This document shows, piece after piece, positions 1 through 64,000 of a DNA stretch of 64,000 nucleotides. A model generated the notes under the pieces. The model was given only the letters and a program-made list of their open reading frames with translations, did no database searches and had not been told where the DNA came from. The translations under genes were made by a program, and so were the position numbers. Each line of letters begins with the position of its first letter. Positions within the stretch are counted from its first letter, which is position 1. Origin of the DNA: Pleurostoma richardsiae (lineage: Eukaryota; Ascomycota; Sordariomycetes; Calosphaeriales; Pleurostomataceae); contig JANBVO010000002.1 of the NCBI GenBank assembly GCA_030052745.1, positions 682,001 to 746,000 on the forward strand. The letters are read 5' to 3'.

Positions 1-1042
1 CTCGACAGGAGCTTGGTACAGTCTATTGGGTAGGAGCGGAAACCAGTCAGCATCAAAATCTCATCCGGTTTACGGGATTTTCGCCGGTGTCCGTCACCAT
101 AGAATTCTAATCGTGGAATAACGATGAAAATCGATGGGTATACGGGGCGTCCGGGCCGAGCAGGAGGCAAATCGTTGACGAGGCGCGCCAATCGTCGCGG
201 GGGGGTAAGCGCGGCGCGACAGCGGCGATGGAGGAACTTACGGAAGGCCCATGGCGATAGCGGCAGCGCAGAGGCGAAATCGGAACTTAACGAGAGAAGT
301 CGAGTCGTCAGACGGTTGCGACCGTGTGCTCGATGGCCGAATGCAAGTCGCGATGGTGGCAGCTGGCGATGCTCGACTGGTTTTTCGGCGCGACTCAGAT
401 AGCCTTGGCTGGGAGGACCCTGGCTGGCGTGGGCAAAAAAGAGTCGTGGGGAGGTGGAGGCGGAGGAGGATTGAAAGGGGAAAAAGCAGTCTCGGCCGCG
501 GCGACGGGGGTTGGCAGGTTGGTGTGTGCTTTTACCCGTTTGGGGTGGCGGGCAGCGTTAATGCAGGTAATTGCACAATCCCTGTCAAGCCCAGGGCGAC
601 GGCGGGTATTAGGCTCAGATATGGTGATACCTTATTTAGGGTGATATCCACCAACAAATCCAGGTCTCTGCTATCGATCCCTATCTCTGAGGAGTCGGCG
701 CCTCCTTGGATCCGCCCTTGCAGCCACAGCAACAGGCCAATGCATCGGAGGGACAGGCCAGCAATCGTCGCTTCCCGGCCCCTCTGACAACACCAAGGAG
801 CCGTATCCCAATGAACGGCGTGAGTCACCGAGATACGCCGGTTCTGCGCCCACAGTCATAACATCAAGCACTGCCATTACAGAGGAAAGCCTTCCGTTCA
901 TCTTGGCACGTTTTGTCAGAGGTCGTTTTCGGGACCTGCATTGCGCATCGAGCCCTGGCTGTGGCTCCTGCTGTGGCTGGCGAGCATTCCAAAAGCCGTC
1001 TCATCCCCAAGGAGCGGTGGTTATGCGCCAACCACCACCAGC
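1..1042. other. Intergenic region upstream of FOL3
   Basis: No convincing gene is seen. Open frames here are short, overlap on both strands and lack recognisable motifs. A purine-rich GGAGG-type stretch lies near 440-480. The segment just before the first in-frame ATG of FOL3 (1043) is probably promoter and 5' leader. Confidence 0.5.
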
Positions 1043-2272
1043 ATGATCGATCTTGGTCTGGCTCGCATCAGCCGTCTGCTGCTGCAGTCGCCACAGACAT
1101 GGAAGGCCATCCACGTTGCCGGCACTAACGGCAAGGGCTCTATCTGTGCCTACTTGTCCGCCATGCTCCACGCCAGCGGAAGCTCCGTTGGCCGCTTCAC
1201 CTCCCCCCACCTGATAGACCGCTGGGACTGTGTGACCATCAACGAGCAGCCTGTCTCTGAAACGCTGTTTCGAGACGTCGAAGACCTGGTCAAGCAGAGA
1301 AACGAGGATGGCCAAATCCAGGCAACCCCGTTTGAGCTGCTCGCGGCCACCGCGTTCGAGATCCTGGAGCGGGAGAAGGTCGATTTCGGCGTCATCGAGG
1401 TTGGGCTCGGTGGCAAGCTGGATGCCACGAATGCGATGAAGCAGAAGGCAGTCACCGTTATCTCCAAGATTGGACTGGATCACCAGGGCTTCCTCGGCCA
1501 CACTATTGAGGAGATCGCGCTGCACAAGGCCGGGATCATGAGGGAAGGTATCCCGTGCGTTGTTGATGGCAGCAACCAGACATCTGTGCTCGACGTGATT
1601 CGCGGGTACGCCGAGGAGGTTGGGGTGGATGTCGTGTCTCCTTCCGTTGCCCCTGAGGTTAAGGAGTCATTGTCCGCGCAAGGGTGGGAGCCGCACCAGA
1701 TCGGGAATCTTGCGTGTGCTCGCGAAGCCTTCCGTCTCGCGTTTCCAGAAGCAGACGCGTCCTGGGAGCGCTGTGCTTCTATTGCGAAGCACGTCCACTG
1801 GCCCGGCAGGCTACAACGGATTGACATAAGCTCGATCACGAAACAACAGCAGCCCGTTCTCTTCGATGGCGCCCACAATGTCCAATCCGCGGAGGTCTTG
1901 GCAGCCTATGTCAACAAACACTTCCGCCCCAGTTGTCAGCATGTCACCTGGGTGTTAGCTGCCTCTCAAGGCAAGGATATCGATGGGATATTGAGCCTTC
2001 TGCTCCGGCCAGGTGATCAGGTCGTTGCAGTGCGCTTTGGGCCGGCGGATGGGATGCCCTGGGTGAAAGCAGCTGACCCAAGCTATATCCTCGAGAAGGC
2101 CAGACAGTACGGTCTCGACAAAGACGGCTTGTACAATGCCAACAGCAACCTGGCCGATGCCCTTTGTCATGCCGCCAAGGTCTCTGATGGTGCACCGATG
2201 GTCATAGCCGGTAGTCTTTACCTCGTTTCGGACACGCTGAGACTCCTCCGAGATCACAAGGCTCTCTCATGA
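1043..2272 (+). CDS. FOL3: Dihydrofolate synthetase (FOL3-type Mur ligase)
   Basis: This is a 409-residue protein of the folylpolyglutamate/dihydrofolate synthase family, which joins L-glutamate to dihydropteroate with ATP in folate synthesis. The start is the first in-frame ATG and gives MIDLGLARISRLL, the usual FOL3 beginning; the upstream in-frame sequence has no ATG. The ATP-binding motif HVAGTNGKGS lies near residue 20. EVGLGGKLDATN and the KAGIMREG segment follow in the central domain. The C-terminal ligase domain shows DGAHN and a GSLYLVSDTLRLL ending like the yeast protein. Length and motif order fit FOL3 rather than the longer FPGS (MET7). It is a single exon. The DUF218 gene follows 177 bases downstream on the same strand. 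Confidence 0.92.
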   Translation: MIDLGLARISRLLLQSPQTWKAIHVAGTNGKGSICAYLSAMLHASGSSVGRFTSPHLIDRWDCVTINEQPVSETLFRDVEDLVKQRNEDGQIQATPFELLAATAFEILEREKVDFGVIEVGLGGKLDATNAMKQKAVTVISKIGLDHQGFLGHTIEEIALHKAGIMREGIPCVVDGSNQTSVLDVIRGYAEEVGVDVVSPSVAPEVKESLSAQGWEPHQIGNLACAREAFRLAFPEADASWERCASIAKHVHWPGRLQRIDISSITKQQQPVLFDGAHNVQSAEVLAAYVNKHFRPSCQHVTWVLAASQGKDIDGILSLLLRPGDQVVAVRFGPADGMPWVKAADPSYILEKARQYGLDKDGLYNANSNLADALCHAAKVSDGAPMVIAGSLYLVSDTLRLLRDHKALS

Positions 2273-2449
2273 TGCCTCTTTGCGCGGACAAGATCATGTC
2301 CCAGCATGTCGGCTTAGTTTACAGTCACATGACCTCCGCAGGGATAAGATACAAGGCCAAATTGTGTCAATTTTTGACCACTCTAAATTCAACCGTTTCT
2401 GAGAGCAGCATACTCTCCAGCCGACATTCTCCGGCGATTCAGTGCCACT

Positions 2450-3437
2450 ATGAGCACCCCCAACCACCTTATCGTGGTATGTGGGCATGCTATCTGGGCA
2501 GGCGGGCCAAGCAAGGGCCATGATGAGTCAGAATGGTTGATTGAGAGCTATAAAAAAGGCGAAACGCCGACATTCATCGAGCATATCAAGGCTGGAGTGA
2601 AGGAGCTCAGCGAGGATGAGCGGTCAGTGTTGATGTTTTCTGGGTGAGTGCTTTCAGTACAGTAACCACGCCCACATAATGCATCTCCTCATCTTCACGG
2701 CTCAGAGCCACTCAATGTAACCCTTGCGGCATTCCGCTCTATGAGGCTGAGCTAGGTAGTTCTCCGCGCCTACATTTAATCTACGTGTATCAGCGGTCTC
2801 GCTGATATATAGTGAGTGTAGAGGGTCCACCAAGAAAGAGACACCTCTTTCCGAAGGTCGCAGCTACGCCAATCTCGCCGCCGCGAATTCTAACTTTGGA
2901 CTGCTCTCCTCTACCTCTAATGAAGTCGAGTCAAGCGCTCACCCCCTCTCGCCCATTCCCTTTCACCCCCGAATCCTAGTCGAAGAGCGCGCTCTGGACT
3001 CGTACCAGAACATCCTCTTCTCCATCATCCACTTCTGGCGCTCACAAGACTGCAAAGTATGGCCAAGCCGCCTGACGATTGTGAGCCACGCATTCAAGCG
3101 GCGACGTCTCGCGCAGGAGCATTGTGCTGCTATCATGTTCCCTCTTGAGAGGGTCGTCTTTGTCGGTATCAACCCGCCGCGTCTGGTCCTGGTCGACGGT
3201 GAGCTGCCGAGCGAGGTAGAGGCCGTGCGGTCGTGGAAAGAGGATCCTCACGGCGTCGGTGACGAGCTGGCCGGGAAGAGGAGGCAGAGGAATCTCTGGG
3301 GACTGGAGCAGAAGCTGTTCTTGACTGAGGAAGAGAGGAGAAAGAGCGGATTGCAGACCGTATCGCTCAACAACGGGGCCGAAGAGATGCTGATCGGTAA
3401 TGGTCCGAGACCGTGGTCTATAGAACCAGATACCTAA
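2450..3437 (+). CDS. DUF218 (YdcF-like) domain protein, two exons
   Basis: Exons 2450-2643 and 2822-3437 (GTGAGT donor, TAG acceptor) give 269 residues. The spliced protein begins MSTPNHLIVVCGHAIW, and the junction restores the phrase MFSGGSTKKETPLSEGRSYA. These are hallmarks of the fungal DUF218 family, whose bacterial relatives are YdcF/SanA-type Rossmann-like proteins. Further conserved blocks are ERALDSYQNILFSIIHFWR and LTIVSHAFKRRR, then FVGINPP. No signal peptide or membrane segment is evident, so a soluble intracellular protein is likely. The biochemical role of the fungal family is not established, and I assign none. It is transcribed in the same direction as FOL3; whether they share control cannot be seen. 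Confidence 0.85.
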
Positions 3438-3982
3438 ACTACAGATTCCGTTTTATACTCTGCTCTTTATCAGAAATTTCAGGTAAATTCACACCTGTGC
3501 TCCTCTGGAAGCGAATTCACGTAAACCTTCAGAGAAGGTCGTAGTCGTGGAACCGCCAACTTGCATCACTTCTAGCGTTACCATCCGAAGAAGATCCTGG
3601 CCTGAATGGCCGTAGACACGGTCTAAGTTATTTATCTCCTCTGATGACTGCCCTATGTATAACGAAGATCGAAAATGTCTCTATTGCGTTTCAAGAGCGG
3701 TGCGGCGGTTGCCGGCATAAAATGCCGCGTCAGGCTTTCCGAAAGTCACGGCTCCGGCGCCGGCTCAAACTCCGGCTCAACTCCAGCTCCGCATCGAACT
3801 CGGCGCTGCACCTCACTGAACCCGAAAACTCACTCTTCACCTTCGCACTTCAGCATCACAACACATCCGTACCAGATAGAACTGCCCTTCAAACCACTGG
3901 CGACTTCGCTCATTCCCTATATTGTCCACTCACTTTCCTAGTCACATAGGTACCTTATATACCTCACAGAGGCATTGCCACC
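3438..3982. other. Intergenic region; probable promoter of the hydrolase gene
   Basis: No gene is seen. A TTATATA box at 3955-3961 lies 22 bases before the hydrolase ATG, so it is either a leader sequence or a very close TATA-like element. A short CCGGCTCAAACT-type imperfect repeat lies near 3750-3790. Confidence 0.4.
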
Positions 3983-5214
3983 ATGGCAACGCCCAACCCA
4001 ATGCCACCTCTCCCCCCTCCGCCCCCTATCTCCAGCACCACCCTCCCCATCACAGGCCTCCTGGTCGACATCTACGGCCTAGATGAGCTGCCCCCCACCG
4101 CCACCTCCGTCTCCTGCCTCTGGCTGCACCACCCGCGGCTGCGCACCCGCGGCGACATGGCCGCCATCGCGGCGCGCTGCGTGTCCGCCTACAACGACAG
4201 CCTCGGGGGAGGCAGCGGCGCCTCGCCGGGCGGGAAGAGGGGCCTGATCGCCGCGGCCTTCGACCAGCGTAACCACGGCAGCCGCCAGGTGCACCCGCGG
4301 GCGAACGAGAGCTGGCGCGACGGCAACGCGACGCACGCGCAGGACATGTTCGGCACGGTGGCGGGCGCGGTGGCCGACACGCGGGTGCTGATGGACGCGC
4401 TGGGGGGCTACCTGTTCCACGAGGAGGACGCGGTCAGGCGGGAGATCGACCAGCACCTGGTGCTGGGCATCTCGCTGGGGGGCCACTCCGGGTGGCAGCT
4501 GATGTTCGCGGACGAGAGGGTCAGGGCTGGGGTGTTGGTCATTGGGTGTCCTGACTTTGCGTGTAAGTGTTTTTCTTCGATTTCTTCCTCTTTTTTTTTT
4601 CGTCATGTCGTTCTACTTGAGGGCGTATCTAGTTTCACCTTTCCAACCTTATTGCGGAAATGGCACTGTCCCGGGTCGAGTCTTCTGTGAAGCTTTTTGC
4701 CCGGTAGGTGTGGTACTGACGCGGAGTCGCAGATCTCTTGTCCGACAGGGCGCGCCTCTCCAGGCTCCCAACATACAAGGAGGGAACAGACTCCTTCCTC
4801 GGCAGCTCGGACTTCCCTCCGGCCCTCGTCCGGCACTGCTGCGAGCTCGACCCCAAGGCGCTGCTCTTCGGCGCCGAGACGCAGTCAACGCCCAGTGGGC
4901 AGACGGACCAGAAGGAGCTGGCCCGCCTGAAGGCCATCCTCGACGCGCGCATCCGCGGCAAGAAGTTCCTGGTGCAGTCGGGCGGGGACGACAAGCTGGT
5001 GCCGTACCGGTGCTCGCGGGACTTCGTGACCTGGCTCGAGGCCGCCGCGGCGGACGGGGACGGCGGGTTCGTGGTCGACAATAGGGTCTACGAGGGGGTG
5101 GGCCATGTGTTCAGCGAGGAGATGGTCAGGGACGCGGTGAAGTTCGTGGTGGATGTTGTGAACGAGGCGGGGGATGGTCGGCCGGGAGGTGGAAAGGGGA
5201 CTTCGAAGATCTAG
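3983..5214 (+). CDS. Alpha/beta-hydrolase fold protein, two exons
   Basis: Exons 3983-4562 and 4733-5214 give 353 residues. The donor GTAAGT and acceptor CGCAG join to read CPDFAYLLSDRARLS. The N-terminus is proline-rich. The nucleophile elbow GISLGGHSG places the catalytic serine near residue 164. Acid (SGGDDKLVPY, near 279-280) and histidine (GVGHVF, near 318) candidates occur in the right order and spacing, so the triad looks complete. An FDQRNHGSR motif near residue 100 is typical of fungal alpha/beta hydrolases of unknown substrate. There is no signal peptide, so it is probably cytosolic. A peptidase, esterase or thioesterase role is possible, but the sequence does not decide. Codon use in exon 1 is very GC-rich. 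Confidence 0.85.
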
Positions 5215-5822
5215 AGTCGTCAATCGAGTGCTCAGAGTACTGAGATTTCAAGGGCTCTACATGAAATTGAGGCAAGCGAGGACAGTAGCACTTAGGAGAG
5301 CGTGAGGCGCAACTCCTAGTGTGAGCGTGTGCCAGATATGGTGAAATCGACATCGCTGACTGACTGGCCTCTCGGGTACCTTTTCCTGCTCTGCCTTAAT
5401 GGCCAATTTTCATTCACGTCCTCGGTCACTCACAGACACACAATGCCCAGATCAGCATACACGAGGTATCAACAGATGAAATGTTGAATATGTCCTGTCC
5501 GAAATGAAGCTACCGTGCCTTGCCTGTCCAGTTCCAGTAAACGCCATGCGCTGTGTGCCTGTTCCCTATGACGAATTCCGGATCCTGCGTGGAACCCCCT
5601 CAATGTAGTGCTTGCTATGTCGCACGAACCTTCGAGGGCAGAGCCTGTCTCGTCTCAGGCCTGTCCCTCCAGAAAAGTAGTCGCAAAAAATGTGTCACAG
5701 CCCACGCTCTCACAATCTCTCCCTCCTCTCGTATAACAAGGGGTATTTTTAGATTCCTCCCGGGGTTGAGCGAGGAGTCGGTGCTCACCCACAACTTTCC
5801 TTTCTTTACCATAGCCGCCACT
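5215..5822. other. Convergent 3' intergenic region
   Basis: This 608-base gap separates the ends of the convergent hydrolase and ICE2 genes. Nothing beyond 3' UTR-like sequence is recognised. Confidence 0.45.
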
Positions 5823-7221
5823 TTACTCCGTCTTCCAGTGGTTGGTCAGTCCGCTGTCGACGTCCTCGCTGCCCAGATACAGCTCGATCGCGTACAGCCC
5901 CATAGTTGCCGCGATGTTGATCCACCGCCATGTGTTACCACCGGCATCTCCGCCTCGGAGCGTCCAGCCTAGGTCGTCGCCGTCGCTCGACACGGTGAAG
6001 TGCTGGAGTAGCAGGCTAGTATACACGGCGATGAGAATCGACGGTGAGAACCACGACAGGATACCGAGGAGCTTGCTTGGAGCATCGGAGTCCTCGAGGG
6101 ACGGGTCATCCATGAGTACTCTCGCCCCAGACTCGCGAACCGCGGGGATGATACGGGTTGCGCAATAGAAGACGATGATGCGGTAGGTGAGTGAGATGAT
6201 GACGGAGGGTGTTATCGTCTGGAACGCGGCATATAGGAAAGTGAAAGAAGAGCTCACTGCAGACGGTAGGCTGCTGAGCATGTGGAGGAGAGTAGAGTAG
6301 GACGCCATGATAATCGGCGGGAGGGGTGGAAAGTCGGGTTGTGAAGCGGCTTGCTGTTCGGCATATGCTGCCGCGGCAGCCGCTTCCGAGGACGGCATAT
6401 AATCGGTGAATATCTGGTAGACGCAGAGGACTACGTATGCGAAGAGTAGTGATGACTCGACTGGATTGCCTCTGCCACTGCCGATACCGAAGGCACACAG
6501 GAAGACAGCCGATGTCATCGTTACCCCAATGAGCGTAGCATCCAGGTTGCTGATTTGCGGGAACCGAGCTACGCGCCACAGGAAGTAGACGGCGCTCGCG
6601 ATGATAGAGCCAGAGAAGACCAGTAGTATTATCTGCGGTATATGGTCAGCAGCGGCAAAGGGACGGCGAGAAGAGCAAAACTGGGCTTCCACTTACCACC
6701 CACGTGTCGCTCCGTCCTCGGTTCACGAGCCATCGCGTAATCTGGCCTGCCGCCTGTATCACCAAGAGGCTGCAAAATCCCTCGAGCAGCTGGAAGACTG
6801 GACTCGAGTACCTCAGCCCCTTATCCCATCCTCCCAGTGTGACAGACTCCAAGACACCTCCCTGGCCGAAGAACCACTCGTGCCAGCTCGTCGGCTTGTT
6901 AGGGCGCGCAACATGCGCCACCGTCCTGGATACCCAGTCGGTGCTGCCCGCGTCGACCGAGAAGCGGTTCAGCGCCCAGATGAGCAGGCCCGGGATGACA
7001 ATCCACTGTGACAGGCGGATGAGGGTGACGAGGGCCCAGCGGAAGCGCGATCGCTCCGGGGTGATTATTTTTATGGAGCTGTACAAGATGTAGAAGAGAA
7101 ACAGCGACAGGCTGTAGGCCAGCCCTGCATCTCGGCCGCCGACATCGAAGGCGATGGGAATGGATAGGATTATCGAGAGCAGGAACACGGCGCTGAACAG
7201 CACGCTGAAGATCGTCCACAT
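5823..7221 (-). CDS. ICE2: ICE2-family ER membrane protein, two exons
   Basis: Exon 1 is 7221-6697 and exon 2 is 6632-5823, both on the minus strand, joined in phase 0 (DTWV then IILLVF), giving 444 residues. The chain has about eight to ten hydrophobic segments. It begins MWTIFSVLFSAVFLLSII and carries the ICE2 hallmark layout: N-terminal membrane pairs, a central WxxRVARFPQIS block, and a late SWFSPSILIAVYTSLLLQHF segment. In yeast, Ice2 is an ER membrane protein needed for cortical ER inheritance and for linking lipid storage to membrane growth; that role is family knowledge. Length is close to the fungal norm (about 440-490). It is convergent with the hydrolase gene. It also borders the accessory block at 8.5-21.8 kb and is a useful synteny anchor. 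Confidence 0.82.
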
Positions 7222-8507
7222 CTCGCGCGCGGTTTTCTGCTCCTTTTTCGAGGTCGGTTGTCACTAGGCGGGCTTGCGCTGCCGCGCCGAGCGTGCAAGC
7301 GTCGGGAGGAGGTCGAGACTACCTATCAGCAGCCACTCGGGAGACGATCTGAGCCGGGAAAGCCACGCAAATCGGGGGTGCGGAATGTGCGAGTGGTTCG
7401 AAGAGGAATGCGGTGAGCGCTCAGGCTGATAGATGCATCGGCGAAGCGGGAGTTTCTTGGCTGGTCCGCTGGCGGGCCTCGAGATTGGCGGACGATGCTC
7501 GAGGCGGTCGGCAGGGCTCTGCAAAATTGTCGTGATGTGGGTGGGATAAGAGAGAGCGTGGAGAGCTGCTCTGCTCTCAAGAGTATTAAAATTTGGGCGA
7601 GGTGTCCAGTCGCTTTCGTGCTCGTGCTCACTGGAATTTGGCCAAGGCAGCCTTATCGGCGCGGTAGGTACCTGGGTACCGTGGGTTATCTTCACGTGTC
7701 TCCGCTTTCTCCGCCAGGAATGGCGCACAGGTGCTGCCCAGGCTGTTATGGTGACCACAGAGGTGCTTGGCCGTTCGAGCAAACAGGAACTCATGAGATG
7801 GTCGAAGTCAGCAGGACAAGCTGGAAAGACAACGATGTAGGTGGTTGGCAGACGCGAGCCCGTTCCTTGTGCAGTCGCAACCTCGCTCGCAGGTCGCGTG
7901 CTTGTAAGATCGTGACTGGGTTGCATCAAGCAAGGTACGCGTTCACGGCCGATCTGCCAAAGATGCAGTGTACTTTGTTTCTGCTCTGGCTTGCATTTAT
8001 CGGGGTTTTTATGATATCATCCTGCATAGGTAGTAAATGCGCACGCGATGATCTCCGATGTGTTGTGTACAAGACCAGGGCAGACCTGCCAGTTATGCTA
8101 CCGAGTTACTCCTCATTTACATGTAGGATGATGGTGTGAACCCCAGTGCAAATAAAAGGGGTCTAAATGAGCGGCACTGAAAAGCTCCCTAAACGCACGG
8201 CAAGTATCTGTTTATACACTAGACTCGGCTTCTCCAGGCGCACACATGAAGAAGCCTATCCGTAAGTACTCGCTAGAATGAAGTTCCACAAGCCTGATAT
8301 ACGGAAAGTCAATCTGTATGGGATATATCCCAGCACGAAGTAACTTTACGAAAATGGTTTCTCGAGGGAGGTCGAGAGGAGAGCAATTTGTGGCGCAAGA
8401 CGTGTGGCGCCTATAGTCTCGACGCCATGACAGGCAATCCGCCAAAACGACATCGCGCCTCAACCTTCTGTGTCTCAAGTCGAGTTCTAGCTCACAGAGC
8501 TGTGCTT
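7222..8507. other. Intergenic region between ICE2 start and gasdermin gene end
   Basis: No supportable gene in 1.29 kb. It should contain the ICE2 promoter near 7222-7700. A palindrome-rich GGTAGGTACCTGGGTACC motif lies at about 7664-7681. Confidence 0.4.
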
Positions 8508-9466
8508 CTAGACCAAGAAGACGTCGTCATCCTGACCAACATCGGCCTCCTTGATTCCTGTGAGGCCCTCCTCTTCTAAAGCCTTGACGAGGTTCTCCCC
8601 ATCTCCCTCTTCCTCGCCAATGCCGAATGACGCCCCTTTAGCGAAAGTCGTATGGGACCACTCACCATCAAGAATGCCCTTCTTGATCTTTGCCAACCTC
8701 ACCGCCCACACGAAGTCGCTTCTGCGCTCGGCGGCCGACGATGTACCGGTTTCGTGAGTGAGACTGGCATCAAGGCTCAGCTCCGCCACTCCAGGGAACT
8801 CGCTGCAGGTTGTCAGCTCACTTATAGCTTCCTTTTCTTTCTTCGTGCCGAACACTTGCTGCTGAAACGGCGAGGGGGCCAACAGTTAGGGAGCCATATG
8901 ACTTACAACCCTGGACCTCCATGCCCAGTGCGTGCTTGGCTTTCGATCCTTGATGTCTTCGCGCCACGGGCGATGATGATACCCGTTATCATGAACATGG
9001 ATTTCGATACGCACAAGACGGTGTGCTTTTCCACGTATTTTGCCACCTGGTCGTCCTCGACCGTGTCCTCGATGTACTCCCCTGTCGGCTGGATGATGAA
9101 GGTCTCGAGACGGGCGAACTGCGCACAATTCTTGACCGACTTGCGGAACGCAACGCCGGCGTCAAGCTTGATCTCAAGCCCGGCTAGCGCTGCCACGGGA
9201 GCCCCGGCCCCTGCCTCGACTGCGGCTTCGTTAGTGCTCGCCGCTTCCCAGGTCAGATCCCACGCCTTCGAGGGGTAAACCGGCATGTCAGGGGGAAACT
9301 CCATCGGCCCGCGCGTGTTAATGACGTTGTCGAGGTGCTCGAGGTCCGGGATGACATGGCCGAGGCAGATGGCGCCTTTCGCGGCCCCGATGCCATTCTT
9401 TGGAAACACCGGCGGTGGATAGTGTGCCTGCCTCAGGACAAACCAACACTTTGACGCCATCGTCAT
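8508..9466 (-). CDS. Gasdermin-like pore-forming protein (HET-Q1/RCD-1 type), two exons
   Basis: Exon 1 (9466-8907) and exon 2 (8802-8508) join through a 104-base intron to give 284 residues, close to the about 280 of Podospora HET-Q1. Fungal gasdermin features seen are: an N-terminal ASKCWFVLRQAHYPPP; the ICLGHVIPDLEHLDNVIN block; a KSVKNCAQFARLETFIIQPT strand-loop segment; the membrane-facing KSMFMITGIIIARGAK stretch followed by a polar R/E segment; and the pre-terminal SDFVWAVRLAKI strand, which resembles the end of mammalian gasdermin N domains. The last 40 or so residues are very acidic (from about 248), a plausible autoinhibitory tail. Family knowledge: such proteins permeabilise membranes after a protease removes a C-terminal piece of about 5 kDa. 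An S8 protease gene lies 4.3 kb away. No break is visible. Identification rests on recalled family patterns, not a search. Confidence 0.78.
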
Positions 9467-10146
9467 GGGGTTGTGACTGCTCTGGGAAGTAGCAACCCCC
9501 GGAAGATATCTAGCGACGAGCTCGCAACCGGAGAACGGCCGTCGAATGCGGCAATGGAAGAACCCCGCAGCGGAGGGTCGAAGCGCGTTGGCTGCCTATC
9601 CGGTAGTATCGGACAATTCATAGCTGAGTGACGCCTGATACGTTGGCTGGCATCCGCGCGGCTCATTCGACGAGGTACTTGAGCAAGCTTTCCGCTACGG
9701 TCAACTCGATGCCTAGTCTCTGCTTTCCACAGACAAACCGGCCGAGTACCCGGCACAGGACGGGCTTTGATTTAGTCTGGCAGAAGCATTCATGGGCGTT
9801 ATTCCATGCCATTTTGTGTCACCCGTAGTTAGTTGCATTCATCCTGCAGAAATTTTATCTCATGAACACCAGCTCAGCAGCTGCCGTCTCCTTATCCTTT
9901 CCTCGAGCGGATAACATCACGCGGCTCCTCTCCACTCTTCGTTTCAGCCTTGCTTGGTTTCTCGTCACTGTCATTGTCGAAGCCAATAAATATTCGCGTA
10001 CCGCTCTTACCCCTACGCGGCGGTGACCTCAGCCGGCGTTTTCCTGACTCATAGTTGTCGGCTCGGATACTGAACTCCGAGACTCTTTCCTCATCTTTAC
10101 CTCGGCACTCCTCCACTGCAAATGGCCTGTCAGCACGCGACATGAA
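9467..10146. other. Region between AAA+ gene end and gasdermin start
   Basis: The part near 9467-9700 is the likely gasdermin promoter. The part at 10029-10126 may be an alternative last exon of the AAA+ gene, using a 58-base intron (10127-10184, GTGAGC donor, GACAG acceptor). That would replace the last 12 residues with about 33 others. No independent gene is supported. Confidence 0.35.
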
Positions 10147-13042
10147 TTAATCATCGATAAAGGCCTTGTTGGTCATGAGCTCACAATAGCCGTTAAAGGA
10201 GTCGGTTAACTCAGCCGCGCGTTCTAGGTGACTTTCCGAGATCCGCGTAATCCACATAGAATCATAACCTACTGCATCGTTTTTCCTTTCCCGACTAGAA
10301 GAGGCATAGTGGTGATAATTCCAATTCTCCTCTTGAGCAAGGGCTGCCGCTACTTGAAGCGCATTTCGGATCATACTGCGATTCCAAAGAGTCCCTTGTT
10401 TGAGACACTGCTTGGTGTGGTGCTGGGCCCATCTGAGCATAGGTGCCGTTGCGACCATGTCGCCGGTCACGCCGAAGGTCACGTCGCGTAGATAGCTCAA
10501 TTCATCTTTCCAGATCTTTAATATTGTGTCATCGTCTGGCCTCGTAAAATGCAGGGCAATATGGATGCGACTTTTGAGGGCCTCGTCGATTAAGCCCACG
10601 CGGTCCGAAGAGAGAAAGATGGCTCCCCTGAATTGATCGAGGATGCTGAGAAATGCTGGGCACATACTGAGAACTGTTGTGCGTCGTGGCACTCAGGCAC
10701 AGGGGATGGTGCTACTTACCGGACACAATTCGATTCCGGTCGAGGTTGTCATCTCTCTCGGACAGGTATATCTCAGCATCTTTCAACAAGATTGGACACA
10801 ACCACCGACTCGCGAGCGAAATGTGCGCTCGGAGTTGTACGTCGAACTGCTCTGGTTTGGAAGACAGATCCGCAGGCCCCTTTGCCGATCAGGGTTCAGC
10901 ATATCTTGCTAATGGACGAGGGGTAGAGACTTACGATATGATACAGAGGCCGACGACTTTGAGTTGATTCTGCTGCGGCCCTAAGCGTACTTGACTGTTG
11001 GCCACGTTAAAAGGTGTCTCTTTCGTACAGGGTTCAGACGGACCTTGCCACTGCCAGGTGGCCCGTGGAGGAGGGCAACCAGACCAGGCTTGAACAGCGG
11101 ACGTTCGCCATCGTGCCATATAAACTGTCGAGGAAAGTCGATAATGGCTCTCAGGATCTTCTTATGATGTCTGGAGTCGAATGGATCATCCGTAGATTTA
11201 TTCGGACTTGGAGGCTTGCGGGAGAACCGGCGGACTGGGATCGCATCTAGAGATTGGTGGTAAGCAAAAGCCGTCATATCCGAGACCTCATCAGCCACTT
11301 ACACCATTTCTTAGAGGCCAGCCCGAATGCAAGCAGGTACGGCGGAAGCAGTGTCTCCATTCCATTTTCAAGCAATTCTGACTCCCGAGCGAGAGCTGGC
11401 GAGCCGTGGCTGGAACGGAACTTCTCTGCCTCTCTAGCATCGACATCATCGTCGTCGAAAAGCGCGACGCAAGTTCTGCAGGCGAGGCCTAGGTGACATG
11501 GAGGAGGCGGAGGGGTCCCCACGTAGCCCAGTCGCGGCGTAGTCCCCGGATGAATCTGATCCAGAAAATCTCGAAATGGCGGCGCCGTCTCGTATGCTGC
11601 CTTGAAGTCGACGAACACCTCGGTGTCTATGTATTCTGAGCCGAGACCGGCTATAAGAGACTCTGTTAGGCCCTTATACTGGCCATGCCCATAGCAATCC
11701 CTAAGGAAGCGTCGTCCGCGCTCGGCGAGGTCGAGATCCGGGGCGAAATTTACGGGGATAACGGGGAGCTCTCTAATCTCTTTCGTGCCTTCATAATGGC
11801 CAATCTCGAAGATTAGATTCGCCGGGCGAAATACCTCTCCATCGTAACCCAGGTTGTAGCAATAGATTCGGACGGGCTGTGAAGGAGTATCAAATCCCCG
11901 GCTCATGTGAGAGATGACGGTGTGACCGGTCTGCACCGCGACGACGCGGAACGCGGCTGTTCTATCACGAGTCTTGGAATCCAGCCCTCTAATGATGGTG
12001 CATCCCGGGCTGAAGAGTTGCCACACGTCTTGGAACGAGATACCAACGAGGGTCCCTTCAATGATCTTCTTCTGCATGTCGAACAGGGGTTTCAGACTCT
12101 TCTCAATGAAGTCTATCAGAAATCGTACAGCACGACGCAGGGCATCTTGATCCTCGTCAGGCTTGCCCACTGACTCCTTCTTGGTAGTATCTGGTTTTCC
12201 GGCGAGTGGCTCTGGAGACCCAGGCGTGTCTTCGGCCCCGACAGACACATCACTTTGCGAGGAAAGCTCGGGTTTGGTTTCCAAGGTCTCGGTCACGATA
12301 TCCTTATGGTAGACCACGAGTAACTGCATAGGCAGGGTTTTCAATATCTTCTGATAGCTTGTAGAGGGACCGTTCTACAGCTTCCTCACTTACCTTAAAA
12401 GGGTAAACCAGCCTTTCGATTTTAGCATTCCACTCAGACCGTTCGGTACGTCAGTGAACTTAAACTTACAGGCATGGGGCCCATCGTATTTTAGTACCGG
12501 ATGTCTTCGCGAGAAAAGTCACCAGCAAGGCCGAGTTTATCAAGATCGCAAAAGGGCAGCTCTCATGTTGGCTCGGTCCTTTATCTTCATGATCTTCATG
12601 AAAGCTGTCCCCAACAAACGACCGGACTTTGTAGCCTGCAACTATCGCGTACTTGGAGTACTTGGAGGCAAACAGTTCTTCGCAAGGGTATACTGTATCA
12701 AAGCCTAGTTCTACCTCCTTGACTTCGAAGATTGTGCCCGGTTTGACAGCTGGCTCAGTTGTGCTGTCGCGGTCTTTCGACAGCTCAAATGGCTGTGGCT
12801 TATCATCTCTCACAAGGATCTCAGGCAGTACCGAGTCCGTCATTCTCAAATGATTGTTTTAGCCAAGATATTTGACTAGAGCAAGTGGTTTCAACTCACC
12901 TTGTCTGTCTGCGCAATCGTTCAACCTCTACTTGGAGCCTTTCGACTTGAAGTCTCAGCTGTTTGAAGGCGCCTTGGAGGGTCTCCGAGGGGCCGAGCAT
13001 CGCCAGAGATGGACCGCTTTCGGAACCATCCTCGTCTGACAT
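10147..13042 (-). CDS. AAA+ ATPase-like protein with DUF7025 domain, eight exons
   Basis: Minus-strand exons: 13042-12900, 12844-12470, 12412-12394 (19 bases), 12350-11303, 11246-11044, 10994-10935, 10879-10720, 10655-10147. They sum to 839 codons (838 residues). The N-terminus has a heptad-like segment (residues about 25-47). The middle (about 240-400) carries the DUF7025 signature: a TLVGISFQDVWQLFSPG block, the FRVVAVQTG strand and YNLGYDGEVF. The C-terminal AAA+ domain has an intact Walker A, GPPGSGKS (590-597). However, the Walker B region reads PILLKDAEIYL (K649-D650) where the family has a hhhhDEAD-like motif, and sensor 1 reads SSDR rather than TTNR. The SRIHIALHF segment with its likely arginine finger is kept. 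Nucleotide binding without normal hydrolysis is a reasonable inference. It is divergent from the protease gene and tandem with the gasdermin gene. Confidence 0.8.
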
Positions 13043-13787
13043 GACGTTCTGCTGACGATAACGCTGGCAAGGATGAGCTCTTATGTAGGCTTAAGGCTCT
13101 TCAATCAACTGTAGAAACCGTTGGGAATGTATCGTCTGAGGAGTCCGTGGTAATTGCTAAGTTGACCGGATTCAGTCTCACCAGACACTCGGAATCGTGA
13201 GTGCGGGGGAGTCAGGCAGCGCCCACCTAAAACGAATAACTGAGGAGCTCACGTAGCTCGAATGACACCTGATAGGTTGCTACATGGTAGCCGCATTGTT
13301 TGCTCAAGGTGCTTGCCGCTTCGTTGCCCATGCAGATGTCATGCGGACCAATATCCGTAATGCGCGACTCATCCCGAGTCTCGCCGAGTCAGGAAGTTGG
13401 GAAAAGCTCAGCTCGAGGCACATTGATGCAGGTGTTGACCAATGATGCGAGGATAACCGGCACACACCTGACCAGCTGCACTTCAAACTGGAGTTTCTGG
13501 CCCCCATACATCACACTCGGCTCTTGGAGTATAGCACTATCCTTCCCCGCTTCCCATGCGTTTCTGGAGCCTTGCCGACCGGGGTCTCTCCTCCTGCCAC
13601 TTTCTTTATCCCACGATCGGCGTTGGACACCCGATAATCTTGCGATAGTCACGGCGTGTTTGGGCTTTTCGCTTGGGATGAGCTTCAAGTCGGAAACTGA
13701 CCAGGGACTCGACATGACCTAAGCATAGCGGCGTCCCGCACACCGTGATACTCCAAGGGCCCAGTCGATAATGTGCAGGCGACAGAT
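13043..13787. promoter_or_regulatory. Divergent promoter region between AAA+ and S8 protease genes
   Basis: The 745 bases between the start codons of the minus-strand AAA+ gene (13042) and the plus-strand protease gene (13788) contain no other supportable gene. The layout means both genes depend on this one interval, so shared control is plausible. I could not identify specific factor sites by eye. Confidence 0.45.
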
Positions 13788-16700
13788 ATGGCAACAATCA
13801 GCGCGGGAGAGCTTAACCTCTTGGAGTTTGCTGACAAGGTGACCTGGAAACTGCTGAATTTCTCTTTTACTCTATGGGAAGATGACACTACCTTGCAATT
13901 CGGGCGGAAGCTGTCGGCAGAGCTTTTGCTCATCAAAGATTGGCTTGCCACGAACCGCCAGGTAGCTAAAGTGCAGAACGATGAAAAGCTGCAGAGGAGA
14001 GTGGCAACCCTCCTGAGAAACCTGGAGAGAATCTGCTCGGTACGTAGCAGTCCTTCTTGATCAAAATACCGAGTGTTTTCTAACATGGGTAACTCCACAA
14101 GTGGACTCCTCCTGGTAAGAACAGGGTCGAGGTCCAGGTGCCTTTATCCAGACAAAGCATCTCACAGGTGGAGGGATCCACCGTGGTAAGTTGATCACCG
14201 AGAACAGCCTTGTTTCCTCCCAGACACGGCTTCTTGCCCAGTTTTCGAGGCTACGGCTACTGGGAAGGCTTACAGACCTCGCAGTACCCAAATGCAGCCC
14301 TGCTGCTGATACCAGAGGCGACGATTCCCCCGGGAATCCAAGATTTCGCGCGGCTAGGGCCACAGGGGCATCAAGATTCCCTCATATTCACCTTAAAACA
14401 GTTTATTAAGGGTAGTCGGGATGTGAAGCAGCAGGTGACGACGGCTGCTTCAAGCATCGAAGAGTCGGGAGAAGTTCCCGAAGAAGATTTAGCTTTCCAG
14501 GTGCAGGATCTTTATCGATCATTGGCCAAACATTGTGTCTGTGTGCGAGACGGACTCACACGGCATATAATTGCCAATGTTCACCTAGCAGGCCCCAGTG
14601 CGTCTTCTGACAGTTCTTCCGAGGACTCAGACTCGTCATCTGATGAATTCGATAATTCCTCTTCCAAGCCGTCTTCGTATTACGCATTGTCCGAATCATC
14701 GACCGTCCCGGCGGTCAAATTCCATGTCTTGTTTCTCGATCACCCGCATGACCCCAAGCTTGAACGAGCATGCCACTGGCAATACACCAAAATTTCCGTT
14801 ACAAGACCTGCAAAGTACGTATGGCCCCTGGATGGCAGCGTATGACCAGGCTAATAGTCATACAGAATCAGGTTTGAGGACCGGTCCGTTAAAAAGACGA
14901 AGGCCAACCCCGTCGAAGAGTGCGAATATGGTTTCTGTGGGCTTATCTCAAGCCAGGAACCTATTAGTCTTCCACTCATTGTCTCAAAGGGCCAGCTGAG
15001 TTTCAAACATCCCCGGCAGTACCCTGGTGGATTTGATCTCGGCACGCCAAGCACCCCCTTGACAAACATTGTCAAGCTGCACGGCGAACAGTTCACCCAG
15101 AAGATGCGGCTCATACTGAGCTATCTACTTGCAAAGGCGGTATGGCAATTCTACGAGTCCGAATGGATGACGCGCAATTGGACAAAAGATGCGGTGCATT
15201 TCATGTTTGAGTCCAGGGCCGGCGAACGTGGCATATTCGTCGACGGACCATTTCTGCATACTAGTTTCATCGAGGAGTTAGATGGACGAGATACCAACGA
15301 GAGGATGAGAATCCACAAGTTTCCAAAGATCCTGGCGCTGGGGATCATGCTGATCGAACTAGAGCTACGAGTAAAGATCGAGGACTGTCGAAAGCCAAAT
15401 AGCGTGAGGCCAGACGGCACGTTGAGCATCAATGCGGACGCAATCGCGGCGGAACAGCTAATCAAGGACAAAAAGATGTGGAGGAACACCATCGGTGGCT
15501 TGAAGGACGTGATCCAAATATGCCTAAAACCAAGCAAGTTCGAGCGATATCGTAAGGACGTGCAGGGTCAAAGGAAGCAGTTATACAAGCATATAGTGCG
15601 CCCGCTACAGAAGCTTTGCGAGCGGGCATTTCAAGGCGACCTTGAAGTTGCTCCGGTCCTTCTTCCGACTCTTACAGGGGAACATGACGCGGACTCAGAA
15701 GCTTCTATTCAGGATCTCCTTGACATGTACCAATATGAGATCTCGCTTTCCCAGCCAGCGCCCCTTACTGACGGCCTGCGGACTCGGAGTGCTGACGCTG
15801 ACAGACAACTTTCAAGGTAGGAGCTGAGTAGACACGACTTCATCCCCGCACGGATAAGAATAAAATCTCACAGTGCCACAGGCCCACCCTTGGTCCGAAG
15901 TCCATGTCCGAGCAGCTTCCTCTGGCCAATGGGGATGGATCCATGTCGGCTGAGTAGGAGACCATGTCGATATCCTTGACAACATACAGTATACTAATCG
16001 GTTCACAGCGGAACTATCGCGACGTCAGACACATGGTTTGAGTTGCTTGATGGCCTGAACTCGCTTCTCCGAGCCAGACCGGGGGAAACTGACGACAGTT
16101 ACAAGGCTGTGAGAGTAGCTGTTATCGACACCGGAATCGATTCGAAATACGCGAGTCAAATAGCCAAGTACAAAGACTATGTAACGGAAACGGAGACCAT
16201 GACTGACCTCACGTCACATGGGACCAGCATCGTCCGGCTTATACTCAAGACACTTAACAAGGCGAGAATCTACGTGGTCCGTGTCGCTGAACGTGACAGA
16301 ATGAACGACGATACAATCATCTCGAAGACTCAAGCCCGGACCGCTGAAGTAAATCTATCAAAGGGGGGAATCCAGCATCTAGTAGAGCGGCGCTGACAGT
16401 GACTCGTAGGCGATTCGGTATGCGACGACGAAGTGGGAGGTAGATATCATCACCTTGGCGTCCGGGTTCGAGAGCGACAACGACGACATGAGAAAGGCAA
16501 TCGTTGAGGCAAAGGCAAAGGATGTCCTCGTGTTCGCAGCGGCTTCTAACTACGGCAATGTGAAGAGGATCGCCTTCCCAGCCCGGCTTCACTACGACGT
16601 GATGTGTATGTTCTCTACCAACGCGAGCGTGAAGCATTCACAGTTCAACCCACAACCGTCGCCAAAGTTGACACACAACCTGGCCGTCTTCGGGGAAGGC

Positions 16701-17024
16701 GTCCAGCTCGGGCCGAGCGAGCCGAAACTGATGGGGACCTCCTTTTCGACGGCCGTCGGTGCTGGACTGGCGGCTCGTCTGATCGACTTCTCGAGGCACA
16801 AGGACTCGAGGGAGAATCTCGGCCCCGAATTGCCGTACCTGAAACTCGTCGATGGCATGTCTTCTGTGTTTGCAAGGATGGCGGGAGGCGGGGCCGACAA
16901 TGGCTACCACTGCGTTGCGCCTTGGAGGCTGCTGGAAGATCTAGATAGGTACGGGACACGCGCCGCGAAAAGAGCAGCCGTGTGTGAGATCATAAAGTCT
17001 GCCCTGAGAGATAGGAATCGATGA
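13788..17024 (+). CDS. Subtilisin-like (S8) serine protease with large helical N-terminal region (HET-Q2-like), six exons
   Basis: Exons 13788-14039, 14102-14185, 14276-14814, 14866-15816, 16009-16348 and 16410-17024 sum to 926 residues. The first 600 residues are mostly helical. They contain a Ser/Asp/Glu-rich linker (from about residue 220) and a DUF7580-like part with ILSYLLAKAVWQFYESEWM and the HKFPKILALGIMLIELEL block, which resembles a degenerate kinase-like C-lobe. The C-terminal peptidase S8 domain is complete: Asp649 (VAVIDTGID), His679 (SHGTS), oxyanion Asn769 (AAASN) and Ser833 (GTSFSTA). No signal peptide is seen, so it is intracellular, unlike secreted subtilisins. In Podospora the S8 protease HET-Q2 activates the gasdermin HET-Q1 by cutting its C-terminus. 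The nearby gasdermin gene makes the same role likely here. The borders of exons 2-3 are the least certain. Confidence 0.82.
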
Positions 17025-17544
17025 TGGATTGGCAAGACATGTACCGAACAGTCGAAAATGCCTGTCTCTGACACACGTCCACACATATATCAGACTCATA
17101 CGCACACATCGCAGGATCTTCTGAACGTCCCTTTTACAGAGCCGATATAGACATCATCCTGCAGAAACAAACGCTTGTCATAAACATCCCTAAATCAGTG
17201 CGTATCGTTGTGATATGACCATTTATTAACTTACATCAGGTCAGATTCTGGTGGGCGGAGTTGGCATAGTACCGCGGGTGCTGCGCTGTAAGGTGCGCCC
17301 CTTCAGGGACGGGGGCTAATGCATCTACCTGTATGCAACCACGTACGTTGGATAGGTTCATGCCTGGCATTGGCCCCCAAATCTCACGGCGTAATGTTAA
17401 GCCGCGTGTAGGACACTATACAGCGTTTCGCTTGGCTGTCACGCCGCGGGGATAACACTTGAAACCCCATGATGGCGGTTCGCGCCGCTACGGCAAGGAT
17501 TCGATTGACTGACAACCCTCTTGGCTGGGAAATCACTAGGCAGC
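17025..17544. other. Intergenic region, likely promoter of the finger/NTPase-like gene
   Basis: Between two plus-strand genes of the island. Nothing coding is recognised. Confidence 0.4.
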
Positions 17545-20500
17545 ATGGACACAAGCGGCGACATCTTCCAGCTGACGACGAGATGCTCGGAACTATTCGC
17601 CAAATGCCAATCTATTCCTGCATTGGTTAAGGATGACTGGATCGGGGAGAGGCTGGCTGACTTCAACCTCTGGGCGGTCGGCATCCGGGCTTCGGAGACG
17701 GGGCATTCTTCGCTGGATTACCGTGTGCGTGACAGACCTGACGTGAAGCGTGTACTTGTCGGACTTCTTAGTAGCGTGGAGGACACAATAGAGCGCTGTC
17801 TACTCATGGGTGAGTCTCTCATGTCCGGTTTGAGTTGGCGCACGGAACAGATCTGGCTGAGGCTCTAAAACATGGTCCCAGATATCCAGGACTCTCCAAA
17901 TGCATCGTCACCTTCACGGGCCCCGACGCGAAGGCGGACGCAGGCCTCAGACAGTAACCCCTGGTCAGACTTCTCAGACGCCAGCACAGACTTCACAGAT
18001 TTCACAGACGATTCCTCAATCAAGATAGCCAGGGCCAGTAAACCATTTGCAGCGGAAATCAGTGACATTTCTACGACATTGGACCAGCTCTACCGCGTCT
18101 CCCTCCTAATTCAAAGGTCTGGCAAGAAATATCGGTTTCGAAGGGCGGACGCGGAGCTCGCCAGACTCAGGGACGACCAAGACCTCATGAGCCTGAGGAG
18201 CCACTTGTCGTTCATGATCTTGCTGCGCCAGGAAGAGGTCCACACAGAGTCTTGGACAAGCAATGATTACGAGATGCTGGCAAACCAGGTCGCAAGGGCC
18301 TCGGACTTGACCCCGGTTCAGATCAGGCTGATCGACGCAAATATCATGCGGAGAAACCGCATTCGCCATGCGACGAGACATCTTACACGACGAAAGGTTG
18401 AGGTACCAGCACCGGAAATGGCCGAACTACAGCCCGACAGTCCCACGAAGGAAGACAGAACAAGAGACGAATTTACGCCTGAGGTCGAAGGTTTAGTAGA
18501 AGAAAAGGAGCCCGGACAAGGCGAAGTCGTGAGCAGAGGACAGCAAGCTGTCATTAAGACAAAGAATACACTTGAGGTCTCGTCACCAGAGAGGCCACTG
18601 ACTTCTACAGAGATTGGCTCGGTGTTCATAATGGGAACGAAGACAGCCAAGTCTAGAGGGACTGCGATCACTAGGATCACGCGGATAGGGTCCAAGCAAG
18701 ACTACCCCAAGTGTCCCAAAGATCGAAGCATGTTCTCCTGCCCCTATTGCGGCCAGACTCTGTCGTCGGACTACTCTAAGGACGTCTCACGATGGCGGTA
18801 TGTTTGCCTAGGAATATCCAGAGCTGATCGAATGCGGTGCTAAGTTTTCGCAGGGGGCACGTCAAGCAGGACTTGATGCCATATACGTGTGTCTTCGGGG
18901 ACTGTAACCTCCCCCTGGATCTTTTTGAGTCGTCAGAGGAGTGGATGGCTCACACCAGAGCCGTTCACAGCGAAACGAGATGGATCTGTGGCGTTTGCCC
19001 AATAGATGATGTTTCCGGCGAAGAGGCAGCCGAAGTCTCCTTCAAGAGCAGCCAGGAATGGAAGGACCACACTGTCACAGCCCATCCGGAAGCCTTCAGC
19101 GAGATACAGCTCGAGGATTTGGCGAGCATAAGTGAGCGTGTCCATCTCCCGTCCATACCCTGCCCCTTGTGCCTGCATTACGACCCGTCCGAGGACGAAC
19201 CATACGACCACATCGCCAACCACTTGCACGAGTTCGCGCTGAGGGCACTCCCTTGGGAAAGCCCCGGTACCGATGACGGCTATGCTGACTCCGTCGACTC
19301 CAACAACGGCGCGGGCAGGCAAGTCACTGGGAGTATTCTAGCAGCAGCAACCACAGAAGATGACTACGTGAAGACCGTGTTTGACCGCGGGATAGCTAGT
19401 CTGAAAGAACTCCTGGCCGAGGTTTTAGCGCAAATCTTGGACGTTCAGAAAGGAGGGGCCGAGCATGTCCTGGACAAGCATTTGAAGGACCTTGACCCGG
19501 TCGTACCGCTCTTGAGGGAGATCTCAAGCCTCGATCTCAAAGACAGCCCCGACGATCAAACTACATCCCCCGACGAGAGTCAGTCGGATGACACCATCGA
19601 CCATTACACTCGATCGCTTCTTCGTATACGGGAAAGCATCCGCCTGCTCTCGGAGCGAAGGGACGTATTGTCAGAGCAAGAGGCGCAAGAAGCTGAAGAG
19701 AGCATTGAGGACGAGTGCGCGGCTCTACGCAAGCTGATCTCCGGTAAACAGGAACCACCTGTACTAGGAGACCAGCCCCTGAAGACAGAAGAAGCCCTTG
19801 CTCCGATCCAATCCTCGCTGTCATCTGGGCCAGAAGCAGCTCTTGGGGACTCTCCTAAAACGACTCGAACGAGTCAACCGCTCTTGCCCGATTCAGCAGA
19901 ATCTATTCCGGAGCACGCACTGTGGCAAGACGCCTTTGAAGCAAGATCTGACCTCTCCAAGACCCAGATGCGGTACTTTAAGGATCTCACAGAGAGGTTC
20001 ATGGACAGCGGCCCGAAAGACGTGGAGAGGTGTTTCTCTGACCTCATGAATCTATATACTGTTTACACATCCACATCCAAAAACTTATCGAAAGTAGGAG
20101 AACTCGCCTCACATTTAAAGGATTTCCCCAGCAAGTCCAAAGGGAAGGACATGCTGTTTTCGCTCGTTTCCGAGCAAGGATTAACTTCAGTGATGTGCGG
20201 CTCAATCGCTGTCATCGTCAACGAGCTGGGAAAGGTCATATTCTTCGAGTATCGAGCAGCAGTCATCTTGGAAGGACTAAGTGCCATTTGCTTGGCCGTG
20301 ACAACCGAACTTTCCGCTCCAAAACCTCAAGCAGACGGGGAAGCTAGGAACAATTTCAGCACACGGTTATCTGCCCTCTGTGCCGCCATATTCCGTCTTT
20401 TGAACCATATTTTGTTGGTAATGTCCCCGGATCAGGGTAAGCTTGTTGACTCGTGCCTGACAATACCAACCATGTCGCTAACCTTCATTTGCAGAGCCGA

Positions 20501-21763
20501 AAGAACTCCAAGGATTCGTGGAAAGGGATTCACCCTCTGGAGAAGACAACAAGACCATCTCCAATTTGTCGGGGCGGGTCAAAGACCTACTATCAAACCT
20601 CCAACGTGAACTGCGACCCATGACCGAGGCTCCAGCTACCACGACACTCTCTCTTGTAGAAAACGAGATCCAGCTGCGGAGAGATGCCTATTTTCAGGAG
20701 CAGATATCTCTGACACGAGACATATTATACTCAAACCTGATGAAAGTGTCTGGATCAATAGGTGCCTCCGGATCCATTACACATGAGACGAAAGTGGAGA
20801 TCCAGCAAAAGTGGCTAGGCCGGTTTCACGCATCACTGGCGGACAATATTTGGAAACAAAAGTTCGAAGGTTTGTTTTTCGATTCCCCGGCAGCGAAGTG
20901 TCTCTGACGCATGTCAACCAGATATCCCCAAAGCGGCGGCACGGGTGGGTGTACTGAATCCGAAAGACATCGCGCGGCTCGGCGCAAGTGATACGGCCCC
21001 CCGAGACTCTCAGAGGACGTTAAAGTCATCCCAAACAAGTCATTCGGAGGCACGCGACGTCTCCGTCCTCCTAAATCACAAGAAGCTGCAGAGATTCCTC
21101 GGCTCCGAGGCCTCGTCGATGCTCCTTATCATCCCAGGGGCTCGTCGGACACCAGGTACTCATGTTACAGTATCGTCCCTCGCGACAGCCAAGATGGTAG
21201 AAACGATCCGCGCCGCCTCCGCCACGGAGACCCCTGTCTACGCCATCGCATTCTTCTGCGGCATGCAAAGTCGTTCTCCGGCCAGCAGCACGCGGGACAG
21301 CAGGACCATCATGGTCCAGCTCGTGTCTCAGCTGATGTTCGCGTACCCCGGCCTGACCCCCAGCATATTGGGCAGCTGTCCAGACAATATCCAGGAGGCA
21401 AGCGATGGCGAGCTCTTTAGGCTGTTCTCTCGACTGCTGAAACGCTTTCCCCCCGAGTCAAGGATATTCTGCATCATCGACTCCCTGGACCGCTCTTGGA
21501 TCCCTGAGGAGTACAGCACGGGCGATGCCAGCGTCGTCCAGTTTCTAGTCCGCCTGGCCGAGGAGCTTCCCTCCGCCGGGCCAATTTTCAAGCTCTTGTG
21601 CACCACATCGGGTTCAGCAACTGGCCTTGGCATGTACTTCGGGCACGAGCAGCTTAGTATGCGCTCGATAAGGAAGAGCCCGCACCCGCGGTCCGGACGA
21701 CTGAGTAACTATCAGTTTAATCGCACCGCAGCTGGAAAGGCACTTGCAGGACTTTATGGCTGA
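17545..21763 (+). CDS. C2H2-finger protein with degenerate NACHT/STAND-like C-terminus, five exons
   Basis: Exons 17545-17809, 17882-18797, 18854-20436, 20495-20869 and 20922-21763 sum to 1326 residues. The first 100 residues resemble the helical N-terminus common in fungal finger/STAND proteins (TTRCSELFAKC onward). A Ser/Asp-rich stretch (DFSDASTDFTDFTDDSS) follows. Residues about 371-480 hold several Cys/His pairs typical of fungal C2H2 clusters (FSCPYCGQTL, YTCVFGDCNLP, HTRAVHSETRWICGVC, CPLCLHYD, HIANHLHEFALRALPW). After a helical middle region, residues about 1098-1300 look like an NTPase domain. There a strand leads into PGARRTPGT where a P-loop GxxxxGK[ST] should be, and a Walker B-like FCIIDSLDR is kept at about 1229-1237. 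The lysine-bearing P-loop is missing. There are no terminal WD, ANK or TPR repeats. Role unknown; a regulator or former sensor in the island is inference. Confidence 0.75.
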
Positions 21764-22011
21764 ACCAGATGAGTTACCAGGCAGTATTTGCCTTGTGTGA
21801 TATTGAAAGGGCAGGTGAACGTGACACGGAGAAATCGACAGCATATACGAACCTTCAAGAGTTGGTTGAAGCCATAGACTATGATGGGAGTAGATATCCC
21901 TCTCTCTCTGCCAGTTCAACAACGCCGCCTCTATGGTGCTCCGTGTTCATAGAGTGTACATAATCTACAAGAACGCTGATCCACGCCAACCCATCTCTAA
22001 GACGTGATTCC

Positions 22012-23307
22012 TCATTCCCCGATGACATAACCCTGCTGCAACGCCCTTCTGAACAGCTCCGCGAACCCCTGCGTGCCCTGACAGCTACTCTCTTCCCTCT
22101 TCTCCATTGCCTTGGGCAGCCACTGCTGAATTTTCTCTATTCGCGTTTGATTCTGCCGCATATTTCGTCAGCATACTCGCAACTGAACAAACAAAAGCTA
22201 CGAAAAGGGGAGTCCTACCGACGGGTGAGTGCTGATCCACTCGGGCGGCTGCAGCTCCTGCTGCCTGTCCATCCTCTTCCAGAAGTCGACCGCCTCGCGC
22301 GGGTCGTAGCACGCCTCCGCCATCATCATCAGGCCGATGTAGTCCGCCTCGCTCTCCTGCAGCCGGCTCATGGGCCGCGAGAACATCAGGTCCAGCAGGC
22401 TGCCGCCGAAGAACTGGGTCAGCAGCAGGCCGCCGGGGATGGCCGCCGACAGCAGCAGCAGGCTGCCCAGCAGGATGTTGACGCCGATGGCGCCGCTCAT
22501 GCGCTCGGCGATGTGCTCGGCGAGGTTGTGCGCGATCTCGTGGCCCAGCACCGCCGCCAGCCCGCTGTCGTTGCGCGCCAGCGGCAGGATCCCGCTGAAG
22601 ACGAAGACCTTGCCGCCGGGCAGCACGAACGCGTTGGCCGTCGCCGGGTCGTCGATGACGCGCACCTCCCACGCCGCGTCGGCCATGCCGCTCACCGGGA
22701 TCAGCTTGCGCATCACCCGCCGCACCATGAGCGTGCGGGGATCCCAATCCGGCAGCAGCCGCCCGCCCTGCCGCTCCAGGTCGTAGAGCACGCGCTTGTA
22801 CTGCATCTCCGACACCTCCTCGATCGACTCCTCCGAGAAGCAGTTGAAGCGCCGCCGCCCGCTGACCGGCACCACCTCCACGTTGGCGAAGTAGAAGGCC
22901 ACCGCGCCCAGGAAGGACAGCGCGATGATGGTGTGGGTGCGCGGGCTGCGGGCCACGCGCTTCATCTGGTCGGCCGTGACGAGGGGCCGCACGTCGCGCC
23001 GCGGAGGAGGCGGCCAGGCGGCACGGCGGGGAGGGGTGTGCGAGAAGGGTCGCTTCCATCGGGGAGAGATGATGACGACGGGCGGGCTGGCGCGAAAGGC
23101 GGACGGAGGTGTGGCAGCTGGCCGTTTAGGCCTACGACAATACGGCAGCTCGGCGGAAAAGGAAGCCATGCCTCGGACGCCTATGGCCCGCGCGGCGGCG
23201 GGACGCACGGAGAGGAGCCGTCGCGGAAGCATCGTGGACGCCGGGGGTTTGTGCCGCGAGGTCGGTCGGAGCGGAGCTAAGAAGAGTGTTCGCGCCGCAA
23301 GTGTCAC
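22012..23307 (-). CDS. OMA1: Mitochondrial inner-membrane metallopeptidase OMA1 (M48), two exons
   Basis: Exon 1 (23307-22219) and exon 2 (22152-22012) join in phase 0 (EWISTHPS then NQTRIEKI) to give 409 residues. The first 100 residues are rich in Arg, Ala and Ser with hardly any acids, as expected of a mitochondrial presequence. One hydrophobic segment follows (TIIALSFLGAVAFYF, about 125-140). The zinc site is intact: HEIAH in VLGHEIAHNLAEH and the third ligand in LQESEADYIGL. A second membrane stretch (NILLGSLLLLSAAIPGG) lies between them. Family role: stress-activated cleavage of inner-membrane proteins, in yeast linked to respiratory supercomplex stability. The N-terminus is longer than in yeast, so a downstream ATG (for example 23232) is possible. 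It flanks the cell-death block on the far side from ICE2. Confidence 0.9.
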
Positions 23308-24041
23308 GAGGTAGAGATCGCAACTGTGAGATTAACGCCAGTGTCCAGCTTCATGACCTTCCAGCGAGGAAATGAATGCTTGTCGGTCGAGCGGGAGCTG
23401 CTCCGCGCGGTTGTTGAACCGACGGCGCAGGCTGGATGAGAAAGGTGAAGCTTCAACTCGGGCTGGAGCTGGAGTGGGGCTTTGTCATCGCCCACCCGGC
23501 CGGAATGGAGTTGGCGGGGCCGGGTAATTAGTGGAGGGGACCGACCAACAACCGCCTGCGGTTCCATCAAAGAAGATGCGGGCAACCAACGCTGGAATGT
23601 GTCACGCACCACGTCAAGCAGCCGCATCTTACTTTGACGTCTCTCTTCAGAATTACAAGGGATTTTTGCTGTACGCATCACTTACACATGACCTGGGACT
23701 GAAACTGGTTACAAATGACTCTGTTGCCCATCCAAAAGCACCAAGCCAGGTGCTGCCCCTACACCAGACCGATACGTCTTAAACAACCCCTGAGGTCAGG
23801 GGGACCATAGAAGTGAATTAACCACCCGCAGCTGGATATCTACGGGATATTCTTAGAATGATAATACCAATCGTTTTGACTAAGATAGTCCACAAGGGAA
23901 CAAAATCCAATGTCGCTGAGCTGTCGTCTCATCAGATGATAAATCCACAGATTAGGATGCACCCCCGGAACATATAAGATGAAGAAAGTCCCCATCTAGC
24001 GAAACACCACCATGTCCATTCCAGATTCCATGTCCACCACT
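23308..24041. other. Intergenic region upstream of OMA1
   Basis: Holds the OMA1 promoter and the 3' flank of the GH16 gene. No gene recognised. Confidence 0.4.
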
Positions 24042-25274
24042 TTACAGAGCCAACACAAACAGCGCACCGACAGCAGCCAGCGCCAAGCTCGCGCCGGTCC
24101 GCACCGACGCTCCGCTGACGACCACGCAGCTGTCGCCGCTGCAGGTCGCCGACGAGGGCGACACGGGCACCGCGCCGGTGCCCTTGGCCGGCGAGGACGA
24201 GGACGTCGCCGTGCCGTTGTAGCCGCCCGCCGGGTAGCTGGGGAGGCTGGCGCTGGCGCTGGCCACGGGCACCACCGTTGCGGTGTAATAGACGATCTCG
24301 ACGGCGGGCACGCTGAGGGAGGATGCTGCCGGGCTGGCGCCGGAGGAAGACGACTCCTTGGCGACGCGCAGGGTGGTGGTGCCGCTGACGGTCTTAGTCT
24401 TGGTCAGGAAGGACACGGAGGCCGACGACGAGGCGGGGGCCGCGGGCGCAGTGGTCTCCTCGCTGCTGCCGCCGGCGGGGCACACGGTGGTCGTGGTCAG
24501 CACCTCGGAGGTGACCTTGCCGACGGGGCAGTTGGTGACGGTGGGCGCGCACGAGGTGATGGTGTACGTGGTGGTAATGATCACGGTCGAGGTCACGTAG
24601 CCGCCGGCGGGGAGAGACGCCGAGGTCGCGGTCGAGGTCGAGGTCGGCTTCGGAGACTCGGTCTCGGTGACGGGGCAGACGGTGGTGTAGACGGCGATGA
24701 CCTCCGTCGTCACCTTACCGATGCGCGCGGGGCAGTCGGTCACGGTCGCCGCGCACGAGGTAATGGTGTAGGTCGTAGTCGCGAAGACGGTGCTGGTGGT
24801 CAGGAGCGGCGCGGAGGACGTGGTGGCCACAGAGCTGGTATTCAGGTAGACCCTCGACGAGGAGGACGAAGATGACAAGATTGCCGAGGAGGTGGTGGAG
24901 GCCACAGAGGCGCTGCTGCTGCTGCTGCTGCTGCTGCTCGAGCTGGAGCTGGTCTCGACAGATGAAGTTGAGGAAGTCGCGCTCACACTGGAGGAAGTGC
25001 CAGCCGAGCTGGAGCTGGAGCTGGAGCTGGAGCTCGAAGTGGCGGAGCTGCTCACGGTTGAGGAAGAAGAGCTGGTGGTCGATGAAGAGGAAGTAACAGC
25101 CGAGCTGGAGGAGGATGAGCTCGAGCTGGAAGTCGCAACAGAAGAGGTTGAGCTGGAGGTCGACGAAGTCACGGCTGAGCTGGAGCTGGAGCTGGAGCTA
25201 GAGCTGGAGCTAGTCGACGAAGAGCTGGATGTCGAGGAGCTAGATGTCGAGGAGATTGTCGACGAGGTGCTGGA

Positions 25275-25312
<38 letters not shown>

Positions 25313-26728
25313 TAGTGCTAGAAGCGATAGACGAAGTCGAGCTGGTGATCACAGAGGAAGACGAGCTAGTGGTCGAAGAGCTCGAGGTCGTTGTCGAGGA
25401 GGTGCTGGAGGAGGTGGAAGAGCTCGTCGTCGAGGTGCTGGACACGGTCGACGAAGTCGACGAAGGCTACGTCGGGTCAGCGTCCTGTACCACCAACTCA
25501 CACCGGCAGAGCCGCGCTGCTAGCTTACCTTGACGTCCTGCTTGGTGTAGACGAGGATGCTCTGGACCTTGAAGAACTGCTCCGAGAACGCATTCGGGGT
25601 CGCGGCGACGTAGTCGTTGCAGGTCTTGCCGGAGCCGGCGACGGCAGCGCACTGGGCGCCCCAGATGCTCGGGTCGCCGGCGGTGTTGCCGCAGAAGTCG
25701 ATGCCGAGGACGAACTTCTGGCGGGCGAAGGCCTTGGCGATGTTGCAGTTGTCCTTGGAGAGGTACAGCTGGGGAGAAGACCAGGTGGTCGGGTCAGGGG
25801 TCCCGGCGGTGACGTCCTTGGGAACGCTGGCCCAGGGGAAGGCCCAGATCTTGATGAAGTCGGTGGTCCACTCCATGGCATCTGCTTCCTGTCAGCTCTA
25901 CCGCACTGGGAATCCCACGACGCAGGACCACTCACAGACACCGCCAGCGTCATTTCCCCAAAGAGACGAGCTGTCCTTCACAGTGCAACCTTGTCCGGGG
26001 TACTGGGTTGGAGGGTTGTAGATGGTGTTGTCGCAATTAGCGGTGTCAACGTGGCCGACAGTCCCAGTCTGCGTCAGCGTGCAACTACCGACGATGGAAG
26101 CGTTGGAGTGCAGGGCCATCTCGTTGTGGTCCTGCAGGTTCCAACCCTCATAGAGATCGATCTCGCCAACGGTCAACCACGGCTCGCCGTACATCCAGCT
26201 GGTCATAGGTCAGCCTTCCCCGGAGTTTACTTCTGCTCCCTTATGGGAAATTACTCACAAAGCGGGCCACGCTCCGCAAGCAGCTCCAGGCAGGTGGGTG
26301 AAAGAGCTGATGAAGAGACCACCATCATAGGTCGTCTTGCTCTCCAGGCGGACGCTGTTACGGCCCCCATCGGAGGTCGTAAGCGTGGAACTGTGATCCA
26401 CACCAATGTACATCTCGCTGCCCTGGGTAGAAACGAGACCCAAGTTCGTAGCATCCTGCTGGCTCCTGTACTTGACGAAGCCATTGTTGGCGTCGGCATC
26501 CTACGCATCGTTAACATACTCTCCCGGCAGCCGTGAAGCACCTGAACCTGCTCGAGACCAGTCCGAGTGGTTGGAAGGATCGGGATCACGTACGGTAACG
26601 AAGTTGAACTTGCTGAAGAAGTTGGTAGAGTCGTATGTGTCAGAGACCTGGTACGTCTGCGCAACAGCTTGCGCGCTAACGGCGTAGGAGAGGGCGGCAG
26701 CGCCCAGCTTAAGGAGTGAAGGGGCCAT
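24042..26728 (-). CDS. GPI-anchored GH16 beta-glucanase/transglycosylase-like enzyme with long Ser-rich stalk, five exons
   Basis: Minus-strand exons 26728-26594, 26500-26259, 26198-25936, 25881-25529 and 25466-24042 sum to 805 residues. Residues 1-24 are a signal peptide. The catalytic part (about 30-330) has the GH16 site VGEIDLYEGWN (ExDxxE) and the conserved GGVYAMEWTTDFIKIWAFPW block, which is created by the exon 3/4 junction. Circular-permutation repeats are absent. Exon 5 encodes about 200 residues that are nearly all Ser/Thr. Two copies of a TTTYTITSCxxTVTxCP ... TTVCP module follow, then a Ser/Ala linker. The C-terminal hydrophobic tail (GASLALAAVGALFVLAL) follows a small-residue site, which fits GPI attachment. 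Expected location: outer plasma membrane or cell wall, acting on beta-1,3(4)-glucans. An in-frame TAG at 26503-26501 lies inside intron 1. Confidence 0.9.
24910..25240 (-). repeat. GAGCTG/CAGCTC hexamer-rich repeat encoding the Ser stalk
   Basis: On the plus strand, blocks of GAGCTG and GCTGCT repeat many times (for example 24914-24940, 25008-25036, 25180-25212). They are read on the minus strand as Ser codons of the GH16 stalk. Such coding simple repeats are prone to changes in length. Confidence 0.75.
25276..25311. repeat. (GAC)12 trinucleotide microsatellite inside GH16 exon 5
   Basis: Twelve perfect GAC units on the plus strand are read as a run of TCG serine codons on the minus strand. 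It is in frame, so gain or loss of units would lengthen or shorten the stalk without a frameshift. Confidence 0.9.
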
Positions 26729-29700
26729 AACTACGGCGCTTTTACACGAGAACGAACGAATGTGGTTAAAGATAACGAGTGACTAGACGTGCGATACGTC
26801 AAGGGACGAGCAACAGATGCTCAGGTCTTGCTGGACAGCGCAGTGAAGCGGTCGTGTCGATAGAGGAGCAGCGAGAGAGAGAAGAGGAAAAAGACCTCAC
26901 CTACCTTCCCCGGAGGCGGCTACAACCTGTTTTTAGGTGTTGCCGGCGTCCGCCCATGCGGCACAGTCACGATGGGGACCCCATGCTGCCTGAATCTTCG
27001 AGAGTGGCTACTGCTCCTAAGCTGGCCATTGGGTTGTGCCGCATGGATGTGGAGCTCGATGAGCTGATGGTGGGCGTGAGGCCTTACCCGGAAGGAGAAG
27101 ATCAATTTCCCTTTAGGCAGAGAGCTTGGCCAGACCTTGTGTGCCTGCATGGATCTTGGCGTGGATGCAGTGTGTGTTATTTTTGCGCAGCATCAGGGGA
27201 TCCCCTGAGATTGAACAGCAAGGATGGACGGCTCCTCATTGGCCTGACGCGAGCCAAGCTTTGGAGAGTCGACCAGGCGGCCCGGAGAGAAGCTCTGGGA
27301 AGAGGTGGAAGCGTGTGCGGCCGTGCCGGGAACCAGGGTTGACAGACATGGCGCCTGCGGTCTAAGCGGTTGTCAGACCGTCACTCTCGCGAAGAACCTC
27401 ATGCGGTAAGGCGCCCCGAAGCACCACGAGAGCTGATTGGCAACCCAAATCTGCGTGCTGAGATCCAAGCAGACCGCTCAGGGGGAATATGAGTGGCGTC
27501 CAATGGGCAGGCCGCTGTACCTTGCAGCTGCAGAACGTCTAGGCCCGACAGAAAATAGCCTGCCATGTACGCCGAGAGAGCCTCCACTTGGAGACCTGGA
27601 CCAGCTTCATTAATTAAAGCTGTTCAGCCAAAAGTGGACGCCGTGGCGCAGTCCAGAGGCGTTTGGCGTGCAGTTGGGCCTCTTGAGCCGGTCAAAAGAA
27701 GCAGCCTCAACGCCGAGTAGGTGCAATGTCAGCCTTACGCACGACGTGCCGTGGCGGCAGGATAGACGGATGAGCCTGGCGAGGATAGAAGAGACAAATC
27801 GACACGCATTGGCGCTCCTCAATTTGGAGGGGGAGGAGATGGAGACGCAGAAAATCCTCCACTCGCAAAAAGGACCACGAGAATAAGCAAAGCGACCCAC
27901 ATGTTCCGGCTCGCTCCCCGGATCGTCGCCCACAGAAGCATCCTTGGAGATTGGCAAGATCACTTCCCCATCGAGCCGGAGAGCGTCCAGATCCAGCGAT
28001 TCGGGAGGAACTAATAACCTTGTGTCGAACCCAAAAGAGACGTCAAGCAGACGCGCAACTCCGCAGCGGCTCAGACACCGCAACATCGAACGAAGATGGA
28101 TTTCTTCTGTGCCGTTGCCAGTTGCTATCATAATCCACGTATTACAAGCGGAAAATAGGAGGTATGACAGAAAAGGATCGACCAAATGGAATAGTGAACA
28201 GCGAGACCCAAAGCAGATCAATTGGCGCCGCCTCAGACAGCGGCACTCGATGGCATCTGTCCAATCACATGACGGCCGTTTCTGCACTATTGAAAAGCCG
28301 GCCCATCGTCCACGGCCACGCCGTCAAACGGCGGCCCAGTACCTTCAGAAATCAAGATGAGCGGCTGGATGCGACGCGTCCAGTCCCTTGCCCACGGCTT
28401 TTATAATGCGGAATCTTGATTCTCGAGGAAAATAGACGGCAAAAAGACCACTCCGGTCTTCACGGCTCAGCCCATCCTGGCTCCTGCGCCCCCGGCTTTT
28501 CGGCCCCAGGCTGCCTGGCTCCTTTGCATGGCAGCCCCGGGTATATGTTTGCGGCTGAATCCCTCATCCCCCTCATGCATCATGAAGACAAGTACGGTGT
28601 ACGGTAGGGAGTAGTGTCAACCTGTTGGAATATCTTACCTCCAAATTAAGGTTATCTGGGAGCATCCAAACCTCAAGGCGTGGGTTTTGTCCGTGGATGA
28701 TAGAGGCCGGCGATCGCCCGGGAGATTGACGATCCCTCGATAGTCCGCCGTCCACGTAATGCCAATCCTCATCTCGCCGGGCGACGATGACGTGTCACCC
28801 TGAAGATGCTAGGAGAAATGCCATAAACCAAGATCGATTTTCTGTTCAGCTCTCTGCTAGAAACCGATTATCGCGCGCTATCGAAGGAGGTCTCAGTCCA
28901 TGTCGGGGGCACATGGAATATTTACAACTTCGTCTGGCCAGTGTCTCGGCCGACACTGTGGGCCAGTCGCTCACCCAGGCGTGTGGATACAGCGGACCAC
29001 ATGTCTCGCCAAAAGCAGCGTTTGTCTCTATTAGCTCGCGGGCGCTGTGTAATTGTTCTACGGGGCACAGAAGCCAGACACCTCCTAGATAGTCTCGAGC
29101 TGGAAGACTACTCTGAAAGCCTTTAGAAGAGCAGACAGGACACTCAAGTCAGCTCGTGCTTCTGTTTCAGTCTCTGTGATCGTCAATTTCCTTACAGACA
29201 AGGCTATCTGACCAAAATATGAGGACAATTATGGACCAGCTATTATACTCTCCCACTGACGGGACAATACTGCTACAAGGCGGCGATGGCCTAGCAGTTT
29301 GGTATACCTGATGACACGCACGTCTTGAATCCAGCTGTCGCCTCTGCCGGCGAGAACTGTTCCGGGAATACTACGAAGGTCCGTGTCACCCCTTAAGGAC
29401 CTTCGACGGGTCATCTTGATACTTCAACATTAGTAGCTAGCATAGCATTCCTATCGTTCCCGAATAGGAAGGATGTCACACCGGCGCCCTGAACGCAAGC
29501 TGGTATCTCAGAGGCAAAGCTTCTTGAGATGTCTGTTCAAGATCACTGTAGCCTTATGCCATGAAGCGTCGTACCAGACATGACATGGTAGATAATGCTA
29601 CCTGCAGCAGGAGACACAGGCATCGGTGTCTCTCTGGAGTTTCTAGACTATGCTCCGTAGCACCATTTTGAGTTCCCTTTCGTAGCGCCCGAGATTCCCG

Positions 29701-30314
29701 ACACTGCCTGAGGGCTCCGATTGGAAGGGTGTGTGGCGTTCTTGCGAACAGAGACATATCATTGCGACCATCCTTGAGCCAAAATCCTCGAATCACATCT
29801 GAGCTGTATCTTATTCAGACGTGCTAATGGAGGCAGGAATATCCACGATGCTTGTAATCGTCGACGGTTGCATGTTTACGCTTGGAACTACAAGCTTGGG
29901 CCGAGGACGGCCAAAGATCGGCGACGTGGCTAGCGAGAGACAGTCAACAGCAAGCAGATTGAAGAAGACATTGATGTTTTTTAATAAATATTGCCAGGCC
30001 AGTGGCAATGCAGAGAAGGTGGTATTCGCAGGTCTAATGCTACAGCAGAGAAAGCCGGCTACCATGAAGCCCCTGTTAATCCAGCATAAATCTAGCATCA
30101 TGTCTCCATGGACAGATGTAGCAAAACTCCACGGGTGACCCTCAAAAAAAGAAACAGCGGAAATGGAGACCGAAGACAAAACCCGATTTGTGCACGACGA
30201 GCAGCCCGTGGCATAGTCGGCAAGATATGCATGTCATGAAGTGGGTGAAGCCAGCATGTGACGCTGACTCCTCTGCAACTCCGCACCAGTTGGATAATAG
30301 CTCCAGGCGGATTC
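26729..30314. other. 3.6 kb intergenic region
   Basis: Open frames of up to about 220 codons exist (for example 27610-28287 on the minus strand), but they have no recognisable motif and are crossed by others on both strands. The first few hundred bases should be the GH16 promoter. No transposon ends, tRNA or strong AT bias was seen. Confidence 0.4.
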
Positions 30315-31733
30315 TCAGGGAGCCAGGTCCTCCCACTGCTCTCGCATCGACACCGGAGAGATCTCGCTGCGGGTGCCTTGTCCTGGGACGCGGAACCCAG
30401 TGAAGTGGTAGAACGGGGAGCTCGAGCCCGGTCGCCCGTACCGGAAGCATCCGCTGATCTCTCCGTCTCCGAGGAAGCAGAGGTGGTTACCGGGACCGCA
30501 TCTGAGCCTGGTGTCCTGGTTGTAGTAGTCACGATATAAGTACTCATTACGGACGTGCCCTCTCCAGACTGTTCCAAGATCGTTTCCAACATCTTCATTC
30601 CATGGTCGCGGTACTTGCAGAATGCCTGTCAGACAGCCAAGGTCGAACGAGCCCCAGAGATCATCACCGTCAAGGGTAAGAATAAGTCCGAAGTCAGAGC
30701 CAAAGTTCGGGAAGTCGTTCTCGAGATCAGGGCACATTATCTTATATCGCCCATTCAGCAAACCGAGCCGTCTCTGCGGGGATGTGGTCGGCGGGGACGC
30801 GGCATCACCCGAATCACCGTCTTCATCGTAGTCGCCTCGGCCAGGGTAATCACCATCGTCAACCTCAGAGTAAGGGGGTGGAGGGTCATCATAGGCAGCG
30901 GCTGAGCCGCTGGATGGCTGCACTCTTCCTCGAGCCGCGCCTCCTCCACGTCTGGCCGTTTGCTTTGTACGGGGCGGCTTGGCGGCCGCTGGCTTGGCCA
31001 GGCCGGCGGCTGTCACCTTTGACGCCGTTGCCTTCGCGGTCAGTCTCTTGAGCGTTGTCTTGGTAGAATCGGGACCCTCCGTCTTCGGCTTTGCCTTACT
31101 CGAGTCAGGTCCCTTTGCAACGGCCTTGCCCGTCTTCGGTGCCGTCTTACTCGCAGCAGGCTCCTTTGTGGCGGCCTTGGTCGTCTTCGGCGTTGTCTTA
31201 CTTGTCGCAGGCTCTTTAGCAGTAGCCTTGCTTGTCTTTGCCTTCTTCGCAGGCGGCTGGGCAGTCTGGATCTGGACAACCCCTTGGCTATCGACCGAAA
31301 GCGAGAGGTTGAGGTTGATGTTGGTGCCAGCAGTGACGACGACTTCGCTAGCCTTTCTCTTGGTGCCCTTCGCAGCGCCCGAGGTCTCCTTGAGAGCCTT
31401 CTTGGCCTCTCTCTCTCGCTTCTTCCATTCCTTCTTCAAGTCTCCTTCGACCTTCTGGATCTGAGTAGGTACAACGAGAGTTCCCTTTATGGAAGCCTCG
31501 AACAATCGCATCTTGGCGGTACCTTTAACCTTAGATGGAGGAAGCCCATAGTGAATCAGCTGAGCTTCGTACCAGTGAGCCGGTGGGTCTTTGGCCTCGC
31601 TGGAGCCTTCGAAGTGAGCTTTAAGCTCGGGGATTGTAGCACGGCGATGACGGTTGTGACCGCTGGCTTCGACGTAGAGGGCATCTCCGACATAGGAGAA
31701 GCCATCCTTGGAGACGGGCGGAACGAGTGACAT
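30315..31733 (-). CDS. Conserved fungal hypothetical protein, Lys/Ala/Thr-rich, probably nuclear
   Basis: A single exon of 472 residues. The ATG at 31733 is chosen because the residues before it are dissimilar, basic leader-like sequence. The N-terminal 100 residues form a compact domain with HWYEAQLIHYGLPPSK and GTAKMRLFEA, a block seen in many unnamed fungal proteins and reminiscent of a SAP-like helix pair. Next come KRKASE (a possible nuclear localisation signal) and a region of KAATKEPAASKT-type repeats. A later RTKQTARRGG segment resembles the histone H3 N-terminal tail; this is likely to be coincidence in low-complexity sequence. The C-terminus (from about residue 345) is a second ordered domain with GRYKIMCPDLENDF and LTLDGDDLWGSFDLG. 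Function unknown. It is divergent from PAB2. Confidence 0.7.
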   Translation of the reverse strand: MSLVPPVSKDGFSYVGDALYVEASGHNRHRRATIPELKAHFEGSSEAKDPPAHWYEAQLIHYGLPPSKVKGTAKMRLFEASIKGTLVVPTQIQKVEGDLKKEWKKREREAKKALKETSGAAKGTKRKASEVVVTAGTNINLNLSLSVDSQGVVQIQTAQPPAKKAKTSKATAKEPATSKTTPKTTKAATKEPAASKTAPKTGKAVAKGPDSSKAKPKTEGPDSTKTTLKRLTAKATASKVTAAGLAKPAAAKPPRTKQTARRGGGAARGRVQPSSGSAAAYDDPPPPYSEVDDGDYPGRGDYDEDGDSGDAASPPTTSPQRRLGLLNGRYKIMCPDLENDFPNFGSDFGLILTLDGDDLWGSFDLGCLTGILQVPRPWNEDVGNDLGTVWRGHVRNEYLYRDYYNQDTRLRCGPGNHLCFLGDGEISGCFRYGRPGSSSPFYHFTGFRVPGQGTRSEISPVSMREQWEDLAP

Positions 31734-32716
31734 GCTCAGTGGGCAGTCCCGGTCTCGGCGTGCTTGCTCTCGGCAAGCTAAGCGAGCTCCGACAAAGAAA
31801 GAGAAGGAACGGAAGTTGCAAAGTTGTGGTGAGGCTCGCTCCTGCCTCACGAGCGGCTTGAAATAAGGTAGTGTGGTACCTTGATAGGTTGCGAGGCCTG
31901 GACGTTTAAACACCGGGACACCAAGGTACCTGCATAAGCTCCCACCATTTGGCGTTGGAGTTGGGGAGCCAAGGCCCACGAGAGCGAGCCCCCGCCAACA
32001 CGTGCCAGGATGTGAGCGCGGCGTCCGGTATTCTCTGACGTGTCCGGGTCAGGCGCGATCAGGTTTGGCAGGCGCTGGTACTTCAGCTCCAGGTCGCCTT
32101 ACCTGATGTGCTACCCTTTCTTTCCTGCCATGGGAACATCTCGAAGCGAGATCAAGGGGTACACAGTGCGATCCGCGTATTTGAGAATCGGGCGCACTGT
32201 GCGGCCCGTGCCCCGCACGGATCCGCACGTGACTCAGAGGTACGTCAATCTTATCGGCCGGCAGGGATCGCGGGGAGCTGGCACTGGGCGCCGTCGGCCT
32301 TTGGTGGCATTCCACAAGCGAGGCTTGACTTTTCCCTGGCAGCATCGTCACCGCGACGGAAGGAACATCTTACTTGTCTCGAGTAGCATTGTACCCACGC
32401 CTTCTTATACAGGTAAGTACCCGCTTGAAGCCTCAACAATGAGCGCAATCCCCCTCGTCCAGTGCGCAAGTCAGGCTGCCTTCCATTGTCCATTGTGGAA
32501 GGCTCCCGAGCCCTCCTTACTTACGTGCGCAAAGGGGGCAGGTTGGCCTTTCCCCCCGACCCTCTCGTCACAAAGGACCTGCTCCATCTCTCTTCATCTC
32601 TCATCCCCTCTTCTACCGCTGACTCCTCTCTTCTCCGTGACTCAGACTTTTCCTATAACTTCTGCGATTTCGAGCCGACCTATTGCATGAGAGCATAGTA
32701 ACGAGCATCGACTACC
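31734..32716. promoter_or_regulatory. Divergent intergenic region between the nuclear protein gene and PAB2
   Basis: About 980 bases with no supported gene. A pyrimidine-rich tract (about 32568-32655) directly precedes the PAB2 start, a common layout in constitutively expressed fungal genes. Confidence 0.4.
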
Positions 32717-33432
32717 ATGGCGGACAAGTCCGAGGACAAGCTTCGCGATAGCGTCGCGCGCGACGAAGACGGCAATGATGAGGTGCGCATATGTCGTCCG
32801 AGCTCAGGCTCCGGTGCCAGCAACAGCATACTGACTTGGGGACCCAGGAGGAGATCTCAGCCATGAAGCGCCGCGTCGCAGAGATGGAGGAAGAGGCAGC
32901 CAAACTCCGTGAGATGCAGGCCAGTCTGGAGCAGCAGAGCCATGATCTGGGTGAGAGCAAGGAGGATGTTGATAGCAGAAGCATTTTTGTGGGCAACGTT
33001 GATTATTCCGCTTCCCCTGAGGAGATCCAGGCGCACTTCCAGAGCTGCGGATCAATCAACCGCGTCACGATTCTGCTGGACAAGTTCACTGGCCAGCCGA
33101 AGGGGTAAGTGCACCCCGGAGGAAGAATTACTGTCAGCGGTGGATGATGGCTCTTTCATACTGACAGCTTATCCAGCTACGCCTACGTTGAGTTCACGGA
33201 GCCAAGTCTGGTCGCACAGGCCCTCGTTCTTAACGAGAGTGTCTTCAAGGGCCGCAACATTAAAGTTGTCCCGAAGCGCACTAACATTCCGGGTATGAGC
33301 AGAGGTAGAGGCCGCGGTGGCTTTAGAGGAGGCCGTGGATCTTTCGGTGGCCGGGGTGGCTTCCCCCCTAGAGGAGGATTCCGCGGCAACTTTAGAGGAG
33401 GCCGTGGCAGAGGAGGATATCAGCCCTACTGA
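32717..33432 (+). CDS. pab2: Nuclear poly(A)-binding protein Pab2/PABPN1-like, three exons
   Basis: Exons 32717-32782, 32848-33104 and 33177-33432 give 192 residues. The domain order matches PABPN1/Pab2: an acidic N-terminus, a coiled-coil segment ([19 protein letters not shown]), one RRM with RNP2 (IFVGNVD) and RNP1 restored across the intron (GYAYVEF), and an RGG-rich tail ending [10 protein letters not shown]. The family binds poly(A) in the nucleus, controls tail length and feeds transcripts to the exosome. The Gly-Arg tail is a typical arginine-methylation target. A second in-frame acceptor 9 bases upstream of exon 3 (AG at 33166-33167) could add Leu-Ser-Ser inside RNP1. Confidence 0.92.
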
Positions 33433-35357
33433 GGAGTGTGACTGTTCTGCTATCTGGTCTGGGTATGATCCCGCATGAGATGCCTGGAACCGGCTGTTCT
33501 GTATGATACTTATTTGCCGCGACTGGATTGCTACTGGACGAGAGCTTGGACGGAAGGCGATGGTTGTGTCGTTTGAGGCGTCACGGGGAAGGGAAAAGGA
33601 TTCGTCGCTTGAGCATCATTTGCTTTCCACCTGAGGATGGAAGAGTTCATGGGAGATACCATGTTCCGAGCTACTTTTGCAACCTATTACTGGTACCTAA
33701 TAATACAGACAGACGGTCATACATATGCATCGCAGTAGGATGACATCACAGCCTCAGTGATCTGACACTCCGACCCCCCTGCCCTGTGAACCCGTTTGCG
33801 GAGTTCGCTCCGGCGTAGCAGCCGGAACATCTACCCTCCGCCGGAGCCGGGTCGCTTACGACAGCACCTGGCACCGCTCAGACGCAGGCGGCCTCCCCGC
33901 GCTAGACACATCTCACGTGCCTTCTTTAGGTCGTACTCAGAACGAACCGGTGGGATGGACGTTATAAGGCTCAGAGGCACGATGGGGAGGATATGTGCAC
34001 CACATTTCGCCTCTTTCTTTTGGGCTCTTTTGCTGTACGAGTCAATGAATGAACTGCATTTATCTGGGGCGATTCTTAGCTACCGAACATATACAGCGCG
34101 GAATAAGTAGCATCGAGGGGTCCCTTGGTTCTGGGACGACCGTATGATCAGCAGGCGCAGACAGCGCAGAGGTAAACGAGAATCAGGGCAGTCTCGTCAG
34201 TGTCGCCTCGTGGCAACAGTCACCGAAACCAGGGGCAAGAGGCACGGGGGTGGCCAGTCAAAACGGGCTCCGACGGACAGGACTATCTGTGGATTCTGGC
34301 TATTACCATTGCCATCCATCGTATCAAACGTGCAGAGTAGCGAAACCAAGCGCACAAACCTCAGTGACTGGATAAGTAAGCGGCGCATGGGTGGGAGGCC
34401 CCTGCATCAGGTTGTTCACGGGGAGGGCGGTCTCGATGATTCCATTCTGGGTGTTGCTGGCTGTGTCCGATGCGAGACGTTCGACGTTCCTCTCATTCAG
34501 CAATTGTCAGCGCGTGAGGCATTCAATCTGTCATCTGTCTGTCTGGTGCGGTGGTGTCCTGCTCGCATCCTGCATACCTACGGTATTCGTACATTTCCAA
34601 ATTGCACCTTTTGAGCGGGCGGGCGATTACGGCGGCGGGATGGACAGGCAGAGAGCGCAGCAAGGGGTGCATTGTGACACCCATCGCTTCCTCCGTTAAG
34701 CGCAGCGCAGCGCAGCACAGCGTAGTGTTTTGTCACTTTTTTAGTCAAGGCCGCCTACCTCAGCCACCAGCCGACTTTCGCCCCCCTCACCAGAGACCTC
34801 CTCCTGCATCGTTCGCACCTAGCCGAGAGTGCCTTTTTCTTTCCCCTTCGTCCCCGATCGATCTGTCAGGACGCCGAGCTATCAGCCCTGCGACCAGTGG
34901 AAGCCGGCGGTCGATTATCCATCATCCTCTGTTCCGGGCTGGTTCCTCATCTGCCGTCATAGAAAGAAGGAAAGAAGCCTGCAATTGCTGCTCGGATTTC
35001 CTTGGTCCCGCCGCGTCACCTTATCGCTCCCGCCCGTGCCAGCCTCCACCACCACGACGTCAAGGTTCCAAGAGCGGGGGCTGGCTTGACGGCACAGCCT
35101 CAACCGCCAGACTTTCTCAGCGCCCAGTCGTCGTCAACCACCGGCCATCCGGGACTAGGACGAACACCCCCGACGACTCTACACGCCCAGTCGGTAATCC
35201 ATAATCCACTAGTAGCAGCCTTAGATCCAGCTACAAACAACAACGGCCACTGCACCACAGCAAGCATCAACTTCCATCTCTTCCTTTTCGCTCCCGCGGG
35301 ACGAAAGATTGTGGGATCGTCGTTCCAAACGTGCCCGTGCCCGTGCTCTAGCCCACA
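33433..35357. other. Intergenic region and 5' leader of the HulA gene
   Basis: 1.9 kb without a recognisable gene. From about 34740 to 35357 the plus strand is rich in C and T, typical of a long promoter and 5' leader. A short GCGCAGCGCAGC-type repeat occurs near 34699-34715. Confidence 0.4.
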
Positions 35358-38182
<2,825 letters not shown>

Positions 38183-39389
38183 TATGGTCCGTTTGCGTCG
38201 CGCTCCATGGTGTTTATTGTCATGCAAGGGTGTTCTCTTGCGCAAGCTTGCAGTTCGTCTACTCGCGTGGACGAAAAAGGCGTTAATCAAGGAGGGAGGC
38301 ACTGCAAAAAGAGCGCGAGCAGCAAGCAACACGAGGAATGGGGCAGGTGAACGGATGTGTCGAGGGGCGGTTTCGGCCAACTGAGGCCCACCGGCTGTTT
38401 CTCAACGGGCGCGGGGGAAGGCGCTCTGTCAACAAACGAACTTGATGTGCAAGGGAGAGACGAGCGAGACGAGGAAGTCACTTGTAAGCAGCTATGAGGA
38501 AAGGATTGAAGGACACAGAAGGGAAAGGGAGGCGGGGAGGTACGATTGATGCATTGGAACCCCTTATCTTTTTTCTTTTTCTTTTTGCCGAATATCTTGT
38601 TAGGGAAAGCATTCATGAGAGGATCAGTACAGGTCACTTATATAAACGCGCGAGAAGGCGGCGAGAAGCCATCCATCGTTTGCTCCGTTCTCATCTCTCT
38701 TCGCCTTCCCCCCTTTCTCTCCCTGCCGTTGGTTGCAGCACTGTGATGAAACTGACAGGCTGGGCTGTAGTGTTGAGGTGTAAATTCAACTGCTAAGAGG
38801 AAGGGAGAGAAACGGCCTTCAGCATCGCGCAGCTAGACGTAACCCTTCTTGATGGAGCGCTTGAGGGAGATGACCGCTCACTATTGACTTGTTCTGTGTT
38901 ACTCCAAGCGAGAGAGGCTATGCCCGGATGCTACGGGGAGGTGAATGGCGCAGCTCGCTCCTCTCCCTCTTTGCACCTCTGGAAGTGTGGCTCGGCGGAT
39001 GATGTGTAGCAACGACGTGCAAATTGGGATTACGTATAGGGCTAAGTGCTTCACGAAGTAGGGAAAGAGCTGTATGCACCCAATCTACGAGCACATCCTT
39101 CTGGACCTTGCTGAATACTGTACAGCCCGTCTATTCGGTTGCGTCTGCCAGACAGGGTCTCCCTTCTACCTTATGTACATCCATAAAACCGGCGAACAAA
39201 AGGAAAAGGGTCAAACAAGAACATCTCAGCCAGTCTTGAGTGTTCGTCTTCCAATGTCCTCTTTCCTCCGCTCCCGAACACAGGCGCTCCGCCCGATCCG
39301 GGCAGCGAGATTCTCCGTCTCCCGCTCGTCCGTATGGTTCCCCAATCCCCATCAACACATCCACGCCAGCGTCCGGCAACGCGTGTCGT
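38183..39389. other. Convergent 3' region between HulA and NUKM
   Basis: 1.2 kb holding the two 3' UTRs. Short pyrimidine runs occur near 38570 and 38705. No gene is supported. Confidence 0.4.
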
Positions 39390-40265
39390 CTACTTCCGGT
39401 ACCACATCCTCGTGATCTTGGTGTTGCGCATCTTCCGCTGCAGCTGGAAGATGCCGTACATGAGGGCCTCGCTGGTGGGCGGGCACCCGGGGACGTAGAC
39501 GTCGACGGGGACGATGCGGTCGCAGCCGCGCACGACGCTGTAGCTGTAGTGGTAGTAGCCGCCGCCGTTGGCGCACGAGCCCATGCTGATGACCCAGCGC
39601 GGGTCGGGCATCTGGTCGTAGACCTGGCGCAGGGCCGGGGCCATCTTGTTGGTGAGGGTGCCGGCGACGATCATGACGTCCGACTGCCGCGGGGAGGCGC
39701 GGAAGATGATGCCCAGGCGGTCCTGGTCGTAGCGCGGCGTCGAGAGGTGCATCATCTCGACGGCGCAGCAGGCCAGGCCGAAGGTCATGGGCCAGAAGGA
39801 GGACTGGCGGGCCCAGTTGGTTATTATGTCGAGGGTGGTGCTGTTCAACGGGTGGGAAACGGTCAGCAACGACGACAACAGGGGTCGGATCATACCAATG
39901 GGGATCGTATCTGGGACGGGGGGGAGGGGAAGCAGCATTGACGTACAGAGCATATTGGACCACGCCCTTGGTGCCCTCCTGGCTAGGGAGCGGCACCTCC
40001 TTGCGCTCCCGCCGGACGAGCCCGGATGAGCTGCCGTGCTGAGCCACGGCATGCTCGGCGTCTTTCCTGGTGGACGAGGAGATGGCGGCGAGAGATCGGT
40101 AGGGGACGAGGAAGTTCGCGGGCTTGGCTGGATGTCGCGTACACACGCAATGTTAGCTTCACCACCGCCCATACATCCATAATAGCCGAGGGCAAAAGGC
40201 GCAGAGGCCCGGGGAAACGCACCTCGCAGAGCCATTGAGGCCGATGTCCGCAGCGACGCAACCAT
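39390..40265 (-). CDS. NUKM: Mitochondrial complex I 20 kDa Fe-S subunit (NUKM/PSST/NDUFS7), three exons
   Basis: Minus-strand exons 40265-40223, 40127-39947 and 39840-39390 give 224 residues. The N-terminal 60 or so residues form a Ser/Arg-rich mitochondrial presequence. The mature part begins around [17 protein letters not shown]. Cluster N2 ligands are all present: the tandem Cys99-Cys100 (LACCAVEMM), Cys164 (MGSCANGGG) and Cys194 (VPGCPP). The subunit sits at the matrix arm/membrane arm junction and passes electrons to ubiquinone. Length and sequence are close to the standard fungal subunit, and nothing is unusual. Confidence 0.96.
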
Positions 40266-43050
40266 GTCTGCTTGCTGGGGACGGCTGAGGAGCCTTCAGA
40301 GGGGAGAGGTGGAGCGGAGAGTGTCGACGATTGCCGGAGGCGAAGGCGTGGTTGTTCCCTTTGTGTCTCCCCTCCCGCGAGTCGAGTTGACGTTGATATC
40401 CGAGTGCTTTTCGCCGCAGGCACGCTAAGCAGAAAATGGGCTCTCGCTGATTGGCTGATGAGCTCGCACCGAAAAGCTGCCGGGGCCGTGAGTTTTTCCG
40501 GAGCGTTTTGGCCGACCAATCCTGGTGATCTCATTCCTGATTCGCGCTCGAATATTGTTAGTGCTACCGTGTGCAAAGGCAGGACACCGCAACAGTCGAT
40601 GCACGCCGCCACTCGCGCGTGGGAACTCGTCAGAATGATGTCTCCGCTGACATCTGGACCTGTTGAATCTTCACTGCTGCCAGCTAAGGCAAGCTTCAGT
40701 TTTGAGGCTTCGTGGTGCTCCACATCCAGCACCTGGCTTTTCTGTCTTGTCTCGAGGGACAATCCGGAGCTTCTCGCGATCTATGCTTGTCGGACTAATA
40801 TATGAGATAACTTGTCCTCTCAATTGTCAAGCGCCCAAGTCAAGCTGGACAAGCAATGTGAAGCGCAGCTAAGATTTATATTTCAATCACTGAGTAAAGC
40901 AGCTTGAGCCATGACCTTCTAAGCGTAGCAAGAACAGTACCCTGCAGGCAGGTCCGGTAATGGAGAAGCTTCGAGGGAGCTTGATCCAACGGGAAATCTC
41001 TATAGTATAGTAGTCTTCGAAGTACACGCAAAGGGATTGTATCGAGACGAGGAGTTTACGTCTAGCCTATAGGTCTTGAGATGAGCTCGGCGCTGCAATC
41101 TCGGCGAGGGAGCTACTATGCCGGCTTTGCGATGGCCTCATTTACCTGCGCTGGTCCCTTGATACTGGACTAGAGAGCACGGATGCATGAGACTGACCAG
41201 GAGCTCCCGGCCGGCGACCAATGCTGGCGCTGCAAAATCACCAGGCGTGGCTAGATACCGAAAAGCAGGATCATCTCATGTCACTACCAGGACATCTCTA
41301 AAGAAGGAAGCACTGGAGGCTTCAACCGCCGCCTGTCTGATGCTAGGGAATCTAGGTACGTAGGGAAGAAGGCTAGCTTAGGCCTGGTCTAAGTCTCTTC
41401 GAGGGGAATCACAATGGCGCAGTCCACGGCCCTTCTATGATGGCATCACTATTATTTGGAGGATTTGCTATTCGCACCGTGTCGTTTTGCTACGGGCCCT
41501 TTTCTTATGGACATGTAACTCTACAGCCTACCGTGTCCAGAGGGTGCAGGCAGGTAGGTGGAAGGGTAAGTGATTTAGGGAGTCGGGGTAGTGAGGACTC
41601 AGAGAACGAATGTACAGGCCATAGGCCATAGGATAACCAACCAACAGTAGCCATATCACTTTTCCAGACCGCAAGTGCCAGTAACAAAAGGACGTTAGTG
41701 CAAGCAGCAATACTCTGGGTGCAAGTAAACCGCACAGTAAGCGGCCGAGGCAAAGTGCTACTAACATCAGTTTCGCAGCAGCCCACTGCCGAGCTGGGCA
41801 TTATCCTCGGCAGTCACACGCACCAACCTCTCCTACAAAGTGCAGCCCCCTGCCGAACACGGAGGAAACCACCCCATACAGAGGCCTCACCCCGGCACCC
41901 CGGGTGAGCAAAATCCTGCATCAGCTTTTCCAAGAACCCAGCAGGGTGTCACTGCACACGAGACCTGCAGGGAACCCTTCCCCCCCCCGCACCCCCAGAA
42001 ACCGGGATCCAAACCTCCCCCATCCCCGCTCCTTCTCTCTTCCCCGCTTCTCCACCCCCTCCTTCCGGCCCGCCATACCGCCCTCCCTCCCCCTCGTTGC
42101 TCTCCTACTTCGGAGCTTATGACGCCGAGATGAGGCTTCGAGGAACGAAGACAGGGGAGGCGAGAAGGGGATTCCTATGCTTGGTAGCCCCCTGCATGCA
42201 TCGCTTCTTGTTCCTGGTGCCCGACTTGGAGGATTGTGATCACGGGGTTAGCGATACACTGTTCAGCTAGAATCTCGTGATGAGGGGAGAATTGAAGAAG
42301 GACCGAACAGTTTAGGTGCGTGACTTGCGGGGTTTGGTCCTGCATGTGTAGCTTCGGGGCTGTGCGGTCCGAGAGTGAAGAGCGACCCAAGCATACTCGG
42401 GCACTGGGCTGGTGAGGTTTGTGAAAGACCGCAGCTCTGCATTCGGCGGGCCAACGGACGATGTTTTAGGTCCTCGAGGGTTACATCGAGGGAATGGGGG
42501 AAGCACTCTAGTTCGGGACCTTTTTGACGTGGGAGGTTACTTGACATGGGAGTCAAGCTACTTCCGTGTGTGACTCGCCGTAGTTTCACGCAGTGGTCGT
42601 GAGCGTATCCTGAAGAGATATCGGTATATTTCACCCTCAAGCATACCCGTGTCTTCTCACACACTACGGCTGACAGACACACGATGGTCAGAATATGCCC
42701 CTAGTATCGTGACCAGTAGAAAACCGCGAGGCGGAGACCATTCGCCCTCTCAGGACCCAAGCAGAGCCACAGAGCCGAACAGAATGCAAGCCGGCACCCT
42801 CATCCTGCGAATACCTAACAATGCCTCCCCAAGAACAAGATGCCCAAAAATATCCTCAATGCCGCTCATTGCTTGGATCCCTTTTTCCGTCTCCAAAGAC
42901 GCCCCAGTAAAAACCCGCTGAATCGTAAAATATGCAATGCGGCCACAGACAGGCATGCCAGGAAGAAGTGAATTGATCCTTCCCAAACCCTCTGAGGTAA
43001 ACGCCGTAGTCTGGCCTCTTTTGACCCCTGGATAATGGTAAACAGTCACC
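40266..43050. other. 2.8 kb intergenic region
   Basis: Contains the NUKM promoter (first few hundred bases) and the 3' flank of the Zn2Cys6 gene. No frame in it has a recognisable product. A long pyrimidine-rich tract lies at 41968-42118 (separate entry). Confidence 0.4.
41968..42118 (+). repeat. Pyrimidine-rich (C/T) low-complexity tract
   Basis: The plus strand is dominated by C and T, with runs such as CCCCCCCCCC near 41982 and repeated CTCCCC/TCTTCC words. It has strong strand asymmetry and is not part of any supported exon. It may be a promoter CT-box of an unrecognised transcript, or simple low-complexity DNA. Confidence 0.6.
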
Positions 43051-46125
<3,075 letters not shown>

Positions 46126-49100
46126 TCGCCGGGGCGGGCGGTTCAAGATTATCTCGATCCGGTCGGTTCTGTCTCGGTGCCTCGGTGCGGTAGTGGCCGG
46201 GTGCCGGCGTACATCCTGCAGCGAAAAAAGCCGATATAGTATGTATATCTATGTGCACGCTCCTTCAAGGTCGTCTTCGTGTAGTCTGCATTGTTTTTGA
46301 CTTGCCAGTGTCTTTGTTGGTCTACAGGCTCGGTGGTTCTTGTGGACAGCCCAGAATTGGCGAGGATTGGGGGCGGCGAGTCAAGAGGTAAATACGAAAT
46401 GCGCATGCAAGACCGCCCTTCCCCAGAAGCTGGCCGGTAAGCGTGGATGTGGTGGTAAAGCGCACAGGGTGGGCCTGACTCCGCATCCTTGGTGTGTGTG
46501 TGTGGAGGTGGCTAGGGAGTGAACGGTCGGGGTACTTGCCTGCGAGGGATGACGGAGCCAGGGTGGCCAGGGGGTGGGTTATCGGCCCAGGTCGTCAGGT
46601 CGTCAACAGCGCAGCTGTCTCTTGGCCTGGGGAGTACAAGCTAATTACGACGAGTACTTGTACTGTACTAGACGTATGTGGTGTGCCCGACAAAGTACCG
46701 GGCGGACCAGAACCTCCCACGCCGGCGTATGAGATCAGATGGACCAGCCGGTGCTAATCAAGCAGGGTGAGGATGGGTAGGACCATCTCAGGAGAGACTG
46801 GTCGGAAAGGATGGAGGAGGGGGCCGCCGGCTAGCTTGACCGCAACCTGGAGAGGACGGGCTGCCAATGGCACCACGAGGACCACCGGTAGCGTACGCAG
46901 GCTGCATAGGGTCTAACCAGGCCCGTAGCCTGGTGATAGGCTGGTTATGAGCGGATGAGACTAGAAAGATCTGGTATGGACCTCGTCCTTGCGATCCATT
47001 ACCGTCGAACCTAGACGGTAGTGCTCGTTGTGGGCTGCGTGACACCACGAGGGTCTTGCCGGCAGGAGAACTGATTCATCAGTCATGCAGACGTGATAGT
47101 CTCACACAAAACATGGGCAGAGCCGAGCCGTCTCCGTAGCCATGACGGCGTGTCTGTCGCTTATGTGGTTCTCCACTGGGTTCGACAGGACTCGCGTGAT
47201 TGTAGATGTCGGCCTCGAGGAGTCGAGAAGGCAGAGTGAGAGACTGTTTATGGAACAATGCAGTCTCTTGGCCCATTAACGACGAGACGATCTCGCTCAA
47301 ATTTCATAGACCAAAACAGAAATGCTCACAAACGGGGCTTTCCTGTAACACAGCCTTGCTTTTCTGAAATGCATTGCCGTCTGGGTGATGTGCCTCTAGT
47401 CTCGGCGGCAATGCTCACTGGACACCGTACACACGTCCCAGTAGGCTGGCATGCCGTTGGACAGTCGGTATTGCTTCCCTGTAATGTCGGGACGCACGTG
47501 GCGCATACAGAACCAAGGACCGCCCTGATCCAGAGACAGTTTCTTAGGGCGGTTTGAGGCGCATCCGCCTTGTAACCTAATAAGGGACTTTGGAGAAGAG
47601 TAGACACATTTGATGAAGATATGATACAGTACGCTTAGGAGATATTCCCAGTCGGTATTCTGTTTCTCGGTCTGAATGGCTCAATGTCAATTGAAGACAA
47701 GCGTTAGATTGGTCGACGTCGATAGTACGTTGAAACGGCTACCGGGTACGCAGCCGGCCGACTGCACGATAGCTACGACCACTGTGCACACCGAGAGAAC
47801 CGCTTATGCTTCCTTCATCTGCTGCCCGCCGACGCCGAGATGCAGGACGGCCAGGGCTGTTAAGAAACTGAGATGCGCATCATCCCTGGTATAGGCTGCG
47901 CGATTGGATGAGCAATTAACCTGGATGTGACCCGTGCCGATGCGGAACCCGGTTCCTTGTCATTTGTCGGACAACAGTAACACGGCAGAGGACATATTGA
48001 TGATCTGGGAGCAAAGCTGGTCAAGTCTCCGACCCCAGCAGAGGCCATCCGCGTACCCGAGTCAATCAGATCCAGGGCTTGCGTTACAGTGCAACCATGC
48101 CACGGCATGACAGTTCTTTCAAGTCGCATCACACCAGAGATCAAAGCATTCCCTTCAGTTGGGAAGCGTAGACTAATACTTTGCCAGGTGGCCCGGTTTT
48201 CTCAACTTATATGATGCAGAATGTTTGAAGAGAGCATGATGGACTCCCGAGCGTCGTTTGAGCTGAGATGAGAGGCATGATAGGAGTCTCCACTGGTTGT
48301 GTGCTGAACAGACCAGTTGTGGGCACAGTGAAGGCCGGGGTGCCTGGCCTGGGCTGGAATCGGGACCATGCATCAAAACGGCAACGGCCACGCCGTACTT
48401 CTGATGGCAATATGTGCAATGCAGAGTCGTGGGCGAGCTGGTGTCTCTAATTGAGACCTTACAAATCCATCAGCCAACGGGGAAGAGAATCCTGCTTCTG
48501 TCTGACTCCTCTCAACTAGACCGGACGAAGAGTGCGACTCGTCGATCTTCAGGACCTGTCTCGTGCGCCGTGACTCGGCCATTATCCATGTTCTGACCCC
48601 TTTCCAGCTAGCATGCTGTGTGACTTGCGGATGTGGCAGCAGTCGTGCGACATCAGCCGCCGACGTTAGGATGAGGAGCACCTTTGGTAGCGACCTGTAA
48701 GGCACGCGTAGCGGTAAGGTTTGCCGGCTAAGGGCGCATTGCAAGTGGAATCTGCAGGCCAGAAGCTGGGCTCGTCTCCGCATCAGGTTGGTGCCGACCG
48801 GTTGACCTCTTCAGTCCCGGAAAGCCTGCTTAGGTGACGAGAATGATCTCGGCACAATCTTGTGTCAGTGCCCGCGACTACCAGGCGAGGAGCCTCGAAT
48901 CAGGCAGTTGCTCCGGATACGACGACCGGGAAGAAGCGAACCGCTGAAGGCAGCTGGAAAGGGATCAGCCGGAGCCGAGGCGGGGGTGGACCTGGTGGAC
49001 CTGGTCGACAGGCGATGCAGATCTGCGTGGGCTGTAGCCTGTGCGTGCTCGGCGTGCTGGCTGGCCATGTGCTTGCTAGCGTAGCATCGTCGTCAACGGT

Positions 49101-49436
49101 GCTGCAGCCCCGCCTCTTCTGGAAGCGTTAGAGAATCCCGTTGCGCCGAGGGAAAAGTCGATGGAGGGCTCGCATTGCCGCTCGAATGGGAGGCCGTAGA
49201 CCGAGCGAGAAAAGATGGTGTTGATGATGCTGGAAGGCGAAATAAACGTCCCTCTATCCCAGGCACGCCACATTGACGCCACCTGCCAATGTTGACGTTA
49301 TGCCTCTGTTCCCGGACTCTTTGAAAGCTGAAGAAGGGAGCTGGAGCAAGCGTTGGAGATGCCGGCGGACCTGGCGGAAGGCGTTGCTTATTCGTCTACT
49401 GTCTGTGTGGTAACACCGAGAAACCTTATTGTACTA

Positions 49437-49672
49437 TAGTACCTAGGGCACCTTAGGTAGGTACCTCAGATAGCTCACCGAGTGTGATGGCGGCAATTGC
49501 TACCTTACCTGCCCTTGCCTGCCATGATCCGTGGCTGCGAGGTTACTGATTGATTCCTTCGGGAGAAGGAGCCCGCGGACTCGAGGCAGAACAACCGAAG
49601 GCAAGTGCGATCAATCCAAGGTAACGCTGGATAAGCAGGAGGTTAGGTAGGTACCTAGATAGGTGAGGTAGT
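49437..49672. repeat. Cluster of AGGTAGGTACCT palindromic words
   Basis: Near-identical words TAGGTAGGTACCT occur at about 49454-49466 and again at about 49644-49656, flanked by related CTAGGGCACCTTAGG and CTAGATAGGTGAGG. They are in opposite contexts some 190 bases apart. They could be the remains of a small inverted-repeat element or a dispersed palindromic repeat, and a related word is at about 7664. Confidence 0.45.
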
Positions 49673-51764
49673 TACCTTCCTTAGTTGTGCACACATCAGT
49701 AAGGGTCGGTATCACCGATATCGCCAATGTCAGCGGTATCGCCAGTGTCGCCAGAGTCCACCCGCTCCTTCCTCAAGCTGGTCTGATGAACCGAAGACTT
49801 CCGAAACCGAAGGGAAGCCGTCCAAGCGCATCTCCTCCAGGGGTACTCTGTACTTCTGTTAATCCTGCAGTGTCTAAACCGCACAATGCCTTCTTCCCTG
49901 TTTGTGCGTGAGGTGCCTCAGGCATGATTTCAAGCATGATCCTGAGGTAGGGTGGGTGGATTGACAGACATTCTGGTTGATCAGGCTGCATGGACTCGTA
50001 TGGACTTGGTGCTGTGCTCCTCCTACTCTACGGTCTCTACTCAGACAGTTTACCCTCATCACAACTCAAGATCTCGCATATCCCCACCCAATACCACCAA
50101 AACCCCTGGTATTATTGAACCACAGATGCGTTATTCCTTAATATCACGTACTACAGAGCCCAGCAAGCCGGCCAGCACCAGCCGGTCTCAACAGACATTG
50201 GCGCTCCTCTCGCCTGCTCACACTGGAGCGTGGTTTTCGATGTTCGAGCCCCTGAGGCGGGCACCCACACAGCAATCCACCCCGAATATTTCAGGAGAGG
50301 CCCGTCTGTCGCAGATAACGGGTGACGACATTGCATGCCGAGAAAGAGATGAGCCGCCATGGATTCCAGGCCCAGCTGGCCATCCTCTGCAATCGCTCCA
50401 CGTCGTCGGCCCAGTCCTCAGCCCCTTTAAGTTAACCCCTGACAAGCCCATCTGTCTGTGATCTCAATCCCGGAAGCCATGCCGTCCCACTAAGTAGGGC
50501 ACCCTGTACCGAGCTTTCCGCGCGCTGACCACGGAAGGGAACCCGGTCGTGGTCTGGGGTCCACAGACACTGAAAACCAGCCAGCACAGTGGGGCGCCCC
50601 CGACGATCTCGAGATGCGATGCCGCACCTTCCCACTCTGTCTTCGGCGCCGTCGTTACAGGCGGCAGCTTATCGGTATCTGCCGTCTTGCAGCTTCCACT
50701 CTATAACGCCACGTCCAAGCGCATGGGACCGGACTGGCGAGACGGAAAGGGGAGGTACGATAATGTACTAGCAACACGAGCTTCATGTGTCGGATTGGCG
50801 CGATCATGAATGCGGTCCTTGACCTCGAAGAATGCATCGCTACTGCTCGTCGAGGCTGTCACGAGTTTAGACGACGATAGGCTCACCTGCAGCGTGATCA
50901 ACCGCCATCCAGATTTAGCAGTTGCTTGCCATAGAAGAGAAGTGTCAGCCATATCGCGCCTCTCGGGCTTCCATTCAATGATCAATATATATCCGACGAC
51001 CTAAACAAATATGGCTGAAACTCCGTCCAATTCTCGGATATCTGGGGCCTCGCAAACCCCCTGAAATCGCTAAGCGTGAGCAGGGGGTACTCTTCTCAAT
51101 CTAGATCCTAACGGCATGGGCCGGCCTCAAGTGGTCTCAACGTTGGGACGAGATCATCCACAGTCTAAAAACCAGCCGGCCAGCAAGGTCAATGGAGATG
51201 CCCGAGGCCTCTTGTGGCAAAGTGAATCACAGTCGCACTGTCACTGTCTGGTTGGGCATGGCCTCCACGCGCCGCCATGCCAACAGACCGCCAGACCTTT
51301 CGGTACGTATCGTCTCTCTATAGTTCGAATACACGAGGACTCACGAGGACGACACGACGGCCCGCGTTGCCTCGGTATAGAAGTCAAGCTTGGTGTGAGC
51401 GTATCGGTCGCTGCTCTGAGTTGGGCAAGCCGGGGGGTTGCTCTCCGTTGATGTCTCTTCCTACGTGGCTAAGCGGCCAGGCAGCTCATGATCATGCCAT
51501 TTGAATACACAAGGGAAGCCACTTGCTGCTGAATGTGTGGTGACACCGCCATTTATTGGTTTACGATGAGGTTCGGCAAGCGCATGTTCGAGCATCTTGC
51601 CTTAGACATCACCTTGCCTCACTTCTCAACTTGGTGTGAATGTCTACGAGTCAGGACAAATGTGAACTTCATAAGCATAGATCTCAAACCCCGTGATAAT
51701 TCACTGTCGGATGCCATACTCAGTGAGAATTAAATTGGTTTGCAGGCGACAATGAACTATCTGA

Positions 51765-51877
51765 AGCTGGGTGGTCCAGTGGTTAGCTCATCCTGGTCCT
51801 TAATTGGTGCCGATTGTGGTGGTGCAATGATGCCGATGGCCCTTCTGGTGGACGACCGTTCGAGTCACGCCCGGACT
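51765..51877 (+). other. tRNA-like sequence with box A and box B, probably a relic
   Basis: TGGTCCAGTGGTTAGC at 51772-51787 matches a box A/D-arm well. CGTTCGAGTC at 51857-51866 resembles box B. The outer arms AGCTGGG (51765-51771) and CCGGACT (51871-51877) pair only partly and the T-stem does not pair, so this is unlikely to be a working tRNA. Confidence 0.3.
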
Positions 51878-53591
51878 CCCATTGACTGCGCAGTCTTTTT
51901 CTTTCTTTTTGCTTTCTGCTTTTCCCTCTTTCCTTTCGCGTACCGCTGTCAGTGCTCGAAACTGTGATATTCCATCGACGTCCGGTTATATGTTACTCCA
52001 CCATCCATACGCAAGGCATGTTTACAACGATCCTAGAGACCCGGCTCGACCATCGAGACAACATCACACAGGTGCCTTCCCGCTGCTTCAGCCTCACCTT
52101 GGCAGCGAACCAGTGAGGTGTTCTTGTACGACTCGAGGCCTACCTTGCCGCCTTGGGACTCCTTGAGTCCGAGTCTTGTTAGATGCGGCCCACGATGTGT
52201 CTCCTCGATCTCGACTACACCTGCCGATGTGGATCCACCAGATCCGGCTTCATCAAGTATTGTCTCTGCTGCTGTCGTGCAGTGAATGCCTCCCCGTCTC
52301 CCACACACCTCACGAACACCGCCCTCGCGTACTGAAACCGAGTCTCAGAGCCTTCCCTCACTCATGCCGACGTCAGCTTGCCGTCATGTCCGTCGTCTTC
52401 GAATCCTCTTATACGGCTTAGCTGACCATATGGCGAGCAGGGCTGATGCGCAAGGTGTGGAGTTCGCACAGCAGCTGTCTCTAAAAGCAGCCTATGCATG
52501 CCGTGCAACAAGACGCTCGCCGAATCTGCGTTCCACGCCGGGACCAGGAGAATACTCGCCCCATGGGCCTGGACGAGGAGCCATGCAGCATCGTGTACAA
52601 CTGTTGATCGCACAGGATCCGGTGGCCCTGCCTCCGGGGTTCTGTTCCGGCCGTTCACTATTCGTCCGATCTCGAGCCGGCCTCGTGGCATCCCGCAACA
52701 CTGGCACGCGCATCCTTCACAGCCAAGGCAGGAAAGGCATGAGGTACGTCGTCGATTCCGGCCGTGATGTATCGCTATGTAACCTTTACACACAACCTCT
52801 TCGCGCCGGAAAGTACAGTATTGGGGCGACGGCCAGTGTCTCTCCGAAGTGTCTTGCATGCATCTCCGCGTCTTTCCCTTCCCAGAAGAAAACTCCCGTC
52901 GGGATATATACAAAATGGCAGTGCAGCATTGTACTAGTCGTGATGAAGCAAAACCAAGGCAGCGCAAAAGAAAAGAAAAAACGGCAGGTGGCACAAGATG
53001 AAGCGCAGGATGTGGTTCAGAGTGTATAATGTCGTCAGAAACAGCCAGCCCAACGCCATCAAATGCAGCAGTTCGGGCGCCCTCTCAAAACTGCGTAGGA
53101 AGGTTGTCTTGTTCCTCACCATTCGTACTCCCTTCTAACGAGTCTCTTGTCGTCATTCCGTCGCGAAGAGAGGCTCTTCTCTGGCATCATACCCCAGTGC
53201 ATAGGAGCCGCCCCGAAACTTGCTCTTGTCTGGTCCGGACGGCGACTCTAGCGGTGAAGCTGAGCCCTTAGCTCGTCTTCTATCTCGTACCTAGTGCGTT
53301 GGAGAAGAGATGCTTCTTTCTCTGGTCCTCGAAGCCGCGCCTTATCACCCTGCCCAGCAGCAAGACGGAGAATACAGAAGGTCAGAGCGCCGCACTCGCC
53401 GACACAACGGATTGAAAGCCTTCGATGGCGGCATGACTTCCCGCTCTTGGGATAGGACGGTGTCTCGGCAGATGATTGCCGCCGGACCCCCCTCTGATCC
53501 AAAACCTTGAGATCGGGCCCGCCAACATCGCCAGCATATCACTCCCGGACTCTAGATCATTCCCAGAGTCGTCTTTCGAACTCGTCATCTC

Positions 53592-55955
53592 TCAGTACAA
53601 CCCCCGCCTGCTCGTCAGCCTGACGAAGCTGTACGGCACGTTCTGCCCCACCAGCAGCCGCAGCGTCTCGACGGTCGTGAACGCGCTCGTGTCCGCGGAT
53701 CCATACGCCGCAAACCCACTCTGCTCCGCAACAACTGCCGGATCCTCCCCTTTGCGCGGGACCGACCCGTCCGCCAGGTCCAGGAACACTTTCCTGCTGC
53801 TGCTGCTGTCGCCAACAGGCGGGGAGGAGGCACCGCTGGCGCCCACCCCAGACCCGAACAGCCGCAGCAGCATCCCCACAATATTCCCCTTCTCCGGCCC
53901 CAGCGCGCTGACCACCACGAACGGTGACGCGCTCCCGTCGCTGGCGCCCACGGCGCGCGCCCGCCGCAGGCTCTCGAGCGAGTTGAACGGCTCGATGGTC
54001 AGGTCGCGCGCCAGGGCCGGCGGCGTGCGGAAGCCGACGGTGTATACCTTGCCGACGCGCAGGGCCCGCAGCGCGAAGACGGCGCTGGCGGCGTCGTCGG
54101 GCGACGAGGCCAGCACGACAGCCGCGCGGCCGAAGTACGCCGACGGCGCGTAGTCGCGCGTCAGCGTGCTGAGGATCCCGCGCCACGAGGCGTTGTCGAA
54201 GACGAGGGAGGTGCTGGGCGGGAGGCCGGGCGTGCTGCCGTTTATGTGCCCGAAGGCAGAGTCGAGGGAGGCGTGCCCGTTACGCGGGCTCGAGGGGATC
54301 GAGGCCGGGGCGGACGATGGCGAGGTCGAGCCTGAGCGGACCACGATGGTGTCCACCATGCCGATCGTGCGGGCCGCCTCGGAGAGCACCGGGCCTGTGC
54401 CGTTGTTGATGCTCGCGAAGAAGGAGCTGTTGCTCATTAGGCTATTATAGGAGACGGGAGGATTCAGGTAAGCGCCTCCAAAGTCCTTCTGGTTGCACCA
54501 CGCGTCCACCCGCCCCGTGCCCTTGGGCTGCTGCCTCTCCACCACGGCGAAGTTGTGCGGCAGGCCCAGCTCGTTGAAGCACTTCTCGTAGAAGGGCGCC
54601 TGCGGCGTGGCGCTCCGCGACGACGTGCTGCTGATGCCGTAGATGCTCTTCTTGGGCAGCTGCCCGAGCAATGCTAACGCGGCGTTGATCTCGGCGGCGC
54701 TCATCTGACCTGGGGCTGCGACGATAGGCAGAAGAGGGTGCGTGATGGGCGTGAAGACCTTGTTGAGCGCCCGCGAGAACTGGCCCGTCTCGCCCATGTT
54801 GACGGCCGAGAAGGGCGGCGAGCCCGGGTACTCGGCGCGCATCTTGGAGCGGAAGTACTCGAGCTCGAAGTTCTCGTTGTGGTCGTTGATGAGGGCGATC
54901 ATCTTGACGATGTCGGCGTACCGCCGCGACTGCAGGAAGATGGTCTCGGCCTCCCGCGACGGCCACTTGAACGTCCCGGAGAAGTCGTGAAACGCTGACA
55001 TGATGCGGCTGCTGCCGCGCTGCTCGTAAAGCCTCCTCCGTATCGGCTCCGGGAGCCACAGCTCGACGTCGATGTACTCCACGCCCCACTGTATCGCGCG
55101 GTAGAGGTACTCATAGTACAGGTTCGGGTCGTCCATCGGGAACCGGCCGTTCTCCCTCGTGCACCTCGTCGTGAATATGATGGGCAGCTCTGTCCTCTGC
55201 CGTAGCAGCATGACCTGCTCGCCGACGTAGCTCAGGCTGGGTACGCTGGAGAACGTCCCGTCGCCGAGCGGCTCCTGGAGCAGGTCCACGCGGATCTCGA
55301 CGGCGTCTGACCCGACTGTCAGGATATCCAGGTTCGGCAGAGCCGTCCTCACGTCGGCGAACGTCGTGGAGATGAAGTACGTCCTCGGCTTCGCCATGAG
55401 CGTCTCGTGGTGGTTGATCTGGCCCAGCACGAACGAGGTGAACCGCGAGAGGTCGCGGCGGAAGAAGGGCGTCTCCGTGTAGAGGAACTCGTAGTCGCAG
55501 TGCGCCGACAGGTGCAGGTCCGGCGGCATGCCGAGGCCGACGCAGTGCGCGTTGATCGCGACGACGAGCGAGCTGTCCCGCGCCGCGACGTCCGCTCCTG
55601 CGCCCTCGGCGGGGACGCCCACAACCAGCCCGTGGTCCGTAGGGGCGACGTCTGCGAACGACCGCCGGAGCGTGCACGGCTTGCCGAGCACGTCGGCGAA
55701 CACGGAGACGATCTTCTCCTGGCCTCTGCCGTAGACGATGACGACGATGCGCGTGTCCCCTCGCTGTGGACCACTGCCGAAGCTGTTGCCCCCGTTCACG
55801 CCCATGCGCGGTGATGCTGATTTCGCAGTCGTCGTCGGCTGCATCCGGTCCAGTCCCATGACCACGTCCTTGTCATGGATCCCGCCGTTGACCATGCTCC
55901 GCGGCCGCGCAGGCGCAGGCGCCGGCGTCGCCTGGAGCTGCTGGACAGCGGCCAT
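53592..55955 (-). CDS. QutR/AROM-like protein with complete type I dehydroquinase active site
   Basis: A single exon of 787 residues from the first in-frame ATG (55955). The layout follows the last three domains of AROM and the quinate repressor QutR/qa-1S: a shikimate kinase-like part (about 68-180) with no P-loop, a type I 3-dehydroquinase domain (about 190-420), and a shikimate dehydrogenase-like part (about 430-787). In the dehydroquinase domain all classic residues are visible: Glu220 and Arg222 (EIRVD), Arg264 and Glu268 (FTTRCTRE), His323 (AFHDF), Schiff-base Lys351 (ADIVKM), Arg395 (MGETGQFSR) and Gln417 (APGQM). The dehydrogenase part has lost the substrate lysine (YLNPPVSYN) and the GxGG nucleotide loop (VVLASSPDD). 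A regulatory role, a real enzyme, or both are possible. No quinate cluster genes lie nearby. Confidence 0.8.
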
Positions 55956-58900
55956 TTCCACGTCCCTTCTTTGTATGTTTACCTCGCTCTTGTACCTCTG
56001 GCAAAGGCCCAACAGCCAGAGCGGACTAGAAGTAAGGTATTATGCCCACCCGCCCGCAGAGGCTCGCTCAATCGTCCTCAGCTCTCGAGAAAGCAGTATG
56101 AAGCGCAGTTGGAGGTCTCTCCCTTCTAGGTCTTGATCGTCTTCCGCGTCACCGGCAGCGCCTGCTTCTGTGTCCTGCGTCTTCGCGGTCGGTAAGGTGT
56201 CGTCGCGGCGCCCGTCCGTGTTTCCGAACACGCATGGCAAGAATAGCCGGTAATGCAGGAGCGTGGTATCCGCTGGTGGCGGCAGATTTGGCTCTTCGAT
56301 GCTGGAGGCTGAATTCCAGGAGCTCCGTTTAAGAGGACGACGCCGGAGGGTGTCCAGAAGTGCCGTCGTATTAGGTTGCGCGGGCGCACGGCTGGTTGCA
56401 GGATTGCCCGCGGCGGGTAGTTTCGTGAAATAGCTGGCTACTGACAGCGGCCCCAGTGGTGGCTTAAAGCTTTGTGGGGGGGATGTATGGGGGAGGGGAC
56501 GGGGGATGGGGTCGGAATGCAGGCCTGTATGTAAGCAGCAGCACCCCGGGATTGTCGAGCTCGTTTCAGGGATGAATCGGCGACTCGGGATGGATGGTAG
56601 AGATAAGGAGTCAAGAAGACTGGAGAATCTCCGCGTGGGCCGATAGGGACCAGATCGCGTGCTTTGCTTCCAGCGGGAGGGAATTATTCCAGCTACCGCA
56701 GCCTGCGGATTGTTGGGAGACAGAGTGGCAGATGTTGGCACCTCGTGATACTCGTTGGTCTCTGTTGATGCGCCGAGCCTCGTTTATTCAGCCCTCGCGA
56801 TGCCGGTACAAGTGTCGCACAGCAGCCAGCTCGCGATGCAAGAAACAGAGGCGCCGGCGGGAGATCCCGAAACAGGCGGGGATACACGGCGAACCGTTGG
56901 GTGCGCAAGAAGTGTCCCCTGTGTCTCTTCTCTTCTTGCCTTTGAGCTGGAGTGAGGTTGAGGGCAGTAGACGCGTGTATGTGTGTGTATCGTATGCTCT
57001 CGAATCGACCCGACAGAGAGGAAGCAGCCGCCTGCTAAGGTGAAGAAGTGGTTCGCTAGCAGCGCCAAGAGCAGCCGAAATATTTCCCCGAATGACAAGG
57101 GAGCCTTTCCAATCTGGAGGCTCCGGTGCTGCCGCTTGCCAGGGCGGTGCGATGCCTCGCAATGGCCTCGTTGTCGGAGTCTGTTGCGAGGTACCCTGAG
57201 TGGCTCGAAGCCGTCGGGCATGGGAGGGTAGGTACTGTTGCAGCGCAGGAGGGCCAGCACCACTGCACCAAGAAAACCCACTGTGACCTCACAGGAACCT
57301 CGTAGACCCTGTGCCGTGCACCCGCCAGGAGGATTGCAGAGCTGTGATTAGTGGCTTTTCATGCTCTCAGGATCGATCTCCCAACTCTGGCTGCTACACT
57401 AGCAGAGTTGTAGTTCCGGCCAGCCGTGTCGTTAGTGTGAGATCTCAGGAAGTACATGCAGCAGGGCTACAAGGTGTGCCCGGCCAGGCCAGAGTGAGAG
57501 GAGAGATCCGGCGAGTGCCCGTGTACTATGGCTGGCCGACAAGGAGGAGGAGGAGGAGAGGAAAGTATTGCTAGAATTTCCTTCTCCTGATAGGCGTGAT
57601 GATGTGGTGCCACAGCAGAGAAAGGGGAGAGAGAGTACTAACTACCGTACGAAGGAGCGATAATTCGATGGTCGTCGAGGAAGAGAGATCTTGGAGGGAC
57701 AGACCCCAGTCGCGGGGTAGAGAGCAAGAGACAGTGCCAAGGCCCGGGAACAACGTGGGCTGTTCTGGCTGTTCCACCGGGTCCCACCCGGCGAGCCGCT
57801 ATTCTTCCCATTAACGGAACTCGACCGACTGAGATTCTCCGCCAATCAGCGCCCGCCAATTGCTCTGATCCTCTTCCCACACCCTGACACGGTCGATACG
57901 GTCGATGTACTCTGTCCATGTACTTCACTTCTTCTGTTACTCGGCATTCTTCCCTTGGCCTATGTTCGCCTCTTTGCCCCGTGGTACACGTACTTCGAGA
58001 TGGCATGCCTATGCGCCAGTGGCTCGGGATATTTCTCAGTCCTACCGCGATCGTCGACGGCAGCCTGCATTGAGGCGACCGGGATACCTAACTCTGTTTA
58101 GCCGGCCTTCTATCAACATCCCATCGTACCGTATCTGGCAAGCCTCGGCGTGCAGTTCCACATACATACATACACAGTCCGATCTGTAAGTGGCTGGGTC
58201 AATGATGAGGCAGACCAAGAGTGGCTGCAGCTGACCTGCTCGAGCCTTCTGGAATCTGGCCCGGTGACTTGCGAGCCCCTAAATGTCGTGTGAAGTTGCT
58301 CCTCTGTGCGTACTACGCTTGTGTGGAAACGTGAATAGCATGAACGCTGTGCATATTTGATAATCACCTCCGCCAGCCTCTCCAGCACGCTCAGCGACGG
58401 CGAGTGCCCGGAAGGCAGCGACTTCTCGCTAATTTCTCCCCCCCTGCCCTTTCCCTGCCGCGAAGAGCGTCGTCCATGCCAGCGAACAAAACCCCGACTC
58501 GCTATCCCCCCGTACGAGAGCTTATCAGGCGCATAGGAAGACGGCAACTTCGGGCTGTGTTCCCGCCGGCGAGAGCCACTTCTGCTCCTCCTCCTTGGTC
58601 GGTCGGGTTAGAAGACCTCTCCGAGATCCACATTCCAGTTCAACTTCAACTTCATCATCCCCCCCTGTTCATCACGGTTAGCAGCTCGGCTCCGAGCCGG
58701 CCGGCGGGCGATAAGAGTAAAAGGGGGGCGCGCCTCGTACCGCGCCCAGCTCAACGTCTCAATGGTGGTGAGCGACTCCAGAGTTGCTCCTTTTGGAAGA
58801 ATAAGGGCAGCAACATGGATGATCGCTCCCACGTGTCAGGTTTCTTCTGCCTGTTCTCCCGGACACCGAGGCCGCTCAGGGCCTCGGTGACAACTACACC

Positions 58901-59888
58901 GCCGTATGAGTGGGCCGCGGAATCGACATATCTGCCTTCGTCTGCGAGCTTCTTGGTGTCCCCGGCGATCAGGCTGCTAGTTACTCTTGTAGAGCCAATA
59001 GAGATAGAAGTCTTCGATGGCCGGAAAGAGACTCGAAATGAGGATCCTGGCAGTCATCCGGACTCCCATTCCGCTTATCAAGCGGTAGCGACCATGTCAA
59101 TATCCGGCCTCGTAGTCAAAAGCTTCATTATGGTTGCATTTTGACTTGTAAGATTGGCTCGCTGGCTAAACTCAGCCCCTCTCAACAAGCGAAAATGCGA
59201 CTAAGCGGGCATTGATGCCAGTGAGCGACAGTGGAAGCGGTGGCTTACCACGGATGTCGGGCCCTTACAAGGTAGGAATCCTGGCAAGATCATTTTTGAA
59301 TCTCCTTGAATTCGAAGACCTGTTCTTCCCTTGACTTGGCAGGTGGTACACCCGGAGAACAATAGTTGCTTCCTTTGATACAAATCTAAAGGTCTCATGG
59401 GACGTCAGAATGAGTCCACATATTCCTGATGGCCCAAAAATGCTTGCTGCGTTTTCGGCTACTCCTTGTGAAACACTCAAATTCAACCAGGGAGTCACTC
59501 GCCATCTACTCTATTGGACAGAGCAGCCCACACATGTCCTCACGTTTCTGGTGAGATGCAGGGAACAGTATACCCTCTACGTGATCATAATACCAGCAGT
59601 GCGACAGCTTTGATCAGTCATGACGACAGCGACATTGGAGGGTCGCCGTTTCAATACTCGCGGTGACAGCGTCTTTTCTAAATGTTGAATTCCTCTTCAC
59701 TCCTCCTTCCCATCTAAAGGGATGGAAATAAAAACAGAGCATCGATCCGGCTATCGATATACAGAAACAGATAGGTTGGGGAAAGGGAAGAAACAAGTGG
59801 ACAAGATTGGACTGACTGGCAAAAGGGTTCGGGCGCCTCGGTGCTGAATGGCCCCTACATCCCTCTCCGCCGGTTTTGCCGTCGGGAT

Positions 59889-60010
59889 TTGTCGTCGGGG
59901 TTGTCGTCGGGATTGTCGTCGGGGTTGTCGTCGGGGTTGTCGTCGGGGTTGTCGTCGGGATTGTCGTCGGGGTTGTCGTCGGGGTTGTCGTCGAGAGTTG
60001 TCGTCGGGTT
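59889..60010. repeat. 12-bp minisatellite, about ten units of TTGTCGTCGGGG
   Basis: Ten tandem units on the plus strand, mostly TTGTCGTCGGGG with two GGGA variants (units 2 and 6) and decay in the last two. GGGG recurs every 12 bases, so intramolecular G-quadruplex formation is possible. Because the unit is a multiple of three, all frames stay open through it; the apparent VVVG, DNPD and CRRG peptides are products of that periodicity. Confidence 0.9.
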
Positions 60011-60014
60011 CGCT

Positions 60015-60098
60015 CGCGGCCGGGCTCGAACGGGTGCCTCGTCGTCGGCGGTTCGCTCGATCCGATCGGAAGGGCGTACCAACTAGACCACCAGCTGT
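60015..60098 (-). other. tRNA-like relic next to the minisatellite
   Basis: On the minus strand, TGGTCTAGTTGGTA (from about 60092) matches a box A/D-arm, and CCGTTCGAGCCCGG (about 60019-60032) resembles box B. Stems do not pair well and the middle contains the perfect palindrome TCCGATCGGA, so a working tRNA is unlikely. Confidence 0.3.
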
Positions 60099-61405
60099 AA
60101 AGGTGAGTTGTTATTTGGATACCAAAGTATCACTCTATTTTGGTATTTAAGGTTTGCTTTGGAGGGGGCTGCTCCCCATGTGACTCGCTTCGCTCGACTT
60201 GCACTTGTCCGCGGTCCACTCAACAATGCTGATGTCTGCCCATCCCCTCTTGCTCAAAAAGTGTAAGCTAGGCCATTTCGGCGCGTTGCTGTTCTCTTCG
60301 GATTCTCGGATGGCGCAAGGACACGGGTAGAGAACGGCACAGCCGGCCATCATCCAGTGTTTTGCGCGATATTTCCTGGCAGTGCAAGGTCCATCCCCAT
60401 AATGCAAGGAGCACATCTTCTCCCGTCTTCATGCCAGATGTTCCGGTAGATAGACGGAGGGTCCTCAGGCACCCATGGCTCGATTAAAGTCCGGAAAGTA
60501 CTAAGCGGCGAAGTCAGAGCGGTCTTCGTAGCACCGCTAGCCTTCCTTCGTGAAGGTGCACTTGCACTGTCATCCAAACACCGGAGCACAACCGAAATTG
60601 GCAAGAAGGAAGGGGTCACTGGGCACAATGAAAAGAATGGAAAAGCACGAGGAGAAGATGCATGAGCCAAAATGAGATGCTGCGTCGATATGATGGCTGT
60701 CGTCGATGACCAGGGTCGAAGATGTTGCACAACTAGGATGGCTCCCGCAAGGGGCAACAGAACATGACAAGTAACGGCAGAGATAAACGAGGGAAAACCC
60801 TTAAGCGTTGCGCAGTATCAAAGTTTCGGAGTGTGACATGGCTTCCTAAGTCCAAGGACCAGTGCAGGCCGGAAATCATTTCATGGCCATTGGAGCAGCA
60901 AGCGTGATGATGAAGTTGGAGAAGAAGGTTTGATGTTGTCCGGGACGGAAGAGCCTCATTTGCAGCGGGTCCAAGGGAGGCGGCTTTCCTGCTGAGTCAT
61001 CCATCCATCCTACGGTCACGGTAGGTAGCTATTCGTTCATTGCACACACAAAGGACGACAGTGTCTCATGGGAATGGTTTAAGAATAACAGGTACGATGT
61101 CTAGACAACGTAATGACGACAATTACAATCGCTGACCTTGCCTCACCTACTGTGACTGCGATGCCTGAGAATGTTGAAGGGACACGGAGTTTCCCGGCCA
61201 TGTCATCCTGTACTACACGCAGTGGAGACTTCCCTTATCTTCCGTTATCGGGTCATATCAAAGACGATATCGTCGGCAGCAGTCATGGAGTGGGCAAAAA
61301 GCTGTTCCACAGAGCCGAGAGGCTCTGTTCCACGAACAAACGCGTGGTCCCAGACAGGCCTTCCGGCTACTGAGACTGCGTTTTTGCCTTAGATAGTTAC
61401 AAACA

Positions 61406-63234
61406 ATGGCCACAAGGACATTGTTCCGATGGGGCTTCGGCCTGTCTCTCGTGGTCATGGCCGTGGCGGTCTATATGCGCCTCCAGATACCCCTCCAACC
61501 GTCCGGTTCGTCCGAGACATACTGTTACCAGGGTATTAGGACGCATGCGAACACTCCGCAGCCGTCTGCAAACTGCTTCACGATCTCCAATGGAGTGTTC
61601 ACGAGCGTCTTCGCTGTCGAGCCGTCCTCGGACGTCGTGCAGGCGCATGTCCGGCCTGGGTATGCGATCCCGGGCCTCTGGGACGGCCACGGCCACCTGC
61701 TTCAGTACGGAGAATTCCTCCACTCCGTCGATCTCTTCGGGTCCGCGTCCTTCGATGAGGCCCGACAGCTCATTGTCGAGTACCTGGACACTCACGAAGG
61801 TGTTGGGACCAGGGAGGACTGGGTCAGGGGTGTAGGGTGGGACCAGATGGCTTTAGGAGGCATGCCCACAGCAGTAAGTCATGACCATCCAATTTCTCCA
61901 CAATGCGTATAATGTGTCTAATTAATGAGCGAAGGAAATTTTGGAGAAAGACGAGCGTCTGAAAGGTCTGTACATGATGCTCGACCGTGTGGACGTCCAC
62001 TGCGTCTGGGTCTCACAGGCGGTACTCGACCTCCTACCCGCGGACATCCCCGATGTTCCGGGAGGAGAAGTCGTCCGCGACCCGGGGATGGGAGTCTTCT
62101 GTGACAACGCCATGGACCTGGTCATGTCGCTGTGGCCACGGCCCGATAAGTCGAGGAAGACAGAGTTCCTCAAATCTGCCATGGCCAGTTTGCACGAGGT
62201 CGGGTTGGTGGGGATGCACGATGCGGGTGTCATCCCGACGGATTTGGCACTCTACGAGGAGATGTCTGAGACCGACGAGTGGACGCTCCGGGTGTACGCC
62301 ATGATAGAGTGCAAGGAGCGTAACACGTTCTGCCCCGACGACGCTCCCCAGATCTCCAAGGACAATGGGATGCTTAACGTCCGAAGCGTAAAGCTCTTCG
62401 CAGGTGAGTCCGGCAACATATATTTATCCTCTACTCGCTTGCTAACTTCCTCCAGATGGTGCCCTCGGTAGCTGGGGCAGTGCTATGCTGGAACCCTACT
62501 CCGATCGCCCCGACACCACCGGCTCGCTGCTCGTCAACGCCTCCACGCTGACGAGCCTAGCCCGCTCATGGTCCACCGCCGGCTACCAGGTGAACATCCA
62601 CGCCATCGGCGACCTCGCTAACCGCCTCGCCGTCGACGCCCTGGAGGCCGCCCTGACTGACATGTGCCCCGACCGGCCCCTCGCGGACTGCCAGGCCGAG
62701 CGCCGCTTCCGCATCGAGCACTCGCAGATCATCCACCCGAACGACCAGGCGCGGATGCGCAGGATGGGCATCATCCCTTCCATCCAGCCCACTCATGCCA
62801 CCTCAGACATGAAGTACGCGGAGCTGCGGCTCGGTAAGGGCAGGACTTCCGCAGAGGCGTACAGGATGCGCTCGCTGCTGGACCTTGTGCCAGTGCTGGG
62901 AAGTGACTTCCCTGTGGAGCCACCAAATCCATTCGAAGGGATCTACGCTGCTGTCGCGAGGAGGAGTCCTCATACCGGAAGGGGCGCGGATGGCAGCTCG
63001 GCAAGCTGGTACCCTGAGGAGGCGCTGTCCCTTGATGAGGCGCTGATGGGGTTCACGAAGGGACCGGCTCACGGCTCGTTTCTCGAGGGGAAGGCAGGGG
63101 CTATACAGGAGGGAGCATTTGCAGACTGGCTTGTTCTCGACGAGCCTATAGAAAGCATAGACATAGAAGGCCTGCGCACAGTTAGAGTGCGGGAGACTTG
63201 GGTGGCCGGAAGACGGGTCTACTTGAGAGATTAG
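61406..63234 (+). CDS. Membrane-anchored YtcJ-type metal-dependent amidohydrolase, three exons
   Basis: Exons 61406-61873, 61935-62403 and 62456-63234 give 571 residues. Residues about 7-24 form one hydrophobic segment (a signal anchor), after which the enzyme faces the lumen or outside. Amidohydrolase_3 motifs appear in order: the first metal pair DGHGH (93-97), the carboxylated-lysine block KLFADGALGSWGS (Lys309), His361 (NIHAIGD), His401 (RIEHSQ) and the final Asp463 (GSDFPVEPPNPFEGI). The barrel thus looks catalytically complete. The C-terminal beta-sandwich strand has the usual EGAFADWLVLDEP. The substrate is unknown: relatives hydrolyse N-acyl or carbamoyl compounds. It is convergent with the nitronate monooxygenase gene, the stop codons lying 83 bases apart. 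Confidence 0.9.
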
Positions 63235-63317
63235 TTGCTCGAGATGAAATTTTGCCGAAGAAAAACTAGATTCCATAAATGTAAGGAGTCATCGCTCTTT
63301 TATCGTTTTCGTTACGA

Positions 63318-64000
63318 TCATCTGTGTTTGTACAGCGTGTGCCCCAGCTCTTTGATCCACGACTTCTCATGCTTTTCCTCTCCGTCGTCAAACTCCAGTC
63401 GTAACTTTTGCAGCTGCTGCTTCGCGCCTTCGCGCGTGTTCCTAACGATGTCGCCAGCAGGTATAGCCTCATTTACCAGCCCGACTCCTGTTCCGCTGAG
63501 GGACGATCAGTATACAGGAATTTCACAAGGGGTGATCGTCTCCACTTACGCCCAGGTAATCAATCGCGAACTTTCGCCGGCTTCCTTCGCCTCGGCATGC
63601 TTCTTCGCGTTTTCCTCCAGGGAAAGGCCCTCGACATGGTCTTTGTACGACTCTCCGATTATGGCTCTGCCATCGTACATCGACGGCCAAAGCTTGGTCC
63701 CTTGGACATCGTCGTGGAACGTAGACCTGATCTCCTCGTTAGTGTCGTTGCACCCATCTGGGCTCCTTACAGTTGTTGCTACGTACTTGATCGTCGAGGC
63801 GCCGCCATCCTTGGTCTCCAAGAGGAGCTTTCTACGCCATTCAGGGGTAGAGGCCTCGTTGGCAACGAGAAACTGGATTCCGGTCAGCAGAGCGTTCCTG
63901 CTTAGGAAATGAGAGATGCCATCCGACGATTCCTTACCCTGGTCCCCATCACGGCAGCCTCCGCGCCTATCCCATTCCGTTTAGCATTCCTCCATCTATC
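63318..64000 (-). CDS. Nitronate monooxygenase-like protein, 3' part (runs off the window)
   Basis: Visible minus-strand exons are 64000-63938 (partial), 63872-63550 and 63495-63318. Splicing restores AEAAVMGTRFLVANEAS, and later LITWAGTGVGLVNEAIPAGD; both blocks are typical of the FMN-dependent 2-nitropropane dioxygenase/nitronate monooxygenase TIM barrel. The chain ends ELGHTLYKHR. The family oxidises nitronates to carbonyl compounds and nitrite, and many fungal members have other or unknown substrates. The 5' part with the FMN-binding glycine loop lies beyond base 64000. The first visible exon may itself begin at a TAG acceptor near 63967, because the bases before it match the family poorly. 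Confidence 0.78.

Follow-up and report, generated by a model that had tools for sequence, protein, structure and literature searches.

The locus described here is probably a cell-death module in which a gasdermin and its protease, of the Q1L/Q2L kind, are encoded in cis. It lies in the window, by which we mean the whole stretch of 64,000 nucleotides of Pleurostoma richardsiae DNA analysed (C49:682001-746000, on a contig of 2,304,137 bp in a 39.4-Mb assembly of 136 contigs). Four genes, for a gasdermin, an AAA ATPase, a protease and a C2H2-STAND protein, form a block between two housekeeping genes, ICE2 and an M48 peptidase gene that we take to be OMA1-like (Table 1). The assignment of the gasdermin and the S8 protease to an execution module is supported by sequence, fold, linkage in the own genome and shared contigs elsewhere. 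By analogy with demonstrated cases, the core mechanism (autoinhibition, cleavage by the linked protease, pore formation and death) is likely, and it is of a known kind.

Table 1. Features of the block and its flanks (window positions) and gasdermins found in the own genome
Feature	Position	Strand	Remarks
ICE2 gene, housekeeping flank	5823..7260	-	
Predicted fungal gasdermin (fGSDM), 284 aa	8508..9466	-	exons 9466..8907 and 8802..8508
DUF7025 + AAA+ + AAA_lid_13 ATPase	about 9892..12843	-	public model P0134, NKR23_g1047, 843 aa
Intergenic stretch	12844..13787		AAA and protease genes diverge from either side
DUF7580-S8 (HET-Q2-like) protease, 925 aa	13788..17024	+	six exons
C2H2 zinc-finger + STAND-type NPHP3_N gene	17545..about 21763	+	probably one gene
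M48 peptidase gene, housekeeping flank	22198..23331	-	
Own-genome gasdermin 1	window		E 3e-83
Own-genome gasdermin 2	C84:74.6-75.5 kb		E 8e-16
Own-genome gasdermin 3	C82:349.9-350.7 kb		E 1.5e-11
Own-genome gasdermin 4	C90:139.0-140.0 kb		E 1.3e-7; only E 0.05 with second query

The gasdermin gene has a single 104-bp GT-AG intron, and its two exons encode the 284-residue gasdermin-like protein proposed in the initial annotation. None of the Pfam and NCBIfam models matched the protein at the thresholds used; a homology search matched it to RCD-1, the nearest solved structure, over residues 3-236 (E 8.3e-41), and the gasdermin N-terminal fold was recovered for the Thelonectria olida homologue, on which the structure was computed. 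Judged from this homology and modelling, the protein is a fungal gasdermin and a predicted pore-former, with a pore-forming part at residues about 1-247 followed by a 37-residue tail containing 13 D/E and 2 K/R. The tail of the T. olida homologue is predicted at low confidence (pLDDT mostly < 50), which counts against the preferred reading. According to the consulted sections of a review (PMC12881547), RCD-1 of Neurospora crassa is controlled by two allelic variants and not by cleavage, and its standing as the nearest solved structure raises the possibility that the window gasdermin is likewise cleavage-independent and activated on meeting a divergent allelic form. Such control is very improbable here, because 37 residues follow the KGASFG motif in the window protein against 6 in P0097, where the tail has no counterpart, and because a protease gene is linked; the protein is thus not of the tail-less RCD-1 type.

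The protease gene, annotated initially as 926 residues with a complete S8 triad, encodes 925 residues plus the stop codon, running from the ATG at 13788 to a stop that ends at 17024. Its gene model is less certain at acceptor 14101 and at one 13-nt exon. In the public model P0111 the N-terminal half is spliced differently and the C-terminus is unlike that of homologues, with which the present model agrees. The protein combines a DUF7580 region (residues 363-542) with an S8 domain (640-847) that scores 37 bits against PF00082, above the cut-off of 21.8. The catalytic triad D648, H678 and S832, together with the oxyanion N768, is invariant in 8/8 alignment rows, and no secretion signal was seen by eye. 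Two structure searches with a model of the whole Xylaria acuta homologue found the subtilisin fold, all the matches listed being subtilisin-fold proteases. NCBIfam matches to QhpE and mycosin were far under the curated cut-offs and were not used. The gap to the gasdermin gene, reproduced from both gene models, is the 4.3 kb first reported, well inside the 10 kb within which a gasdermin gene marks Q2L proteases. The protease is accordingly classed by sequence as a HET-Q2-like (Q2L) S8 type with an intact triad, and is predicted to cleave the linked gasdermin.

Linkage in the own genome points the same way. Each of the four gasdermins found has an S8 gene less than 10 kb away, the matched stretches being 163 bp to 6.5 kb apart. 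The search used two genome queries and a profile built from database sequences only and run on selected loci, and the best E of a reversed-frame control was 4.5. Two weak matches, C60:1989114 (E 0.22) and C50:188878 (E 2.7), were without support in the profile scan and were rejected. At least 24 S8 loci were counted (38 exon matches hand-grouped to 22, plus the window and C13, the last of which that search had overlooked), including C44 and C131, which fall below the family cut-off. With 24 such loci placed uniformly in 39.4 Mb, the proximity of four out of four would arise by chance at about 3e-8, a figure which, like any based on uniform placement, flatters whatever clustering of immune genes exists. 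No gasdermin was found in the flanks scanned around the other own S8 genes, which in most cases reach about 1.5 kb in either direction. The same is true of the flanks scanned at C13, the closest DUF7580-S8 paralogue, and this counts against the preferred reading.

In other fungi, linkage was judged by shared contig, which on long scaffolds is only a proxy for adjacency. Among the 22 non-own S8 homologues, six lie on a contig that also carries a homologue of the window gasdermin, as linkage of the pair in relatives would have it: those of X. acuta, Coniochaeta ligniaria, Apiospora marii, Oidiodendron maius (protein numbers 170236 and 170237), Colletotrichum salicis (a 5,785-bp contig) and a 10,321-bp metagenome contig. 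The contigs of the remaining 16 are not common to any listed gasdermin, and T. olida, which has the closest gasdermin, shows no S8 relative among the matches listed; both observations count against the preferred reading. About 80% of fungal gasdermins lie near a protease gene and about 63% near one of the S8 type, as given in the portions drawn upon of two sources (PMC10197012; PMC12881547), and the window pair adds one more case to this established clustering. From what these portions describe, the clusters with Q2L proteases of Clave et al. 2022 resemble the window in having the S8 gene within 10 kb; they differ in being described as two-gene clusters, whose annotated proteases mostly carry WD40, ANK or TPR repeats or NLR parts. 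In the window, DUF7580 is fused to the protease and further partner genes recur. Bacterial gasdermin-protease defence clusters are more distant, at about 10% identity, and their role is anti-phage.

The initial annotation had called the locus a HET-Q-type module, and the gasdermin-S8 execution part of that claim stands on sequence, fold and linkage. HET-Q1 and HET-Q2 of Podospora anserina, compared here by description rather than by sequence and from partial sources, likewise comprise a gasdermin with a short C-terminal inhibitory part and a subtilisin-like protease; by that description, the window differs in the DUF7580 region on its protease and in the AAA and C2H2-STAND genes alongside. In Podospora, the cited excerpts state, het-Q1 and het-Q2 are idiomorphs, that is, different genes at one locus, with a role in allorecognition (PMC12881547); the two therefore meet only after fusion. 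The window locus would be a strict allorecognition pair of this type if it were polymorphic between strains and caused death upon fusion of unlike strains. The protein classes are the same and the partners diverge fast (against X. acuta, 61% for the gasdermin, 46% for the protease and 33% for the AAA protein). However, one assembly carries both genes in cis, unlike the Podospora idiomorphs, and we consider strict allorecognition unlikely; the idiomorph arrangement is not present, and the role in non-self recognition put forward initially is at most a candidate function. With both genes in cis the protease must be held off, so that the trigger may be anything, such as infection, fusion or damage.

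For a cell-death module in cis, the following sequence of events can be proposed. At rest, the acidic C-terminal tail would keep the gasdermin inactive. A signal reaching the DUF7580 half would activate the S8 domain, whose cut in the gasdermin would fall close to the conserved KGA(S/T)FG segment, most plausibly at Phe246. The freed residues 1 to about 246 would then assemble plasma-membrane pores and the hyphal compartment would die. More speculatively, the C2H2-STAND protein might be the sensor acting on DUF7580, and the DUF7025-AAA protein might regulate the sensor or the protease complex. An arrangement of a death effector beside a STAND sensor is also described, in the parts consulted, for HET-S/NWD2-type clusters (PMC10197012; PMC3321046), which differ in using amyloid signalling and a HeLo effector where the window has a protease and a gasdermin. 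The pore might instead serve unconventional secretion or controlled leakage and not death; secretion is among the functions that reviewers leave open for such clusters (PMC12881547 section 21). No feature of the window favours secretion, and the characterised fungal gasdermins kill, as far as the review sections at hand report; this role is the most improbable of the readings considered.

The extended part of the block calls for separate weighing. The claim that nothing unrelated lies between the gasdermin and protease genes needs qualifying: a complete DUF7025-AAA+ gene intervenes, and it proves to be a recurrent companion. In its gene model, an alternative upstream start is possible at 13042 and the exon around 12394-12469 is ambiguous. 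Walker A (GPPGSGKS) is retained and the Walker B Asp-Glu is changed to Lys-Asp, so the protein lacks the combination of Walker A and Walker B Asp-Glu expected of an active AAA+ ATPase, and ATP hydrolysis is doubtful, a point against the preferred reading. By eye, Walker B reads Asp-Asp in T. olida, Glu-Asp in X. acuta and Asp-Glu in 5/5 other covering rows. As the AAA protein of C84 also retains Asp-Glu, a change in hydrolysis would at most characterise the clade to which the window belongs. An NCBIfam match to the bacterial anti-phage ATPase IteA was far under the curated cut-off and was not used.

The AAA and C2H2-STAND genes could simply be bystanders in an island of immune genes, an explanation that concerns the extended part only, is compatible with the core module, and has in our estimate an appreciable chance of being correct, though short of even. 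C84 is indeed crowded with other immune-type genes (NACHT-ankyrin; HeLo + DUF7580), and a DUF7025-AAA gene is present within 5 kb at two of the four own gasdermin loci, C82 and C90 being without. Uniform placement would give at least two of four at about 2e-4, with the same bias towards clustered genes. Against mere coincidence, only the window and C84, among the 22 DUF7025 loci of the own genome (grouped from 23 matches), have a listed S8 locus less than 5 kb away; both are gasdermin loci, and in both the AAA (minus) and S8 (plus) genes are head-to-head. Further, three of nine non-own AAA homologues are on a gasdermin contig, namely the best two, T. olida and X. acuta, and a 13,485-bp metagenome contig; in X. 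acuta the gasdermin, protease and AAA genes all share one contig. The contigs of the other six are not common to any listed gasdermin, which counts against the preferred reading. The absence of the AAA gene at C82 and C90, together with the 5.8-kb contig of C. salicis, hardly long enough for a full-length AAA gene of the window's size, indicates that the AAA protein is not needed for every pair.

Downstream of the protease, the C2H2 and STAND stretches are likely to be one gene, and the block probably extends past 17024 into it. Introns at 17810-17881 and 18798-18853 are likely and the last junctions are ambiguous; the NPHP3_N domain (20819-21760, E 9e-8) has a P-loop that appears degenerate by eye. 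At C82, no STAND part follows the C2H2 gene among the open frames listed. The N-terminal part (17869-18840) has three matches in the genome, each beside one of its three DUF7580-S8 genes (window, C82 and C13). The zinc-finger part has eight, and the DUF7580 matches number 11; seven of the eight, the window's included, have a DUF7580 match at a distance of 2.4-3.8 kb; for the eighth (C59, E 1.4e-4), no DUF7580 match was found on the contig. Such regularity speaks for a partner rule over a mere island. In four of the seven pairs, S8 and known gasdermin genes are both missing from the neighbourhood, a result that favours the bystander explanation, since C2H2 accompanies DUF7580 and not the gasdermin as such.

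The STAND part follows a second, looser pattern. The three other relatives of the window NPHP3_N part each face a DUF7025-AAA gene head-to-head at a distance of 2.8-3.2 kb. The NPHP3_N profile gave 105 matches; the 83 with E up to 4.3e-4 reduce to 78 loci. Among the 22 weaker rows, which were excluded, C100:61923 (E 0.02) stands tail-to-tail with a DUF7025 locus 2.4 kb away, and three others are the P-loops of DUF7025-AAA genes. A profile match lies less than 5 kb away at 6/22 DUF7025 loci, five head-to-head and one (C84) in tandem. With two more by direct query, the head-to-head arrangement occurs at seven loci, again more than bystanders would suggest; at the other 15 no such STAND partner was found, as bystanders would predict. 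The own genome therefore has two pairing rules: C2H2 goes with DUF7580 and, with less regularity, STAND goes with DUF7025-AAA. The window block unites the two. What is termed a two-gene cluster may thus be a four-gene module made of recurrent pairs.

The titles and abstract starts searched yielded no paper on DUF7025-AAA or C2H2 partners of gasdermins, and the terms 'DUF7025' and 'DUF7580' were absent from the literature searched; the text or supplement of Clave 2022 may name such neighbours. Within this body of literature, the recurrent AAA and C2H2/STAND companions of the gasdermin-protease pair are new. A 2025 review leaves the control of gasdermin-activating fungal proteases to future research, in the section consulted (PMC12881547 section 21). 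The recurrent partners (C2H2 with DUF7580; DUF7025-AAA with STAND or S8) are candidate genes for this upstream control.

A broader, tentative and on present evidence rather doubtful reading would join these observations. Gasdermin two-gene clusters could be four-gene immune modules assembled from the two regulatory pairs, with DUF7580 as a kinase-like adaptor that is combined with alternative outputs: some paralogues would use a membrane-active helical domain, as in MLKL, and others S8 plus a separate gasdermin. Necroptosis-like and pyroptosis-like execution would then run on one sensor-adaptor relay, gated by an ATP-binding, perhaps non-hydrolysing AAA+ protein. If so, one sensing chassis in fungi would accept two kinds of output, a pore-forming helix bundle and a protease-gasdermin pair. 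Searched against the PDB, the DUF7580 profile matched kinases in 33/33 listed cases, MLKL among them. The E values run from 0.08 to 1.4 (best 0.083) and 24 of the 33 are one protein, IRAK4; the matches are therefore a lead and not evidence of fold. Read by eye, DUF7580 paralogues without S8 bear other N-termini, and at C84 a HeLo domain (PF14479, 4e-8) is followed, in the next open frame, by a DUF7580 match just at the cut-off.

Across the P. richardsiae genome that carries the window, the C2H2 protein of the window type is paired with a DUF7580 gene in seven of eight C2H2 matches. Five of these pairs are arranged head-to-head; the other two, at the window and on contig C82, are tandem and are the two pair loci that also hold a gasdermin. 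No gasdermin was detected in the flanking DNA scanned around the C13 DUF7580-S8 gene, which may encode a protease without its target, or one whose target is of another kind.

Features on other contigs of the same genome (G000)
Feature	Coordinates	Basis
DUF7580-S8 gene and C2H2 neighbour, head-to-head	G000:C13:681831-687558	
Immune-type island (L036/L037)	G000:C84:62001-80000	
Partial S8-gene copy and S8 domain	G000:C85:136018-137850	Sequence comparison with C84 S8 gene

DUF7025-AAA genes show a pairing of their own, with a STAND (NPHP3_N) gene lying head-to-head at 7 of the 22 DUF7025 loci of this genome, at a spacing of 2.2-4.2 kb. The word 'DUF7025' was absent from the papers in the literature searched.

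The C84 island combines a NACHT-ankyrin gene, a DUF7025-AAA gene, an S8 gene, a gasdermin, and HeLo and DUF7580 frames. By eye, the N-terminus of its S8 protein is STAND-like. The C85 copy is 89% identical to the N-terminal part of this S8 gene and then continues into an S8 domain; the reading frame here is split. The flanking DNA scanned around it yielded no gasdermin.

The public protein model of the window protease (P0111; 13788-17024) is missing some of the DUF7580 half, and its C-terminal end consists of sequence absent from the homologues. No counterpart of the window gasdermin gene (8508-9466) turned up among the listed public proteins of P. richardsiae. Elsewhere in the window, a long, Ser/Thr-rich open frame (24045-25466, minus strand) has no Pfam match; its product is perhaps a cell-wall or GPI-type protein.
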